Shown here piece by piece: positions 1-64,000 of a stretch of DNA of 64,000 bases (positions are counted from its first letter, which is position 1; each line of letters opens with the position of its first letter). The DNA is taken from the NCBI RefSeq assembly GCF_003668565.1, contig NZ_RCWJ01000001.1:248001-312000 (forward strand). The letters are read 5' to 3'. This stretch comes from Mycetocola zhadangensis (lineage in GTDB: Bacteria; Actinomycetota; Actinomycetes; Actinomycetales; Microbacteriaceae). A model generated the notes under the pieces. That model searched no databases. It had not been told where the DNA came from and worked only from the letters and a program-made list of their open reading frames with translations. A program made the translations under genes and the position numbers.

Positions 1-425
1 TGTCGGGAACCCGATTCGCCGGGACGGGTACCGTCGAGATTCCCGACGCTTTCGCGGCTGCCATGGACGACGATTTGTCCGTCCCGCAGGCCCTCGCGGT
101 ATTACATGACACAATAAGGCAGGGGAACTCCTGGCTGGACGGGGAAGACCTCGCGCTCGCGGCGACTGCTCAAGGCCAGGTTATGGCCATGACAGAGGTC
201 CTCGGAATCAATCCGCTCTCCCCGGAATGGTCCAAAACCCAGGACATGTCGGTGCACGCAGCACTGACAACACTCGTCGACCAGCTGCTCGACCGCCGCC
301 AGCAGATGAGGGCTTCGCGTGATTTCGCCGGAGCCGACCAGATCCGTGACGATCTCGCTTCCGCGGGCATCACAATTGAAGACACCCAACAGGGTGCACA
401 TTGGAGTATTGATGGCAGCCAGTAA
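1..425 (+). CDS. cysS: Cysteinyl-tRNA synthetase, C-terminal part (5' truncated by window)
   Basis: The reading frame is open from base 3, so only the C-terminal ~140 residues are present. The stretch AMDDDLSVPQAL is the typical start of the CysRS anticodon-binding DALR region, and SRDFAGADQIRDDL followed by GITIEDTQQGAHW matches the conserved CysRS tail. The catalytic HIGH and KMSKS motifs lie upstream of the window. The enzyme charges tRNA-Cys in the cytoplasm. It overlaps the likely rlmB start by 14 nt, and the cysS-rlmB order is common in actinobacteria. An internal ATG at 63 is not the start, because conserved sequence continues upstream of it. Confidence 0.93.
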   Translation, partial: SGTRFAGTGTVEIPDAFAAAMDDDLSVPQALAVLHDTIRQGNSWLDGEDLALAATAQGQVMAMTEVLGINPLSPEWSKTQDMSVHAALTTLVDQLLDRRQQMRASRDFAGADQIRDDLASAGITIEDTQQGAHWSIDGSQ

Positions 426-1437
426 ACAGAATCGCTCAGGCGCGGTTCGGAAGACCAAAAAGGGCCCAGCCAAGGGCACAGGCGGACTGGGACGACGCTC
501 GCTCGAGGGAAAGGGTCCGACGCCGAAGGCTGAGGACCGTACCTACCACGCGGCCGGAAAGCGCAAGATCGCCAAGGACCGCCTCGCGGCGACCCAGGCG
601 AAGACCGGCGGCGGTCGCCCCGCATCGACCGGTCCTGCGATCCGCAAGCCCAAGCAGAAGCAGTCGGACGACTTCGAAGTGGTCACCGGCCGCAACTCAG
701 TCGTGGAAGCGCTTCGCGCCAAAATCCCAGCGACCGCGCTCTACATGGCTACCCGCATCGAGTTCGATGACCGGGTGAAGGAAGTCCTCGCGCTGGCAAC
801 AGCCCGCGGAATCCCGATTCTCGAGGTCATGCGCCCGGAGCTCGACCGTCTGGCCGGTTTCGACTCTGTGCACCAGGGCCTCGCGCTCAAGGTGCCTCCG
901 TATGAGTACGCGCACCCCAACGACCTGCTCGAGACGGTTATCTCGCGTGGCCAGAAGCCGCTCTTCGTTGCACTTGACGGCATCACCGACCCGCGCAACC
1001 TCGGCGCCATCATTCGTTCGACCGCTGCATTCGGTGGACAGGGCGTCATTGTTCCCCAGCGTCGATCGGTCGGCCTCACCGCATCCGCGTGGAAGACGAG
1101 CGCCGGCGCCGCAGCGCGCACCCCAGTCGCCATGGCCCCGAACCTCACCCAGACACTCAAAGCGTTCAAGGCCGCCGGTGTTTTCGTGATCGGGCTCGAC
1201 GGAGGAGGCGACACTGATCTGCCGGGTCTCGAACTGGCTGACCGCCCCGTCGTCATCGTCGTCGGCAGCGAAGGCAAGGGCCTGTCCCGCCTCGTCACCG
1301 ACACCTGCGACGCGATCGTCTCCATCCCGATCAGTTCAGCGACTGAATCGCTCAACGCTGGCATCGCCGCGTCGGTGACCCTCTACGAAGTGTCAAAGCT
1401 TCGTGAGGCAGCGAAGGCCGCGAAGAAGAAGAAGTAA
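412..1437 (+). CDS. rlmB: 23S rRNA (guanosine-2'-O-)-methyltransferase RlmB, TrmH/SpoU family
   Basis: 341 residues from the ATG at 412; the frame is open further upstream (319), but that part overlaps cysS heavily and lacks family similarity. Residues 1-95 are a Lys/Arg-rich low-complexity extension that may help bind rRNA. Next come the SpoU substrate-binding domain (VVTGRNSVVEALRA) and the SPOUT methyltransferase domain, with its three motifs NLGAIIRSTAAFGG, VGSEGKGLSRL and SIPISSATESLNAGIA forming the SAM-binding knot. The protein ends in KKKK. By family it 2'-O-methylates a guanosine in domain V of 23S rRNA. Likely co-transcribed with cysS; a hairpin follows at 1457-1493. Confidence 0.93.
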   Translation: MAASKQNRSGAVRKTKKGPAKGTGGLGRRSLEGKGPTPKAEDRTYHAAGKRKIAKDRLAATQAKTGGGRPASTGPAIRKPKQKQSDDFEVVTGRNSVVEALRAKIPATALYMATRIEFDDRVKEVLALATARGIPILEVMRPELDRLAGFDSVHQGLALKVPPYEYAHPNDLLETVISRGQKPLFVALDGITDPRNLGAIIRSTAAFGGQGVIVPQRRSVGLTASAWKTSAGAAARTPVAMAPNLTQTLKAFKAAGVFVIGLDGGGDTDLPGLELADRPVVIVVGSEGKGLSRLVTDTCDAIVSIPISSATESLNAGIAASVTLYEVSKLREAAKAAKKKK

Positions 1438-1456
1438 CCGCGGCGGTTGTCGCACG

Positions 1457-1493
1457 ATTGGCGCGATCGGGTCTAGACCCGGTCGCGCCAATT
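1457..1493. terminator. Bidirectional hairpin between rlmB and the DUF4032 gene
   Basis: A near-perfect inverted repeat of about 17 bp per arm with a GGGTCTAGACCC centre lies 20 nt past the rlmB stop. It can act as terminator for the converging genes. Its right half also encodes the last residues (TNWRDRV) and stop of the minus-strand DUF4032 gene. The U tract is poor, so efficiency is uncertain. Confidence 0.65.
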
Positions 1494-2765
1494 CGTTTGT
1501 GCCTCGTCCGCGTCGATAACCCGGTTGGGCAGGGTGATCGTCCCGGTGAGCGGCGCGATCACCGTTGCTTCATCACGGCGGTGGCGAAGCACGGAGTTGA
1601 TGTATGAGGTGAGGGCCTCAGCGAGCGGGATGCTCCGCGCTTCGTTCTGCGACATGAACCAGCGGTGCTCGAGCAGTTGGTGGAACATCTCGGCAGGTTC
1701 GAGCTTGCCCTTGAGGTCGCGGGGGATCGATTTGATGACCGGTTCGAAGACCCGACTGACCCACTCGTGAGCCACCATCTCCTCATCGAGGTCACTCTTG
1801 CCGTGTGTCGCGGCATACGAGTCGAGGTCGTTGAGCAGTCGGCGCGCCTGGTTCTCGCCCGCGTCGAGCCCGGTGAGTCGGAGGAGCCGACGCTGGTGGT
1901 GCCCGGCGTCAACGACCTTGGGCTGGATGCGGACGGTTGTTCCGCTCTCATCGGTGCGGATCGCCAGTTCTTCAATGTCGAAGCCGAGGCTGTTGAGGCG
2001 TTGAACGCGTTCACTGATGCGCCAGCGTTCGTTCGAGGCAAACGACTCGGAACCGGTGAGTTCTTTCCAGAGCGAGCGGTATGCGGCGACGATGCCGTCA
2101 GACACGCTGATCGGGTCAAGCTCGTCATCGACGCGCCCACCCGCCTCCAGGTCCATCAGCTCGCCGGCAATGTTGACCCGAGCGATCTCGAGATCGTTTT
2201 CGCGCTGCCCGTTCGACAAACCACCGTCGTACAGCTGGCCAGTCTCAGCATCGACGAGGTACGCGGCGAACGCGCCGGCGTCGCGACGGAAGAGGGTGTT
2301 CGAGAGCGAAACGTCACCCCAGAAGAAGCCGGCAATGTGCAAACGCACAAGAAGAACGGCGAGAGCGTCGACGAGACGGTTCGCCGTGTCAGGGCGCAGG
2401 GTCTGTGAGAACAGAGCGCGGTAGGGGAGCGAGAACTTGAGGTGCCTCGTGACCAGCACGCTGGGGAGCGGAGCGCCGGACTCTTCTGCACGCCCGGTGA
2501 TGACCGCGACGGGGTCGACGCACGGTATGTCCAGCTTCTGCAGGTTGCGCAGCATGTCGTATTCGCCGCGGGCCATCTCCGTGGTGGTCTCTTTGACCGC
2601 GACGACGTAACCGGAGAGGTTAGCGAAGCGAACGAGGTGGCGGGAGATGCCCTTGGGTAGCGAGGCGATGGTGTCGCTTGGCCAGGCCTCCAGGGGGAGC
2701 TCCCACGGGAGGTCGAGGAGGGCGGGGTCGACCGTTGCGGCCGTGATGTTGAGTGATGCGCTCAT
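1473..2765 (-). CDS. DUF4032 domain protein with kinase-like N-terminal lobe
   Basis: 430 residues. The N-terminal half resembles a lipopolysaccharide/Kdo-kinase-type fold: VVAVKETT holds the candidate ATP-binding lysine, GFFWGDVSLSNTL is the catalytic loop with its Asp and Asn, and AYLVDAETG is the metal-binding segment. The C-terminal half (from about residue 230, with VQPKVVDAGHHQRRLLRLTGLDAGENQARRLLND-like features) corresponds to DUF4032, an actinobacterial family of unknown function. No Shine-Dalgarno sequence precedes the ATG; a TACTGT box lies about 10 nt upstream. Kinase activity is inferred from motifs only and the substrate is unknown. It lies downstream of ugpC on the same strand, with a hairpin between. 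Confidence 0.8.
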   Translation of the reverse strand: MSASLNITAATVDPALLDLPWELPLEAWPSDTIASLPKGISRHLVRFANLSGYVVAVKETTTEMARGEYDMLRNLQKLDIPCVDPVAVITGRAEESGAPLPSVLVTRHLKFSLPYRALFSQTLRPDTANRLVDALAVLLVRLHIAGFFWGDVSLSNTLFRRDAGAFAAYLVDAETGQLYDGGLSNGQRENDLEIARVNIAGELMDLEAGGRVDDELDPISVSDGIVAAYRSLWKELTGSESFASNERWRISERVQRLNSLGFDIEELAIRTDESGTTVRIQPKVVDAGHHQRRLLRLTGLDAGENQARRLLNDLDSYAATHGKSDLDEEMVAHEWVSRVFEPVIKSIPRDLKGKLEPAEMFHQLLEHRWFMSQNEARSIPLAEALTSYINSVLRHRRDEATVIAPLTGTITLPNRVIDADEAQTNWRDRV

Positions 2766-2781
2766 GGTGGGTTAAACAGTA

Positions 2782-2818
2782 GCGCCGGCTGACGGGGCGA
2801 TACCCCGTCAGCCGGCGC
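2782..2818 (-). terminator. Hairpin terminator after ugpC
   Basis: A perfect 16-bp inverted repeat (GCGCCGGCTGACGGGG with its complement, 5-nt loop) lies 8 nt beyond the ugpC stop on the minus strand and before the DUF4032 gene. There is no long U tract, as is usual in high-GC actinobacteria. Confidence 0.75.
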
Positions 2819-2825
2819 GATGCTG

Positions 2826-3929
2826 TTAGTCGGCGACGACAGCCTTGTTGCCGAGGCGCAGGCCCGACTCGACGTCGAAGACGTGCACGTGGCGCGGCGT
2901 CGGGATCAGGAAGACCTTCTCGCCTGCGTGGGCGTGTGTGCGTCCATCGACACGAGCGACGATGTCTGTGCGCTTGCCGTTGACGTCTGCGTGACCGTAA
3001 AGGTATCCGTCAGCACCGAGTTCCTCGACCAGGTCGACCTGGACCTCGAGACCGTTGCCTGGCTCAGTGGAAACCTCGATGTCCTCGGGGCGAACACCAA
3101 CGGTGACCTGACGAGCGCTGGTCTCGCTCAGGGTGTCGCGGTCAACCGGAACGACGCGAGCGCCGAACTGGATGCCGCCGTCAGCGAGGTCAGCGGTGAG
3201 CAGGTTCATGGCGGGTGAGCCAATGAATCCGGCGACGAAGACGTTCTGTGGCTTCTCGTACAGGTCGCGCGGGGTGCCAACCTGCTGCAGGATTCCGTCC
3301 TTGAGGACCGCGATGCGGTCACCCATGGTCAGTGCCTCTGTCTGGTCGTGCGTGACGTAGACCGTGGTGACGCCGAGTCGACGCTGGAGCGAAGCGATCT
3401 GCGTGCGGGTCTGAACGCGGAGCTTGGCGTCGAGGTTCGACAGTGGCTCGTCCATAAGGAAGACCTGAGGCTGACGAACGATGGCGCGGCCCATGGCGAC
3501 GCGCTGACGCTGACCACCGGAGAGAGCCTTCGGCTTGCGAGTCAGGTACTCCTCGAGGTCGAGGAGCTTGGCGGCCTCAAGAACGCGAGCGGCGCGCTCG
3601 TCCTTGTTGACGCCGGCGATCTTCAGGGCGAAGCCCATGTTCTCAGCGACGGTCATGTGCGGGTACAGAGCGTAGTTCTGGAACACCATGGCGATGTCGC
3701 GGTCTTTCGGCGGAACGTCGGTGACGTCCCGGTCGCCGATGAGGATGCGACCATCGTTGACCTCTTCGAGGCCGGCGAGCATGCGCAGCGAGGTTGACTT
3801 ACCACAACCGGACGGCCCGACCAGGACGAGGAATTCGCCATCGGCGACCTCGAGGCTGAGCTTGTCAACGGCGGCGCGTGTACCACCGGGGTACAGGCGT
3901 GTGGCGTTGTCAAAGGTTACTGATGACAT
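2826..3929 (-). CDS. ugpC: Sugar ABC transporter ATP-binding protein, UgpC/MsmK/MalK type
   Basis: 367 residues. Walker A GPSGCGKST, signature LSGGQRQR, Walker B VFLMDEPLSNLD and the switch histidine (YVTHDQTEA) are intact; the C-terminal ~130 residues form the TOBE/OB regulatory domain typical of MalK-like ATPases. The ATG at 3929 (protein MSSVTFDNATRL) is preceded by GAAGGAGAAG; upstream ATGs to 4007 lack support. No permease or binding-protein gene is adjacent. Stand-alone MsiK/UgpC-type ATPases of actinobacteria commonly energise several carbohydrate importers, so a shared role is likely. The symbol reflects family, not proven glycerol-3-phosphate specificity. Confidence 0.9.
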   Translation of the reverse strand: MSSVTFDNATRLYPGGTRAAVDKLSLEVADGEFLVLVGPSGCGKSTSLRMLAGLEEVNDGRILIGDRDVTDVPPKDRDIAMVFQNYALYPHMTVAENMGFALKIAGVNKDERAARVLEAAKLLDLEEYLTRKPKALSGGQRQRVAMGRAIVRQPQVFLMDEPLSNLDAKLRVQTRTQIASLQRRLGVTTVYVTHDQTEALTMGDRIAVLKDGILQQVGTPRDLYEKPQNVFVAGFIGSPAMNLLTADLADGGIQFGARVVPVDRDTLSETSARQVTVGVRPEDIEVSTEPGNGLEVQVDLVEELGADGYLYGHADVNGKRTDIVARVDGRTHAHAGEKVFLIPTPRHVHVFDVESGLRLGNKAVVAD

Positions 3930-4214
3930 GGGTACTTCTCCTTCACCGGCAGGTACGTGCCGGACGATCCGAGTGAATGGATTCATGCGCCGCATGCTGC
4001 ATTGCATGCTCCCGGGTGCCGGTCAGGCATACGAGAGATCATCAGTATGACAGATTCCCGCGAGGCTCGTCCTTCAATGGTGCGATTTCGCACCGGGCGC
4101 GCCGAGGTGCCATCCAGCATCCGTTTGGGAATTTCACAGTCAGGGCAACTACGATCGATTCGTGTTTGGCGCCTGAAACGTGCCCGCAACCCGACATACA
4201 CGAAGCGAGGATCC

Positions 4215-5153
4215 ATGACGAACGGCGGACCTGAGTCCAGTCCGACGAAGAACCAGCGACGTGAAGCAACCCGTGAGAAGGCGAAAGAACTTCGCGATGC
4301 TCAGCGCAAACGGGACCTTCGCAACAAGATCTTCCTTCAGGGTGGACTCGTCCTCGCTATCGTCGCCGTCGTCGTCGGAATCACCTTTGTGATCACGAGC
4401 GCGATCCGACCGCCGACCGCTGGGCCGAGCAACATGGCGTCTGACGGAATCGTCGTCGGTCAACAGCTCAAGGCGGCACAGACGTCTGCGATTCCGGCCG
4501 GTTCCGACCCAAAGCCCACGCAGATCGACCCGAACGTTCCCAACATTCGGATCTACGTTGACTACCTCTGCCCGATTTGCGGCGAGTTCGAAAAGGCCAA
4601 CTCGGAGCAGCTGGCAACCTGGGCTGAAAACGGCACGGCCACCGTTGAGTACCACCCCATCGCTATTCTGACCGGCCGGTCCGCAGGCACCCAGTATTCG
4701 CTGCGCGCCGCAAATGCCGCAGCGTGTGTTGCGAACTACGCGCCGGATTCGTTCTTCGTGTTCAGCACGCTGCTCTTCGACGATCAGCCTGAGGAAGGCA
4801 CAGAAGGTCACAGCGATGACGAGCTCAGCGCGATCGCCAAGACGGCACTCGGGTCAGGGGAAGAGTCGCCGGGCGGTTCGACGCTCAGCTCGATCTCCAA
4901 ATGCATCGATGACGGCACCTACAAGACCTGGGTGCAGGAATCCACAGATCGGGCGACAACCCAGCCCGTCCCCAACTCCAATCTCGAGAAGGTCAAGGGA
5001 ACGCCCACGGTCCTCGTGAACGACAAGCAGTACACCGGCTCCATCACTGACCCGAAGGAGTTCCAGGCGTTCGTGCTCTCGGTTGCCAGTGAGACATACG
5101 CCCAGTCGTCCTCGACAGCCACGCCCACGCCGACCGAGATTCCAGCAGGCTAG
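4215..5153 (+). CDS. Membrane-anchored DsbA-like thioredoxin-domain protein
   Basis: 312 residues, ATG at 4215 after AGCGAGGATCC. A charged cytoplasmic segment (residues 1-37) is followed by one transmembrane helix (39-64) and an extracytoplasmic DsbA-type thioredoxin fold. The active-site CxxC is C119-P-I-C122 in VDYLCPICGEF, and the cis-Pro segment is GTPTVLVND. Two more cysteines sit in the helical insert. The tail is Thr/Pro-rich (TATPTPTEIPAG). The family forms or reshuffles disulfides in exported proteins. No DsbB/VKOR partner is adjacent. It converges with the ThrE-type gene, the stop codons overlapping by 3 nt. Confidence 0.87.
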   Translation: MTNGGPESSPTKNQRREATREKAKELRDAQRKRDLRNKIFLQGGLVLAIVAVVVGITFVITSAIRPPTAGPSNMASDGIVVGQQLKAAQTSAIPAGSDPKPTQIDPNVPNIRIYVDYLCPICGEFEKANSEQLATWAENGTATVEYHPIAILTGRSAGTQYSLRAANAAACVANYAPDSFFVFSTLLFDDQPEEGTEGHSDDELSAIAKTALGSGEESPGGSTLSSISKCIDDGTYKTWVQESTDRATTQPVPNSNLEKVKGTPTVLVNDKQYTGSITDPKEFQAFVLSVASETYAQSSSTATPTPTEIPAG

Positions 5154-6490
5154 ATCGTTTCGTCCTGCTTGCGGCTCAGCCGCACCTGAACTCCCATGAG
5201 TGGTCCAACGAACCGGCGCTGAATGCGGCGGGCTGGGCCGAGCAGGCTCTGGACGACATACTGTCCGAGCAGGGTTCCAGCCGCCAGGGCGACCGCGACT
5301 GATGCGGCTTCGAGCATGCTGAGAAGTCCGTCGATGGACCCGGCGCTGAGTTCGAGAAGACCTCGGAACAGGATCGCGCCTGGCACCAGGGGCACCAGCG
5401 CCGAAACGACGAGGGGGAGCGGGGGCACCCGCGCGGCTCGGGATGCGAACGCAGCGAGCACGCCGACAACAAACGCGGCGATCCCACCACTCCACGCCAT
5501 ACCGAAGTCAGAGGTGAGTGCTGCCGTGAACACCAGGTAACCGAGCACCCCGAGCACGCAGACCGCCCAGAAAGCCCGCGGAGGCACTTCGACACCCAGC
5601 GCGAAGCCGACGACGATGACGACGCTGCCGACGAGCGCCAGGGTGATCCCCTCGAGGGTTGGCGGCACATAGGGTTCGATATTGAGCAGGATTCCAAACC
5701 GCGCGAGCAGCATGCTGGTACCAGCGACTCCGGCGACGAGCCCGCCCGTGATGAGCAGAGCTTCGAGTACCCGTGCGGTTCCGGTGACGTAGAACCCGGA
5801 AAGCACGTCCTGAACCGCGCCGAACGAGGTGACCCCGGCGAGCAGCATGATGATCGTGGCCACGACGACGAGAGACGAGCTCGCGTCGGGATCAAGAACG
5901 TGGACGAGCGCGGCGACCAGTGGACCGATCGCTCCACCGGCAAGGGTTTGGTAAAACACCGAGATGCGGGTGCGCGCAAGCGTGCTGGTCACCAGGTCGA
6001 CAACGAATGTGGCAAAAAATGCCGCGCAAATAACGAGCAGGCCGCCGCCGAGCAGGAGAGCGGCACCGGCACCAACAAGGCTCCAGCCCACCCGCCGGAC
6101 GACGGTTGGGTAGATCGGCTTGGCGCGGATGATCGCATCCACGCGAGAGCGGGCCTCGACGACAGAAACCGGGGTGTGCAGCAGGTCGCCGATCAGGGTA
6201 GACGTGTTGGTGAGGCGGGTGTAATCGAGAGTGCGGTACTTGACGTTGCGACTCTTTGTGATTGTGTCGCCCGAGTCGGCGTCGTCGTAAGTCAATGTGA
6301 TCACCGTGTGCGTGACATCCGCTTCGCAACCGCGAAGACCGTACGCGCGGGTCACAGCGAGCATGGACGCTGTCGCGTCTTCGGCGCTGGCGCCGGATGC
6401 GAAGATCACCTCGCCACAGCGAATAGCGAGGTCGAGAATGGAGCGGCTGGCGTTTGTTCCGCCGGCGGGCGCGGGGAACGCGAGTGCCAT
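5150..6490 (-). CDS. Threonine/serine exporter family protein (ThrE-like)
   Basis: 446 residues from the ATG at 6490, which follows GAAGGATTTC. The N-terminal domain (DUF1212) carries the family segment GGTNASRSILDLAIRCGEVIF, and about ten hydrophobic helices follow from residue ~130, covering the DUF1212 and DUF3815 halves in one chain as in Corynebacterium ThrE. The family exports threonine and serine across the cytoplasmic membrane using the proton gradient. A longer reading from upstream starts lacks a better ribosome-binding site. Monocistronic by position; tRNA-Thr follows divergently. Confidence 0.86.
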   Translation of the reverse strand: MALAFPAPAGGTNASRSILDLAIRCGEVIFASGASAEDATASMLAVTRAYGLRGCEADVTHTVITLTYDDADSGDTITKSRNVKYRTLDYTRLTNTSTLIGDLLHTPVSVVEARSRVDAIIRAKPIYPTVVRRVGWSLVGAGAALLLGGGLLVICAAFFATFVVDLVTSTLARTRISVFYQTLAGGAIGPLVAALVHVLDPDASSSLVVVATIIMLLAGVTSFGAVQDVLSGFYVTGTARVLEALLITGGLVAGVAGTSMLLARFGILLNIEPYVPPTLEGITLALVGSVVIVVGFALGVEVPPRAFWAVCVLGVLGYLVFTAALTSDFGMAWSGGIAAFVVGVLAAFASRAARVPPLPLVVSALVPLVPGAILFRGLLELSAGSIDGLLSMLEAASVAVALAAGTLLGQYVVQSLLGPARRIQRRFVGPLMGVQVRLSRKQDETI

Positions 6491-6589
6491 GAAATCCTTC
6501 AAGTTTGTTACTTCAAGGATGCCACGCGTTTGAGGTCTCTCCCGGTGGCACGAAACGCCCCGTCGGTTCGTTATGATTGACAGGTCCAC

Positions 6590-6663
6590 GCCGCCTTAGC
6601 TCAGTTGGCCAGAGCAGCGCACTTGTAATGCGCAGGTCGTCGGTTCGAATCCGACAGGCGGCT
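6590..6663 (+). tRNA. tRNA-Thr (anticodon TGT)
   Basis: A 74-nt cloverleaf: acceptor GCCGCCT pairs with AGGCGGC, the anticodon stem GCGCA/TGCGC encloses loop CTTGTAA with anticodon TGT at 6624-6626, and the T arm is GTCGG-TTCGAAT-CCGAC. The CCA end is not encoded. Confidence 0.96.
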
Positions 6664-6726
6664 CTCAGGAGAGATGCTCGGCACTCTCCCCGTGATGTGC
6701 GTTCCGTGCAGAGATGAGACCCTGCA

Positions 6727-7680
6727 GTGCTGGATTCTTCCCCATCGCGCCGGCTCCCGGTTTGGTTGTCGCTCGTGCTCGCCGCTGTGTGCGGCGCTGG
6801 GATCGCCGCGCAGACCCGGATCAATGGGGCGCTCGGTTTGGCCCTCGGCGACGGCTTCACCGCTGGTGTGATTTCGTTCGGTTCCGGTCTTCTTATCCTG
6901 CTGGTGGTCATGGCGATCGTCCCGAAAGGACGGAGGGGGCTCGGCGTCGTCGTTGCGGGCCTTCGCGACCGCAGCGTGCCGGTGTGGAGCGTTCTCGGTG
7001 GTGTCGCCGGAGCGTTCTTCGTCCTGTCGCAGGGCGTCACCGGAGCGGTCATTGGTGTGGCCCTCTTCAGCGTTGCGCTAGTCGCCGGGCAAACGATCTC
7101 GGGCCTCGTGCTTGATCGCAGGGGCTTTGGCTCGCAGGCGCACGTGGGGTTCACCTGGCCGAGGCTCACCGGCGCCGCGCTCACCGTCGTGGCGGTTGCG
7201 ATCTCCATGTCGACGCAGCTGCGCTCTGATTTTCCGGTCTGGATGCTGCTCATGCCGCTCATCGCCGGCTTCGGCAGCGGGTGGCAAAGCGCCGTCAACG
7301 GGCGTGTGCGCGCTCGGGCCGGCAGCGCGCTGACAGCGACGTTCCTCAACTTCCTCATCGGAACGACGGCCCTGGTTCTCGTCGCAGTGGTTCGCAACGC
7401 GTTCGCGGGCTGGCCGACGAGTCTTCCTGCGGAGCCGTTGCTTTACCTCGGCGGTGCGATCGGCTGCGTCTTCATCGGAGTCAACGCCTTCCTCGTCAGC
7501 CACACCGGGGTTCTTGTACTCGGACTTGGCACAGTGACCGGCCAATTGCTCACCTCGGTCGCCATCGATGCATTCGCGCCTGGCGATAACCCGCTTGCTG
7601 CGACGACCGTCGTTGGGGCGCTGCTCGCGCTTGTCGCTGTGGCGATCGCGACACTGCGGGTGCGCCCCAAGCGGCTCTAG
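6727..7680 (+). CDS. DMT-family transporter, DUF606/YdcZ type
   Basis: 317 residues with a GTG start. About ten hydrophobic helices form two repeats of five; both repeats contain a glycine/asparagine-rich motif (AAQTRINGALG near residue 28 and WQSAVNGRVRARAG near 185), characteristic of the YdcZ/DUF606 branch of drug/metabolite transporters. The substrate is unknown. It converges with the nitroreductase gene, the ends overlapping by 4 nt. Confidence 0.85.
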   Translation: MLDSSPSRRLPVWLSLVLAAVCGAGIAAQTRINGALGLALGDGFTAGVISFGSGLLILLVVMAIVPKGRRGLGVVVAGLRDRSVPVWSVLGGVAGAFFVLSQGVTGAVIGVALFSVALVAGQTISGLVLDRRGFGSQAHVGFTWPRLTGAALTVVAVAISMSTQLRSDFPVWMLLMPLIAGFGSGWQSAVNGRVRARAGSALTATFLNFLIGTTALVLVAVVRNAFAGWPTSLPAEPLLYLGGAIGCVFIGVNAFLVSHTGVLVLGLGTVTGQLLTSVAIDAFAPGDNPLAATTVVGALLALVAVAIATLRVRPKRL

Positions 7681-8213
7681 GGGAGCACGCTGAGGAACTG
7701 CTCGGCGTCAATCGGTTTGCGGTGGCCTGCTTTGCTGTTCTCCGGAATTCCGCCGACGTAGAGCCAGCCCAGAAGCTGCTCCTTCTTCGAAAGGCCGTGA
7801 AGTTTGCGAACGGGCTTTGATCGGGTGTAGTGCCCCGTGCGCCAGATCACGCCCCAGCCCGCGTCGGCCAGGAGGAGGCTGAGGGTGTGCGCCACGCCGG
7901 ACGCCACAGCTTCCTGCTCCCAGCCGGGTACTTTTCCGCTCTTCTGTTTACAGAAGACAATGGCGATCAGAAGCGAGGCGCGAAGAGGCTTCTGTGACGG
8001 CTTGTCGTCGTGTTCTGCCCGCGCGATCGCCTCGCCCAGGCGAACCCTGTCGTCGCCCCTCAGCTCGATCAAACGCCATGGATGGAGTGCTCCATGATCA
8101 GCGACGCGAGCGGATGCTGCGACGAGCGGCAGCAGGTCCTCGTGCGTTGGGGCTTTCTCCGTGACGCGCGAGTACGACCGTCTGCCCTCGACGGCAGCGA
8201 GTACGTCCGGCAC
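7677..8213 (-). CDS. Nitroreductase-family protein
   Basis: 178 residues, GTG start at 8213, just 2 nt after the msrB stop, so translation is probably coupled. RRSYSRVTEKAPTHEDLLPLVAAS and NH2-terminal RRS are typical of FMN-binding nitroreductases; AHTLSLLLADAGWGVIWRTG and LLGWLYVGG match the conserved helix and C-terminal strand that contact FMN. The HALHPWRLIEL-type segment is the flavin/substrate region. Members reduce nitro compounds, quinones or flavins with NAD(P)H; the substrate here is unknown. Pairing with msrB suggests a redox-stress role. Confidence 0.85.
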   Translation of the reverse strand: MPDVLAAVEGRRSYSRVTEKAPTHEDLLPLVAASARVADHGALHPWRLIELRGDDRVRLGEAIARAEHDDKPSQKPLRASLLIAIVFCKQKSGKVPGWEQEAVASGVAHTLSLLLADAGWGVIWRTGHYTRSKPVRKLHGLSKKEQLLGWLYVGGIPENSKAGHRKPIDAEQFLSVLP

Positions 8214-8215
8214 GC

Positions 8216-8617
8216 CTAGTCTTGCGCCTGAAAGTTCAAAGCAATGGAGTTCATGCAGTAACGATCACCGGTTGGTGTTCCGAATCCGTCGTCAAACACG
8301 TGGCCGAGGTGGGAGTCACAGTTTGCGCAGCGAACCTCGGTGCGAACCATTCCGAGTGTTTTGTCCTCGATGAGCTTGACCGCTTCCGGTCGAACGGACT
8401 CGTAAAAACTCGGCCATCCGCAGCCGGAATCGAATTTGGTACCGCTCTGAAACAGCTCAGCCCCGCATGCGCCACAGGTGTAGACGCCCGCCCGGCTCTC
8501 GTCGAGCAGTTCACCTGTCCACGGTCGTTCCGTCGCGGCCTCGCGAAGCACCGCATACTGCTCAGGGTTGAGTTCGTCGCGCCACTGCTCGTCGCTCTTC
8601 TGGACCTGCTCTGTCAT
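8216..8617 (-). CDS. msrB: Peptide-methionine (R)-S-oxide reductase
   Basis: 133 residues. Zinc cysteines are C48xxC51 (YTCGACG) and C97xxC100 (RCANC); the catalytic cysteine is C121 in GDRYCMNS. GWPSFY and GHVFDDGP-type sequence (GHVFDDGFG) match the family. The ATG at 8617 is preceded by GCTGAGGAGAGAAAC. The enzyme repairs methionine-R-sulfoxide in proteins. It is the first gene of a two-gene unit with the nitroreductase. Confidence 0.96.
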   Translation of the reverse strand: MTEQVQKSDEQWRDELNPEQYAVLREAATERPWTGELLDESRAGVYTCGACGAELFQSGTKFDSGCGWPSFYESVRPEAVKLIEDKTLGMVRTEVRCANCDSHLGHVFDDGFGTPTGDRYCMNSIALNFQAQD

Positions 8618-8814
8618 GTTTCTCTCCTCAGCAAAAGTATTCGTCTCCCATTTAACCCGCGATGCGTTCCGGATGTTCCCTTGTGACGGAATGCTCGGGA
8701 AAGGCTGAGCATTCAGTTGCCAGGATTCCGTGTGGCCTCGCCGGACGCACAGTCCTGCAACGTTAGGATTGCCAGCGAACAGCGGGCTTGCCCGCGCGGA
8801 TTGGAGGAGGACAC

Positions 8815-9123
8815 GTGACCGAGAACGGTATTCCTTCTCCCGCGGCCGACATTGAGTCCCACCATGAACAGGGCGACCTTTCGGAACGCGACCTTGCGAT
8901 CCTCGAGTTCGAGAACCGGTGGTGGCAGCACGCGGGGCAAAAGGAAGAGGCCATCCGGGACGCCTTTGCGCTTTCACCCACCCGCTACTATCAGTTGCTG
9001 GGTGCGGTGATTGACACTCCGGCCGCTCTCCGGCATGACCCAATGCTTGTGAAGCGTCTTCACCGGATGCGAGATGCCAGGCAGGCCACCCGCCGCGCAC
9101 GCGCTCGGGGCGCCGCCGACTGA
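8815..9123 (+). CDS. DUF3263 protein
   Basis: 102 residues, GTG start at 8815 behind TTGGAGGAGGAC. The core LSERDLAILEFENRWWQ and FALSPTRYYQLL is the DUF3263 signature, a small actinobacterial family with a helix-turn-helix-like pattern; the tail is Arg/Ala-rich. In Mycobacterium the same family (Rv0430) sits directly upstream of the LytR_C protein VirR (Rv0431), matching the order here. A DNA-binding role is inferred, not shown. Confidence 0.85.
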   Translation: MTENGIPSPAADIESHHEQGDLSERDLAILEFENRWWQHAGQKEEAIRDAFALSPTRYYQLLGAVIDTPAALRHDPMLVKRLHRMRDARQATRRARARGAAD

Positions 9124-9189
9124 CGAGCTACGCCCGATAACCGGGGTCACGTAGCCGCCAACACGACACAGAGGACCAGACAAGACCAC

Positions 9190-9765
9190 ATGGCCGATCG
9201 CTACGCCAAGGACAGGTTCGACGATATTCCGGAAGACCTGAAACGCGTTGGTGCCCACCGTGCACCGCCGAAGCCTGGCAGGAGATGGATCATCTTCCTC
9301 TGGGCGGCGCTGACGACAATTGTCCTCGTCGCCATCGGAATTCTCGGGCTGTTCGCTCTCAGTGACAATGTGAACTTCGCGGATACCTCAACGACGCCTG
9401 CGACCGCGGTGCCCGAACCGACCGAAACGCCGACAGCCGAGCCGACGATCGACCCTGAGTCGATGGTGACCGTTCTCAACGGCACAGCAACGAAGGGGCT
9501 CGCCACCCGCGCTATCCAGCAGTTGAACGCGGCAGGCTGGACTCAGAACATCACGCCGGGCAACGCCAGCGCCAAAGATGTGGAGAGCACCGCCGTTTAT
9601 TATGAGGACGCCTCCCAGGAAGGCGCAGCCCGTGGGCTCGCAGAGGCTCTCGGAGTGGCCGATGTGCAGCTCTCCACTCAATTCCAGATCCCCGTCGCTG
9701 AGGGCGAGGAGCCGATCCTCCAACTTACCGTCGTGCTCGGCGCGGACTTTGTGCCGCAGGAGTAA
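9190..9765 (+). CDS. LytR_C-domain membrane protein, VirR-like
   Basis: 191 residues: cytoplasmic basic N-terminus, one transmembrane helix (about 34-57), a Thr/Pro/Glu-rich linker (59-90) and an extracytoplasmic LytR_C domain starting at VTVLNGTATKGLA. The position after a DUF3263 gene and upstream of groEL matches VirR (Rv0431) of Mycobacterium tuberculosis, which affects envelope integrity and vesicle release. Assignment rests on domain and synteny. GAGGACCAGA serves as ribosome-binding site. Confidence 0.84.
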   Translation: MADRYAKDRFDDIPEDLKRVGAHRAPPKPGRRWIIFLWAALTTIVLVAIGILGLFALSDNVNFADTSTTPATAVPEPTETPTAEPTIDPESMVTVLNGTATKGLATRAIQQLNAAGWTQNITPGNASAKDVESTAVYYEDASQEGAARGLAEALGVADVQLSTQFQIPVAEGEEPILQLTVVLGADFVPQE

Positions 9766-10014
9766 TCCTTCGCGGCCGCGTCATGTTTCCGAGGTGTTAC
9801 GCGTCTATTCACGCTCGGTAACATCCGATGATTTGCCAGAAAAACCTGTTGCGCGGGGTCGTCTGTTCATTAGTATCTGGAACTGGTCGAACATTTTGCT
9901 CCGCGGCCCTCGCCTTTATCGGTGTGGCCAGGGGTCGGCACGATGGCCACGCGGTGGCATGACCCCAGCCAGCACAGGCCTGGGTGGAGTGGAACACAGC
10001 AACTGGGAGTGACA

Positions 10015-10218
10015 ATGGCGAGTGGAACCGTGAAGTGGTTCAACGCTGAAAAAGGTTACGGCTTCATTACCGATGACGGGGCAGGGCAGGACGTTTTCGT
10101 CCACTACTCCGCTATCGACATGGGAGGCTACAAGGTCCTCGAGGAAGGCCAGAAGGTCGAGTTCGAGGTCGGCACCGGGGCCAAAGGCCCACAGGCGGAG
10201 GCGGTACGCCCGGTCTGA
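10015..10218 (+). CDS. Cold-shock protein, CspA family
   Basis: 67 residues of a single cold-shock domain. RNP1 (KGYGFIT) and RNP2 (DVFVHYSAI) are intact, preceded by [10 protein letters not shown]. It binds single-stranded RNA/DNA as a chaperone. ATG at 10015 follows AACTGGGAGTGACA. A roughly 250-nt untranslated stretch separates it from the VirR-like gene, long enough for a structured cold-responsive leader, though no specific element was recognised. Confidence 0.95.
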
Positions 10219-10246
10219 TCTCGCCGGGCAATCCCAACGCTATCCA

Positions 10247-10278
10247 ACAATGCCGTCCGCTGGCGCGGGCGGCATTGT
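10247..10278 (+). terminator. Hairpin after the cold-shock gene
   Basis: A 14-bp stem (ACAATGCCG.CCGC with its complement, TGGC loop) lies 28 nt after the csp stop and before the groEL operator region. No U tract follows. Confidence 0.65.
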
Positions 10279-10296
10279 GATGTCCGCGCGCACTGG

Positions 10297-10323
10297 CTTG
10301 CACTCGCAGGTGGAGAGTGCCAG
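10297..10323 (+). promoter_or_regulatory. Upstream CIRCE-like operator (HrcA site)
   Basis: CTTGCACTC-N9-GAGTGCCAG: 8 of 9 arm positions are complementary and the spacer is the canonical 9 nt. It covers the -35 box TTGCAC (10299-10304) and reaches the -10 AGAATC (10322-10327) of the presumed groEL promoter. HrcA repressor binding is inferred from the motif. Confidence 0.8.
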
Positions 10324-10330
10324 AATCGGA

Positions 10331-10357
10331 TTAGCACTCGCAATCATTGAGTGCTAA
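10331..10357 (+). promoter_or_regulatory. CIRCE operator upstream of groEL
   Basis: TTAGCACTC-N9-GAGTGCTAA is a perfect 9-9-9 CIRCE element, 36 nt before the groEL start. CIRCE is the binding site of the heat-shock repressor HrcA. It lies just downstream of the presumed -10 box. Confidence 0.96.
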
Positions 10358-12013
<1,656 letters not shown>

Positions 12014-12029
12014 GTCCACACAGCTGCAT

Positions 12030-12065
12030 CACACTGGGCGTCTCCTTCGGGAGGCGCCCAGTGTG
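12030..12065. terminator. groEL terminator hairpin
   Basis: CACACTGGGCG(T)CTCC pairs with GGAG(G)CGCCCAGTGTG around a TTCG tetraloop, 16 nt after the groEL stop, followed by CTTTA. It also lies just beyond the stop of the converging WXG100 gene. Confidence 0.85.
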
Positions 12066-12091
12066 CTTTAACCGGGTGCTGGCGGAGGCGT

Positions 12092-12385
12092 TCATCCCAT
12101 TCGGAACAGGTCTGCATTCCCGCGTTCGACCTCCTGGTACTGCGTACCGGCCCGCGCCAGCGCCTGATTGATGGTGTGGATGCTCTCCTCGACCCGCTGC
12201 TGCGTCGCGCGCCAGTCGGCGACGACGCCCTGGAACGCCACAGACGCTTCGCCGGTCCACGTGCTCTGGAGCTCCGTCAGCTGACGCATCAGCCCAGCCA
12301 CGTCGCTCTGGATGGTGTCAATGGTGCCGCGCACCCTCGCTGTCGTCCCCATGACGATGTCACTGTCTACCTGATACCTGGTCAT
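12092..12385 (-). CDS. WXG100-family (ESAT-6-like) protein
   Basis: 97 residues from the ATG at 12385, behind GATCGAGGAGGGCACG; longer starts lack support. The helical hairpin carries W-x-G as STWTGEAS at the turn, and a C-terminal YxxxE (YQEVE) resembles the YxxxD/E secretion signal of ESX substrates. WXG100 proteins are exported as dimers by type VII secretion. No EssC/EccC ATPase or second WXG100 gene lies in the window, so the secretion partner is unknown. It converges with groEL. Confidence 0.85.
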   Translation of the reverse strand: MTRYQVDSDIVMGTTARVRGTIDTIQSDVAGLMRQLTELQSTWTGEASVAFQGVVADWRATQQRVEESIHTINQALARAGTQYQEVERGNADLFRMG

Positions 12386-12528
12386 CGTGCCCTCCTCGAT
12401 CTTTCGACTCCCGCCGGGAAGCGGCGGGAGAAAATTCGACAGTAAATGGTTCAGACTCCAAGCCACGTGGCATCCCCTCGACTGGGGAACCACCCCATGA
12501 GCATCTGCGCTGTGAGGGAGTGCGTCCG

Positions 12529-14280
12529 CTATGCCCCGACGGCTGACTCGGCAGCGGTGGTTATGTGCGAAGCGCTGGCATCTTCAGGTGACGGACGTGG
12601 TGGCGAGTACAACGGGAGGCTCACGCGGAATGTGGCGCCGCCCCCTGGAGTGTCCGTGACGCTGACCGTGCCGTTGTGCGCAGCGACGATGGATGAAACG
12701 ATGGCGAGGCCGAGGCCGGATCCGCCGGTTTCACGCGCCCGGGACGAGTCGGCTCGCCAGAACCGCTGGAAGATCTTCTCGCGGATCTGGGGCGGGACTC
12801 CCTCACCGTGGTCGATGACGGAGATGGTTGCCGTGCGAGTGAGCGGGTTCGCTGACACGCCGATTTCGAGCGGGCTGCCTGCCGGGGTGAAGCGCATGGC
12901 GTTGCCGATGAGGTTGGTGACAACCTGGCGAAGCTTGTTCTCCTCGCCCAGGACGACCGCGGGCACCTCTGGCAGGGGTGACGGTTGGATGGCTGGCAGG
13001 TCACCGGTCAGCAGCACGCCGTCTGCGCCTTGTTTGCGCGGGCGGCGGCGAAGGCGCGCCAGAGTGGCGCCAGCGAAAGCGATGGGGCCTGTTGCCGCGG
13101 ATTCCTCGGCGGACGGAGCCCTGGTCACAGGTTTGGACGGGTCGGTCTTCTCCGAGTCGGTCGCGGGAAGAGGGGCGACCGGCGGGCAATCGACGACCGC
13201 GCGGACGATCCGGTCCGGGGCGGAAGCGCTCGCGTCGAGGGCCGCGTCCCTGGCAATGGGGGAGAGGTCGACGGGGGCCATGACCATGGGCTTGGTTTCG
13301 TCGAGTCGAGCGAGTTCGAGGAGGTCCTCGACGAGGCCGCCCATCCGGATGGCTTCCTTCTCGATCCTGTCCATCGCCTTTGCGACGTCTTCGGGTGTCT
13401 GAAGAGCGCCCATCCGGTACAACTCGGCGTAACCCCGAACGCTCACGAGGGGCGTCCGTAGTTCGTGGCTGGCGTCGCCGACAAAGCGGCGCATCTGCTC
13501 GATGGTGCGGGCGCGATCCGAGAATGCGCGGTCGATGCGGGCGAGCATTGTGTTGAGGGACCGGTTGAGTCGGCCCACTTCCGTGTTGGGGGTTGAGACT
13601 GCGAGACGTTGGCTAAAGTCACCGTCGGCGATGGCCGCGGCTGTGTACTCCACCTCTCGCAGGGGATGGAAGGTGCTGGTGACCAGCACCCGAGTGAGGA
13701 GGGCGCCGAGGATGATCACGCCGAGCCCGAAGCCGAAGAAGATCGTGAAAAGGGTGGCGATGATGGTGTCGGTCTCGCGCATGGAGACGGCGACGAGCAC
13801 AACTCCCATCGCGCCTTCGTGATCCCACTGGTAGGGGACGATGACTGCGTGGAACAGTTCTTTCTTGTCCGCGGTGCGGAGTTCGAACACGTTCTCGCCC
13901 TGGCGCAGCGCATCGGACACCATGACCGTCGACGGGATGGTCGGCAGGTCGGATTTGTCGCGGTTCTGCCAGGTTGCGGCCCGGAGCTTCCCGTCTGCAT
14001 CGTAAACGGCGGTGAAGTAGTCGGAGGAGACAGCGTCCTGCACCATCTCGCCCGCGTCATTGTCTGCGCTTGAGTCGAGGTCGAGGAATCCGGGCGGCGT
14101 CGGAGCCTGGGCCGCAGCAACGAGGTCAGCGTTGACCTTTCCCTCAAGCGCAGGGCGAAGCATGGTCATGGTGCCGACTCCGGCAACAACGAGTCCGAAG
14201 GCAAGCACGAGAACCGTGACGCCGGTGATCTTCGTCCGCAGTGAAATCGCGTTCCACCACTCGGCTACTGAATCGTGCAT
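12529..14280 (-). CDS. Membrane sensor histidine kinase (OmpR-system type)
   Basis: 583 residues: transmembrane helix 18-42, extracytoplasmic sensor 43-172, second helix 173-197, HAMP 198-250, HisKA with phosphoacceptor H272 (DASHELRTP), then the ATPase domain with N box (LRQVVTNLIGNAM), G1 (DHGEGVPP), F box and G2 (GGSGLGLAIV). A ~70-residue Pro/Ala/Glu-rich insert with an Arg/Lys cluster (residues 368-440) separates the first ATPase strand from the N box and makes it longer than usual. It lies 12 nt downstream of its response regulator. The signal is unknown; the layout resembles TcrY/PrrB-type actinobacterial kinases. Confidence 0.92.
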   Translation of the reverse strand: MHDSVAEWWNAISLRTKITGVTVLVLAFGLVVAGVGTMTMLRPALEGKVNADLVAAAQAPTPPGFLDLDSSADNDAGEMVQDAVSSDYFTAVYDADGKLRAATWQNRDKSDLPTIPSTVMVSDALRQGENVFELRTADKKELFHAVIVPYQWDHEGAMGVVLVAVSMRETDTIIATLFTIFFGFGLGVIILGALLTRVLVTSTFHPLREVEYTAAAIADGDFSQRLAVSTPNTEVGRLNRSLNTMLARIDRAFSDRARTIEQMRRFVGDASHELRTPLVSVRGYAELYRMGALQTPEDVAKAMDRIEKEAIRMGGLVEDLLELARLDETKPMVMAPVDLSPIARDAALDASASAPDRIVRAVVDCPPVAPLPATDSEKTDPSKPVTRAPSAEESAATGPIAFAGATLARLRRRPRKQGADGVLLTGDLPAIQPSPLPEVPAVVLGEENKLRQVVTNLIGNAMRFTPAGSPLEIGVSANPLTRTATISVIDHGEGVPPQIREKIFQRFWRADSSRARETGGSGLGLAIVSSIVAAHNGTVSVTDTPGGGATFRVSLPLYSPPRPSPEDASASHITTAAESAVGA

Positions 14281-14292
14281 TACACCGTTCGT

Positions 14293-14982
14293 TTATGCCT
14301 TCGCTGTTTTCAGCATGTAGCCGAACCCGCGCTTGGTCTGAATGAGAGGTTCTGTCGAGAACTGGTCGAGCTTCCTGCGGAGGTAGGAAATATAGCTCTC
14401 GACGATGCCGGCGTCACCGTTGAAGTCGTACTCCCACACGTGATCAAGGATCTGCGCCTTGCTCAGGACCCGGTTGGGGTTGAGCATGAGGTAGCGGAGC
14501 AACTTGAATTCGGTCGGGCTGAGTTCAATCGGAGTCTCACCAACGAGTACCTCATGGGTGTCCTGATCCATGGTGAGCTCGCCGGCACGAATGACAGCAT
14601 CCTCATCAGCATGCATTGTGCGCCTGAGGATTGCCTTGATGCGGGCGACTATTTCGTCGAGGCTGAACGGCTTGGTGACGTAGTCGTCACCTCCGACGGT
14701 CAGGCCCATGATCTTGTCTTCTGTGTCGTCTTTTGCCGTGAGGAACAGAATCGGGGCTGTGTATCCGGCGGAGCGGAGGCGCTTGGTGACGCCGAATCCG
14801 TTCATGTCGGGCAGCATGACGTCAAGGATGATGAGGTCAGGCTCTTCTTCCAGAACGGCGGAGATGGCCTGGGCACCGTTTCCAACGGCTCGCACGGCGA
14901 AGCCAGCGAAGCGGAGGCTCGTGGTGAGCAGGTCGCGGATGTTCGGTTCGTCATCGACGATGAGAATGCGTGGTCCAGTCAT
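14293..14982 (-). CDS. OmpR/PhoB-family response regulator
   Basis: 229 residues. The receiver has the acidic pair DDE (residues 10-12), phosphoacceptor Asp in LIILDVMLPD, Thr in LFLTAKD and Lys in YVTKPF. The C-terminal winged helix (SPTEFKLLRYLM ... YISYLRRKLD ... TKRGFGYML) binds DNA. It is the first gene of the operon with the sensor kinase. A GATACT -10 box lies 6 nt before the ATG and there is no clear Shine-Dalgarno, so the mRNA is probably leaderless. Confidence 0.95.
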   Translation of the reverse strand: MTGPRILIVDDEPNIRDLLTTSLRFAGFAVRAVGNGAQAISAVLEEEPDLIILDVMLPDMNGFGVTKRLRSAGYTAPILFLTAKDDTEDKIMGLTVGGDDYVTKPFSLDEIVARIKAILRRTMHADEDAVIRAGELTMDQDTHEVLVGETPIELSPTEFKLLRYLMLNPNRVLSKAQILDHVWEYDFNGDAGIVESYISYLRRKLDQFSTEPLIQTKRGFGYMLKTAKA

Positions 14983-14988
14983 GGCCCC

Positions 14989-14994
14989 AGTATC
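14989..14994 (-). promoter_or_regulatory. Leaderless -10 box of the response regulator
   Basis: GATACT on the minus strand with a 6-nt spacer (GGGGCC) to the ATG places the transcription start at or next to the start codon. Confidence 0.55.
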
Positions 14995-15202
14995 TGCGTG
15001 TTGGCTGAAATGTTCCTGAGTGTCGCCGGTGTGGCTTCATTGGCGCCCGAAAGAGCTGCAGCGGCCCGGGGTGGCGGCATCCGGAATGTCAACGACGACA
15101 CCGGGAACCTAGGGTCTCGAGCTCGGTTCGCTGATCCTGTAAGCCTCGCCCAACGAGCGTGCCGATCACAGATCTCTAACCCCGTGCGGCACGATGGTCT
15201 AC

Positions 15203-16126
15203 ATGACTGCATCCCGGCCGACCCGGCCCACCGGCTCGCTGCCCGAGAACACACCGATCCGAACGCTCGGCGCGCACGCCTTCGATTTCTCGAAGCGCGT
15301 CGCCGTCATGGCGGTCGTGAATCGTACCCCTGACTCCTTTTACGACCGCGGCAGCACCTTCGGTTTCGACTCCGCCGTTGCCGCCGCGCTCGCTGCGGTG
15401 GCCGATGGCGCAGACATCATCGATATCGGAGGAGCCCCGTTCGCGCCCGGACCCGAGTTACCCGTCGCAGACGAGGTCGACCGGGTAGTTCCGGTCATCG
15501 CTGCGATCCGCGAGTCGAGCGATGTCGTCATCTCGGTGGACACCTTCCAACCGGAGGTCGCCCGTCGAAGCATCGAAGCGGGAGCCGACCTCATCAATGA
15601 CACGACCGGGCTGCGGAACCCCGAGATGGCGACCGTCATCGCGGACAGTTCCGCTGGGATTGTGATCACCCACAGTCTGGCCGCGCCCCGCACGGTCTAC
15701 GCGAAACCGAGTTACCGCGACGTCGTGGGCGAGGTCATCGAGTTCCTCCGCAGACAGGCGAACATGGCCATCGACGCGGGAATCCCGCCGGAACGCATCA
15801 TTCTCGATCCCGGTCACGACCTCAACAAAAACACCATGCACTCGCTGGAACTGACTCGTCGATTCTCCGAAATCGCCGCGCTGGGTTACCCCGTGCTTGC
15901 CGCGGTCTCCAACAAGGACTTCGTTGGTGAAACTTTGGATCGGAAGCGCGACGATCGCGTGGCCGGTTCGCTCGCGGCAGCCGTGGTCGCCATCATGAAC
16001 GGCGCCCGGATCATTCGGATGCACAACGTACGTCCCGCTGTGGACGCTGCCCGTATGACCGAAGCCATCCTGGGCTTCCGGGATCCCGCATACCTTCGCC
16101 ACAACATGGGTGAGCGCAATGACTGA
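15203..16126 (+). CDS. FolP2-type dihydropteroate synthase paralogue
   Basis: 307 residues (an ATG at 15194 is the alternative start; neither has a good Shine-Dalgarno). It has the DHPS TIM-barrel pattern, VNRTPDSFYD, ADIIDIGG, ISVDTF, DPGHDLNKNTMH, but key catalytic positions differ from true DHPS: the loop-2 STRPG motif is replaced by APFAPG, the SRKxFxG segment reads SNKDFVG, and the RVHDV end reads RMHNV. These changes match FolP2 (Rv1207) of Mycobacterium as recalled, which is not an active DHPS. The actual reaction is unknown. It overlaps the RibD-like gene by 8 nt. Confidence 0.82.
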   Translation: MTASRPTRPTGSLPENTPIRTLGAHAFDFSKRVAVMAVVNRTPDSFYDRGSTFGFDSAVAAALAAVADGADIIDIGGAPFAPGPELPVADEVDRVVPVIAAIRESSDVVISVDTFQPEVARRSIEAGADLINDTTGLRNPEMATVIADSSAGIVITHSLAAPRTVYAKPSYRDVVGEVIEFLRRQANMAIDAGIPPERIILDPGHDLNKNTMHSLELTRRFSEIAALGYPVLAAVSNKDFVGETLDRKRDDRVAGSLAAAVVAIMNGARIIRMHNVRPAVDAARMTEAILGFRDPAYLRHNMGERND

Positions 16127-16883
16127 GCCTCGGATCGCTCTCCTGCAACCATCCGCCGATGCCCTCACCGATGAGGACATCCTCGGCCTCTACGCGGTTC
16201 CGGACCGATCGTCACCCTGGCTCAGGGTGAACTTCGTCTCGAGTATCGACGGGGCCGCTACGTCCGAAGGGCTGAGCGGCGGGCTTGGCTCGGCAGCAGA
16301 TCGACGGGTGTTCGACCTGCTGCGTCGGCACTGCGACGTCGTCATTGTTGGCGCCGGAACCGTGCGCGCAGAGGGATACGGCCCAATGCGCCTCGACGAT
16401 GATGCGGCTGAGTGGCGGAGGTCCGAGGGGCTGGCTCCGCATCCCGTCTTCGCCATCGTTTCTGCGTCCCTCGATCTGGACCCCGGGTCCGCAATCTTCG
16501 CCGAGGCCCCTGCTCGACCGCTGGTGATCACTGTGGACGATGCTCCGGCGGACAGGCTGAAGGAAATCGCTCGTGTTGCGGACGTTCTCGTCGCCGGCCA
16601 GTCCGAGGTCGACACCGGGCTCATGCGGCGACTGCTCGCGCAGCGCGGGTTGCTCCAGATGCACAGCGAGGGTGGTCCGAGGCTCCTCGCCGACCTGATC
16701 CGAAACGATGCCGTCGACGAACTCTGCCTGACCGTCGCTTCTGTGCTCGAGGGACCAGGAGCACCCCGAATCGTCGCCGGACAGCCGATTGACGTTCATC
16801 GCGCATTCGAGGTCGCCCACGCCTTGACGGCCGAGGACACCCTGCTTCTTCGTTACCTGCGCAAGGACGCCGCGATCAGCTGA
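16119..16883 (+). CDS. Pyrimidine reductase-family protein (RibD C-terminal domain)
   Basis: 254 residues; ATG at 16119 overlaps the previous stop by 8 nt (GTG at 16110 is an alternative). NFVSSIDGAATSEG, VIVGAGTVRAEGYGP and the HSEGGPRLLADLI motif are the NADPH- and substrate-binding signatures of the RibD C-terminal reductase, a DHFR-like fold. There is no deaminase domain and no other riboflavin gene nearby, so it is unlikely to be the main riboflavin enzyme. Tight coupling to the FolP2-like protein suggests a shared pterin- or pyrimidine-like pathway (inference). Confidence 0.85.
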   Translation: MTEPRIALLQPSADALTDEDILGLYAVPDRSSPWLRVNFVSSIDGAATSEGLSGGLGSAADRRVFDLLRRHCDVVIVGAGTVRAEGYGPMRLDDDAAEWRRSEGLAPHPVFAIVSASLDLDPGSAIFAEAPARPLVITVDDAPADRLKEIARVADVLVAGQSEVDTGLMRRLLAQRGLLQMHSEGGPRLLADLIRNDAVDELCLTVASVLEGPGAPRIVAGQPIDVHRAFEVAHALTAEDTLLLRYLRKDAAIS

Positions 16884-16891
16884 GGCCGAAG

Positions 16892-18532
16892 TCAGGCGGC
16901 GATAGCCGCGGCATCGAGGATCGTGTAGCTGTACCCCTGCTCCGCGAGGAACCGCTGCCGGTTCTGTGCAAAGTCCTGGTCGACGGTGTCACGAGCCACA
17001 AGCGTGTAGAAGTTCGCGCTGAGCCCGGATTCCTTCGGTCGGAGGAGTCGGCCGAGTCGCTGTGCCTCTTCCTGACGGGAGCCAAACGACCCCGAGACCT
17101 GGATGGCGACCGTGGCTTCAGGAAGGTCGACGGAGAAGTTGGCGACCTTTGAGACCACAAGGACCGTGATTTCGCCGAGCCGGAACGCCTGAAACAGCCG
17201 CTCCCTCTCGTCGACCGGGGTTGAGCCGGTGAGCTTGGGCGCGCCGAGCTCCTCAGCGAGTTCATCGATCTGGTCGAGGTACTGGCCGATCACCAGAATG
17301 CGTTCACCCTCGTGCCGTGCGACCAGGCTGCGCACGACATCCAGCTTCGCGGGCGCTGTCGCCGCCAGGCGGTACCTTTCGTCGTCAGCTGCTGCCGCGT
17401 AGGTCAAACGCTCGGACTGCGGCAGGTCGATCCGGACCTCATAGCACGTGGCGGGGGAGATGTAGCCCTGAGCTTCGATCTCCTTCCACGGGGCGTCGAA
17501 CCGTTTGGGCCCGATGAGACTGAACACGTCGCTTTCCCTGCCGTCCTCGCGCACCAGGGTGGCGGTCAGGCCGAGTCGGCGGCGAGCCTGCAGCTCGGCC
17601 GTGAGCTTGAACACCGGTGCTGGCAGCAGGTGCACTTCGTCGTACACGACAAGACCCCAGTCCATGGCGTCCAGCAGGGCGAGGTGAGCGTACTCACCCT
17701 TACGTTTGGCCGTGAGGATCTGGTACGTGGCGATGGTGACGGGCTTCACTTCCTTCACCTGGCCTGAGTATTCGCCGATCTCTTCCTCGGTGAGCGTTGT
17801 CCGTCGAAGGAGTTCGTCTCGCCACTGGCGGGCCGACACCGTGTTCGTGACGAGAATGAGGGTGTTCGTTTTGGCCGTCGCCATTGCGCCGGCGCCAACG
17901 AGGGTTTTGCCGGCACCGCAGGGGAGAACCACGACGCCCGAACCGCCTTCGAAGAAGTTGTCGATGGCCTTTTGCTGATAACCGCGGAGCTGCCAGCCTT
18001 CCGACTGAAGGTCGATGGTGTGTGGCGTTCCCGGGGTGTAGCCGGCCAGGTCTTCGGCAGGCCAGCCCAGCTTGACGAGTTCCTGCTTGAGCTGGCCACG
18101 CGCCCACGTGTCGACGAGATAGGTGTCTGGCGTCGGGTGGCCGATGAGAAGCGGGGCGATCTTTTTCGCACCGGCGATCTCGGTCAGCACTGCTTCGTCA
18201 GTGGAACGAAGAACGAGCTGGTTGTCTGCGTCGCGCTCGATCACCAGGCGGCCATAGCGCGACACGGTCTCAGCGATGTCGAGTGAGACAGTTGTCGGGA
18301 TCGCGAACTTGGAGTATTTCTCGAGGGTCGCGAGCATGTCGTCCGAGTTGTGGCCGGCGGCTCGCGCGTTCCACAGGCCAAGCCGGGTGATCCGGTAGGT
18401 GTGAATGTGTTCGGGGGCGCGCTCGAGTTCGGCGAAGACTGCAAGGTCGTGTCGGGCATCCTCTGCGAGGGGATGGGCAACTTCGAGCAGGACGGTGCGG
18501 TCACTCTGGACGATCAGTGGGCCATCAGACAT
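16892..18532 (-). CDS. DNA repair helicase XPB (ERCC3 family, SF2)
   Basis: 546 residues. The N-terminal damage-recognition region is followed by LRGYQQKAIDNFF, Walker A LPCGAGKT, motif II VYDEVH, motif III LTATLVRED and the second RecA domain ending in SGSFGSRQEEAQRLGRLLRP (motif VI). This matches bacterial XPB (Rv0861c type), a 3'-5' ATP-dependent DNA helicase. The C-terminal YSYTILDA is also typical. It lies 44 nt after the helicase-associated gene on the same strand and converges with the RibD-like gene. Confidence 0.95.
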   Translation of the reverse strand: MSDGPLIVQSDRTVLLEVAHPLAEDARHDLAVFAELERAPEHIHTYRITRLGLWNARAAGHNSDDMLATLEKYSKFAIPTTVSLDIAETVSRYGRLVIERDADNQLVLRSTDEAVLTEIAGAKKIAPLLIGHPTPDTYLVDTWARGQLKQELVKLGWPAEDLAGYTPGTPHTIDLQSEGWQLRGYQQKAIDNFFEGGSGVVVLPCGAGKTLVGAGAMATAKTNTLILVTNTVSARQWRDELLRRTTLTEEEIGEYSGQVKEVKPVTIATYQILTAKRKGEYAHLALLDAMDWGLVVYDEVHLLPAPVFKLTAELQARRRLGLTATLVREDGRESDVFSLIGPKRFDAPWKEIEAQGYISPATCYEVRIDLPQSERLTYAAAADDERYRLAATAPAKLDVVRSLVARHEGERILVIGQYLDQIDELAEELGAPKLTGSTPVDERERLFQAFRLGEITVLVVSKVANFSVDLPEATVAIQVSGSFGSRQEEAQRLGRLLRPKESGLSANFYTLVARDTVDQDFAQNRQRFLAEQGYSYTILDAAAIAA

Positions 18533-18576
18533 AACTAGAAACCCTATCGCCGCTGGCTGGGAACGGAGTCTGTTCG

Positions 18577-20430
18577 CTACTTGAGTTCGAGGATGCTCGA
18601 AAGCGGAAGCGTGCGTTCGATATCCGCTCGCTTGTCACGGGCCCGCAGGCGCCCACCAGACACTCCGGTCGGCTCAAGAACGAACTCGAGCGGCCCCGAA
18701 CCGGGCACCTGCACCGTCACGGTCACGGTCTGCTTCGCACGGATGGCTGCGTCGAGTTGGCGCGCAACCCACGCCTGCCCGGAATCCCCTGCGGACTCCG
18801 CCTCCGCGGCGCGGAGCTCCTTGAGCAATTCGGAGTGGTCCGGCGCGGTGCTGTGCACCGGCACCGAGGTAACGCGTTGCCGACGCACGCTGAGAAGCGA
18901 CCCGTCCGGGTTCTCGGCGGCAACCGGATACCGGGCATCACTGAGCGCCCAGAACACCACCTCAAACTCGAACCGGCTCACCAGCCGAAGCGAACTGTGC
19001 GGGCGCAATCCGATCGGGCCGATGGCCTGATCCACCTCGAGCAGCCCGATCATCGAGCTGTCCGTCGATCGCACATAGCTCTGCGCGTCACCGACGTCGG
19101 CGGTACCGGCGGGAATCAGCCCCACCCGGACGGTTCCGAACCGCGCAGCGGCCTGCGAGATGAGATAGTGCACCGGCTGGGGGATGCCGGTCAGTGACAG
19201 CTTCTCGAGGAAAGCGAGCATCTCCTCAGCCGACCCACCGGCAGACAGTGCACGATTCACGCTCTCCGGCGAGAGCCGGTAACTGTACGCCTGTGCCCGG
19301 GTTTCAAGTTCAGCGAAGGCCCTGAGCTTCAGGTCGAGTTCGGGGTGCAGTGGGCCAGGCGCGATGATCGACAGGTCATGCTGCAGGTAAACCTGCCGAA
19401 CGTGGGAAGGGAAGAAGTGGGCCATCGCGCTCGCCGCTGCCGTGGCATCCGATGTCAGAAGAAGAGAGCCGGGAGTGCTCAGCAGCTGCTCGGCAGGCGA
19501 CGGTCCGCTCGTGATTCCGAGAAGCGACGCGTGCGTGGCCACTCGATCGACAGCCTCACGAATCCACTCACCGCCGGCCGGATAGAGCCAGTGCGCGTAC
19601 GCGTGCAGAGCATCACCCCAGCTGGTGCGCTCGCTGAGCACCGAACGCACCTCAACCGGGATCGCCTCGAGCCACGCGGTCGCGAGCGCCGCCCAGCGGT
19701 CAGCCGTCGTCTCGCGCAACCACGCCTCGCCGGTGGCCGTCGGATGCCAGCCGCCAGGTTCGTGCGAGGCAAGCCCACTGCGAACGGCCAGATCGAGATA
19801 CCGGTCGACGGTTGGCTCGTTGACCTGCATGGCGTGTGCGAGGCGGCGACGTTCGGGAAGCGCCGGTCCGCCTTTGCCGAGTTCGCGAGCGGGGTGAGCA
19901 AGCAACTCGACGATGAGCTCGGCGGTGGCCGTCGTCGTGGCGAACGCATGCTCCGCTGCACTCGGGTCGATCGATGAAGCGGATGCCACGGGGTGCGGAT
20001 GTGCAACGGCTGGCGGTCGTTCTGTGGACAGCTCGACGAGGCCGGGCAGCCCAGCCTTGGGCCAACCATCGAGCACCCCTGTGACTGCGCTCAGAGCCGC
20101 GTAACCGTTCGCGGTGCGGGTGAGCAGAGCGACATCGACGGCGTAGTCTGCGCGTTCAGCGACATGGTCGGCGCCGAGGGTCTCGAGCCGGTCAGCGAGT
20201 TGTTCAGCGCTGAGCGGCTCGTGTGTCGACGCCGCCAGCACTGCGAGGGTGTGCCGATCGAGGTGGGTGAGTATTGCGCGGATGCTGACCGGGTCGAGCA
20301 GCGCCTCTGCGAGGTCGAAGAAGTCTTTGACCCGACCGCGTGTGGTGAGCGGGCGACGGGTGAGGAGAAGTTCGAGTGCTGCGTCGTCCCGCGCGCGAAG
20401 GCTGCTTGCGAGGGTCATTATGTCCGTCAT
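18577..20430 (-). CDS. Helicase-associated domain protein (XPB partner)
   Basis: 617 residues. The N-terminus resembles the DNA-binding winged-helix repeats found with XPB; the C-terminal third (VQAIGPIGLRPHSSL..., QRVTSVPVHSTAPDHSELL) matches the Helicase_C_3 helicase-associated domain, but no Walker motifs are present, so it is not itself a helicase. The pairing with XPB matches Rv0862c-Rv0861c in Mycobacterium. The gene may act as a DNA-binding or regulatory partner of XPB. ATG at 20430 lacks a strong ribosome-binding site; a second ATG is 12 nt downstream. Confidence 0.8.
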   Translation of the reverse strand: MTDIMTLASSLRARDDAALELLLTRRPLTTRGRVKDFFDLAEALLDPVSIRAILTHLDRHTLAVLAASTHEPLSAEQLADRLETLGADHVAERADYAVDVALLTRTANGYAALSAVTGVLDGWPKAGLPGLVELSTERPPAVAHPHPVASASSIDPSAAEHAFATTTATAELIVELLAHPARELGKGGPALPERRRLAHAMQVNEPTVDRYLDLAVRSGLASHEPGGWHPTATGEAWLRETTADRWAALATAWLEAIPVEVRSVLSERTSWGDALHAYAHWLYPAGGEWIREAVDRVATHASLLGITSGPSPAEQLLSTPGSLLLTSDATAAASAMAHFFPSHVRQVYLQHDLSIIAPGPLHPELDLKLRAFAELETRAQAYSYRLSPESVNRALSAGGSAEEMLAFLEKLSLTGIPQPVHYLISQAAARFGTVRVGLIPAGTADVGDAQSYVRSTDSSMIGLLEVDQAIGPIGLRPHSSLRLVSRFEFEVVFWALSDARYPVAAENPDGSLLSVRRQRVTSVPVHSTAPDHSELLKELRAAEAESAGDSGQAWVARQLDAAIRAKQTVTVTVQVPGSGPLEFVLEPTGVSGGRLRARDKRADIERTLPLSSILELK

Positions 20431-20444
20431 GAGCAGCCCGGGTA

Positions 20445-20723
20445 TCAGCGCTGGGTCGTGGTGCGCTGGTTTTCGCGGGACCGCTTGACGGCGCTCGTGA
20501 TCATCAGGGTGATGAGGAGCACAAAGGCCAGGGGGAGGCCGATGTACGGCACCATGACCACGCCCGGCCAGATGCCACCGGCGAAGTCGCTCGAGCTCAT
20601 TCCCTGCCAGGTGCCGACGATGATCGCCACGAAGGTGCCGACAGACAGGAGGACGAGGCCGAGCAGCATGAACGCGAGGATGCGTTCAAAACGGCTCACG
20701 TTTGCGGTGTTATTGGCGGTCAC
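20445..20723 (-). CDS. Small two-helix membrane protein
   Basis: 92 residues from the GTG at 20723, preceded by CCTGAGGAGC; an ATG at 20771 is possible but lacks a ribosome-binding site. Two hydrophobic helices (about residues 14-36 and 53-76) flank a Trp/Gly-rich loop; the tail is basic. Such proteins are often loosely labelled multidrug ABC transporter ATPase, but no ATPase motif exists here. It leads the helicase-associated/XPB unit, ending 14 nt before it. Function unknown. Confidence 0.75.
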   Translation of the reverse strand: MTANNTANVSRFERILAFMLLGLVLLSVGTFVAIIVGTWQGMSSSDFAGGIWPGVVMVPYIGLPLAFVLLITLMITSAVKRSRENQRTTTQR

Positions 20724-20890
20724 GCTCCTCAGGATATCTCTCCGAGCTGAATCCGGCAGAACTGGCCTCATGCCCGACGCTCTAAGCTTGAGGGGAGCGG
20801 GCCGGATGCCCGCTTCTCGTTCGGCTCCTGCCGCGACGATTGCACCACTCGCCGGTTCGCCGGCGTCGAGTTCACTGCGAGGTTGAGTCC

Positions 20891-21274
20891 ATGCCCACCG
20901 GCAAGGTTAAGTTCTACGACGACGAGAAAGGCTTCGGCTTTATCTCGAGCGATGACGGCCAGGAAGTTTTCCTGCACGCGTCGGCTCTGCCCGCCGGTGT
21001 GACCTCGGTCAAAGCCGGCACACGACTCGAATTCGGCGTTGCCGATGGCAAGCGCGGCGTTCAGGCACTGTCCGTGCGCGTGCTCGATGCGCCCCCGAGC
21101 CTGGTCAAGATGAAGCGCAAGCCCGCTGACGACATGGCGATCATCATCGAGGACCTCGTGAAACTGCTCGACGGCCTCGGCGGAGATCTCCGCAAGGGTC
21201 GCTACCCCGACAACGCACACAGCCGGAAGGTCGCACAGCTGCTGCGCCGGGTGGCCGACGAACTGGACGCGTGA
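20891..21274 (+). CDS. Cold-shock domain protein with C-terminal extension
   Basis: 127 residues. Residues 1-66 form a cold-shock domain (TGKVKFYDDEKGFGFIS, EVFLHASAL); residues 67-127 are a helical extension (DDMAIIIEDLVKLLDGLGGDLRKGRYP) found in the actinobacterial CspB group such as Rv0871. Nucleic-acid binding is expected. It is divergent from the membrane-protein/XPB unit and lies 47 nt before the DUF3027 gene, probably in one operon. Confidence 0.9.
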   Translation: MPTGKVKFYDDEKGFGFISSDDGQEVFLHASALPAGVTSVKAGTRLEFGVADGKRGVQALSVRVLDAPPSLVKMKRKPADDMAIIIEDLVKLLDGLGGDLRKGRYPDNAHSRKVAQLLRRVADELDA

Positions 21275-21321
21275 TCGCCGCGCCACGTTGGGCCCGCCGT
21301 CTTTTCACAAGGAGCACTCCG

Positions 21322-22344
<1,023 letters not shown>

Positions 22345-22360
22345 CCTCGCTTCCCCTAAA

Positions 22361-22398
22361 CACAACGACCGCCACTTTTCACAGTGGCGGTCGTTGTG
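22361..22398. terminator. Bidirectional terminator between the DUF3027 gene and serC
   Basis: A perfect 16-bp inverted repeat (CACAACGACCGCCACT and its complement) with a 6-nt TTTCAC loop lies between the two converging stops. Confidence 0.88.
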
Positions 22399-22423
22399 GT
22401 TAAGCCGGAAACCGGCGCACGAG

Positions 22424-23548
<1,125 letters not shown>

Positions 23549-23653
23549 GAACTGCGTCGGCGGGCGCACCGTTTCGTGACGCTCGAAGACGCCGGACCGT
23601 CTTCGATCGCACAGTAGGCTTGGGTCTATCGCGCTGAACCATGGGAGACGTCA

Positions 23654-24349
23654 ATGACTGATCTGATTGACACCACCGAGATGTACCTTCGTACCATCCT
23701 CGAACTCGAGGAAGAGAACATCGTGCCTCTCCGTGCCCGGATCTCCGAGCGGTTGAGCCACTCGGGTCCGACAGTGTCTCAGACCGTCGGCCGTATGGAG
23801 CGGGACGGGCTGGTCGTCGTCTCCGACGATCGTCACCTTGAGCTGACCCCGACCGGCCGAAGCAAGGCTGTGCACGTCATGCGAAAGCACCGGCTGGCAG
23901 AGCGTCTCCTCAGCGACGTCATCGGACTCGAGTGGGAGTACGTTCACGAGGAAGCCTGTCGCTGGGAACACGTCATGAGCGAGCAGGTGGAGCGCAAACT
24001 CCTCGCCATGCTCAACCACCCGACCGAATCGCCCTATGGCAACCCGATCCCCGGGCTCGAAGAGCTCGGCGACACGCCTGCGGGTACATTCGCCCACGGC
24101 GTCACAAATCTTGTGGAATTGGTTCGCGGCAAGGGCGACGCGGTCACCGCCACCATCCGGCGCCTCGGAGAGCCGGCGCAGGTGGACCCAGAGTTGCTTC
24201 TCCAGCTCAAGCAGGGCGGCATCATGCCCGGTGCTGTCGGCGTGTTCTCACCGGCTGGTTCGTATGTTTTGGTTCAGGTCGAAGGATTCGGAGCAGGTCT
24301 TGAGCTTCCGAACGAGGTAGCTGGTCACATCTTCGTCGAAACCCCGTAA
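23654..24349 (+). CDS. DtxR/IdeR-family metal-dependent transcriptional regulator
   Basis: 231 residues. The N-terminal winged helix (IDTTEMYLRTILELEEE ... LSHSGPTVSQTVGRMERDGL) is followed by the dimerisation and metal-binding domain (HRLAERLL, EEACRWEHVMS, NHPTESPYGNPIPG) and a C-terminal SH3/FeoA-like domain. Metal ligands Cys/His/Glu of the DtxR type are present (ACRWEHVMSEQVE). It likely represses iron or manganese genes. ATG at 23654 is preceded by GGGAGACGTCA. It is divergent from serC. Confidence 0.92.
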   Translation: MTDLIDTTEMYLRTILELEEENIVPLRARISERLSHSGPTVSQTVGRMERDGLVVVSDDRHLELTPTGRSKAVHVMRKHRLAERLLSDVIGLEWEYVHEEACRWEHVMSEQVERKLLAMLNHPTESPYGNPIPGLEELGDTPAGTFAHGVTNLVELVRGKGDAVTATIRRLGEPAQVDPELLLQLKQGGIMPGAVGVFSPAGSYVLVQVEGFGAGLELPNEVAGHIFVETP

Positions 24350-24418
24350 TCACGCCGAAGCACGGCCTTTCCGCGAAGACAGATTCCTCGTGCCGCTGGG
24401 TCATTCGCCGGTCCTCCC

Positions 24419-24466
24419 GTTACCAATTCGTTAAAAACGGCTCTCAAAAGGTGACAAATTGGTAAC
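24419..24466. promoter_or_regulatory. Inverted repeat around the NlpC/P60 promoter
   Basis: GTTACCAATT (24419-24428) and AATTGGTAAC (24457-24466) are perfect 10-bp inverted half-sites 28 nt apart. A candidate promoter, GTGACA-17 nt-TACGCT (24451-24479), overlaps the downstream half-site. GTAAC elements recall MtrA sites of cell-wall hydrolase promoters, but this match is only suggestive. Confidence 0.5.
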
Positions 24467-24623
24467 GGTCACGTACGCTCGGACACGTCCAAAGGTCAGA
24501 ACTGACCGCAGGAACCCGGTCCGAGGCGCCTCTCCCGCTCGTCTCCTCGGTCGTGAAACCCGAATTTTTGTTGTAGACGAGACCCATCCCTAGCGTGGTG
24601 TCGAGGCGCCGGAGGTTCACACT

Positions 24624-25493
24624 TTGGCCGTAAACAGTAACCCGGAGCCGTTCGACGGCGCGTCGGAGAACATCGACCCGCTGACGTTGCACCAGGTGGC
24701 TGTCTCCCCGTCGCGCTCCGTTCGTTCGTTCCAGAGACCGGTTGCAGCGGGAACACCCCTGACGCGCTCAGCGAAGCCCGTTCCAAAGGAGAGCGTCTGG
24801 CGCAAGTTCCGGTCGACGGCCATAATGGCGCTCGTCGTGCCCGGTCTCTTCGGCACGGTTGCTCTGCCGGCGTACGCGTTCTCGCCCACCGCTGAGGACA
24901 CAGCATCCTCGTCCTCAGCACTGCAGACCCTCAAGGAGTCCGGCGCGCAGTCGCTTTCCGTCGACGAAAGCGCGACGGCAGCACCCGTGGTCCGTGACGG
25001 ATACTCGGCGACGACGGCCGCAGAGCTGGCCAACGCCCGCGCGGTCGCCGAGGCAGCCGAGGCAACGGCGAGACGCGCCACCTTCGCTACCCAGCAGACC
25101 TCGTTCTCGGGACCGAGCGCATCCGATCTTCTTGCCAACCCGCCTTACCCGAACTTCAGCCTCGACCAGGTCTTCAACGTCGCGTTGCAGTACCAGGGTG
25201 TCCCGTACGTCTATGGCGGCGCGACGCCTGCCGGGTTCGACTGCTCCGGTTTCGTTAAGTATGTCTACGCCCAGTTCGGTATTGACATGCCGCACTCCTC
25301 AACGGCGCAGGGCAACATGGGCACTCGCATCGCGGTCGAAGACGCCGTGCCAGGCGACCTCGTTGTCAGCGCCGGTCACATCGGTTTTTACGCGGGCAAT
25401 GGCATGATCCTGCACGCTTCACGGCCTGGGACCCCGCTTCGAATCGGCCCCATCTACGCGGACAACTGGTGGATCGTCCGAATCGGAATCTAA
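24624..25493 (+). CDS. Secreted NlpC/P60 (C40) peptidoglycan endopeptidase
   Basis: 289 residues with a TTG start 8 nt after GGAGG. A long basic N-region precedes a signal/transmembrane helix at 64-86. Residues 107-150 form a module shared with the M23 protein of this window (GAQSL ... RDGYSAT.AEL). The C40 domain (residues ~178-289) has catalytic C207 in GFDCSGF, H252 in GHIGFY and H264. It should cleave D-gamma-glutamyl-type peptide bonds in peptidoglycan. The ~140-nt leader contains pairing segments described separately. Confidence 0.92.
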   Translation: MAVNSNPEPFDGASENIDPLTLHQVAVSPSRSVRSFQRPVAAGTPLTRSAKPVPKESVWRKFRSTAIMALVVPGLFGTVALPAYAFSPTAEDTASSSSALQTLKESGAQSLSVDESATAAPVVRDGYSATTAAELANARAVAEAAEATARRATFATQQTSFSGPSASDLLANPPYPNFSLDQVFNVALQYQGVPYVYGGATPAGFDCSGFVKYVYAQFGIDMPHSSTAQGNMGTRIAVEDAVPGDLVVSAGHIGFYAGNGMILHASRPGTPLRIGPIYADNWWIVRIGI

Positions 25494-25540
25494 GGTTCGG
25501 ATCTGTCCCGCTGATGTCCAGTGAGTGACATTCACCTGCG

Positions 25541-25572
25541 AATGGCGCGCTTCCCTGCGGAAGTGCGCCATT
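25541..25572 (+). terminator. Hairpin after the NlpC/P60 gene
   Basis: AATGGCGCGCTTCC and GGAAGTGCGCCATT form a 14-bp stem with one mismatch and a CTGC loop, about 50 nt beyond the stop. Confidence 0.7.
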
Positions 25573-25621
25573 TGTGCGTTACATTAAAGCCCTGACCTCA
25601 GGAAGAAGTAGCGGGAAGCTC

Positions 25622-25723
25622 ATGACTCGACAAGCCGGTATCCACACCACGGATGCGTGCGCTTGCCCGGGACGCGGGCATTTCGGTTCACTCTGTCTCA
25701 GCCGCGATGGTGGTTGGGAATAG
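25622..25723 (+). CDS. Short ORF, 33 residues (possible small protein or leader peptide)
   Basis: The ORF begins with MTRQAGIHTTDACACPG and includes three Cys (CAC and LCL contexts) and an FGS stretch; the ATG follows GGAAGAAGTAGCGGGAAGCTC. Its TAG stop overlaps the first bases of the 25722-25747 terminator. No homology is claimed. It might be a leader peptide whose translation affects terminator formation, a free-standing small protein, or chance. Confidence 0.4.
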   Translation: MTRQAGIHTTDACACPGRGHFGSLCLSRDGGWE

Positions 25724-25747
25724 GCGCAGTCTGCACAGACTGCGCCT
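25722..25747 (+). terminator. Strong intrinsic terminator
   Basis: A perfect 11-bp stem (AGGCGCAGTCT and complement, GCAC loop) is followed by TTTTTTG, the best U tract in the window. Confidence 0.92.
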
Positions 25748-25835
25748 TTTTTGTTTCTCCGGATCCTCTTTTCTGCCTCCGGTCAGAACGCCGAATAACC
25801 GCGAAGCCGTCGCGGCCGTTTGAGAGGAAACGCAC

Positions 25836-26336
25836 ATGCGCACACTTGTGTTGAATGCCGGGTATGAACCCCTCGCCATTGTTTCGTTCCGCCGGGCGCT
25901 TGTTCTGGTCATGAACGACAAGGCGGCCATCATCGAGGTCGACGCCGGCCACCCCGTGTGGGGAACGGATGGTGCGCACGAGAGGCCAGCGGTCATCGTG
26001 CTCAATCGGTATGTGCGGATTCCGAATTCGAGACGCGTGCCGGTCACTCGCCGGGGTGTTCTGCGGCGCGATGCGAATCGTTGCGGATATTGCGGAAAGG
26101 CAGCTGCGACCATCGACCATGTGATTCCGCGGTCGCGCGGAGGCGAGGACTCGTGGGAGAATCTCGTGGCCTGCTGCCTTCGCTGTAACAACGCGAAAAG
26201 CAATAGGACCCCTGCCGAGATGGGGTGGTCGCTGCGCACCAAGCCCCGGATGCCGCACGGCCCGACCTGGGCGGTCCGCGGAGCGGAGAAGGCACTCCCC
26301 GCCTGGGACCCGTATCTCACGCCTGCCGCGGCGTGA
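25836..26336 (+). CDS. HNH endonuclease-family protein
   Basis: 166 residues, ATG after GAGAGGAAACGCAC. The N-terminal half (MRTLVLNAGYEPLAIVSFRRA) is typical of stand-alone actinobacterial HNH proteins. The HNH zinc module has CGYCGK and CLRCNN cysteine pairs around TIDHVIPRSRGGEDSWENLVA, with the catalytic His in DHV. Members are common as chromosomal genes of unknown biological role; no restriction or phage gene is nearby. It converges with the VOC gene 4 nt away. Confidence 0.88.
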   Translation: MRTLVLNAGYEPLAIVSFRRALVLVMNDKAAIIEVDAGHPVWGTDGAHERPAVIVLNRYVRIPNSRRVPVTRRGVLRRDANRCGYCGKAAATIDHVIPRSRGGEDSWENLVACCLRCNNAKSNRTPAEMGWSLRTKPRMPHGPTWAVRGAEKALPAWDPYLTPAAA

Positions 26337-26340
26337 GGGG

Positions 26341-26721
26341 CTACTTCTTGGCCTGGGTAAGGCAGATGTAGTTGCCTTCGCTGTCCTTGAACCAGGCGCT
26401 GTACTCGGTCGCGAAGTCCGCAATCCCGTCGACTGTGCGCGTGTCGCCGAAGTCATAGTCCTCGAAGGTGACGCCTTTGCCACGAAGCTCGTCCCGAGCG
26501 GCTTGAATGTCAGGCACCGCAAAACACATCTGCGTGTTTTGCGCGGTACCGGCATTCGTCGTTTGGTAGATGAGCAGGTCGGGTGACGCTTCCGATCCGT
26601 ACATCAGGTTATCTGTGGAGTCGAGAAAGGGCTCGAGACCCAGCTTGTCGAGGTAGAACTCCCGCGCCCGGGCGATATCGGCCGCGGGAAGGACAGTGAA
26701 TGAAGAAGAAGAGGTGACCAT
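26341..26721 (-). CDS. VOC-family (glyoxalase/bleomycin-resistance fold) protein
   Basis: 126 residues with two beta-alpha-beta-beta-beta modules: LPAADIARAREFYLDKLGLEP and VPDIQAARDELRGKGV, ending with AWFKDSEGNYICLTQ, typical of the superfamily. Metal-ligand positions cannot be fixed by eye, and the substrate is unknown. The ATG follows TGGAGTTGACATC. Confidence 0.85.
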   Translation of the reverse strand: MVTSSSSFTVLPAADIARAREFYLDKLGLEPFLDSTDNLMYGSEASPDLLIYQTTNAGTAQNTQMCFAVPDIQAARDELRGKGVTFEDYDFGDTRTVDGIADFATEYSAWFKDSEGNYICLTQAKK

Positions 26722-26921
26722 GATGTCAACTCCAGAAGGATGAGAACGATGTGAGGTCTCTGAGTCTGGGGGCGAAGGGTGGGTTCGACCTGGCGCTCAG
26801 GAATGGGGATGCCACCGCGAGTAGGTGCGGCTGGAAGCGCTGTTCTGTTTACTCCGCATGCTACGCGTGCCCGGATGTGTCGCACAGGGGGTGAAGGGAT
26901 TCCGCTAAACTTCTCTGGTCA

Positions 26922-26993
26922 GCCTCTGTAGCTCAACGGAAGAGCACCTCCGTCCTAAGGAGTTGGTTGGGGGTTCGAATCCCTCCAGGGGCA
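26922..26993 (+). tRNA. tRNA-Arg (anticodon CCT)
   Basis: A 72-nt cloverleaf: acceptor GCCTCTG pairs with CAGGGGC (one G-U), anticodon loop GTCCTAA with anticodon CCT, and the T arm GGGGG-TTCGAAT-CCCTC. It reads AGG codons. The first anticodon-stem pair looks mismatched. CCA is not encoded. Confidence 0.92.
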
Positions 26994-27098
26994 CTTTCGG
27001 TTCGCGGTGCGCGATCCCTGTCAGCATTGCTCTCGCTCACGCGCCGTCGACACGATGCCATGCAGTGCTCATTCGTTCAGACGAACGCACGCACCTGA

Positions 27099-27133
27099 GG
27101 GCTGGCATCGAAGGCTTACTTCGACGCCAGCCC
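27099..27133 (-). terminator. Terminator after the 87-residue protein gene
   Basis: A 15-bp near-perfect stem (GGGCTGGCATCGAAG with CTTCGACGCCAGCCC, 5-nt loop), 17 nt beyond the minus-strand stop. Confidence 0.7.
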
Positions 27134-27150
27134 GAGCGTGCGCTGTTGCT

Positions 27151-27414
27151 CTAACGGAAAAACGGCAGGCCCAGAAACTGGTCGCGCAGTTCTTCCTTTT
27201 CTCGTTGGGCTTCGTCCGCTACCGCCGTGCGCCGGCGTAGCTCGCGAGGGTCAGCTTTGACGGGACGACGCCCCCATTTGACCAGGGCAAGGCCAAGGCG
27301 CAGCGCCGCACGGTCGAGAGGGCCGACGCGTCGCACGGGGTTGGGCTGAAGATCGGGCGTGGGTTGTGGTGGGTGGTCTTGGCGAACGGGAGTCGTCGCC
27401 AGTGTCGTTTTCAT
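27151..27414 (-). CDS. Small hypothetical protein
   Basis: 87 residues. A Pro-rich N-terminus is followed by VGPLDRAALRLGLALVKWGRRP, an amphipathic or weakly hydrophobic helix, and a charged helix DPRELRRRTAVADEAQREKEEL. The composition and codon use are compatible with a real gene, and small Microbacteriaceae proteins of this shape exist as I recall them. AAGGACATAACCAACC precedes the ATG. Function unknown; a terminator follows. Confidence 0.6.
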   Translation of the reverse strand: MKTTLATTPVRQDHPPQPTPDLQPNPVRRVGPLDRAALRLGLALVKWGRRPVKADPRELRRRTAVADEAQREKEELRDQFLGLPFFR

Positions 27415-27982
27415 GGTTGGTTATGTCCTTAGCTGGGTGCGACCGGGCACGTCGAGAACGCGTTCGGGGTCGCCGAAGAGATGATTGCCGCACGATGCGA
27501 CGGGGGAGTGAGAGCGGATGCCCTCACTCACGGTGTGATTGGCCGGAAGCTGTGCGCAGAAACCTGCGGCTACTGCCGAACCTGACTTCGAGAGCGTCAC
27601 CACCGTCTGGAGCGGTGGGAGCTACCTACCGATTCAGATGGAGACGACGCCGACGAAGCCTGCGGTTCGTGATGCGATTGCACAGTTTGAAATAAACACG
27701 CTGGACTCCTTTCGTCATTTGTGGCGTTGGCAACAACGTAGTGGAGCGACGTGGAAATGCGCAACAACTTTTTTTCGGGAGCACCCACGCAGGGCAGAAA
27801 CGAATCGACAGGTTAGTCGCGGAGTCGGGGTCGGCACCGTCGACGCGAACCCTTCCAGCCAGAGGCAGGTCTCCTCCTCCACCCGCAGCGGTGCCTTTGC
27901 CATGCCGGAAGGGCAAGATCATGACCGACTCGGCGAAAAACCGGTGATGCTACCGGCGATTGGGCGTCACAGAGCTTAGGGT
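27415..27982. other. Gap without a confident gene
   Basis: 568 bases between two divergent genes. A minus-strand ORF of 60 residues with GTG start (27421-27603) ends 7 nt before the 87-residue gene, but has low-complexity sequence and no clear ribosome-binding site. A 146-residue plus-strand reading at 27539-27979 looks non-coding. I see no promoter or RNA motif worth naming. Confidence 0.6.
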
Positions 27983-30900
27983 GTGGATGTGTGGCGGCTA
28001 GACAAGAAACCAGAGACGCGCGATTCAGACATCGCTGACGTCGATACTTCGCTTGCGCGTTCAGTCACCAGTCCCACTGGTTTGAGCGTTGGCGACCCCA
28101 ATTACACGGTGGGCAACGTGGCTGACGAAACCCGAAAGCGGTGGCGCGAGCAACTCGCGACCGTCGGTGGACGGTCGCCTCTGCTGCACTTTGTGGATGA
28201 ACCACGCAACCGCATCGAGTTAAGTTCCACTCACCCGGGCGGTCTGCCGCAGTTCATCACCGGGCACTCGACCCTGCTGTCGAACCTCATTCGTGATGAG
28301 CTGGCGCTTCGCGGAGCCAAGGCTGCCGCAGACCAGATCACCGTCAAGGGTGTCGAATTGCGCACGGTACGCGGAATCGAGGCCGTGCACCTCGCGATCG
28401 GGTTGGCCCAGTGGCGTTACGGCGAGGAAGAGTTCTCGGCTCCGGTTCTGCTTCGCCCCGTCGCTATTCGCCGTTATGGTCGCGACTTTGAGCTGAAGCT
28501 CAAGGGCACTCCCTTCCTCAACCCTGAACTCGCACGCGCATTGCATGAGCAGTTCAAGATCACCCTCGACGCCGAGTCTTTTGAGGCACTCGCCGTAACC
28601 AACGGTGCGTTCAAGCCGCAGCCGGTCATCGACAGACTGCGCGGTCTGACCCAGCACCTCGAATGGTTCAGCGTCCAGCCGCGACTTGTCGTCTCCTCGT
28701 TCGCTGACATTGGCACATCGCTCGCCCGCGACGCTCGCGACCTCGATCACCCCGTTCTCAACGCCCTCGCAGGCAACCCCGGGGCTCGACGACTCGTCGA
28801 AGGACTTTTCAGCCCGGTGGATGCTGTCGGCCAGGACGACAGACCGCCGACAACAGACACGCTCCTGCTCGATGCGGACACCGAGCAGGAGAACGTCATC
28901 GCGCAGATCGCTGCGGGGCACTCCATAGTTGTCACCACACTTCCTGGCACAGGCGGAACACAAACCGTGGTCAACGCCATCGGCAGTCTTGTCTCCCAAC
29001 ACAAGCGCGTTCTCGTCGTGAGCGCTCGTCGATCGTCGCTTGATGGCATCCGTCACCGTTTTTCCAAGGTCGGGCTGCCCGGCTTCACCGTTTCGCCAGC
29101 GACGATTCGCCGCGACCTCATACAGGCCATCTCCCGCAACGAAAAGGCCGTCGCCCCTAAGGTCGCCGACGTTGACGACGCGCTCGTGCGACTGCGCAAG
29201 GTGTTGCTTGACTACCGCGGATCGCTCAGCCGTGTCGACAGCGGCCTCGGCGTCAGTGTCATTGACGCACTCCAGGCGCTGACGCGCCTCGGCAACCTGC
29301 AGGACCAGCCGACCACGACCGCGAGACTCGATTTGCCCTCGCTCGAGAAGCTCGCAGGCAACCGCGAAATCATCGCGCGCAAGCTGGCAACGGCTGCGGC
29401 GCTCGGTGAGTTCCAGTACGGTCCGGACGACTCGCCGTGGTACGGCGCACAGTTCGCCAGCACGAAGCAGGCCAAAGCGACGCACGACCTGGCGAAGAAG
29501 CTGCACCGCACAGAGCTGCCTCGCCTGCTTGAACGTGGATACGAGCTCATCGGCCAGACCCGGATGCGTGCTTTCGAGTCCATCGAAGAGCTCGGCATCT
29601 ACCTCCGTCTGCTGCTCGACATCCGTGAGACGCTCGACAAGTTCCAGCCGAGCGTGTTCGACCGCTCCCTTGGTGAACTCATCGCCGCGACGAGCGCACG
29701 CCGCGACGCGCCAAGCATGACCAGTGCGAACCGTCGGCGACTCAAGAAGCTCGCTCGCGAATACGTGCGCCCTGGCGTGCACGTCACAGACATCAACGCA
29801 GCCCTGCGTCGGATCCAGCAGCAGCGGACTCTCTGGCAGCGCTACGTCGCCGCAGGCGTGAACCCTGAGGTGCCGCTCGGCATCGCCGACGTTCAGGTTG
29901 CCTACCAGCGTGTCGTTGAAGACCTCGCGTCGCTCGACAAGCCGCTCAGCCGCACGGCCAAAGCGCAGTCGCTCGTCGGAATGCCCGTCAAGGAACTGGT
30001 CAGGCTGATGTCTGGTCTGGCTGCTGACTCGGCAGTTATGGAAAACCTTCAGGAGCGCACAACCCTCATCGCGGAACTCCGCGAAAAGGGACTGGCGCCC
30101 CTCATCACCGACCTGTCGGTACGCCACGTGCCCGAGGCACGCGTTGCCAACGAACTCGAACTCGCCTGGTGGCAGTCCGTGCTTGAGCACATGCTCACGA
30201 CAGACAAGGCGCTGCTTGGTGCAAACACGAGCGTGATCGATCGGCTCGAAGCAGACTTCCGCCTCGTCGACGAGGCTCACGCCTCGGCATCCGGCGCCCT
30301 CCTCGGCGCCCTTCTCGCAGAGAACTGGAAGATCGGTCTCGTCGACTTCCCAGACGAAGCGTCCGCGCTCAAGAAGCTGCTGCGCACCGAGAGTACGAGC
30401 CCAGCGAAACTTGAGAGCGCAGCGCCGCACCTGTCGCGCGTGCTGTCTCCGGTGTGGCTCACCTCCGCATACGAGGCGCACCTCATTCCTGAGAGCGTGC
30501 GATTCGACACGGTCTTCCTGGTTGATGCCGGAGCCACCACCCTGGCCGAGAATGCCGGCGCTATTCGACGCGCCCGCCAGGTCGTCGCGGTCGGTGACCC
30601 CGTCACCCAGAGCCCGACCCCGTTCACCGTTGCCATCGGAGCACCCGCTCCCGCGGCAGAAGCAGACGACGTCGATGCTCGCCACGCGGACTCCGCACTC
30701 GCAAGGCTCTCCGGCCTCCTGCCGACACTCACCCTCACGCGCAGCTACCGCGCCGGAGGAGAAGACCTCGCCGAACTGGTCAATCACCGGTTCTACGGTG
30801 GTGAGATCGAGTCGCTGCCCTGGGCCGGATCGTTCCTCGGCCACGGCAGCCTCACGCTCGACTATGTGCCGAACGGACACGGCATGCCCGACCCGGACAC

Positions 30901-31783
30901 CGGGGGAGTGGAAAGCGTCGACGCTGAGGTGGCTCGTGTGGTCAACCTCGTGCTCGAGCACGCGATCAACCGACCGCGCGAGTCGCTCATGGTTGTCACA
31001 GCGAGCGAGAAGCACGCCACCCGGGTTCACCAGGCCGTGATCTCCGCCTTCGCTATGCGCAGCGACCTCTCCGACTTCATCCTCAAGGAGCGCCCCGAGC
31101 CGTTCACGGTGCTCACCCTTGAGCAGTCTGTCGCCGAGAGTCGCGACCGTGTCATCTTCTCGCTCGGCTACGGCGTCACGCCGCACGGCCGGGTGCTGTC
31201 CAACTTCGGCGCACTAGCACGACCGGGCGGCGACCGCCTGCTCGCTGTCGGCATGACCCGCGCCCGCCGCTCCATGGTCATCGTTTCCTGCATCCGCCCC
31301 GAGGACATCGACACCGGCCGCATGCAGCACGGAATCGGCGCCCTCGCCGAGATCCTCAAACAGCCAGTCCAGCACGTTCCCGCTCCGCCGGCTACGGACG
31401 GCGCAGAACCAATGCTGATCGACCTGGCCGAACGTCTCTACCGGCACGGCTTGTCCGTCGAAGTGGGGTACCGGGGCAAACTCGCGCTCGTCGCGGCTCA
31501 CGAGGGCAAAGCGATCGCCGTCGAGTCAGACCCCGAGGTGAGCAGCGACTCGTTGCGCGAATCACTGCGGTTGCGCCCAGACGTTCTGCGCCGGCTCGGG
31601 TGGCACTACCTCCGCGTGCACAGCTTCGACCTGTTCAGCGACCCGGACGGAGTGGCTCGGAAGATCCTGACGATGTTGGGCGTGCCCGCTGTCGTCAGCG
31701 CGGAGGATTCCGACACAGCGAATGAAACGGATGCCATTTCCACCGGTATCGAGGAACCGGTCGATCCCAGCACCCGCGCGTAA
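27983..31783 (+). CDS. Large SF1-helicase-like protein with altered Walker A and B motifs
   Basis: 1266 residues, GTG start (a second GTG is 6 nt on). After a 300-residue N-terminal domain comes the Walker A equivalent TLPGTGGTQTVVN, in which the invariant Lys is Gly325. The Walker B position reads VFLVDAGAT (30507-30540) instead of a DEAx motif, and a long helical insertion (residues ~350-790) lies between them. A motif IV-VI-like C-terminal RecA domain remains: LTRSYRAGGEDLAELVN, VLTLEQSVAESRDRVI and GMTRARRSMVIV. A DUF559/Vsr-like endonuclease-like tail (LSVEVGYRGKLALVA ... LRRLGWHYLRVHSFDLF) ends the chain. It resembles DUF4011/Upf1-like SF1 proteins but is probably not a normal ATPase. 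Role unknown. Confidence 0.8.
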   Translation: MDVWRLDKKPETRDSDIADVDTSLARSVTSPTGLSVGDPNYTVGNVADETRKRWREQLATVGGRSPLLHFVDEPRNRIELSSTHPGGLPQFITGHSTLLSNLIRDELALRGAKAAADQITVKGVELRTVRGIEAVHLAIGLAQWRYGEEEFSAPVLLRPVAIRRYGRDFELKLKGTPFLNPELARALHEQFKITLDAESFEALAVTNGAFKPQPVIDRLRGLTQHLEWFSVQPRLVVSSFADIGTSLARDARDLDHPVLNALAGNPGARRLVEGLFSPVDAVGQDDRPPTTDTLLLDADTEQENVIAQIAAGHSIVVTTLPGTGGTQTVVNAIGSLVSQHKRVLVVSARRSSLDGIRHRFSKVGLPGFTVSPATIRRDLIQAISRNEKAVAPKVADVDDALVRLRKVLLDYRGSLSRVDSGLGVSVIDALQALTRLGNLQDQPTTTARLDLPSLEKLAGNREIIARKLATAAALGEFQYGPDDSPWYGAQFASTKQAKATHDLAKKLHRTELPRLLERGYELIGQTRMRAFESIEELGIYLRLLLDIRETLDKFQPSVFDRSLGELIAATSARRDAPSMTSANRRRLKKLAREYVRPGVHVTDINAALRRIQQQRTLWQRYVAAGVNPEVPLGIADVQVAYQRVVEDLASLDKPLSRTAKAQSLVGMPVKELVRLMSGLAADSAVMENLQERTTLIAELREKGLAPLITDLSVRHVPEARVANELELAWWQSVLEHMLTTDKALLGANTSVIDRLEADFRLVDEAHASASGALLGALLAENWKIGLVDFPDEASALKKLLRTESTSPAKLESAAPHLSRVLSPVWLTSAYEAHLIPESVRFDTVFLVDAGATTLAENAGAIRRARQVVAVGDPVTQSPTPFTVAIGAPAPAAEADDVDARHADSALARLSGLLPTLTLTRSYRAGGEDLAELVNHRFYGGEIESLPWAGSFLGHGSLTLDYVPNGHGMPDPDTGGVESVDAEVARVVNLVLEHAINRPRESLMVVTASEKHATRVHQAVISAFAMRSDLSDFILKERPEPFTVLTLEQSVAESRDRVIFSLGYGVTPHGRVLSNFGALARPGGDRLLAVGMTRARRSMVIVSCIRPEDIDTGRMQHGIGALAEILKQPVQHVPAPPATDGAEPMLIDLAERLYRHGLSVEVGYRGKLALVAAHEGKAIAVESDPEVSSDSLRESLRLRPDVLRRLGWHYLRVHSFDLFSDPDGVARKILTMLGVPAVVSAEDSDTANETDAISTGIEEPVDPSTRA

Positions 31784-31786
31784 ACT
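31781..31786 (+). promoter_or_regulatory. Leaderless -10 box inside the end of the helicase-like gene
   Basis: TAAACT, whose first three bases are the stop codon of the preceding gene, lies 6 nt (GATCCA) before the GTG of the next gene. Confidence 0.6.
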
Positions 31787-31792
31787 GATCCA

Positions 31793-32068
31793 GTGGTGAA
31801 TAACGCGTTACCCGACGGCGCAGAGCCTGAGGAATCCGGTTCCGGCCGAAGACCCGACGCTCAGCGGGTGAGGCGTGTGCCCGGATCACGCCGAGCGGTC
31901 CTGACCCCAGTGCCAGGAACCGACCCGACACCGCAGGCTCGCCGCGAACCGATCCTGGCTGCGGAAGACAACGAGCAATCCTGGGGCGGTCGACCGGCTA
32001 CCCCACAGAAATCCGTCGGCGCTAACGACGCGCAGCTGCTGGCGGATGTTCCGCCCCACTGGGGCTGA
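31793..32068 (+). CDS. Small conserved-looking protein with PPHWG C-terminus
   Basis: 91 residues, GTG start at 31793 (a second GTG follows at once). The protein is charged, Pro-rich and probably disordered, ending in NDAQLLADVPPHWG, a terminal pattern I recall in small actinobacterial proteins encoded after this helicase-like family. No Shine-Dalgarno is seen, and the TAAACT box supports a leaderless start. Function unknown. Confidence 0.7.
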   Translation: MVNNALPDGAEPEESGSGRRPDAQRVRRVPGSRRAVLTPVPGTDPTPQARREPILAAEDNEQSWGGRPATPQKSVGANDAQLLADVPPHWG

Positions 32069-32088
32069 AAACGCGCACTTAACCACAA

Positions 32089-32120
32089 CGGCCGCATCCC
32101 ACTGAAGTGGAACGCGGCCG
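32089..32120. terminator. Hairpin between the PPHWG protein and mscL
   Basis: CGGCCGC..CCAC pairs with GTGG..GCGGCCG around a TGAA loop, between two converging stops. Confidence 0.7.
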
Positions 32121-32134
32121 ACGTGCGACGCGGG

Positions 32135-32539
32135 TTATTGCTTAAGGCTGTTTCTCGCCAGCAGGTCGCGGATCTCGGTGAGCACATCGATCTCGGTGAC
32201 CGGAGCCTCCTCCTCGACGATGCCTGCCTTGCGCTTCGCCTCTGCGTGCTTCTTCATCGTGTTGATAGGAAGGACGAAGACGAAGTAGACGACAGCGGCG
32301 ACGATGAGGAACGTGATGACCGCCCCGAGCACGGCCCCGAGCTTGATCTCAGCGTCACCGACCGGAATGTCGAGAGCATTCTTGAGGTCGTCCGCCTGGA
32401 ACAACGCTCCGATCAACGGGTTGAAGACGTTCTCCACGATCGAGTTCACGACAGCGGTGAACGCGGCGCCAACGACCACCGCGACGGCAAGGTCGATGAC
32501 GTTGCCCCGCATGATGAAGTCTTTGAATCCCTTGAGCAT
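32135..32539 (-). CDS. mscL: Large-conductance mechanosensitive channel
   Basis: 134 residues, family length. The N-terminal helix (MLKGFKDFIMRGNVIDLAVAVVVGAAF) and TM1 are classic MscL, with TM2 at about 68-94 (ITFLIVAAVVYFVFVLPINTM) and a C-terminal helix (TEIDVLTEIRDLLA). It releases osmolytes on hypo-osmotic shock. AAGGGGGAACC precedes the ATG. It is last in the fcl-fmdB-mscL unit. Confidence 0.96.
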   Translation of the reverse strand: MLKGFKDFIMRGNVIDLAVAVVVGAAFTAVVNSIVENVFNPLIGALFQADDLKNALDIPVGDAEIKLGAVLGAVITFLIVAAVVYFVFVLPINTMKKHAEAKRKAGIVEEEAPVTEIDVLTEIRDLLARNSLKQ

Positions 32540-32554
32540 ATGGTTCCCCCTTGC

Positions 32555-32890
32555 CTATGACGCAGCGGCGCCGGTCGACGTGGCCGTCGACGTGCTGGAT
32601 GATGACGATGATGACGATGACGATGACGATGATGATGATGATGGCGTCGAGGCCGTTTTGTCGCCGGATGGCTTCGAGTCCTTCTTCGTCGAAGCTGAAG
32701 AGGAGTTCGCTGCGGCGCGAGAGTCGTTGCGGTAGAACCCTGAGCCGTTGAACGAAACGCCAACGGCGCTATACAGCTTGCGGAGTTTGCCGCTGCATTC
32801 GGGGCACTCGGTAAGCGAGTCGTCGGTGAACGACTGCTGGATATCGAAAGCTGTCGCGCAGATAGTGCATTTGTATGAGTACGTGGGCAT
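32555..32890 (-). CDS. FmdB-family zinc-ribbon protein with poly-Ser tail
   Basis: 111 residues. The zinc ribbon MPTYSYKCTICATAFDI ... LTECPECSGKL has two CxxC pairs (C8/C11 and C30/C33 region), as in FmdB/CxxC_CXXC_SSSS proteins. Residues ~84-101 are an uninterrupted Ser run encoded by a GAY-like trinucleotide repeat. Function is unknown, perhaps regulatory. AGGAATTTTGG precedes the ATG. It sits 15 nt upstream of mscL. Confidence 0.88.
   Translation of the reverse strand: MPTYSYKCTICATAFDIQQSFTDDSLTECPECSGKLRKLYSAVGVSFNGSGFYRNDSRAAANSSSASTKKDSKPSGDKTASTPSSSSSSSSSSSSSSSSTSTATSTGAAAS
32598..32645. repeat. (GAY)n trinucleotide repeat coding for poly-Ser on the minus strand
   Basis: Sixteen-odd GAT/GAC units on the plus strand read as TCA/TCG Ser codons in the minus-strand fmdB-like gene. 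It resembles the Asp-coding array at 22064-22330 in another strand and frame. Confidence 0.8.
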
Positions 32891-32944
32891 CCAAAATTCC
32901 TGAAGTGTTGGCGGCGTTACCGCCTGGGGTGTCGAGTTGAGGAG

Positions 32945-33523
32945 TTAAAACTCGAGGATCTGAGACGGGGTGACGACACCGTTCACCCGTTGGTCATGCT
33001 TTTCGTGCGGCACGTCTGGCTGAACCTCGGTGTCGAAGACTATGGCGTAAACCGGAGGGCATTTCTCCATCGATCCGAGGGTCTTATCGAAGAACCCACG
33101 GCCCCATCCCATGCGCATTCCATCGGGGCTGACGGCCGCTGCCGGAACGAGGATCAGATCCACCTCGTTGATGGCGATCGGTCCGAGCGGCTCACCGACG
33201 GGCTCGGGCATTCCAAAGAGCCCTTCGACCTCGGAGCCGGATTCTCCGACTGTCCAGTCAAGCAGGCCGTCTTCCCGACTAATCGGAAAGAGAACACGGA
33301 TGTTCTCGGCCAGCGCCCAGTTCACAAACGGCCGTGTGTTCGGTTCGTTCGGAGACGAAAGGTAGCAGGCGACGCTCGATGCGCTCAGGCCGGTCACGAG
33401 GGCGACCAGGTTGTTCGTGATGCCGATCGTCGCTTTTTCGCGTTCCGAGGCGGTCAGGTTCTGGCGCCGCTCGCGCAGCTCGGCTCGGAGCGCGCGTTTT
33501 TGATGGTCCACCTGGCTGGGCAT
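32945..33523 (-). CDS. 5-formyltetrahydrofolate cyclo-ligase
   Basis: 192 residues. KRALRAELRERRQNL carries the basic N-terminal substrate-binding segment, and the conserved MRMGWGRGFFDKTL near the C-terminus is the ATP/phosphate-binding signature (G-W-G-x-G-F-F-D). It converts 5-formyl-THF to 5,10-methenyl-THF with ATP. A TACAAT -10 box lies 6 nt before the ATG, so transcription is probably leaderless and divergent from galU. It leads the unit with fmdB and mscL. Confidence 0.93.
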   Translation of the reverse strand: MPSQVDHQKRALRAELRERRQNLTASEREKATIGITNNLVALVTGLSASSVACYLSSPNEPNTRPFVNWALAENIRVLFPISREDGLLDWTVGESGSEVEGLFGMPEPVGEPLGPIAINEVDLILVPAAAVSPDGMRMGWGRGFFDKTLGSMEKCPPVYAIVFDTEVQPDVPHEKHDQRVNGVVTPSQILEF

Positions 33524-33529
33524 GACCCC

Positions 33530-33535
33530 ATTGTA
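33530..33535 (-). promoter_or_regulatory. Leaderless -10 box of the cyclo-ligase gene
   Basis: TACAAT on the minus strand with a 6-nt spacer (GGGGTC) to the ATG. Confidence 0.7.
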
Positions 33536-33627
33536 AGCGGGCGTTGCGCGAAGGCCGACATTGCGCGCTTTTGAGGATCGTCGAGCTGAGGGCGATGTCG
33601 CACCACCCGCTCGGCGTGCCCTCCCGC

Positions 33628-33633
33628 TACGCT
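33628..33633 (+). promoter_or_regulatory. Leaderless -10 box of galU
   Basis: TACGCT with a 6-nt spacer (GGATCC) to the galU ATG at 33640; no Shine-Dalgarno sequence is present. Confidence 0.65.
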
Positions 33634-33639
33634 GGATCC

Positions 33640-34533
33640 ATGTCTCAGCCCGTACGCAAAGTCGTTATTCCCGCCGCAGGTCTTGGTACCCGGTTCCTCC
33701 CGGCGACAAAGGCACTTCCAAAAGAGATGCTTCCCGTCGTCGACAAGCCGGCAATCCAGTACGTCGTCGAAGAGGCCGTGAGCGCCGGACTCAACGATGT
33801 TTTGATGATCATCGGGCGAAACAAGAACGCCCTGGCCAACCACTTCGACCGGGTGACCGAGCTTGAGCTCGCGCTTGAGGAGAAGGGCGACGAGAACCGG
33901 CTTCACCGGGTGGTTGAGTCGAGCGAACTTGCTGACATCCACTTCCTGCGCCAGGGCGACCCCAAGGGACTCGGCCACGCTGTGCTTCGCGCGCGCCGCC
34001 ACGTGGGCAACGAACCGTTCGCCGTTCTGCTCGGTGACGACCTGATCGACGCCCGCGACCCGCTCCTGACGACCATGATCCAGGAGCAGGAGAGCCGCCA
34101 GGCCACGATCATCGCCCTGATGGAGGTCGACCCCGCGACCATCTCGATGTACGGCTGCGCGGCCGTCGAGGCCACAGACAACCCCGACGTCGTCAAGGTC
34201 ACCGACCTGGTCGAAAAGCCAGCCCCCGAAGACGCTCCGTCGAACCTCGCCATCATCGGCCGATACGTCCTCCGCCCGGAAATCTTTGACGTCCTGGAGA
34301 AGACAGAGCCAGGCAAGGGCGGCGAAATTCAGTTGACGGATGCCATGCAGGTGCTGGCAGCGGACGACACGATCGCAGGCGGCGTGTACGGAGTTGTCTT
34401 CCGTGGTCGTCGCTACGACACGGGTGACCGCCTCGACTACATCAAGGCCATCATCCAGCTCGCGTCAGACCGTGAGGACCTGGGACTCGAGCTCAAGCCG
34501 TGGATCAAGGAATTCGCCGCAAAGCTCGACTAG
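33640..34533 (+). CDS. galU: UTP-glucose-1-phosphate uridylyltransferase
   Basis: 297 residues. The nucleotidyltransferase signature AAGLGTRFLPATKALPKEML, the UTP/sugar-phosphate site VDKPAIQYVVEEA and the metal-binding VLLGDDLI are intact, with GRRYDTGDRLDYIKA near the end. It makes UDP-glucose for envelope polysaccharides and glycolipids. ATG at 33640 is chosen because the -10 box lies 6 nt upstream and homologous sequence begins at SQPVRKVVIPAAG. It starts the cluster with the GNAT and sepX genes. Confidence 0.95.
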   Translation: MSQPVRKVVIPAAGLGTRFLPATKALPKEMLPVVDKPAIQYVVEEAVSAGLNDVLMIIGRNKNALANHFDRVTELELALEEKGDENRLHRVVESSELADIHFLRQGDPKGLGHAVLRARRHVGNEPFAVLLGDDLIDARDPLLTTMIQEQESRQATIIALMEVDPATISMYGCAAVEATDNPDVVKVTDLVEKPAPEDAPSNLAIIGRYVLRPEIFDVLEKTEPGKGGEIQLTDAMQVLAADDTIAGGVYGVVFRGRRYDTGDRLDYIKAIIQLASDREDLGLELKPWIKEFAAKLD

Positions 34534-34564
34534 GCTCGCCGCAATTCATCGAGAGGAAATCGCG

Positions 34565-35230
34565 GTGGCTTTACCCATGCCCGTGCTGACGGACGGTCAC
34601 ATCACCGTCCGCCAGGTTCGACTGCGCGACGCACGAGCAATGGAACGGGAACTGCTCGCGAACCGGAACTGGTTGCGGCCATGGGAAGCGACGAGTCCAT
34701 ACGCTCCCCGGTCTTTCGACATGCGTGCAAGCATCCGTTCTCTGCTGTCTAATGCGCGCTCGGGCGGGGGGCTTCCTCTCGTCATGGAATACGACGGCGA
34801 ATTGGCCGGCCAACTGAACGTGTCCGGGATCACCTACGGCTCGCTGTCGTCAGCGACCCTGGGCTACTGGGTGTCTGAGCGATTCGCTGGGAAAGGTGTG
34901 ACACCGACGTCCGTCGCGCTCGCCACCGACCACTGTTTCTCCCAGCTCGGGCTGCACCGGATGGAGATCTGCATCCGGCCCGAAAACGGGCCGAGCCTGC
35001 GCGTGGTGGAGAAACTCGGTTTTCGTTACGAGGGCCTTCGACGCCGGTACATCCACATCAACGGCGACTGGCGGGATCACTTTTGTTTTGCGCTGGTGCG
35101 CGAGGAAGTGCCCGATGGTGTGCTGCGGCGCTGGAAGAACGGCCGGGTCCCGGCGGGAGTCGCCTCGATCCCCGACGCAGACCGGCGAGCGTCCGAACTG
35201 CCGCTTGTGCCTCCTCCTGCGCTGTTTTAA
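34565..35230 (+). CDS. GNAT-family N-acetyltransferase, RimJ type
   Basis: 221 residues, GTG start at 34565 behind GAGAGGAAATC. LGYWVSERFAGKGVTPTSVALATDHCF is the acetyl-CoA binding motif A of the RimJ/RimL branch, and IRPENGPSLRVVEKLGFRYEGLRRRY is the typical motif B. Members acetylate protein N-termini. The order galU-rimJ-sepX matches other actinobacteria (for example Rv0993-Rv0995-Rv0996), except that the glp (moeA1-like) gene usually between galU and rimJ is missing here. Confidence 0.9.
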   Translation: MALPMPVLTDGHITVRQVRLRDARAMERELLANRNWLRPWEATSPYAPRSFDMRASIRSLLSNARSGGGLPLVMEYDGELAGQLNVSGITYGSLSSATLGYWVSERFAGKGVTPTSVALATDHCFSQLGLHRMEICIRPENGPSLRVVEKLGFRYEGLRRRYIHINGDWRDHFCFALVREEVPDGVLRRWKNGRVPAGVASIPDADRRASELPLVPPPALF

Positions 35231-35295
35231 ACCTTCAACCTCAACTTTCGGGTGACACACCCCCCGCAATGCGGCGTGTCATGCCGACAAACTCG

Positions 35296-35301
35296 TACCG
35301 T
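35296..35301 (+). promoter_or_regulatory. Leaderless -10 box of sepX
   Basis: TACCGT with a 6-nt spacer (TGAGCC) to the ATG at 35308, and no Shine-Dalgarno. Confidence 0.65.
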
Positions 35302-35307
35302 TGAGCC

Positions 35308-36267
35308 ATGGCTGGCAGCGGACTCTTGAGTGGTGGGATCGTCTTTGCGATCGCCGCCGCGCTCTGGATCATCTATCTCATGCCGACCTGGCTGCGCAGG
35401 AACGAGTTCCTCGCCACTGAACGCAACGCGGTGCGACTCCAGCAGACGCTCCGAATCCTTGCCGAGACCGCTGAAGCGCCGCGCGAGGTGCACGTCGAAA
35501 CGACGGCCCGCAGCGTTGCGGAACAGCAGAAGATTCTCAAGAAGTACGAGGCCGAAGCCCTGGAGCGCGCCCGGGTCGAAGCGCTCGCGCTCGTTGAAGC
35601 GCAGAAACGCGCCGAGAAGGCCCGCCAGACCGAGGAGGTGCGCCGAGCCACGATCGCCCGTGAAGCGCGTCTCAAGATTCAGCGCGCACGTCGTCGTGCC
35701 CGGTTGGCCACCACCCTTGTCCTCACCGCCTCTCTCGTGGCCTCGGCGTTCGGCGGATGGCTGCTCGCCACTGGCGGTTCCGCGGTGCTTCTCGCGATCG
35801 GTGCCAGCACCGCGACCCTGAGTGGCGCGCTGCTCGTGCGGATGGCACGGGTCACCGGACGCACCGGGGTTGCCGCTCCGGCAGCGCAGGCCGCGCCGGT
35901 GTCGCAGGTGTTCGAGCCTGTCGCGTTCGATGAGGTCACGCAGGTTGAGACGACCTGGACTCCGACTCCACTGCCGAAGCCCCTTCACCTGTCGCAGGGC
36001 TCAGCGGCCGCGGGCACCATCGCCCAGGCGGACGCACACGCCGCTCTTCGCCGGGCCGCTCTCGCTCAGGTCATGGCAGAGCGTGCTGCACAGCTCGAAC
36101 CGCAGCTGCCGACAATTGCGCCCATAGCTCCAGCCGCGCAGGAGCCGTCCCCGCGTCGCACCGCTCAGGAAACCAGCCGGTTCGCCGGAATGGGTGTTGT
36201 CGACGAGGCGGAGATCGCTCCGGCAAACCTGTCGTCGCTGCTGCAGCGCCGCCGCGCAGCTGGTTGA
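35308..36267 (+). CDS. sepX: SepX/GlpR divisome-associated membrane protein
   Basis: 319 residues. N-terminal transmembrane helix 8-27 with LMPTWLRRNEF, the hallmark of SepX/GlpR; a charged coiled-coil (residues 45-125); two helices near 132-180; and a long Ala/Pro/Gln-rich cytoplasmic tail ending in FAGMGVVDEAEIAP ... LQRRRAAG. In Streptomyces SepX stabilises FtsZ rings, and in Corynebacterium GlpR binds Glp and links divisome and elongasome. Identity rests on the N-terminal motif, topology and position after galU-rimJ. Confidence 0.82.
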   Translation: MAGSGLLSGGIVFAIAAALWIIYLMPTWLRRNEFLATERNAVRLQQTLRILAETAEAPREVHVETTARSVAEQQKILKKYEAEALERARVEALALVEAQKRAEKARQTEEVRRATIAREARLKIQRARRRARLATTLVLTASLVASAFGGWLLATGGSAVLLAIGASTATLSGALLVRMARVTGRTGVAAPAAQAAPVSQVFEPVAFDEVTQVETTWTPTPLPKPLHLSQGSAAAGTIAQADAHAALRRAALAQVMAERAAQLEPQLPTIAPIAPAAQEPSPRRTAQETSRFAGMGVVDEAEIAPANLSSLLQRRRAAG

Positions 36268-36308
36268 TGCGCTCGAGCGCCTCCCGGCGTGATAATCTTT
36301 TTCCATCA

Positions 36309-36381
36309 GGGCCTATGGCGCAGTTGGTAGCGCGCCTCGTTCGCATCGAGGAGGTCAGGAGTTCGAATCTCCTTAGGTCCA
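36309..36381 (+). tRNA. tRNA-Ala (anticodon CGC)
   Basis: 73 nt: acceptor GGGCCTA pairs with TAGGTCC (one G-U), anticodon stem CCTCG/CGAGG encloses TTCGCAT with anticodon CGC, T arm CAGGAG-TTCGAAT-CTCCTT. It reads GCG codons. CCA is not encoded. Confidence 0.95.
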
Positions 36382-36438
36382 CACCATCCCTGTTCCCCGC
36401 TCGAGGCCCTCGTGCCTTCCCGCCCGGAGGATAATCCC

Positions 36439-36876
36439 ATGTTTGACAGCATCCCCGGCAGCTGGATTTTCGGCATCCTCGCTGTGGTCTCGATCATCGT
36501 TGTCCTCGCCCTGTTTGGTCGACGGCTCGGGGGCGCGTTCTCCACGTCGAGCACCGACCGGTTCGAGACGACCGAGATTCCGCCGCTGGATCCCGAGACC
36601 CGCGAGTTCATCGTTCGCGACGACCAGACGGGTTCCCGGCTGCAGTTCGTTACGCTCCATAGCCGCGGGCGAGTTGTCGAAGTTGTCGTTCCGCAGAAGC
36701 ACCGCCGCAAAGGCGTGGAGGTGGATCTCTTTGAGGCCGCTCTGCCATCTGCGCCTCAGGTCGACGTCTGGACCTGGCCACCGACAACCCCGGACGGGTA
36801 CGCAGCCCTGCAGATCATCGCTCGTCGAATGCCTGACGTCACGTTCCTCGACGCGAACGGCACGCGCGTTCTCTGA
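36439..36876 (+). CDS. Hypothetical membrane-anchored protein
   Basis: 145 residues, ATG behind CGGAGGATAATCCC. One N-terminal transmembrane helix (residues 9-26) and a ~115-residue soluble domain containing LQFVTLHSRGRVVEVVVPQKHRRKGVEV-like strands; the sequence is not recognised. It is probably oriented with the domain in the cytoplasm or outside, which cannot be decided by eye. It stands alone between tRNA-Ala and a convergent pair. Confidence 0.7.
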   Translation: MFDSIPGSWIFGILAVVSIIVVLALFGRRLGGAFSTSSTDRFETTEIPPLDPETREFIVRDDQTGSRLQFVTLHSRGRVVEVVVPQKHRRKGVEVDLFEAALPSAPQVDVWTWPPTTPDGYAALQIIARRMPDVTFLDANGTRVL

Positions 36877-36889
36877 ACCTGCCGTCGGT

Positions 36890-37030
36890 CTACCCGGAGG
36901 CGACGGGTGTGTCGCAGCGCCAGCACGCGTTCGCCGAGGCGTCGACGAGCGCACCGCACACATCGCAGACCCGGTTGAGCCAGCACACGGGCTCACCGCC
37001 GGGTGAATCGTCCGCTTCGGAGTCTGCCAT
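36890..37030 (-). CDS. 46-residue zinc-ribbon-like protein
   Basis: The chain MADSEADDSPGGEPVCW ... CDVCGALVDASANACWRCD ends in ASG; C-x2-C and C-x2-C pairs, plus a preceding VCW, suggest a small zinc ribbon. Its ATG is one base after the stop of the DUF1801-type gene (TGA-G-ATG), so translation is probably coupled. Function unknown. Confidence 0.65.
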   Translation of the reverse strand: MADSEADDSPGGEPVCWLNRVCDVCGALVDASANACWRCDTPVASG

Positions 37031-37031
37031 C

Positions 37032-37457
37032 TCAGGTTGCCGAATCCAGCGTGGTTTCCGCCTCCTCGTATGCGTGGGTGATGAGTTGCCGCAGCACATT
37101 CGTGTCGACGTCCTCGAGTCGTTTGACGTAGACACAGCCCTTGCCGAGTGTGAACTTGCCGAGGCTCGCAAGCAGATCCTCGCTGCGCGGGTGCCCCTGG
37201 AGGCCGTAGAGGGTGAGAGCGGTCTTGCGCGGAGCGAACCCGACTCTCATGCTGTCGCCTTCATGCCCAGAGGCGTATCGATAGTGGAACGAACCGAATC
37301 CGATCATCGATGTACCCCATAGCTTGGGGTGGTCGCCAGTGGCCTCGGACATCAGGTGGAGCAGGTGCGCAGCGTCGGCCCGCTTGGTTGCGCTTTCGAT
37401 GGCCTCGATGACCGCTTGAGGGTCGTTATCGTTCTGCGTCGTTTTCAGTTCAGCCAT
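37032..37457 (-). CDS. DUF1801-domain protein
   Basis: 141 residues. Family segments ATKRADAAHLLHLMSEATGDHPKLWGTSMIGFGSFHYRYASGHEGD and GFAPRKTALTLYG mark DUF1801, a YdhG-like fold of unknown function. The ATG at 37457 is preceded by a weak CACGAT box 6 nt away. It is followed by the 46-residue zinc-ribbon gene in one unit. Confidence 0.87.
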   Translation of the reverse strand: MAELKTTQNDNDPQAVIEAIESATKRADAAHLLHLMSEATGDHPKLWGTSMIGFGSFHYRYASGHEGDSMRVGFAPRKTALTLYGLQGHPRSEDLLASLGKFTLGKGCVYVKRLEDVDTNVLRQLITHAYEEAETTLDSAT

Positions 37458-37521
37458 GCACTCATCGTGACACCCTGACCGTCGCCGGTCAACGATGCCG
37501 GCAGCGCGTATTCGGCCGCTG

Positions 37522-38787
37522 TCAGCCGCTGAACACGAGGGTGGCCACCGAGAAGATCGCCAGTCCGGCGAGGGCGCCGACGACGGTGCCGTTGATGCGA
37601 ATGAACTGCAGGTCACGGCCGACCTGGAGTTCAATCTTTTCGCTCATCTCCTGTGGATCCCAGCGTTCAACTGTGTCGGTGATGACGCTCGCAATCTCGT
37701 GACGATAGGTGTTGACCAGGTACACCGCAGCATCCGTCACCCACGCATCAAGCTTGGCGCTGAGGCGAGCGTCCGTCGAGATGCGGGAACCCAGGTCGGC
37801 GATCGTGCGCGCGAGTTGAATGCGTAATCCGCTCTCCGGGTTTCCCAGCGATTCGAGCAGGGCAGCCTTCGTGGTGTCCCAGGTCGACGCGGCCAGCTCC
37901 CGCACACGTGGGCTGTCGAAGAGGTCAGCCTTCGCGTTCTCGAACCGCGCGATCATCAGCGGATCATTCTGCAGATTGGTGGTGATCGTCAGGAGGTAGT
38001 TGTCGACGGCCAACCGAGCCGGGTCGGTTTCGTCGTCCTTCATGCGGCGAATGAAACCGAGCGCCTCGCGGTACAGCCTGTCGTCGACAAGCCTGTCCAG
38101 GAACGACGGGACCCAGGACGGCAGGCGCGAGGACACGAGCCGGGCAAAGGCCTCCGGGTTGTTGCTCAGCCAGTCATCGATGCCGTCGAGGACCAGGTCG
38201 ACGGCTGCGTGGTGGCCGCCTGCCGAGACGACGCTCTCACCCCAAGCGCCGATCGACTCGCTCCACGGTTGCTCAATGAGATGTGTGCGGGCGAGCTTCT
38301 CCAGAACGTCCTGGACGTCGGCGTCTGAGAGAAGGGCGAGCAGCCCTTTCGCCCCGACGGATGCCTCTTCGGCCAGTCGGGTCGCGTTCTCGGGTCGTGC
38401 AAGCCAGCCGCCGAGTTTATGCCCGATTCCGGCCGACTCGAGCTTCTGGCGGACGACCGGCTCGGAGAGGAAGTTGGACTCCACGAACTCGCCGAGGCTC
38501 GCGCCGATCTCGTCCTTCCGCCTGCGGATGATCGCGGTGTGCGGGATTTTTAGACCAAGCGGATGCCGGAACAGTGCGGTGACAGCGAACCAGTCAGCGA
38601 TCGCACCAACCATGCCGCCCTCGCTCGCCGCGCGTACCCACGCGAGCCACGGGACCTCGTCCTGAAAGGCAAATGACACGCAGAAGACCACAGCCATCGC
38701 GACAAGCAGCGCCGTTGCGGTGCGCTTCATCGAGACCAGGCCCTGGCGTCGTTCGATGTCAGAGGGGGTGAGCAGCGGGATCGTCAT
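37522..38787 (-). CDS. DUF445-family membrane protein
   Basis: 421 residues. An N-terminal transmembrane helix at 22-41, the conserved segment WVRAASEGGMVGAIADWFAVTALFRHPLGLKIPHTAIIRRRKDEIG, a long helical region and a C-terminal helix (TVVGALAGLAIFSVATLVF) mark DUF445 (YheB/YjiN-like). The biochemical role is unknown. A TACCAT box 6 nt before the ATG supports a leaderless start. Confidence 0.9.
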   Translation of the reverse strand: MTIPLLTPSDIERRQGLVSMKRTATALLVAMAVVFCVSFAFQDEVPWLAWVRAASEGGMVGAIADWFAVTALFRHPLGLKIPHTAIIRRRKDEIGASLGEFVESNFLSEPVVRQKLESAGIGHKLGGWLARPENATRLAEEASVGAKGLLALLSDADVQDVLEKLARTHLIEQPWSESIGAWGESVVSAGGHHAAVDLVLDGIDDWLSNNPEAFARLVSSRLPSWVPSFLDRLVDDRLYREALGFIRRMKDDETDPARLAVDNYLLTITTNLQNDPLMIARFENAKADLFDSPRVRELAASTWDTTKAALLESLGNPESGLRIQLARTIADLGSRISTDARLSAKLDAWVTDAAVYLVNTYRHEIASVITDTVERWDPQEMSEKIELQVGRDLQFIRINGTVVGALAGLAIFSVATLVFSG

Positions 38788-38793
38788 TCGGCA

Positions 38794-38799
38794 ATGGTA
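38794..38799 (-). promoter_or_regulatory. Leaderless -10 box of the DUF445 gene
   Basis: TACCAT on the minus strand with a 6-nt spacer (TGCCGA) to the ATG. Confidence 0.65.
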
Positions 38800-38823
38800 C
38801 GGCGCGGCTTTCTTTTTCCGCCG

Positions 38824-39843
38824 TCACTCGGCGGTGTCTGGTTTTTGCTCCGAACTGGTGCTACGGGGCGTCTCGACCGGGAGCGATGGCCGCGGCGGGG
38901 CGGTGTCAGCGCCCTGGCCCGGGCTGTACAGATTGGTGTCGGATGGCTGCTTCAGTGCTGGCGAATTCCCGGTGCGGCGACGGCGGCGTCGAAGGATGAG
39001 GAGTGCGCCTCCGGCGATCAGCCCGAGCAGAATCAGCCACGGCAGGAGGATGCCGAGAACGACGAGCAGGCCGGAGAAGAAGCTGACCAGCGCGCTGAAG
39101 CCGATAACGATTCCGCCCCAGAAGTCACCGGGAGCCGCACCGCCAACCGCGCCGGGCGACGTGATCTCCACATCGACAGTCGCGTACTCGACGGCGTCTC
39201 CCAACGAGTCGCGCTGCGCCTCGAGGCTGTCGAGCTCTGCCTGCCTCTCGCTGAGCGCTGTCTCAAGCTCGATCAGGTCTGCCGTGGTCGAGGCGCCGTC
39301 GATCAGGGCGAGGAGGCGAGCGACAGAGGCGCGAAGGGCAGTAACACGAGCGTCGAGGTCTGTGACCTGGTCGGTGACGTCCGTGGCATTGAGCGAGGAG
39401 TGGCGCAGCTCGCCCGTTGACTTGATTTCGTCGAGGGCCTTTTCGAGGCGGTCTGAGGGAATCCGCACGATGAGCGACCCGGACGCGGGGGAGTCTGTTG
39501 TTGCTGGCGAATCGGTTCGAGTATCGACGCGACCGCCAGCATCCGTTGTTATCACGACAACCTGTTCGGTGACGTCTGCCGGATTCGGGGAGATGAGCGT
39601 GACGTATGCGGTGCTGACCACTGAGCGGTCGGCTTCTGTCCCACTGCTCATCGCACCGGATTCACCGGTTCCTGAATCGGCCCGTCGGATCTCCGGCGAC
39701 GATTCGGTTGAGTTCGATGTTCCCATCGTCGTGCAGCCAGTGAGGGCCGTCGCGGCCGCGAGGAAGAATGTTGCGAAAACTATCGACCGCCGGCGACGCG
39801 AACTCGAGTGGGAAATGGGATGCGGGGGCAGGGTGCGTTCCAT
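38824..39843 (-). CDS. DUF4349 lipoprotein
   Basis: 339 residues. A signal peptide with lipobox ATALTGC (Cys at ~37) is followed by a DUF4349 domain (VVSTAYVTLISPNPADVTEQV ... SGSLIVRIPSDRLEKALDEI), a coiled coil (residues ~175-220, ELETALSERQAELDSLEAQRDSL), one transmembrane helix (~250-285) and a basic Pro-rich tail. The family is secreted or membrane-bound with unknown function. A TAGAGT box lies 6 nt upstream of the ATG. Confidence 0.88.
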   Translation of the reverse strand: MERTLPPHPISHSSSRRRRSIVFATFFLAAATALTGCTTMGTSNSTESSPEIRRADSGTGESGAMSSGTEADRSVVSTAYVTLISPNPADVTEQVVVITTDAGGRVDTRTDSPATTDSPASGSLIVRIPSDRLEKALDEIKSTGELRHSSLNATDVTDQVTDLDARVTALRASVARLLALIDGASTTADLIELETALSERQAELDSLEAQRDSLGDAVEYATVDVEITSPGAVGGAAPGDFWGGIVIGFSALVSFFSGLLVVLGILLPWLILLGLIAGGALLILRRRRRRTGNSPALKQPSDTNLYSPGQGADTAPPRPSLPVETPRSTSSEQKPDTAE

Positions 39844-39849
39844 GGTGCA

Positions 39850-39855
39850 ACTCTA
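39850..39855 (-). promoter_or_regulatory. Leaderless -10 box of the DUF4349 gene
   Basis: TAGAGT on the minus strand, 6-nt spacer (TGCACC) to the ATG. Confidence 0.6.
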
Positions 39856-40011
39856 GGAGGGCTGGACGTTCCCTGGACGGTGTCCATGCTCACGGATCGA
39901 TCACGATTGACCGACGTCGAAAAGGGTTCCCGTGAGCGGAGCCATCGCCGAAGCAGAACGACGAACCGGAGTGTCCCATGCGGAAACGGCCCGTATTTGA
40001 GTGACCCTCAG

Positions 40012-40038
40012 GTATGGGGTACCCCCTTGGGGGGGTTG
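40012..40038. promoter_or_regulatory. CsoR/RcnR-type operator candidate
   Basis: GGTATGGGG directly precedes TACCCCC-TT-GGGGGGG, the G/C-tract palindrome style bound by CsoR/RcnR/FrmR-family repressors. No such repressor or metal gene is in the window, so this is a weak call. Confidence 0.3.
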
Positions 40039-40158
40039 TGATCTTTTGGGACCGGGCCATGCTGGTACCAACGCAGGCGGCCCGCCCCAACCGCTTGTGA
40101 CCCCGACCCTCGCGAGGACTGCTGCCCCCAGTTGTTCGCCGTTGCAGGAGTTAACCCG

Positions 40159-40776
40159 ATGCACGAAACACCCGATGCACAACCCTCGAGCTCAAACCCG
40201 ATCAGGCTCATGGTGGTAGTAGGAAGTGTGAGGCCAGGTCGCGCCGGATTGTCGGTAGCGCTGTGGGTTCACGAACACACATCTCAGATCGGCGGATTCG
40301 ATATCGACTTCGTTGACCTCGCTGAACTCAACCTTCCGTTCATGAATGAGCCCAAACACCCGAAGTTTCAGGAGTACAGGCACAGGCACACCATTGCCTG
40401 GGCTGAGCGCGTCGAGGCGGCAGATGCCTTCCTCTTCGTCACCCCTGAGTACAACTACAGCTATTCGCCGGCGCTGAAGAACGCGCTCGACTACCTGCAC
40501 TATGAGTGGTCGGGAAAACCTGTCGGGCTTGTCAGCTACGGCGGGCTCGCTGGCGGAACACGAGGGCTCGCGGCGCTTCGGCCGGTGCTGTCGGCGCTCG
40601 GCATGGCCGGCGTCGAGTCCAACATCGAGATTCCGTACATTGCGCGGCAGATCGATGACGGTTTCTTCCACCCGACCGATCGGCAGGTTGAGAAACTGAC
40701 GCTGATGCTCACCCAGCTGGGTCGGAAGGCGCCGACGATCAGTGGCGCCAGGCGTCCTGCCCTCGTCGGCGTGTAG
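40159..40776 (+). CDS. NADPH-dependent FMN reductase-family protein
   Basis: 205 residues; ATG at 40159 is preceded by GTTGCAGGAGTTAACCCG. VVVGSVRPGRAG is the FMN phosphate loop of the flavodoxin-like fold, LFVTPEYNYSYSPALKNALDYL is the classic family motif, and VSYGGLAGGTRGLAALRPVLSALG follows. It is likely an NADPH-dependent quinone or flavin reductase. It converges with the MFS gene. Confidence 0.92.
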   Translation: MHETPDAQPSSSNPIRLMVVVGSVRPGRAGLSVALWVHEHTSQIGGFDIDFVDLAELNLPFMNEPKHPKFQEYRHRHTIAWAERVEAADAFLFVTPEYNYSYSPALKNALDYLHYEWSGKPVGLVSYGGLAGGTRGLAALRPVLSALGMAGVESNIEIPYIARQIDDGFFHPTDRQVEKLTLMLTQLGRKAPTISGARRPALVGV

Positions 40777-40789
40777 CCTCAGGCCGATT

Positions 40790-41998
40790 TCAGGACGTCA
40801 GTACCTGGATCGGCTCGGTGTCTGGAATGGGGCTGGCGTCCCTGCCGCGAAGGTCGGGGTGCCAGCGCTTGCCCAGGAGCGGAACGAGGAAGCCGACAAA
40901 CGCGAGTGCTGAGGCCGCCCAGAACGCGCCGATCGCTCCGTTGCTGTCGATCAGAACACCGGCGACGGCCGAGCCGAGCGCAGCGCCGATGAGTTGACCG
41001 GTGCCCATCCAGCCGTACGCCTCAGCGGTGTCGCTGAATTTCACGCTCGACGAGACCATGGCGAAGAGCACGGTGAGCGCTGGGGCGATACCGATCCCGG
41101 CGACGAACAGCACTATCGACAGCGACACGGCGCCGTCGAAGAAGCAGGCGACTGTCGTTCCGGCAAAAACGATGAACATGCGCCGCGACAGAGCCCACGG
41201 ACCGATGCCGATGTGGCCAAGGGCGAGGCCGCCAGCCAGGCTGCCCAGGGACAGGATTCCGAGAACGATTCCTGCCTCGAGGCCGCTGTGGCCGAAGGTG
41301 GCGACGACGCCGACTTCGAGGGCCGAGCACGCGCCAATGAGAAGGAACCCGACAACTGTGGCAAGCAGGACGGGCGGACGCTTGAGCACCTGGCCGATCT
41401 TGCGTTTGCTTCTCGGGATGCGAACCCGCCCGACCTCAGGTGAGGCGATGAACCAGGTTCCACCGATGGCCATGATCACCACTGCGGTGAGGATGCCCCA
41501 CTGCGTGCCGACCTGGGTTGAAATAAAGGTGGTGATGACCGGGCCGAGAACCCAGATGATTTCCTGGGCGCTCGCGTCGAGCGAGAACAGGGGGGTCAGC
41601 TGCTTCGAGTTGACCATCTTCGGGTAGATGGTGCGAACAGCGGGCTGGATCGGGGGCGTCGACAGTCCGGCCAGGAACGAGAAGCCCATGTACCAGGGCA
41701 CGCTCATCTCGACCTGGGCGACAGTGGTAACCGAGATGGCGCAGACAATGACGGTGAGGATCAGCACCGGGCGCATTCCCCAGACGCCCATCCACCTGCT
41801 GGTCAGCGGGCCGGCAAGCGCCTGGCCAACGCTTGACGCCGCTAGAACCAGTCCTGCGGCTGCGTATGAGCCGGTGACCTGCTCGACGTGCAGGAGGAAC
41901 GCAAGCGACAGCATCCCGAACGGAAAACGCGCGACGAGCTGAGCGACGATGATTCGAGCGACTCCGGTGGTTCTCAAAAGGCTCGAATATGCACTCAT
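40790..41998 (-). CDS. MFS transporter
   Basis: 402 residues with 12 predicted transmembrane helices and the loop 2-3 motif SSVGQALAGPLTSRWMGVWGMRPVL. The substrate is unknown; drug or sugar efflux relatives are common. A TAGAAT box lies 6 nt before the ATG at 41998, with no Shine-Dalgarno, so it is probably leaderless. Confidence 0.88.
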   Translation of the reverse strand: MSAYSSLLRTTGVARIIVAQLVARFPFGMLSLAFLLHVEQVTGSYAAAGLVLAASSVGQALAGPLTSRWMGVWGMRPVLILTVIVCAISVTTVAQVEMSVPWYMGFSFLAGLSTPPIQPAVRTIYPKMVNSKQLTPLFSLDASAQEIIWVLGPVITTFISTQVGTQWGILTAVVIMAIGGTWFIASPEVGRVRIPRSKRKIGQVLKRPPVLLATVVGFLLIGACSALEVGVVATFGHSGLEAGIVLGILSLGSLAGGLALGHIGIGPWALSRRMFIVFAGTTVACFFDGAVSLSIVLFVAGIGIAPALTVLFAMVSSSVKFSDTAEAYGWMGTGQLIGAALGSAVAGVLIDSNGAIGAFWAASALAFVGFLVPLLGKRWHPDLRGRDASPIPDTEPIQVLTS

Positions 41999-42004
41999 AC
42001 CTCA

Positions 42005-42010
42005 ATTCTA
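42005..42010 (-). promoter_or_regulatory. Leaderless -10 box of the MFS gene
   Basis: TAGAAT on the minus strand, 6-nt spacer (TGAGGT) to the ATG. Confidence 0.65.
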
Positions 42011-42132
42011 TTGACCGGCGCGAGCGGCTCTGTTCGATGAACGGATGCCACGGGGCGGCACGGTCGGACGACACGCCCACCGCGCATATCGCTCGCAAAA
42101 TTAATGTCAGAGGGTCGGTTTAGCGTGGGGGC

Positions 42133-42262
42133 TGTGGACAACCTTCGATGCCCCGACCGGCGGTGGCGGAATTCCCTTGTTTTTGAGGCATCCGAGGGTG
42201 TGGACAAAAGGGTGGAGAAACGGTGGATAAGGGAAGAAAACAGTGGAATCGCTTGTTGATAA
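42133..42262. promoter_or_regulatory. Cluster of DnaA-box-like 9-mers
   Basis: TGTGGACAA (the complement of the actinobacterial DnaA box TTGTCCACA) occurs exactly at 42133-42141 and 42199-42207; GGTGGATAA at 42222-42230 and TGTTGATAA at 42254-42262 are one-base-off variants of TGTGGATAA. All four share one orientation. Confidence 0.55.
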
Positions 42263-42307
42263 CTACAGGCGTGTAACTACTACTGGTTGGGGTGCTCGTC
42301 AAAGCGA

Positions 42308-42327
42308 CCAACTATATGTAGTATTGG
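42308..42327 (+). promoter_or_regulatory. NrdR-box-like palindrome upstream of nrdH
   Basis: CCAACTATATGTAGTATTGG is an imperfect palindrome close to the NrdR consensus ACACWATATATWGTGT. A weaker relative, AACTACTACTGGTT, lies at 42275-42288. NrdR would repress nrdHIEF when dATP is high. The centre spacing (about 35 nt) is larger than the usual pair spacing. Confidence 0.55.
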
Positions 42328-42387
42328 ACCACCGGCAGGCACTGCCGAGAAAACATCGAAATCTTTTTCAGGAAGGGGCCTAGATAC

Positions 42388-42621
42388 ATGACTATCACGG
42401 TCTACACCAAGCCTTCATGCGTGCAGTGCACTGCGACGTACCGCGCCCTCGACAACAAGGGCATTGAATACAAGGTTCTCGACCTTTCCGAAGACGAGAA
42501 CGCACTCGAGGCCGTCAAGGCTCTCGGCTACCTGCAGGCCCCCGTTGTGATCACCGACGAAGACCACTGGTCCGGCTTCCGCCCAGACAAGATCAACGAA
42601 CTGGCTTCTCGCCTCTCCTGA
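42388..42621 (+). CDS. nrdH: Glutaredoxin-like protein NrdH
   Basis: 77 residues. The redox motif is CVQC in [15 protein letters not shown], and the C-terminal WSGFRPDKI segment is the NrdH hallmark that suits reduction by thioredoxin reductase. It donates electrons to the NrdEF ribonucleotide reductase. The ATG follows AGGAAGGGGCC. First gene of nrdHIEF. Confidence 0.96.
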
Positions 42622-42673
42622 TCTCCCTCGCCGTTCTTACGGCGTGACGACCTTCGATCTAGTGGGGCGTGAC

Positions 42674-43075
42674 ATGGCCAAGCTGGTGTATTTCTCCAGC
42701 GTCTCTGGCAACACCCAGCGATTTGTTCGCAAGCTGGGGGTTCCCGCTGATCGAATCCCGCTCCAGGCGAAGGAGCCGCACCTCACGGTTCACGAACCGT
42801 ACATTCTCGTCACCCCAACCTATGGAGGGGGAGACGGAAAGGGTGCGGTTCCCAAGCAGGTCATCCGATTTCTCAACGATGAGAAGAACCGTGGCCTGCT
42901 TCGTGGAGTCATTGCCGCAGGCAACACAAACTTTGGTGCGGCCTATGGGCTCGCGGGAGACATTATTTCCGCGAAGTGCAAGGTGCCAAACCTGTACCGA
43001 TTTGAAGTATTTGGAACACCGGATGACGTGCGCGTCGTCCATGAGGGATTGGAATCATTTTGGCTGGAACAGTAG
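42674..43075 (+). CDS. nrdI: NrdI flavodoxin-like protein
   Basis: 133 residues. [15 protein letters not shown] is the FMN phosphate loop and [17 protein letters not shown] the second flavin loop. NrdI supplies oxidant to assemble the manganese-tyrosyl radical cofactor of NrdF. ATG at 42674, 52 nt after nrdH. Its TAG stop overlaps the preferred nrdE GTG. Confidence 0.96.
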
Positions 43076-45207
43076 TGACCGAGGTGCCGATGGACACCGG
43101 TATGGACTATCACTCGCTCAACGCGATGCTCAACCTGTACGGCCCGAACGGTGAAATCCAGTTCGACAAAGACCGTGAAGCGGCGCGGGAGTTTTTCCTC
43201 CAGCACGTCAACCAGAACACAGTCTTCTTCCACTCCCTGCGCGAGCGTCTCGACTACCTCGTTGAGAAGGAGTACTACGAGAAGGCTGTCATCGACGCCT
43301 ACTCGTTCGACTTCGTCCAGAGCCTCAACGACCTCGCCTACTCGAAGAAGTTCCGCTTCCAGACCTTCCTCGGTGCTTTCAAGTACTACACCTCGTACAC
43401 GCTGAAGACGTTCGACGGAAAGCGTTACCTCGAGCGTTTCGAAGACCGCGTCGTGATGACGGCCCTCGGTCTCGCCCAGGGTGACGAGAAGCTCGCGGTT
43501 GCCCTCGTGGAGGAAATCATCGCCGGCCGGTTCCAGCCGGCAACGCCGACGTTCCTGAACTCGGGCAAGGCACAGCGCGGAGAGCTCGTTTCCTGCTTCC
43601 TGCTGCGTATCGAAGACAACATGGAGTCGATCTCGCGCGGCATCAACTCATCGCTGCAACTCTCCAAGCGCGGCGGCGGAGTTGCGCTTCTCCTCTCGAA
43701 CATTCGCGAGGCCGGCGCGCCGATCAAGCAGATCGAGAACCAGTCGAGCGGAATCATCCCCGTGATGAAGCTTCTCGAAGACTCCTTCAGCTACGCGAAC
43801 CAGCTCGGTGCCCGCCAGGGTGCCGGTGCCGTCTACCTGCAGGCGCACCACCCCGACATCATGCGTTTCCTCGACACCAAGCGTGAGAACGCCGACGAGA
43901 AGATCCGCATCAAGACGCTGTCGCTCGGTGTCGTGGTTCCCGACATCACCTTCGAGCTCGCCAAGAAGGGCGAGGACATGTACCTGTTCTCCCCATACGA
44001 CGTGGAGAAGGTCTACGGAGTTCCGTTCGGAGACATCTCGGTCACCGAGAAGTACTACGAGATGGTCGACGACTCGCGCATCAAGAAGACCAAGATCAAG
44101 GCGCGTGACTTCTTCCAGACGCTCGCCGAGATCCAGTTCGAGTCCGGCTACCCGTACATCATGTTCGAGGACACCGTGAACAAGGCGAACCCGATCGAGG
44201 GCCGCGTCAACATGTCGAACCTGTGCTCGGAGATCCTCCAGGTCAACACGCCGACCACGTACAACGCCGACCTGTCGTACGACGTCATCGGCAAGGACAT
44301 CTCCTGCAACCTCGGCTCGATGAATATCGCGCTGTCGATGGACTCGCCCGACTTCGGCAAGACCGTTGAGACCGCCATTCGTGGCCTCAGCTCGGTCTCC
44401 GACCAGAGCCACATCCAGTCGGTTCGCTCGATCGAAGACGGTAACGACAAGTCGCACGCCATCGGCCTCGGCCAGATGAACCTGCACGGCTACCTGGCTC
44501 GTGAGCGCATCTACTACGGCTCCGAAGAAGGCATCGACTTCACGAACATCTACTTCTACACGGTGCTGTACCACGCACTGCGTGCATCCAACCGGATCGC
44601 CATCGAGCGCGGAACAGCGTTCGACGGATTCGCGAAGTCGACATACGCGTCAGGCGCGTTCTTCGACAAGTACACCGAGCAGGTCTGGGAGCCCGCGACG
44701 GCACGCGTTGCTGAGCTGTTTGCGAACTCGGCCGTCTCGATTCCGACACAGGCGGACTGGGCTGCGCTGAAGGCATCCGTTATGGAATTCGGCATCTACA
44801 ACCAGAACCTGCAGGCTGTGCCGCCGACCGGCTCGATCTCGTACATCAACAACTCGACGTCGTCGATCCACCCGATCGCGTCGAAGATCGAGATCCGCAA
44901 GGAAGGCAAGCTCGGCCGCGTCTACTACCCGGCACCGTTCATGACGAACGACAACCTGGACTACTACCAGGACGCGTACGAGATCGGTGCAGAGAAGATC
45001 ATCGACACCTACGCCGCTGCGACCCAGCACGTCGACCAGGGCCTGTCGCTGACGCTGTTCTTCAAGGACACCGCCACCACGCGCGACATCAACAAGGCGC
45101 AGATCTACGCATGGCGTAAGGGCATCAAGACGATCTACTACATCCGTCTGCGCCAGCTCGCGCTCGAGGGCACCGAGGTTGACGGCTGCGTCAGCTGCAT
45201 GCTCTAA
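43075..45207 (+). CDS. nrdE: Class Ib ribonucleotide reductase, alpha subunit
   Basis: 710 residues from the GTG at 43075, which overlaps the nrdI stop as TAGTG; an ATG at 43090 preceded by GAGGTG is also possible. [15 protein letters not shown] and SNLCSEI carry active-site cysteines, [10 protein letters not shown] and the C-terminal GCVSC redox pair are present. The N-terminal ATP-cone is absent, as normal for class Ib. It reduces NDPs with NrdF. Confidence 0.96.
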
Positions 45208-46212
<1,005 letters not shown>

Positions 46213-46555
46213 GCCCCAAAGGAGTTTCTCACCCGAGTGGGATTAGGTTCAGCGCTCTCAAGGCGTGAGTGAAAAAGCGGGCACCATGTGCCCGCTTTTT
46301 TGCGTCCGCGAGACAGCTTTGCGTTGTTTCGCGCGCCGCGCAGAGGCCGCCGATCTGCGACCGCCGCCGTCGCTCAATTGCATGGGGGTGACATTCGCGC
46401 AGGGGGTGACGTCGCGAGTGACTTGCCCTATTCTCGGGGCATGCGAGTGCGCCCCGGAAGGGGTCGTCCTCGCTCCGGCATCACCCGAGGCAGCTCGAGT
46501 GTGCCGACCCACGAACGCCTTGGGTCAAGGTAGCGAAGATGCAAACGACGCAGAG
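46213..46555. other. Gap between nrdF and the M23 peptidase gene
   Basis: 343 bases: the nrdF terminator at 46272-46301, then GC-rich sequence with no recognisable RNA motif or clear promoter. The M23 frame remains open back to 46265, but that stretch shows no protein-like features. Confidence 0.55.
46272..46301 (+). terminator. nrdHIEF intrinsic terminator
   Basis: A perfect 13-bp stem (AAAAAGCGGGCAC and complement, CAT loop) ending in a T run lies about 60 nt after the nrdF stop. Confidence 0.92.
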
Positions 46556-47584
46556 ATGAGTAGTCGGGTCGCCCCGGACCTCGCAGAGCTCGGGGGAGAA
46601 GGCCCGAAAACGGGAGCGCACGAGCCGCTCCCCGCTCCGCGGCGCCTCAAGCACAGGCACGCGGGCTCGAAGGACCATCGTTCGACGCGACATGACACTG
46701 CCGCACACAAATCCCATCCGGGCGAGCGCGCACGACACGTGCAAGTCCGCGAATTCCGTTGGGGTGGACTCCGGGCGGCGTTCGTCGCACTACTGGTGTT
46801 GCCAGGCATCTTCGGAATCCTCGCCCTCCCGAATCAAGGTATTCCGCCAGCCGCGGCAGGCGGAAGCGGCATTCCGAACACAACAGGAGCACAGTCGCTC
46901 GTCGCGGCTGATTGGAATCGGCCAGCGCTCGACCGCGATTTGTATGCGGCGACCAGCGAGGCTGAGCTCGCCGAGATCCGTGCGGCCGCGGCTGCTGCGG
47001 CAGCCGCTTTGCTTGCCGCGGCGAAGGCCGAGGCAGAAGCTGCCGCTGCCCTCGAGGATGAAACGTCCGAAACGGATGTGGACTCGTCAGAGGCGCGACC
47101 AAGCTACTCGCGGAGCTACGTCAACCGGAATGACAGCGAGCTGGCCGCATTTCTGATTGGTAGGCCAGGGGACTGGGTGCGACCGGTCGATGCTCCGGTC
47201 TCCTCGCCGTATGGACCCCGGAACATCATTTGCAACCCAGTGGGGTGCTCCACCGAATTTCATGAAGGGGTCGACTTCGGAGCGGCTTGCGGAACCCCTG
47301 TGAAGGCCGTTTCGGCTGGCCGCGTCGTTTTCGTCGGCTCGGCGGGCGCGTACGGAAATCGTGTCATCGTCGACCACGGCGGCGGCGTCGAATCGACCTA
47401 CGGGCATCTCCAGGACGAGTCTTACCTGGTTGAGGTCGGTGACCTGATCGAGACCGGAACAGTTGTCGGGAACGTCGGAGCGACGGGAGTCGTCTCTGGC
47501 TGCCACCTCGACCTCAAAATTCAGAAGAACGGCAGCTACACGTCGCCTGTGCCATATCTGATTGAGCGCGGGGTTCTCATTTAG
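46556..47584 (+). CDS. Secreted M23 (LytM/NlpD-type) peptidase-like protein
   Basis: 342 residues from the ATG at 46556 (weak ribosome-binding site; upstream frame open). A 70-residue basic N-region, hydrophobic helix 72-92, then a module (GAQSL ... LDRDLYAATSEAELAEIRA) shared with the NlpC/P60 protein, an Ala-rich coiled coil (142-165), and the M23 domain at ~205-342. The zinc motif HxxxD is H236-D240 (HEGVD) and YGHL is present, but the usual HxH reads H317-L-D319, a changed zinc ligand. It may still be active or may serve as an activator. Confidence 0.88.
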   Translation: MSSRVAPDLAELGGEGPKTGAHEPLPAPRRLKHRHAGSKDHRSTRHDTAAHKSHPGERARHVQVREFRWGGLRAAFVALLVLPGIFGILALPNQGIPPAAAGGSGIPNTTGAQSLVAADWNRPALDRDLYAATSEAELAEIRAAAAAAAAALLAAAKAEAEAAAALEDETSETDVDSSEARPSYSRSYVNRNDSELAAFLIGRPGDWVRPVDAPVSSPYGPRNIICNPVGCSTEFHEGVDFGAACGTPVKAVSAGRVVFVGSAGAYGNRVIVDHGGGVESTYGHLQDESYLVEVGDLIETGTVVGNVGATGVVSGCHLDLKIQKNGSYTSPVPYLIERGVLI

Positions 47585-47640
47585 AGGACACCGCTACGCT
47601 TGACGCGTGAGGCCCGAACGACAAACAAACCGAACAGTGT

Positions 47641-48561
47641 TCAGAAAACGGTCTTCCAGTCGTCCTTGACGCTCACCACGGTCCAACCCTTTTCTTGCGC
47701 TCGTTTCAGGGCGCGCTCGGAGCCCGAGGTGTAGTCGAACTCGCGGTCGGGATCGTCGTGCAGAACAAGCAGTCGTAGGTACGGCTTGTCACTGTGCTGT
47801 GTGAAGTCCAGCATTTCGATGTCGCCATTGGAATTGCCTGCGGCGAGCAGCGGCCGCCGGCCGGCCCTGTCCCAAATGCGTATTGGCTTCTCGGGTCCAT
47901 CGTCGAGGTAGTCCGCTGTCGCTCGCCTCGTGATCGTCCCTCCGCTTTCGTTAGCGGAGTACTCAAGTGCGACCGCACTGCCGATCACGCCGTCCCGCGG
48001 GACTCCGTAGAGCTCCTCGCTCACTGGCCTCATGAAGTCCCGACCACCACCGGAAGCGATGTATGTAACGAAGCCGTGTTCGCGGAGATACCCGAGGAGC
48101 TCAACCATTGGTGCGTACGCACACTGGAGGTAGCTCCGGTTCAGCGTCGGGTGTCGCGCGGTGTGAAGGAATTCCGCAGCGAGTTCCTCGAACCTCTCCA
48201 CGCTGATGTCTGCATGTGCCGCAAGAACCCCGGCCGCGAGGCTGGCCAGATTGGAGTCGTCGCCGGCATAGTGGTCGTGGAGCACCGACGCCAACCATGC
48301 GTAATCGCGCTCGTATGCCGCTCGCCACGGCTCCTTCGAGCGCAATCCCGGATCTTCTTCGACCATGGCAACAAGCCGACGCAGGATGAAATCCAGCTGG
48401 ATCGGCATGGGTTTTTCACACCACAGCGTCCCGTCGTTGTCGAACACTGCCACTCGCTGATCGACCGGAACCACGGAGGAATCCGCCGTGCACCGCTCGA
48501 CAAAATCGAGAATGGCAGCCTTCGCTGGTCGGTCGTTCCACGTAGCCAGAGGCGTGTTCAT
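47641..48561 (-). CDS. HAD-superfamily hydrolase
   Basis: 306 residues. Motif I is VAVFDNDGTLW (nucleophile Asp and acid Asp two apart), motif II is in VTYIASGGGRDFM, and motif IV-like AAGNSNGDIEML holds the conserved Asp. A ~110-residue helical cap follows motif I. It resembles phosphoserine-phosphatase-type HADs that dephosphorylate small metabolites, but the substrate is unknown. GGGAGGAACCGG precedes the ATG. It stands apart from the DhaK cluster. Confidence 0.87.
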   Translation of the reverse strand: MNTPLATWNDRPAKAAILDFVERCTADSSVVPVDQRVAVFDNDGTLWCEKPMPIQLDFILRRLVAMVEEDPGLRSKEPWRAAYERDYAWLASVLHDHYAGDDSNLASLAAGVLAAHADISVERFEELAAEFLHTARHPTLNRSYLQCAYAPMVELLGYLREHGFVTYIASGGGRDFMRPVSEELYGVPRDGVIGSAVALEYSANESGGTITRRATADYLDDGPEKPIRIWDRAGRRPLLAAGNSNGDIEMLDFTQHSDKPYLRLLVLHDDPDREFDYTSGSERALKRAQEKGWTVVSVKDDWKTVF

Positions 48562-48672
48562 CCGGTTCCTCCCATGTCAATCCTTCGTTCCACATCCGCC
48601 GGCCCATGAGCGGACCACTCGCATCGTGGACCGAATCGGCATGGGCCGCATCATCCGTGAGAGGTGAGCGGA

Positions 48673-49668
48673 TCAGAAGATACGTACCCCGATCTCCGCG
48701 GGCGCGTTCAGCAGGCCTTCGATTTCGTCATCGAGCTTCACCAGGGTGAGAGAGAACCCGGCCATATCAAGTGACGTGCAGTATTCGCCAACGTAGCTTT
48801 TTGCGGCGGTGATGCCCTTCCCCGCGAGCTGTTGGTGAGCGTGCCGGTAAGCGATGTACAACTCACTGATCGGGGTTCCGCCGAGGCCGTTGATCATGAG
48901 TGCGACCCGGTCTCCGCTCTCAAAGGGCAGGTCGCTCACGACCGGCTCAAGGAGCGTGTCGACGAGCTCGTTCCCTGGAGCGATTTTGGCCCGTCGGCGA
49001 CCCGGCTCTCCGTGAATTCCGACACCGATCTCAATTTCGTCTTCACCGAGTTCGAACAGCGGTGATCCTTTCGCCGGCGGTGTGCACGCGGTCAGCGCGA
49101 GCCCCATGGAGCGTGTCATCGAGTTGACCTTCTCGCCGATCCGCACGACCTCATCAAGGTCGGCTCCAGCTTCGGACGCCGCCCCGACGGCTTTGATTAC
49201 GAAGAAGTTGCCTGCGACACCGCGTCGGCCGACCGTCCAGGTCGAGTCCTGCACAGCGACATCGTCGTCGATGAACAGGGTCTTCACGTTGACACCGTCG
49301 GCGAGGCTCATTTCCTGGGCCATGTCGAACGCCATTCGGTCGCCCGTGTAGTTGTTGACGAGCAGGAGCACTCCCTTGGAGGAGTTCACGAGCTTCGTCG
49401 TTTCGTAGACGTAGTCCATCGGCGGTGCCGCGAAGACATCGCCGGGGCAGGCAGCGTCGAGCATGCCTTTACCAACAGCCATGACGTGGGCTGGTTCGTG
49501 TCCGGAACCGGATCCTTGAACTATCGATACCTTGTCGTCTCGCGGAGCATCCGCTCTCATAATCAGGTTGTATTCGGGTACGTAACGCAATGTGTCTGGG
49601 TTTGCCAGAGCGAGGCCTTCGAGCATCTCGGGCACGAAGCGCTGCGGATCGTTGACGATCTTCTTCAT
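48673..49668 (-). CDS. dhaK: Dihydroxyacetone kinase subunit DhaK
   Basis: 331 residues from the ATG at 49668 behind CACAGGAGATG. GSGSGHEPAH and GVGIHGEPGRR contain the conserved histidines of the ketose-binding site, one of which forms the covalent hemiaminal with the substrate. GLGGTPISELYIAY is family-typical. DhaK binds dihydroxyacetone or related ketoses. It is the last gene of the aldolase-HAD-DhaL-DhaK unit. No DhaM is present. Confidence 0.95.
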   Translation of the reverse strand: MKKIVNDPQRFVPEMLEGLALANPDTLRYVPEYNLIMRADAPRDDKVSIVQGSGSGHEPAHVMAVGKGMLDAACPGDVFAAPPMDYVYETTKLVNSSKGVLLLVNNYTGDRMAFDMAQEMSLADGVNVKTLFIDDDVAVQDSTWTVGRRGVAGNFFVIKAVGAASEAGADLDEVVRIGEKVNSMTRSMGLALTACTPPAKGSPLFELGEDEIEIGVGIHGEPGRRRAKIAPGNELVDTLLEPVVSDLPFESGDRVALMINGLGGTPISELYIAYRHAHQQLAGKGITAAKSYVGEYCTSLDMAGFSLTLVKLDDEIEGLLNAPAEIGVRIF

Positions 49669-49702
49669 TCGTTCATCTCCTGTGTTCGGGTGGTGCAACG
49701 GG

Positions 49703-50347
49703 TCAGCTGGTGCGATCTCTCTGATCCCAGTTCGCGGCGAGAGCTTCGACGATGACGGCCACCGCAACAGCGCCTGCGTCTGGCGAGCCGATGCTGCGTT
49801 CGCCGGTGTACGCAGCCCTGCCACGACGTGCGATCATCGGAGTGGTGGCATCAGCGGCCGCTCGCGCCGTCTGGGCGGAAGCGGCGACGATTTCGCTCGC
49901 GCCGCTTTCTCCAACGAGTTCCGCTTCGATGGTGTCGGCAACGGGAGCAAGGACATCGAGAAGGGTCTTGTCGCCGAGCTCCGCGTTGCCTCGCGCCATG
50001 ATGCCTGCGATGGCCGCGCGCAGCATGGCGACCACATCGTTGCCGGTGATGTCGGTCTTGTCCCTAACGACCGCTGCTGCACGGAGGAAGGCCGTTCCCC
50101 AGATCGGACCAGACGTCCCACCGATGCGGCTCGTGATCGCGATGGCGACCTTCGACAGGAACGTACTGATGTCTGTCCGGTCGTAGGAATCCCAATCGCT
50201 CAAGACGATTTCGAAGCCGCGAGCGAGGGAATAGCCGAGGTCTCCGTCGCCCACGACGGCGTCCAGATCACCGAAGTACTTCTCGTTGTCCACCGCGGTC
50301 TGCGCGATGGTGCGCACGACAAATTCGACATCGGCCAGGCTGGTCAT
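49703..50347 (-). CDS. dhaL: Dihydroxyacetone kinase subunit DhaL
   Basis: 214 residues. LDAVVGDGDLGYSLARGFE has the conserved aspartates that bind Mg-ADP/ATP, and GGTSGPIWGTAF is the second loop motif; RSIGSPDAGAV is near the end. It carries the nucleotide that phosphorylates the DhaK-bound ketose. The ATG overlaps the HAD stop as ATGA. With DhaM absent, it may use ATP directly or a PTS protein encoded elsewhere. Confidence 0.94.
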   Translation of the reverse strand: MTSLADVEFVVRTIAQTAVDNEKYFGDLDAVVGDGDLGYSLARGFEIVLSDWDSYDRTDISTFLSKVAIAITSRIGGTSGPIWGTAFLRAAAVVRDKTDITGNDVVAMLRAAIAGIMARGNAELGDKTLLDVLAPVADTIEAELVGESGASEIVAASAQTARAAADATTPMIARRGRAAYTGERSIGSPDAGAVAVAVIVEALAANWDQRDRTS

Positions 50348-51138
50348 CGGTCCTCCTGCGCTGAGGGGCGGGAACTGTCGAGGATTGTTGTGAGGTCGCC
50401 GAGCGTGAACTCGGGTCCCGGCTGAAGGCCGAGAGGATCTTCGAGAACGCGAACGGCTTCGTCCGCATCGCCGAGCGAACTGACAACGAGAGCGGCCCCG
50501 GTGAAATCTTCGTTCGCGGTGTATGCGCTCACCGTCACGACGGTGCGCAGACCGGCGGCGAGTGAAGCCTGCAGCCCGTTTGCGCTGTCCTCGACCACAA
50601 CCGTTTCGTCGGGGGAGGCACCGAGTTCGGAGAGTGCCAGCAGGTAGATGTCCGGTGCTGGCTTCTTGTGACGAACGATGTCGCCAGCGAATACGCGGAA
50701 CTGGCTCGCTTCTTTCGGTCCGACGGCGTGCTCGAGCACGGCTCTGACCGATGGTTCAGCGGACGTGGACGCGACGGCAAGCCCCCACCCGGCGGATGCC
50801 GCCTCGGCGGAAATTCGGGCGATGCCCGGACGTGCGGGCAACGCACCGGTTGCGACAAGTTCGGTGTAGATCTCTGTCTTGCGGCGGTGCCAGCGGGCGA
50901 GTACCTCGCGTTGTTGTTCCTCATCCGTCGGTAAGTCGTTGTCCGCGACAAATTCGGGAGTCAGCAGGCTCGCCATTCGTTCTTTCCCGCCGCCAATGGT
51001 GACCTTCTCGGCATAGTCCGCATCACTCCAGGTGACGGGCAGTCCGAACTCGGCGAAGGTCCGGTTGAACGCGGGCAAGTGTCCATTCCGTTCGGTGTCG
51101 GCCAGAACGCCGTCGCAGTCGAAAATGAGAAAGGGCAC
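50344..51138 (-). CDS. HAD-family phosphatase/phosphomutase-like protein
   Basis: 264 residues, GTG at 51138, 2 nt past the aldolase stop; a GTG at 51147 is also possible. IFDCDGVLADTE is motif I, AVASTSAEPSV motif II, GDIVRHKKPAPDIYL carries the motif III Lys, and VVVEDSANGLQAS motif IV. This matches beta-phosphoglucomutase-like and sugar-phosphate phosphatase HADs. A role in the sugar pathway of this cluster is inferred. The stop overlaps the dhaL start. Confidence 0.92.
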   Translation of the reverse strand: MPFLIFDCDGVLADTERNGHLPAFNRTFAEFGLPVTWSDADYAEKVTIGGGKERMASLLTPEFVADNDLPTDEEQQREVLARWHRRKTEIYTELVATGALPARPGIARISAEAASAGWGLAVASTSAEPSVRAVLEHAVGPKEASQFRVFAGDIVRHKKPAPDIYLLALSELGASPDETVVVEDSANGLQASLAAGLRTVVTVSAYTANEDFTGAALVVSSLGDADEAVRVLEDPLGLQPGPEFTLGDLTTILDSSRPSAQEDR

Positions 51139-51140
51139 GG

Positions 51141-52001
51141 TTACCACGCCTTCCCGGCGCTGCCGAATGTTCCCGCGAGCCCGGTCGTGAGATCGACGAC
51201 GTGCTGGCGAACATTGGCAAACAGCGACGGCGGGTCCCATTTGTCGCGTTGTTCAGCGTCCTTCAGAAACGCGAGGCTCGACTTCATGAACTCAATCTTG
51301 AGAGCCGTCGAAATGTTGACCTTGGCGCATCCCCGAGAGATCAGGTCGCTGAACTGGTCATCCGTCATGCCGCTGCCGCCATGCAGGGCAATCGGGGTCG
51401 ACGTTGCCTGTACGAGGTCGGTCACGCGTTCGAAGTCGAGATCGGGAGTTGCGGAGTACACGCCGTGAGCGTTGCCGATGGACGGTGCGAACACGTCGAC
51501 GCCTGTCGTCTCGATGAAGTCCACTGCGACATCGAGGCTTTGCCGTCGAGTGGCAGTCTCCACACCAATTCCGTCTTCAACACCCTGTATTGCTTCGATT
51601 TCACCCTCGACGTGGGCGCCGTAGCTTCGTGCCTCAGCAACCACTTCGACTGTTTGTCGCTTGTTCTCGTCTACCGGCATGGTGGACGCGTCAAACAGCA
51701 CGGAGTTCCAGCCCTGCTTGAGGCAGTCGCTGATTACCTGACGATCCGGGCAGTGGTCGAGGTGAAGGGTGACCGGAACGTCGATGTTCCGGGTCATGGA
51801 TTCCCACATCGTGAACAGAACCTCAACGCCGATGGCCTTCACGGTCTTCACCGAGGTCTGCACGATGAGCGGTGAGCGCGCATCGACGGCTCCGGCCAGA
51901 ACGGCCTCAAGCGTGAGGTCATTGACGATGTTGATCGCCGGCACACCATACTTCTCCGCGAACGCCCGATCGACGATCTCCTTGAGAGATACGACTGGCA
52001 T
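51141..52001 (-). CDS. Class II ketose-bisphosphate aldolase
   Basis: 286 residues. The zinc and catalytic positions are visible: LHLDHCPD (Asp/His), EGEIEAI (Glu), GNAHGVY (His), and LHGGSGM (His) then KVNISTALK. This is the fructose/tagatose-bisphosphate aldolase II family; length fits the GatY/KbaY/FbaA group. Together with DhaK/DhaL it could cleave a ketose phosphate to dihydroxyacetone phosphate. ATG at 52001 follows AAGGAGGTTGCC. Substrate unknown. Confidence 0.93.
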   Translation of the reverse strand: MPVVSLKEIVDRAFAEKYGVPAINIVNDLTLEAVLAGAVDARSPLIVQTSVKTVKAIGVEVLFTMWESMTRNIDVPVTLHLDHCPDRQVISDCLKQGWNSVLFDASTMPVDENKRQTVEVVAEARSYGAHVEGEIEAIQGVEDGIGVETATRRQSLDVAVDFIETTGVDVFAPSIGNAHGVYSATPDLDFERVTDLVQATSTPIALHGGSGMTDDQFSDLISRGCAKVNISTALKIEFMKSSLAFLKDAEQRDKWDPPSLFANVRQHVVDLTTGLAGTFGSAGKAW

Positions 52002-52093
52002 GGCAACCTCCTTGACGCCGGTTCCCCGAGCGTAAGCATCGGAGGGAGTCCAGGAACATGCGGACTTTCCCTACCGCCCCGTGGGGAATCCCA

Positions 52094-53917
52094 CTACCTT
52101 CCCGAATTCGTCGCGAGCCCGGCGAGCATAGTTCTGTTCCGAGCCCCGGTCTTTCGGAGAATTGAACCGACGTGTTTTTCGACGGTTTTGACGGAGATTC
52201 GAAGCTCGGTGGCGATGCGCTTGTCGGGAAGTCCCCGCTCGACGAATGCGCGCACTTCTCGCTCGCGAGGTGTCAGGGAATCCGTGGTTGCCCGGTCGGG
52301 TGAGGTGAACGAACGGAGAGTCTCGGCCGGAATGAGCGCGTCGCCTCGTGCTGCAGCGACGAGGGCCCGCGCCAGGGGGTCCGGTTCAACATCATTGGGA
52401 ACGAATCCGACGGCCCCGATTTGCGACGCGGCGCGTACTCGCTCGTCGGCGAATGAATCGATGAGGAGGACGACGGCTGCGTTTGGATCGATAGCGCGGA
52501 GGTACGACGTGAGCTGCGGCCCGTCGATCCGGGGGAGCGCAAGGTTGCCAAGAACGACGTGTGGAGCAACGAGCCGAAACGCTTCTACCGCCTCAATTGC
52601 GTTCGACACCTCGCCCACGACCTGGATGTCTGGTTCAACCTGGCCCAGCATTCGAACCAGGCCAGCCCGCACGACCGCTCGCTCATGCACGATTAAGACC
52701 CGCCAGCGGGACCGAGCGATTGCTGGCTCCGCGCTCGTCGCATACGGAACGGCAGCGCTGATCCGTGTTCCCCAGCCCGGAGTCGACTCGAGCGACAACG
52801 TGCCTCCGAGCAGCGGTGCCCGCGCCGCGAGCCCTTGAAGCCCCAGGCCACGCGCCGTCCGTGTGCGGACGGACGAGAGCTTTGGAACATCAAAACCGAT
52901 CCCGTCGTCCTCAACCATCGCCGCGACCTCCGACCTGCCGTAGACCAGTCCGACGCGCACCGACCGGGCCCGGGAATGCTTGACGACGTTGGTCAACGCT
53001 TCCTGAACGATGCGAAAGAGCTGGCGTGCTGTTTCGGGTGCGAGCGCCTCCGGTTCGCCCGAGACCACAAACCGGGTGTCGATGGTCGACGTGGATTGCA
53101 CCCAGGCCAGCTCAAGCGCGACAGCCTCATGAAGCGAACGGCCGTCGAGCAACGATGGACCGAATCCAAGCACCGCGCGCTGCGCCTCAGTGAGCGCCGC
53201 CCGAGCGGCCGCCCGAGCGGCCGCCAGTGCATCGATGGGCTCGTGTGCCCGGCGAATCTCCCGTTCGGCAGCGTCCAGTTGCAACAGAACGGTCGCGAGG
53301 CCACGCCCGACTGTGTCATGGAGATCGCGCGCGACCCGCTCGCGTTCGGCCAGAATCGCCGCGTCACTCTCTTTCTCGGCTGCTCGGGCATACATCCGTG
53401 CGTTCGCCATTGCGATCGCGGCGTGCGTCGCGAACAGTTCGACCAGCATCACATCTTCGTCGGTGAACCGCCTCGCCGGTTCCTCGCTGAACACAACACA
53501 GGTGCCGATGATGCTGCCATCCCACCGGATGGGCACGCCAACGACCCCGTGCAGCCGACTGCGGTCCTCTGCACCGATGTGCCCACCTCGCACATCCGCA
53601 TACTCGTCGAACAGCACGGGGCGCCGTGCCCGCACAACCTCGCCCGTGACACCCTCATCGAGCGGGAAGGTTCTGCCTGAGAGACAGCCGACTCCGATAT
53701 CGACCTCCTTGCGGTAGGTGCCGGCGAGTTCGTCGACCGTGCAGATCGACCCGCTGGCGCACTGAAGGAGCGTGAGAGTGTGTTGCAGGATGCGCTCGAG
53801 CAGAGGGGCGAGGGCGAACTGCCCGGCCAGGTCGGTTGCGAGGGCGGCGAGCGAGCGCAGCCTCGGGTCGCCCTCGTCTGTCGCCGACGAACGGCCAGAT
53901 GTGACGGTCATGTGCAT
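52094..53917 (-). CDS. Fused GAF-histidine kinase-degenerate receiver-LuxR regulator
   Basis: 607 residues: GAF (about 25-178), HisKA_3 with H200 (RDLHDTVG), HATPase (EALTNVVKHS ... GLGLQGLAAR), receiver-like domain (405-522) and LuxR helix-turn-helix (548-605, LTPREREVRAFVERGLPDKRIATEL). Receiver key residues are altered: HE for the acidic pair at 411-412, Asn458 for the phosphoacceptor Asp, Ile for Thr near 486 and Asn508 for Lys. So kinase and DNA-binding parts are in one chain with a probably phosphorylation-incompetent receiver. It lies 92 nt upstream of the aldolase-DhaK unit and probably controls it. Confidence 0.9.
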   Translation of the reverse strand: MHMTVTSGRSSATDEGDPRLRSLAALATDLAGQFALAPLLERILQHTLTLLQCASGSICTVDELAGTYRKEVDIGVGCLSGRTFPLDEGVTGEVVRARRPVLFDEYADVRGGHIGAEDRSRLHGVVGVPIRWDGSIIGTCVVFSEEPARRFTDEDVMLVELFATHAAIAMANARMYARAAEKESDAAILAERERVARDLHDTVGRGLATVLLQLDAAEREIRRAHEPIDALAAARAAARAALTEAQRAVLGFGPSLLDGRSLHEAVALELAWVQSTSTIDTRFVVSGEPEALAPETARQLFRIVQEALTNVVKHSRARSVRVGLVYGRSEVAAMVEDDGIGFDVPKLSSVRTRTARGLGLQGLAARAPLLGGTLSLESTPGWGTRISAAVPYATSAEPAIARSRWRVLIVHERAVVRAGLVRMLGQVEPDIQVVGEVSNAIEAVEAFRLVAPHVVLGNLALPRIDGPQLTSYLRAIDPNAAVVLLIDSFADERVRAASQIGAVGFVPNDVEPDPLARALVAAARGDALIPAETLRSFTSPDRATTDSLTPREREVRAFVERGLPDKRIATELRISVKTVEKHVGSILRKTGARNRTMLAGLATNSGR

Positions 53918-54041
53918 CGATCCCCATTGATTGAGTGCCTTGAACCCCTCGCCAGCCCATCATGGCCCAGCACGCCGCGGCGCGCTAGAGTCGCATTGAT
54001 CGGCTCCCCCCTCGTCGCTCAGTGCGAGGAACACGGCCCAT

Positions 54042-54422
54042 TCAGGTGGTCGACGGCACCAACCGAAGCGTCGTTCGCGGAGCCTCCGGGCCAACAACCG
54101 TGTTCACGATTCGTGGCCCATACCTGTCGTATTTAGCGTGATACGCCGCATCGATTTCAGGTGAAGCGGATGCCTCGGCGTCGGAGAAACGGACGTTCTT
54201 CTCCAACGACCCAGCCCGGATTCGCCCGAAACCACTTCTCTTCGCGCGAACGAACCAGGGGTTGGTCGCGCCGTAGGCAGAGCGCACATAGACGCCGTCG
54301 CCGGACCGGACCACCCAGATCGTCACGTAGGGGCGCAGTGTTCCATCGGGGCGTCGCGACGAAATTTGCAGTTCATCCGCGTTCGCCAGTTGCGTCAACT
54401 CGTCCTCAGTCCATGAGTCCAT
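54042..54422 (-). CDS. DUF2255-family protein
   Basis: 126 residues; ATG at 54422 preceded by AAAAGGTGG (a GTG at 54431 is an alternative). MDSWTEDELTQLANADELQISSRRPDGTLRPYVTIWVVR and VYVRSAYGATNPWFVRA match DUF2255, a small split-barrel-like domain of unknown function. No linked operon partner. Confidence 0.86.
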   Translation of the reverse strand: MDSWTEDELTQLANADELQISSRRPDGTLRPYVTIWVVRSGDGVYVRSAYGATNPWFVRAKRSGFGRIRAGSLEKNVRFSDAEASASPEIDAAYHAKYDRYGPRIVNTVVGPEAPRTTLRLVPSTT

Positions 54423-54620
54423 CGGTGCCACCTTTTCTTCCGGAGGGCCTCACGCTACGCCGCGCGGCCGACGCGCGGGAGGCACCGGCGGTGCCTGTTT
54501 CGGCCATGTCGTGCCTGATGGCGCGGTTTCAACTTGATTCCGCGAGCGCGACGGCTTCCGGCGGTGAGTTAAGCTCGTTGTACCCTTTCGGTGAACGACG
54601 CCAGAACTAAGGAAAGAACT

Positions 54621-55502
54621 ATGCGTAGAAAAGCTCTCATTGCACCCCTGGCGCTCGCCGCAGTCACGGCGTTCGTTCTCACCGGTTGTGTGAACAACGA
54701 AGAAGCTCCCACCGGTGGATCATCTGCCGGCGGCTCAGTGAGCGCTGACGAAAAACTCGCCGCGCTTGTGCCTGAGGACATCGCCAAGGCCGGAGTCCTG
54801 AAGATCGGCGTTGACGCCAGCTACGCACCGAACGAGTTTGAAGCAGGTGACGGATCGGTCACCGGCTGGGACGCCGAGCTTGCCGAAGCAGTAGCCGCAA
54901 AACTCGGCCTCAAGGTCGAGTGGGAGAAGTCACTTTTTGATGCAATCCTCCCGAAGGTTGCCGGCGGAACGCTTGACCTCGGCTGGTCGAGCTTCACGGA
55001 TAACGCTGAGCGCCAGGCGCAGGTCGACTTCGTCGACTACTACAACGCTGGTCTGCAGTTCGCCAAGGGTAAGGACGCGGAAGACCGCACCGAGTGGTGT
55101 GGTGTCACGGTCGCATTCCAGGCGTCAACCACGTCTGAGCAGTTCGTGCAGGCCGCCAGCGACGCCTGTGTTGCCGAGGGCAAGGAAGCCGTTGACATGC
55201 TGAAGTCCGACAATCAGGATGAGGCGACCAACAACGCTGTTCTCGGTCGTGCCGACTACCTGCTCGGAGACTCCCCGATCGTCCAGTACGGCGTCGCGCA
55301 GTCCGACGATGCACTCGTTCTCAGCGGCGACGTTTTCGACTCGGCGCCATACGGAGTCGTGATCGAAAAGGACGGCGAGCTGGTCGAACCGATCCAGGCA
55401 GCATTCCAGTCGCTGATCGACGACGGCACCTACGAAGACATCCTCTCGGAGTGGGGCGTCGAAGGCGGAGCCGTCGACGAAGCGACAATCAACGCAGGCT
55501 GA
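54621..55502 (+). CDS. Amino-acid ABC transporter substrate-binding lipoprotein
   Basis: 293 residues. A signal peptide with lipobox VLTGC anchors it outside; the bacterial family-3 solute-binding fold follows (VLKIGVDASYAPNEFEAGDGSVTGWDAELAEAVAAKLG, LDLGWSSFTDNAERQAQVDFVDYY). The exact amino acid is unknown. AAGGAAAGAACT precedes the ATG. First gene of a three-gene transporter unit. Confidence 0.93.
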   Translation: MRRKALIAPLALAAVTAFVLTGCVNNEEAPTGGSSAGGSVSADEKLAALVPEDIAKAGVLKIGVDASYAPNEFEAGDGSVTGWDAELAEAVAAKLGLKVEWEKSLFDAILPKVAGGTLDLGWSSFTDNAERQAQVDFVDYYNAGLQFAKGKDAEDRTEWCGVTVAFQASTTSEQFVQAASDACVAEGKEAVDMLKSDNQDEATNNAVLGRADYLLGDSPIVQYGVAQSDDALVLSGDVFDSAPYGVVIEKDGELVEPIQAAFQSLIDDGTYEDILSEWGVEGGAVDEATINAG

Positions 55503-55507
55503 CGATA

Positions 55508-56467
55508 ATGGACCCCACAACCGAACCCATCAAGGCGGTCAAGCTTCGGCATCCGGTGAGGACGGCGTTCGCCGTCGTGATCCTGCTGCTCGTCGTCCTG
55601 TTCGTCTGGGATGCCGCGACCCGCGACGCTTACCAGTGGCCGCTTGTGGGGCAATACCTGTTCGACCGCCGCATCAGCCAGGCCGCCGTCGTCACGCTGG
55701 CCCTGACCATCCTTTCGATGATCCTCGCCATCGTGATGGGCCTCGTTCTCGCTGTGATGCGGTTGAGCGACAACCCTGTTCTCAAGGTTGTTTCGTGGGT
55801 ATACCTGTGGATTTTCCGGGGCACACCCGTGTACGTCCAGCTGGTGTTCTGGGGATTGCTCGGAACCATTTACCGTTCCGTGACCGTCGGCATCCCGTTC
55901 ACGAGCGTCGAGTTCTTCACCATTTCGCCGTTCTCCGCGATCGACCTGTTCTGGCTGGCAGTGCTCGGTCTTGCATTCAACGAGGCCGCGTACATGGCTG
56001 AGATCGTGCGAGGCGGCATCCTCAGCGTTCCGCGCGGCCAGGACGAAGCTGCCCGCGCGCTTGGCATGAGCTGGCGACAGACCATGCTGCGCGTCGTTGT
56101 GCCGCAATCCATGCGAGTGATCATCCCGCCGACCGGCAACGAAGTGATCTCGATGCTCAAGACGACGTCTCTCGTCACAGCGCTGGGCTTCTCGCTCGAA
56201 CTGTATGCGCGGACCCGGGCCATTTCGGCACAGATCTATGCGACGGTGCCGCTGCTCATCGTCGCGAGCATCTGGTATCTGCTCGTCACGAGCATTCTCA
56301 TGGTCGGCCAGCACTATCTCGAGAAGTACTACGGTCGCGGCGTCGCCCCGCAGCGGGAACCGGAGGATGACCCCGAGCTTCCTGAGACGGAAACCGCCAC
56401 CGAAACGACAGGAATTGCCGGTGGAAACGCCGAGGCGGTTCCACCGCCGAAGAGGGAGCACCAATGA
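55508..56467 (+). CDS. Amino-acid ABC transporter permease
   Basis: 319 residues with five to six transmembrane helices. The EAA loop [21 protein letters not shown] and [14 protein letters not shown] sequence ([22 protein letters not shown]) mark the HisM/GlnP family. The C-terminal ~45 residues are an unusual Glu/Pro/Thr-rich hydrophilic tail. ATG 5 nt after the SBP stop. One permease may form a homodimer. Confidence 0.93.
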
Positions 56468-57231
56468 CCGACGTCCCTATGGTCCACGCCGATCACATCG
56501 TCAAGCGGTACGGCTCACACGAGGTGCTCAAGGACATCTCGGTCACCGTCAACCGCGGAGAAGTGGCCTGCCTGATCGGGCCAAGTGGCTCAGGTAAGTC
56601 GACGTTCCTTCGCTGCATCAACCACCTCGAGTCGATCAACGGTGGCCGACTGTCCGTCGACGGCGACTTGATGGGATACCGTCAGCGCGGCGACAAACTG
56701 TACGAAATGTCGCCCTCCGAAGTGTCACGCCAGCGCGCCGACATCGGAATGGTGTTCCAGTCTTTCAACCTCTTCCCGCACATGACGGTGCTAGAGAACA
56801 TCATCGAGGCGCCCACGCGCGTCAAGGGAGTCAAGAAGGCCACGGCCGTCGCGACAGCTTTCGAGCTGCTCGACCGCGTTGGTCTGGCGCACAAAGCCAA
56901 GGCGTACCCGGCGCACCTGTCTGGCGGGCAGCAGCAGCGAGTGGCAATCGCGCGAGCCCTGGCCATGAGCCCGAAGCTGATGTTGTTCGACGAGCCGACG
57001 AGTGCGCTCGACCCGGAACTGGTCGGTGAAGTGCTCGACGTGATGAAGGGCCTCGCGCAGTCCGGCATGACCATGATCGTTGTGACCCACGAGATCGGGT
57101 TCGCCCGTGAGGTCGGAGATTCGCTGTTCTTTATGGACGGCGGTGTGATCGTTGAATCAGGCGACCCCCGTGAGGTGCTCACCAACCCGAAGCACCCGCG
57201 AACGCAATCGTTCCTCTCGAAGGTGCTGTAG
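56464..57231 (+). CDS. Amino-acid ABC transporter ATP-binding protein
   Basis: 255 residues. Walker [18 protein letters not shown] signature, Walker [13 protein letters not shown] and the H-loop [12 protein letters not shown] are intact; the GlnQ/HisP group. ATG overlaps the permease stop as ATGA. It powers import of the amino acid bound by the upstream lipoprotein. Confidence 0.95.
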
Positions 57232-57266
57232 GCATCCGCTTCGCGTGAAAAAGGTATTGGCCGAAA

Positions 57267-60200
57267 CTATCCGGCCAGTACTTTGCGGATGCGCTGCAGC
57301 GACACAGTCTCGATGGCGCCAATATTCTGCGCGAACAGGCTGAGGCGAAGTTCTTCGATCATCCAACGGGCCTTGACGATGTGAGACGGTGCGAATCGCG
57401 CCGGCGGCAATGTTCCTCCCGCGGCCTCGTACAGCGCCGTGGCCGTCTGGACCTCGTTCATCCAGACTCGATCCCGGTTCGGGTTGTCGGCGAGTTTTTC
57501 AACCCGGTGCGTGATGCCGTTGAGGTAGCGGGGAACCTGTGCGAGTCTGAGCATTCCCGTCCGCGACACAAAGCCCGGATAGACGAGCGCAGACAACTGC
57601 TGGGTGGCGTCGCTCAACGCAGGCAGCAGAGCGAGGCTCGTCGCCTTCTTCAGGGACTTCTCGGCGGTTCGGGATGCTGTCAGCACCTTGGCAACCAACG
57701 AAACCGTGTCGAACATGGTGTTCATCATCGCGCCGGAGATGCGATCGCGAACGGTTTCGAATTCGGCACGCATGAAAATCGCGCCGTCTGGCTTCACCCG
57801 GTACAGGATGTCGTCGATGCACGCGGCCAGGCAGTCATCGAACAGTGCCTGCGTCGTTGGATACGGGCTCGTCGCGAGGGTGAGCTTCTCCGCGGAAGTG
57901 AGGTGCTGCTGCACGTAGGAGACGGGGGAGGGCAGAGCGAGCAGGAGCAGTCGGCGGACGCCGTCCGGCATCGCCTGCTTCTGATCCTGTTCGGTAGCCA
58001 TGATGCGGATCGCCACGGAGTTTCCCTCGTCGACGAGCGCCGGGTATCCGCGAATCATGTTGCCGGCCTGGCGGGTGTCCACGTAGCGCGGCAACTCGTC
58101 GAAGTCCCAGCGTGTGAGTCCTGACCGCTCGAGCGCGTTCGGAGTGGCTTCGGCGATCTGGGCGACACTCTGACGAGTGCGAGCCTTGAGCCGCTGTTGC
58201 AGCTCGATCAGGTCCTTGCCGTTCGCGACGTGCCGGCCCTTCTCATCGACCACACGGAAGGTGACCTTGAGATGCCCGGGGACGCGAGTGAGATCGAAGT
58301 CGCTTGCCTCGATCTGCATGTACGACAGGCGTTTGATGGCCATCGCCAGGTGTGCGGTGAGGGTGTCTGCGTTGGTCGCCTCCGGCTCGGGCGGGCCGGC
58401 TGGCAGCTCGGCCATGAGCCGGCGAGCCCAGTCAGCTGCCGGCACTATGTTGCGACGAATCGCCTTCGGCAGTGACTTGATGAGCGCGGTGACGAGGTCG
58501 TGGCGAAGCCCCGGCACCTGCCAGTCGAATCCGGCGGGGGACAACCGGGCGAGCAAAGCCAGCGGCACCTGCACTGTGACACCATCGTCTTCGGCACCGG
58601 GTTCGAATCGGTAGCGCAGGCTCAGCTTCTGGTCACCCTGGCGCCAGACAGGGGGAAACTCCGCCTCATCCACTTCAGGCGCGTCGTCGGGCAGGAGATC
58701 TTCCTGCCGCATGGTGAGCAAGTCGGGGGTCTTTTCCTGCGCCGTGCGCCACCAGCCCTCAAAGGTTCTTGTGGAGAAGACGTCGGCAGGAATGCGCGAA
58801 TTGTAGAAGTCGAAAACGGCCTCGTCGTCGAAGAGGATGTCCCGGCGCCTTGTGCGTTCCTCGAGCTCGGCCAGTTCCTTGCGAAGCTTCTTGTTCGCGC
58901 GGTCGAACGCCTGCGGCGAGTCCCACTCGCCCTCGACGAGAGCGTGCCGGATGAACAGTTCGCGCGAAAGTTCGGGGTCGATCTTCGAGTACTGGACGCG
59001 TCGGCGGGGGATGATCGCCAACCCGTAGAGCATGACCTTTTCCCAGGCGACGACAGCGCCCTGCTGCTTTTCCCAGTGCGGTTCTGAGTAGCTGCGCTTG
59101 ACGAGGTCGCCGGCGATCTGTTCGGCCCACGCCGGGTCGATCGAGGCCGTCGTGCGTGCGAACAATCGGGACGTCTCGACGAGCTCAGCGGCCATCAGCG
59201 CGTTCGGCTGTTTCTTTGCGAGTGCGGAACCGGGGAAGATGACGAACCTGGTCTGCCTCGCGCCGATGTAGTCGCCCTTGCGGGCCGGTCCGGGCCGGTT
59301 GGGCTGCTTGCCGCCGCGCGCCGAGTTCGCGGCTGCCTGCGCGGCATCTTTGATTCCGATGTGTGAGAGCAGGCCGGCCAAAAGTGAGCGGTGGATGCCG
59401 TCGGAATTGGTTGTGCGCTCCGTCAGGGACAGGCCGAGGGGCTTTGACAGCTGTCGAAGCTGGCGGAAGACATCTTGCCACTCACGCACGCGCAGGTAGT
59501 TGAGGAATTCGTTTTTGCACAGTCGCCGGAATGCGCTCGACCCGAGTTCCTTCTGCTTCTCCTCGATGTAGTTCCAGAGATTGAGCAGCGACAGGAAGTC
59601 ACTTGTCGGGTCTGTGAAGCGTGCATGCTTCTCGTCAGCTTGCTGGCGCTTCTCCAGGGGGCGCTCACGAGGGTCCTGAATGGTGAGTGCGGCCACGATC
59701 GCCATCACCTCGCGCGAGACGTTGTGCTTCTTCGACTCGATAACCATCCGGGCGAAGCGCGGGTCGATCGGCAGTCGCGCGAGGTCACGACCGACCCGGG
59801 TGAGGCGGGGTGACGCCGCGTCCTTGGCATCGATCGCTCCGAGCTCGCGCAGCAGGTCAAGTCCGTCCTTGATGCCGCGGGAGTCCGGGGGCTGCAGGAA
59901 CGGGAACGCGGCGATGTCGCCAAGACCGAGCGAGACCATCTGGAGAATCACGGCTGCGAGGTTGGTGCGCAAGATTTCCGGTTCAGTGAACTCGGGCCGG
60001 GCGAGAAAGTCCTCCTCGGAGTACAGCCGGATGGCGATGCCATCACTCGTTCGCCCCGAACGTCCGGAGCGCTGATTCGCTGACGCCTGAGAAATGGCCT
60101 CGATCGGCAGTCGCTGAACCTTGGACCGAACGCTGTAGCGAGAGATGCGAGCCGTGCCAGCGTCGATGACGTACTTGATGCCTGGGACGGTGAGGCTCGT

Positions 60201-61112
60201 CTCCGCGACGTTGGTTGCGAGCACGATGCGCCGACGAACCCCAGCCTGAGAGCTTGGCTGGAAGACCTTGTGCTGGTCGGCTGAGCTGAGCCTGCCGTAG
60301 AGGGGCAGCACTTCCGTGATCCCCGCACCACCCTGCGAGTACCGCGCATTCAGGGCATCGGCGGTGTCTCGAATCTCGGTCTCACCGCTGAGGAAGACGA
60401 GGACATCGCCCATCGACTCCCTCGCGAGTTCATCGAGCGCCGCGGTGATCCCATCGATCGGGTCAAGGTCAGGCTGCACGGGATCGTCATCATCATCGGC
60501 ATCTGAATCCTCGACGGCCTTGTCGGCGATGAGGGGCCGATACCTCACCTCGACAGGGAACGTGCGGCCGGAGACTTCCACGATCGGTGCGTCATCGAAG
60601 TGGCGGGAGAAGCTCTGTGGATCGATGGTGGCCGACGTGATGACGACCTTGAGGTCGGGGCGCTTGGGCAGCAACTGCTTGAGGTAGCCCAGCAAGAAGT
60701 CGATGTTGAGGCTGCGCTCGTGTGCTTCATCGATGATGATCGTGTCGTAGTTTCGCAGCATGCGATCACGATGCATTGCGTTGAGGAGGATACCGTCGGT
60801 CATCAACTTGACCTTGGTGTCTTTGCCGGCCTGATCGGTGAAGCGAACCTGATAACCCACGATTCCGCCGAGCTCGACGTCGAGCTCCTCGGCGATGCGT
60901 TCGGCGATTGTGCGGGCGGCGAGTCGCCTGGGCTGGGTGTGCGCGATCGATTCACGACCGAGCTCAAGGAGAATTTTGGGCAGCTGGGTGGTCTTGCCTG
61001 ACCCCGTCGCGCCGGCAACAATGACGACCTGATGCTCGCGGAGCACCTCTTTGATCTCGTCCTTCATCTGGCTGACGGGCAGCTCGGGAGGGTAGGAGAT
61101 CGTAAAAGACAT
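57267..61112 (-). CDS. hrpA: ATP-dependent RNA helicase HrpA
   Basis: 1281 residues from the ATG at 61112 behind GATGGAGGGCT; upstream ATGs to 61346 are not supported. Walker A GATGSGKTTQ, DEAH box IIDEAHER, SAT (ITSATID) and motif VI QRSGRSGR are present, followed by HA2, OB-fold and a ~550-residue HrpA C-terminal domain. It is a DEAH-box RNA helicase linked to ribosome rescue and mRNA handling. Monocistronic by position. Confidence 0.95.
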   Translation of the reverse strand: MSFTISYPPELPVSQMKDEIKEVLREHQVVIVAGATGSGKTTQLPKILLELGRESIAHTQPRRLAARTIAERIAEELDVELGGIVGYQVRFTDQAGKDTKVKLMTDGILLNAMHRDRMLRNYDTIIIDEAHERSLNIDFLLGYLKQLLPKRPDLKVVITSATIDPQSFSRHFDDAPIVEVSGRTFPVEVRYRPLIADKAVEDSDADDDDDPVQPDLDPIDGITAALDELARESMGDVLVFLSGETEIRDTADALNARYSQGGAGITEVLPLYGRLSSADQHKVFQPSSQAGVRRRIVLATNVAETSLTVPGIKYVIDAGTARISRYSVRSKVQRLPIEAISQASANQRSGRSGRTSDGIAIRLYSEEDFLARPEFTEPEILRTNLAAVILQMVSLGLGDIAAFPFLQPPDSRGIKDGLDLLRELGAIDAKDAASPRLTRVGRDLARLPIDPRFARMVIESKKHNVSREVMAIVAALTIQDPRERPLEKRQQADEKHARFTDPTSDFLSLLNLWNYIEEKQKELGSSAFRRLCKNEFLNYLRVREWQDVFRQLRQLSKPLGLSLTERTTNSDGIHRSLLAGLLSHIGIKDAAQAAANSARGGKQPNRPGPARKGDYIGARQTRFVIFPGSALAKKQPNALMAAELVETSRLFARTTASIDPAWAEQIAGDLVKRSYSEPHWEKQQGAVVAWEKVMLYGLAIIPRRRVQYSKIDPELSRELFIRHALVEGEWDSPQAFDRANKKLRKELAELEERTRRRDILFDDEAVFDFYNSRIPADVFSTRTFEGWWRTAQEKTPDLLTMRQEDLLPDDAPEVDEAEFPPVWRQGDQKLSLRYRFEPGAEDDGVTVQVPLALLARLSPAGFDWQVPGLRHDLVTALIKSLPKAIRRNIVPAADWARRLMAELPAGPPEPEATNADTLTAHLAMAIKRLSYMQIEASDFDLTRVPGHLKVTFRVVDEKGRHVANGKDLIELQQRLKARTRQSVAQIAEATPNALERSGLTRWDFDELPRYVDTRQAGNMIRGYPALVDEGNSVAIRIMATEQDQKQAMPDGVRRLLLLALPSPVSYVQQHLTSAEKLTLATSPYPTTQALFDDCLAACIDDILYRVKPDGAIFMRAEFETVRDRISGAMMNTMFDTVSLVAKVLTASRTAEKSLKKATSLALLPALSDATQQLSALVYPGFVSRTGMLRLAQVPRYLNGITHRVEKLADNPNRDRVWMNEVQTATALYEAAGGTLPPARFAPSHIVKARWMIEELRLSLFAQNIGAIETVSLQRIRKVLAG

Positions 61113-61200
61113 AGCCCTCCATCGTAGGACACCCCGCCGTGAGATGACCGAGAGGGGTGCCGGATTGTGCGAGTTCCGCTGACGGCGAAGCGGGACGTGA

Positions 61201-62079
<879 letters not shown>

Positions 62080-62085
62080 CCGAGG

Positions 62086-62907
62086 ATGACTTTCGTGGCA
62101 TTACCTGACGCTTTTGATTCAAGCACCGACACGTTCACTTCCGACTGGGCGGCTTGGCACGAAGCCCGGGAGCGGGGAACATCATCACCGTTCGGCCTCG
62201 CGTCGCTTGTGGCCACCCACTGGCTCACCGGAGCGAGCGAAGAACTCGACGGGGTGTTCGGAACCTGGCACGCCGGTCTTGACGGCATTATCGGAGAAGG
62301 CCGGGAACTCGAAGGCCTCACGGTCCTTCAAGGCGGCCGTCCGGTTCGAGTAATCAGTGGAAACACCGTCACCCTCACAAGCGGTCAGGACATCGAGTGG
62401 GGCGACCGGAGGTTGCGATACTTCGAACGAGACGGGGCGCTCGCGCTTCGGATCCTGGACCCTGAGGCGCCCACTCGGGCACGGCTCCGCGGAATCGACG
62501 TCTTCGAACCCGATCCGCAGTGGGTGATCGAGGGAAGCTTCAGCCCGGCCGCACCCGATTCGCGGATGGAAATCACAGCGATCGACGGGCATGTTTCGGA
62601 TGACACACCCGCTGGCACGCTCGCACTCGCGTTCCCAGACGGCCTCGAGACCCTCACGGTCGTCCGCGAACGCGGAGCCCTGCACGCGGTCTTCGCTGAC
62701 GGCACCAGCGGCACAGAGACGTATCGGTTCCGCTTCATCGACATGCCGTCACCCGATGCAGACGGCAGTGTCGTGGTCGACTTCAACAGGTCGTACCTGC
62801 CCCCGTGCGTCTTCAGCGACTTCTACGTGTGCCCGTTGCCCCCGGCGGGGAACCGGTTGTCGCGGGCCATTCGAGCCGGTGAGAAGAACGTGCTGCTCGA
62901 CTCATAG
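62086..62907 (+). CDS. DUF1684-family protein
   Basis: 273 residues. Family segments WAAWHEARERGTSSPFGLASLVATHWL near the start, LRYFERDGALALRILDPEAPTR, and the conserved FNRSYLPPCVFSDFYVCPLPPAGNRL at the end mark DUF1684, a family of unknown function. ATG at 62086 just after the aldo-keto reductase. Confidence 0.9.
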   Translation: MTFVALPDAFDSSTDTFTSDWAAWHEARERGTSSPFGLASLVATHWLTGASEELDGVFGTWHAGLDGIIGEGRELEGLTVLQGGRPVRVISGNTVTLTSGQDIEWGDRRLRYFERDGALALRILDPEAPTRARLRGIDVFEPDPQWVIEGSFSPAAPDSRMEITAIDGHVSDDTPAGTLALAFPDGLETLTVVRERGALHAVFADGTSGTETYRFRFIDMPSPDADGSVVVDFNRSYLPPCVFSDFYVCPLPPAGNRLSRAIRAGEKNVLLDS

Positions 62908-62963
62908 CCGCGTGACCGTTACGTCGTGTTGCATCGGAATCTCGTGAGCAAGCCGAATCGGCG

Positions 62964-62969
62964 TAGCGT
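62964..62969 (+). promoter_or_regulatory. Leaderless -10 box of the FMN reductase
   Basis: TAGCGT with a 6-nt spacer (CGCAGC) to the ATG at 62976. Confidence 0.6.
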
Positions 62970-62975
62970 CGCAGC

Positions 62976-63572
62976 ATGGTCGAGAACGCAGAACAGCAAC
63001 CGCTCCGTGTCGTCGCCGTATCGGGGAGTCTTCACACACCGTCCAAGACAAGTGCGCTCGTGAGCGCGATTCTCTCTCGCATCGCGGAGGAACAGCCGAT
63101 TTCCGCGCACGTGATCGAACTCAGCGACATCGGACCCGCATTCGCCGGTGCCCTCACCCGCGATCAGGTCGCCCCAAGCGTTGAGACTGAGCTGCGCCGG
63201 ATCGAGGACGCCGACCTGCTCATCGTCGCCAGCCCGGTCTACCGTGGGTCGTTCACTGGGCTGTTCAAGCACCTGTTCGACTTCGTCGGTCAATATTCGC
63301 TCGTCGACAAGCCGGTGCTTGTCGCGGCAACCGGAGGCGGCGAACGCCATGCTCTCATCCTCGAGCACCAGTTCAGGCCTCTGTTCGGTTTCTTTCAGGC
63401 GCTCACGCTGCCCATCGGTGTGTACGCGTCGAACACCGACTTCACGGAATACACGCTGACGAGCGAGGCCGTTCGCCAACGAATCGACCTGGCCGTCGTT
63501 CGCGGATTACCCTTCGTGCGCAGCCGGGTGCGCGATGCCGATTCAGTCTCCGACTACGTCGGGGCGTGGTAG
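62976..63572 (+). CDS. FMN reductase, MsuE/SsuE-like
   Basis: 198 residues. VVAVSGSLHTPSKTSALV is the FMN loop, DLLIVASPVYRGSFTGLFKHLFDFV the family motif, and VLVAATGGGERHALILEHQFRPLFGFFQ the NADPH/FMN region. It resembles the FMN reductases that serve flavin-dependent monooxygenases in organosulfur use, but no monooxygenase is adjacent, so that role is uncertain. Confidence 0.88.
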   Translation: MVENAEQQPLRVVAVSGSLHTPSKTSALVSAILSRIAEEQPISAHVIELSDIGPAFAGALTRDQVAPSVETELRRIEDADLLIVASPVYRGSFTGLFKHLFDFVGQYSLVDKPVLVAATGGGERHALILEHQFRPLFGFFQALTLPIGVYASNTDFTEYTLTSEAVRQRIDLAVVRGLPFVRSRVRDADSVSDYVGAW

Positions 63573-63589
63573 CCGGAGGGCTCCACACG

Positions 63590-63595
63590 TAGGCT
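63590..63595 (+). promoter_or_regulatory. Leaderless -10 box of the DUF255 gene
   Basis: TAGGCT with a 5-nt spacer (GAAGT) to the ATG at 63601. Confidence 0.6.
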
Positions 63596-63600
63596 GAAGT

Positions 63601-64000
63601 ATGGTCAACCGCCTCGCTTCAGCCATGAGCCCGTACCTCCGAGCCCACCAGGACAACCCTGTCGACTGGAGGGAGTGGGGACAGGACGCCTTCGACGAAG
63701 CCGCCGCGCGCGACGTCCCAGTCTTCATCTCCATCGGCTACGCGACATGTCACTGGTGTCACGTCATGGCCCGCGAGTCATTCAGCGATCCGTCCATCGC
63801 AGCCTTCCTCAACGCGCACATGGTGAACATCAAGGTGGATCGCGAGGAACATCCGGCCGTTGACGCCAGCTATCTGGCGCAGGCGAGTGCGTTCACCGGG
63901 CAACTGGGCTGGCCACTGAGCGTCTTCGCCACCCCGGGAGGTGCCGCTTTCTTCGCCGGAACCTACTTTCCGCCCGCGCCGGTGTCGGGACATCCGTCAT
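63601..64000 (+). CDS. DUF255/YyaL thioredoxin-domain protein, N-terminal part (3' truncated)
   Basis: The first 133 codons of the gene. MVNRLASAMSPYLRAHQDNPVDWREWG and FISIGYATCHWCHVMARESF with the CHWC motif are diagnostic of DUF255 proteins (YyaL, spermatogenesis-associated protein 20). These combine a thioredoxin-like domain with a larger glycosidase-like fold lying beyond the window. A TAGGCT box 5 nt upstream indicates a leaderless start. Confidence 0.93.
   Translation, partial: MVNRLASAMSPYLRAHQDNPVDWREWGQDAFDEAAARDVPVFISIGYATCHWCHVMARESFSDPSIAAFLNAHMVNIKVDREEHPAVDASYLAQASAFTGQLGWPLSVFATPGGAAFFAGTYFPPAPVSGHPS

Follow-up and report, generated by a model that had tools for sequence, protein, structure and literature searches.

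A conserved gene of Mycetocola zhadangensis encodes a putative pseudo-helicase without the Walker A lysine

The window analyzed in this study is a stretch of 64,000 nucleotides from M. zhadangensis, and positions 27983 to 31783 of its plus strand carry a pseudo-helicase/pseudo-nuclease gene of 1,266 amino acids, for which a single full-length copy was found in the genome. As the original prediction had claimed, the frame is intact and stays open for 1,266 codons. The conserved downstream neighbours, assigned by Pfam and synteny, are mscL (32135 to 32539, minus strand; Pfam MscL), a zinc-ribbon gene that we take to be of the FmdB type (32555 to 32890, minus strand; Zn_ribbon_8), the gene of a 5-formyltetrahydrofolate cyclo-ligase (32945 to 33523, minus strand), and a nucleotidyl transferase gene, presumably galU-like (33628 to 34533, plus strand, start set by eye; NTP_transferase).

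The protein opens with a DUF4011-like region (residues 50–290, 28130 to 28852), whose outer limits were set by eye from alignment and model; Pfam DUF4011 (PF13195) scored 21.7 bits at residues 130–185, just under the gathering score of 22.2. The first RecA-like domain, 1A (residues 296–440, 28868 to 29302), and the second, 2A, with remnants of motifs II to VI (residues 826–1112, 30458 to 31318), have approximate limits and are separated in the model by a mainly helical middle insertion (residues 441–825, 29303 to 30457). A Vsr/MTES_1575-like nuclease domain, with a Pfam match below the cut-off, occupies residues 1140–1236 (31400 to 31690), and all of these features lie on the plus strand. Structure prediction had been proposed as a check, and the AlphaFold2 model returned a confident fold of the UPF1/IGHMBP2/Dna2 type (pLDDT 92), so the helicase fold is predicted to be still made. 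With two RecA-like domains of this type, the protein belongs to SF1B (UPF1-like) by descent. RecC was not among the matches listed in the fold searches, which excludes nothing, and an AddAB chain was only a weak Foldseek match of the Bifidobacterium-type model (E 9.5e-4).

The Walker A equivalent LPGTGGTQ is located at residues 320–327 (28940 to 28963, plus strand), and the codon at 28955–28957 encodes Gly325 in place of the lysine, as originally described. The family profile pairs this segment with PPGTGKTT of IGHMBP2, so the segment does occupy the position of Walker A; a shifted P-loop was ruled out, since a search through the whole window protein found no GK(S/T). Ser326 is Thr in the window protein, a residue that an ordinary Walker A accepts too, and one of these two residues occupies the position at 54%. 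The Walker B equivalent VFLVDAGAT lies at residues 844–852 (30512 to 30538, plus strand), where intact relatives have VVFDEASQV. A gap-free alignment to FDVVVFDEASQ of the intact relatives places the Walker B Asp at Val847 and the catalytic Glu at Asp848. The DE pair is thus gone, as had been noticed, but the claim that no acidic residue is left was wrong, because Asp848 remains. The motif III Gln is replaced by Thr875. The C-terminal motifs TLTRSYR and GMTRARR were both found, in agreement with the original prediction; within the motif VI region GDRLLAVGMTRARRS (residues 1083–1097, 31229 to 31273, plus strand; alignment to intact forms), Ala stands in place of the Asn1088 seen in intact forms, and Arg1093 and Arg1095 are retained. 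Of the features expected of an active SF1B helicase, the Walker A GK(S/T), the Walker B Asp-Glu and the motif III Gln are therefore missing, and the motif VI arginines are present. When all ATP motifs were taken together by position, this 20-column set was kept at 47%, hardly lower than the average of 53%, and the reduced conservation was confined to the catalytic subset of columns.

These losses bear on whether the protein could be a live ATPase with an unusual P-loop, the lysine being supplied from elsewhere in the chain. In favour of such an enzyme are Lys341-Arg342, a basic pair that comes after the loop, and the two retained motif VI arginines. However, the same GKR also occurs in an intact relative (L028) whose Walker A Lys is normal, and the window protein has in addition lost the catalytic Glu and the motif III Gln; we therefore hold a live ATPase to be very improbable.

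The endonuclease-like tail noticed earlier does match MTES_1575 (PF18741), though below threshold, at 29.7 bits against a cut-off of 38.2; three intact relatives scored 71.6–76.1 bits. Asp1168 and Glu1181, an acidic pair conserved among the intact forms, probably serve in catalysis, and half of the pair is lost in the window protein: Asp1168 is Ala, and Glu1181 and Asp1183 are retained. Averaged over the families without the Walker A Lys, Asp1168 was kept at 18%. Of the suggestion that a pseudo-helicase serves as a nuclease scaffold, the pseudo-helicase part is supported, and the nuclease part is weaker, because the tail has lost Asp1168, although it keeps Glu1181 and Asp1183.

The altered motif is widely shared. 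The Walker A Lys was present in 0 of 120 close relatives and 0 of 80 named Microbacteriaceae loci, and PGTGGTQ was encoded in 194 of 299 Microbacteriaceae genomes. Residue 325 is Gly in most members of the family, so Gly325 is not a sequence error. Similar sequences in other Microbacteriaceae, which the original prediction had mentioned, were confirmed by near full-length matches in all 24 other family genomes of the relatives sample. The rough dN/dS was 0.03–0.13. These sequences show strong purifying selection on the frame, and the proposed pseudo-helicase under coding constraint is supported by the conserved altered motif, the low dN/dS, the order-wide retention and the confident helicase fold. 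A sequence error or decaying pseudogene has nothing in its favour beyond the loss itself; the frames are intact, and the gene is also retained in genomes of 0.8–0.93 Mb. We rejected this explanation on conservation, dN/dS and fold, and give it next to no weight. Intact homologues combined with a sequence error had been named as the case against the original prediction: homologues of this sort do occur, both beyond the order and, within it, in two families, but there is no sequence error.

In these two families, which include Angustibacter and Pedococcus, the Lys and the Asp-Glu are mostly kept at the same locus, and so do six relatives outside the order. The Lys was absent in the 16 other families examined; in families other than Microbacteriaceae and Bifidobacteriaceae, its status was read from one to seven loci each, with two families (f80 and f81) left out. 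A pseudohelicase combines clear helicase ancestry with lost catalytic residues, and both were found here, as intact positional orthologues and as lost catalytic columns. In the gene tree, 49 rows without the Lys fell on one side of a branch, with three changes in all. This tree was built without L029 and L191, whose frames are truncated, and L183, a full frame left out without good reason; none of these three has the Lys. A tree of RpoB from 30 genomes gave three changes if gains were allowed and at least four with losses only, and it grouped f15 and f16, which lack the Lys, with the intact f5 and f17 (SH-aLRT 96). The gene tree rejected this grouping, with a p-AU of 2.6e-6 (27 rows) and of 3.4e-5 without the motif columns. 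The two trees disagree, and any count of the losses is provisional.

We also considered that the protein may be a nucleotide sensor, whose pocket binds ATP or another nucleotide without hydrolysis and thereby switches the conformation of the protein. Gln302, Gly322, Thr326, Arg923, Arg1093 and Arg1095 of the pocket are still in the window protein, and the Microbacteriaceae loop mostly keeps PGTG-TQ, with Gly at residue 325 in most members. Since several pocket residues remain in this family, nucleotide binding without hydrolysis would still be possible there. In seven families (f3, f4, f9, f10, f12, f14 and f82), however, the gene has been kept with little of its P-loop intact, and in Bifidobacterium nothing of the P-loop survives. 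The neighbours were absent at all three loci of f12; the other P-loop-erased families are mostly at the common locus. The order-wide role is therefore likely independent of the P-loop, and we consider a sensor unlikely.

The profile search found the family in 247 of the 248 sampled genomes of the order, which includes Bifidobacterium and Microbacteriaceae; one genome (G435) had no match and another (G377) only a weak one. Across the order, the gene lies mostly beside the same neighbours. This retention marks the gene as important and says nothing on what its role is. In 13 of 14 genomes tried, long frames separated by a few kb carry a pair of RecB-type nuclease domains; the pair is a possible partner of the protein and discriminates between no hypotheses.

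The best family matches were the NCBIfam anti-phage protein ProA (NF058533, 300.9 bits) and PADLOC PDC-S37 (E 4.3e-94, in two stretches, the best at 727–1342 of 1550, from a table without a cut-off), and with intact relatives the ProA score rises to about 800 bits. These matches raise the question of whether the protein continues to serve against phages in the manner of ProA, Hhe and PDC-S37, working without its own ATPase, for example through a partner. Upstream frames at related loci were drawn from a larger set spanning eleven loci; ten large ones, from eight named loci, were compared with PADLOC, and Pfam was searched with nine of the ten and one further frame. One of the ten matched the defence protein IetA (L064, E 7e-20). 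One (L072) matched a CARF model in PADLOC and is a LuxR-type regulator by Pfam, and eight matched no PADLOC model; a defence island was therefore rejected, the frames tested other than the IetA match showing no defence system. The window protein also falls far short of the curated cut-offs of ProA (1500 bits) and Hhe (NF042953; 147.6 bits against 2000), second, longer frames matching the query (1,999–2,167 aa) occurred in only 5 of 40 genomes, and a defence gene would not be expected to be kept almost everywhere and mostly at one locus. A present anti-phage role thus seems improbable to us.

In this study, we believe, with a probability of roughly 0.6, that the protein descended from an active helicase-nuclease, lost catalysis and now fills a core role as a scaffold that holds nucleic acid independently of ATP. 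The ancestor was likely a DUF4011 helicase-nuclease akin to anti-phage ProA/Hhe; in its descendant, residues that would serve ATP hydrolysis and one that would serve DNA cutting are replaced. ATP hydrolysis, unwinding and cutting by the MTES_1575 domain would then be absent, and the retained fold might, with less support, grip single-stranded or branched nucleic acid. The held nucleic acid, or a partner, may be presented to another machine, as in RecC, AddB and Deinococcus PriA. More speculatively, and with considerable doubt, a phage-defence-type helicase-nuclease could have become, in this order of Actinomycetota, a core housekeeping protein with both activities dead, a counterpart of RecC that arose independently and holds or scans nucleic acid for replication, repair or transcription, its ATPase having been repeatedly discarded in lineages that first kept it. 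This gene of about 3.8 kb is often called "helicase" or "AAA family ATPase" in databases, and most families examined lack the implied residues. If our reading is true, a defence-type enzyme was made a core gene through loss of activity. Because intact and dead versions share a chromosomal locus in related families, an ATP-free role of a helicase fold is directly testable here. A literature search of open-licence papers listed no recognizable report of actinobacterial proteins stripped in this way.

The DUF4011 helicase-nucleases ProA, Hhe and PDC-S37 share with the window protein the order of a DUF4011-like region, an SF1 helicase and an MTES_1575 nuclease. In three intact relatives that were scanned, AAA_11, AAA_12, DUF4011 (23.4–29.0 bits) and MTES_1575 were all above the Pfam cut-offs. 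In contrast, the window protein has 1,266 aa against models of 1,797–1,903, its catalytic residues are replaced, and its family is near-universal at a mostly fixed locus. It also differs from UPF1/IGHMBP2/Dna2-type SF1B helicases in its replaced Walker A Lys, Walker B Asp-Glu and motif III Gln. In Pseudomonas aeruginosa, according to excerpts of one report, a conserved DUF4011 gene adjoins cDHS1 and is core in its group (PMC10250203), as the window gene is in its order; no defence hotspot was evident at the window locus among the few frames tested. Passages from a study of the Deinococcus PriA pseudohelicase describe a Walker A Lys replaced phylum-wide in a gene that is kept, a protein that still binds DNA, and evidence for contact with DnaB (PMC4504706). 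PriA is of another helicase family and its Lys became Arg; in both cases, the Lys was lost across a large clade and the gene was kept. The texts consulted for RecC and AddB describe an SF1 helicase fold that has lost most or all of its motifs and, for RecC, a nuclease fold likewise devoid of catalytic features (PMC4824097, PMC1185551). No sequence relation to them was found, and the likely ancestor of the window protein is a DUF4011 SF1B form. RecC and AddB belong to complexes that process DNA ends and read Chi; the window protein is not known to act in a complex or at a Chi-like site. As far as those texts go, the window protein resembles both in its inactivated SF1 helicase fold, and RecC in its inactivated nuclease fold too.

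The pseudo-helicase gene (27983-31783, forward strand) was one open frame of 1,266 codons, intact throughout as the original prediction had it, and was the only full-length copy found in the window's genome (99.99% complete). A 988-aa antisense frame (28220-31186, reverse strand) was open inside it; long antisense frames also occurred in other members, and codon usage seems enough to explain them. In the family profile alignment, the Walker A equivalent LPGTGGTQ (residues 320-327) was paired with PPGTGKTT of IGHMBP2, and motif VI with VTRARR, placing Gly325 (codon 28955-28957) opposite the Walker A Lys, as proposed. The Walker B equivalent was VFLVDAGAT (residues 844-852). FDTVFLVDAGA in the window protein corresponded to FDVVVFDEASQ in intact relatives, which carry the Lys and the Asp-Glu pair; Asp847 was changed to Val and Glu848 to Asp. 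The claim that no acidic Walker B is left was half right: the Asp-Glu pair is gone, but one Asp (Asp848) remains.

The altered motif was conserved in Microbacteriaceae, as shown by the alignment of homologues that the prediction had proposed as a check. PGTGGTQ was present in 118/120 close relatives and Lys in 0/120; at named family loci, the counts were 71/80 and 0/80. In a text search, a GG pattern at Walker A turned up in 120 of 121 close proteins, counting that of the window. Residue 325 was Ala, Ser, Leu, Arg, Val or Tyr in some members and Lys in none aligned. PGTGGTQ was encoded, with varying codons, in 194 of 299 family genomes (peptide matches anywhere in the genome), and a reversed control pattern in 3/299. 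The similar family sequences that the prediction mentioned were found as near-full-length matches in 25/25 family genomes of the relatives sample, including the window's own. Seven relatives compared pairwise with the window gene gave Nei-Gojobori dN/dS of 0.028-0.126, in agreement with the supposed coding constraint, although these values are rough because dS exceeded 1 in six of the seven pairs; two of the relatives, loci L006 and L062, gave identical values. Five other pairs gave 0.014-0.168. The gene was also retained (1,175 aa) in a family genome of 927,303 bp (G019; loci L023/L214).

With a 15-row profile, matches were obtained in 247 of the 248 genomes that represent the order in the sample. 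In a phylum sample of 296 genomes, with at most two candidates scored per genome, 95 had any match, mostly partial, and six genomes outside the order had full-length relatives. The Lys survey of other families of the order covered 45 loci (44 fetched stretches and L029), leaving out the profile-matched families f80 and f81. Lys was present in 7/45, all from families f5 or f17, with GKS or GKT, DEAS and mostly NVAxTRAR as motif VI; the other 38 loci lacked it, including two from f17. Outside the order, 6/6 loci had Lys. Thus, homologues with intact Lys and DEAS do exist, which the prediction had counted against itself, but the Gly is conserved in most Microbacteriaceae, so it is not a sequence error. 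One f5 protein was 99.9% identical to an Angustibacter-named protein, and one f17 protein 93% identical to a Pedococcus-named one. Among 119 aligned f5/f17-like proteins, 114 had GKSQ, one was gapped there, and four (P0134, P0137, P0181 and P0217) had Thr, Thr, Arg or Ala, while the Asp-Glu pair was kept in 119/119. These four are apparently recent, separate losses, and they indicate that Lys can go while the rest of the site stays intact. Named relatives of one f4 protein were from Bifidobacterium and Bombiscardovia and were called "helicase" by NCBI. Bifidobacterium-type proteins had Lys at 325 in 0/120, and no GxxxxGK(S/T) was found anywhere in these 120; Bifidobacterium members are labelled "helicase" in databases despite having no P-loop left.

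The residues lost were compared in a 172-protein alignment, using 481 columns in which the order's 38 intact forms agree at 90% or more. The 17 Lys-less families kept 53% of these columns on average, each family weighted once (55% when the four Lys-less f5/f17-like proteins were counted as an extra group). Lys325 was kept in 0 of 17 families, and Glu848, Ser850, Gln851 and Gln875 in 3-8%. These five columns, chosen after the conservation table was seen, averaged 4%, and 0/100,000 random five-column sets were as low. Ser326 was seldom still Ser, yet was Ser or Thr at 54%. A wider 20-column ATP-motif set was 47% kept, nothing unusual, because shape residues stay (Gly322 89%, Gly871 92%, Asp872 94%, Arg1095 91%). 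In the nuclease domain, Asp1168 was kept at 18%, Glu1181 at 23% and Asp1183 at 100%.

The downstream neighbours mscL, fmdB, 5-FTHF cyclo-ligase, galU and rimJ were found at 70-74 of 80 named family loci, and the window copies have Pfam matches. In other families, 38 of 44 fetched stretches, intact and dead alike, carried one or more of mscL, fmdB, cyclo-ligase and galU; loci L183, L184, L185, L191, L204 and L205 lacked them, as did 6/6 fetched loci outside the order. The shared setting points to a single, vertically inherited gene whose ancestor was active. Upstream, a tRNA-Arg (CCT) lies about 1 kb away (26922-26994); it was found 0.3-4.4 kb upstream, on either strand, in 4 of 25 named family loci scanned and was absent from the 8-kb upstream flank of the other 21. 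The downstream side is fixed, whereas upstream the gene may adjoin a segment that varies in size. The frames tested in relatives' upstream flanks gave little defence signal. Elsewhere in the window, a 357-aa frame (21271-22344) ends in long aspartate runs (DDDDESDDDD...), and an msiK RNA element (3932-3988, reverse strand) scored 58.1 bits against a gathering score of 33.

The 64-row gene tree required three changes of Lys state: one large Lys-less group (49 rows) and two further losses inside f17. The RpoB tree groups f15 and f16 with f5 and f17, a grouping that the gene tree rejects. Both trees carry warnings for long branches, and the gene trees for odd composition as well; hence one early loss with later ones and many parallel losses are both possible.

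Pfam gave sub-threshold DUF4011 and MTES_1575 nuclease matches and weak AAA_11 and AAA_12 matches for the window protein, whereas all four were above cut-off in three intact relatives (proteins P0168 and P0122, locus L206). One Bifidobacterium member scanned, P0247, matched MTES_1575 only. According to PMC3710099, MTES_1575 is a Vsr-type nuclease domain known from a Microbacterium testaceum protein. The window protein scored 300.9 bits for NCBIfam anti-phage ProA and 147.6 for Hhe, both far under cut-off, and E 4.3e-94 for PADLOC PDC-S37; the same three intact relatives scored about 800 bits for ProA.

In families whose P-loop is erased the gene persists, in most cases still at the shared locus and even in 0.8-0.9 Mb genomes. 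Therefore, the order-wide role likely needs no ATP, and the nuclease is likely dispensable in most lineages too. We believe, with a probability of about 0.6, that the window protein is a nucleic-acid-binding scaffold. Of 14 genomes tried, 13 carry two RecB-type nuclease domains, encoded by long frames that lie within a few kb of each other. This shows that a partner for end processing is available, and nothing beyond that. The model of P0346, a Bifidobacterium-type protein, had weaker fold matches to HelD, which binds RNA polymerase, and to Schlafen proteins, and these might be leads to a role outside DNA repair.

Pseudohelicases as such are already known; our searches of the open-licence literature found no report of a near-universal, doubly stripped DUF4011-type helicase-nuclease across a whole order. 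Among the best precedents for the scaffold, AddB and RecC have inactivated helicase domains that PMC4824097 describes as co-opted ssDNA scanners. RecC also has an inactivated nuclease domain, which according to PMC1185551 makes a hoop for ssDNA. Deinococcus PriA is a further precedent as an ATPase-free DNA binder: PMC4504706 reports that DNA binding is kept, with evidence of DnaB contact, without ATPase.
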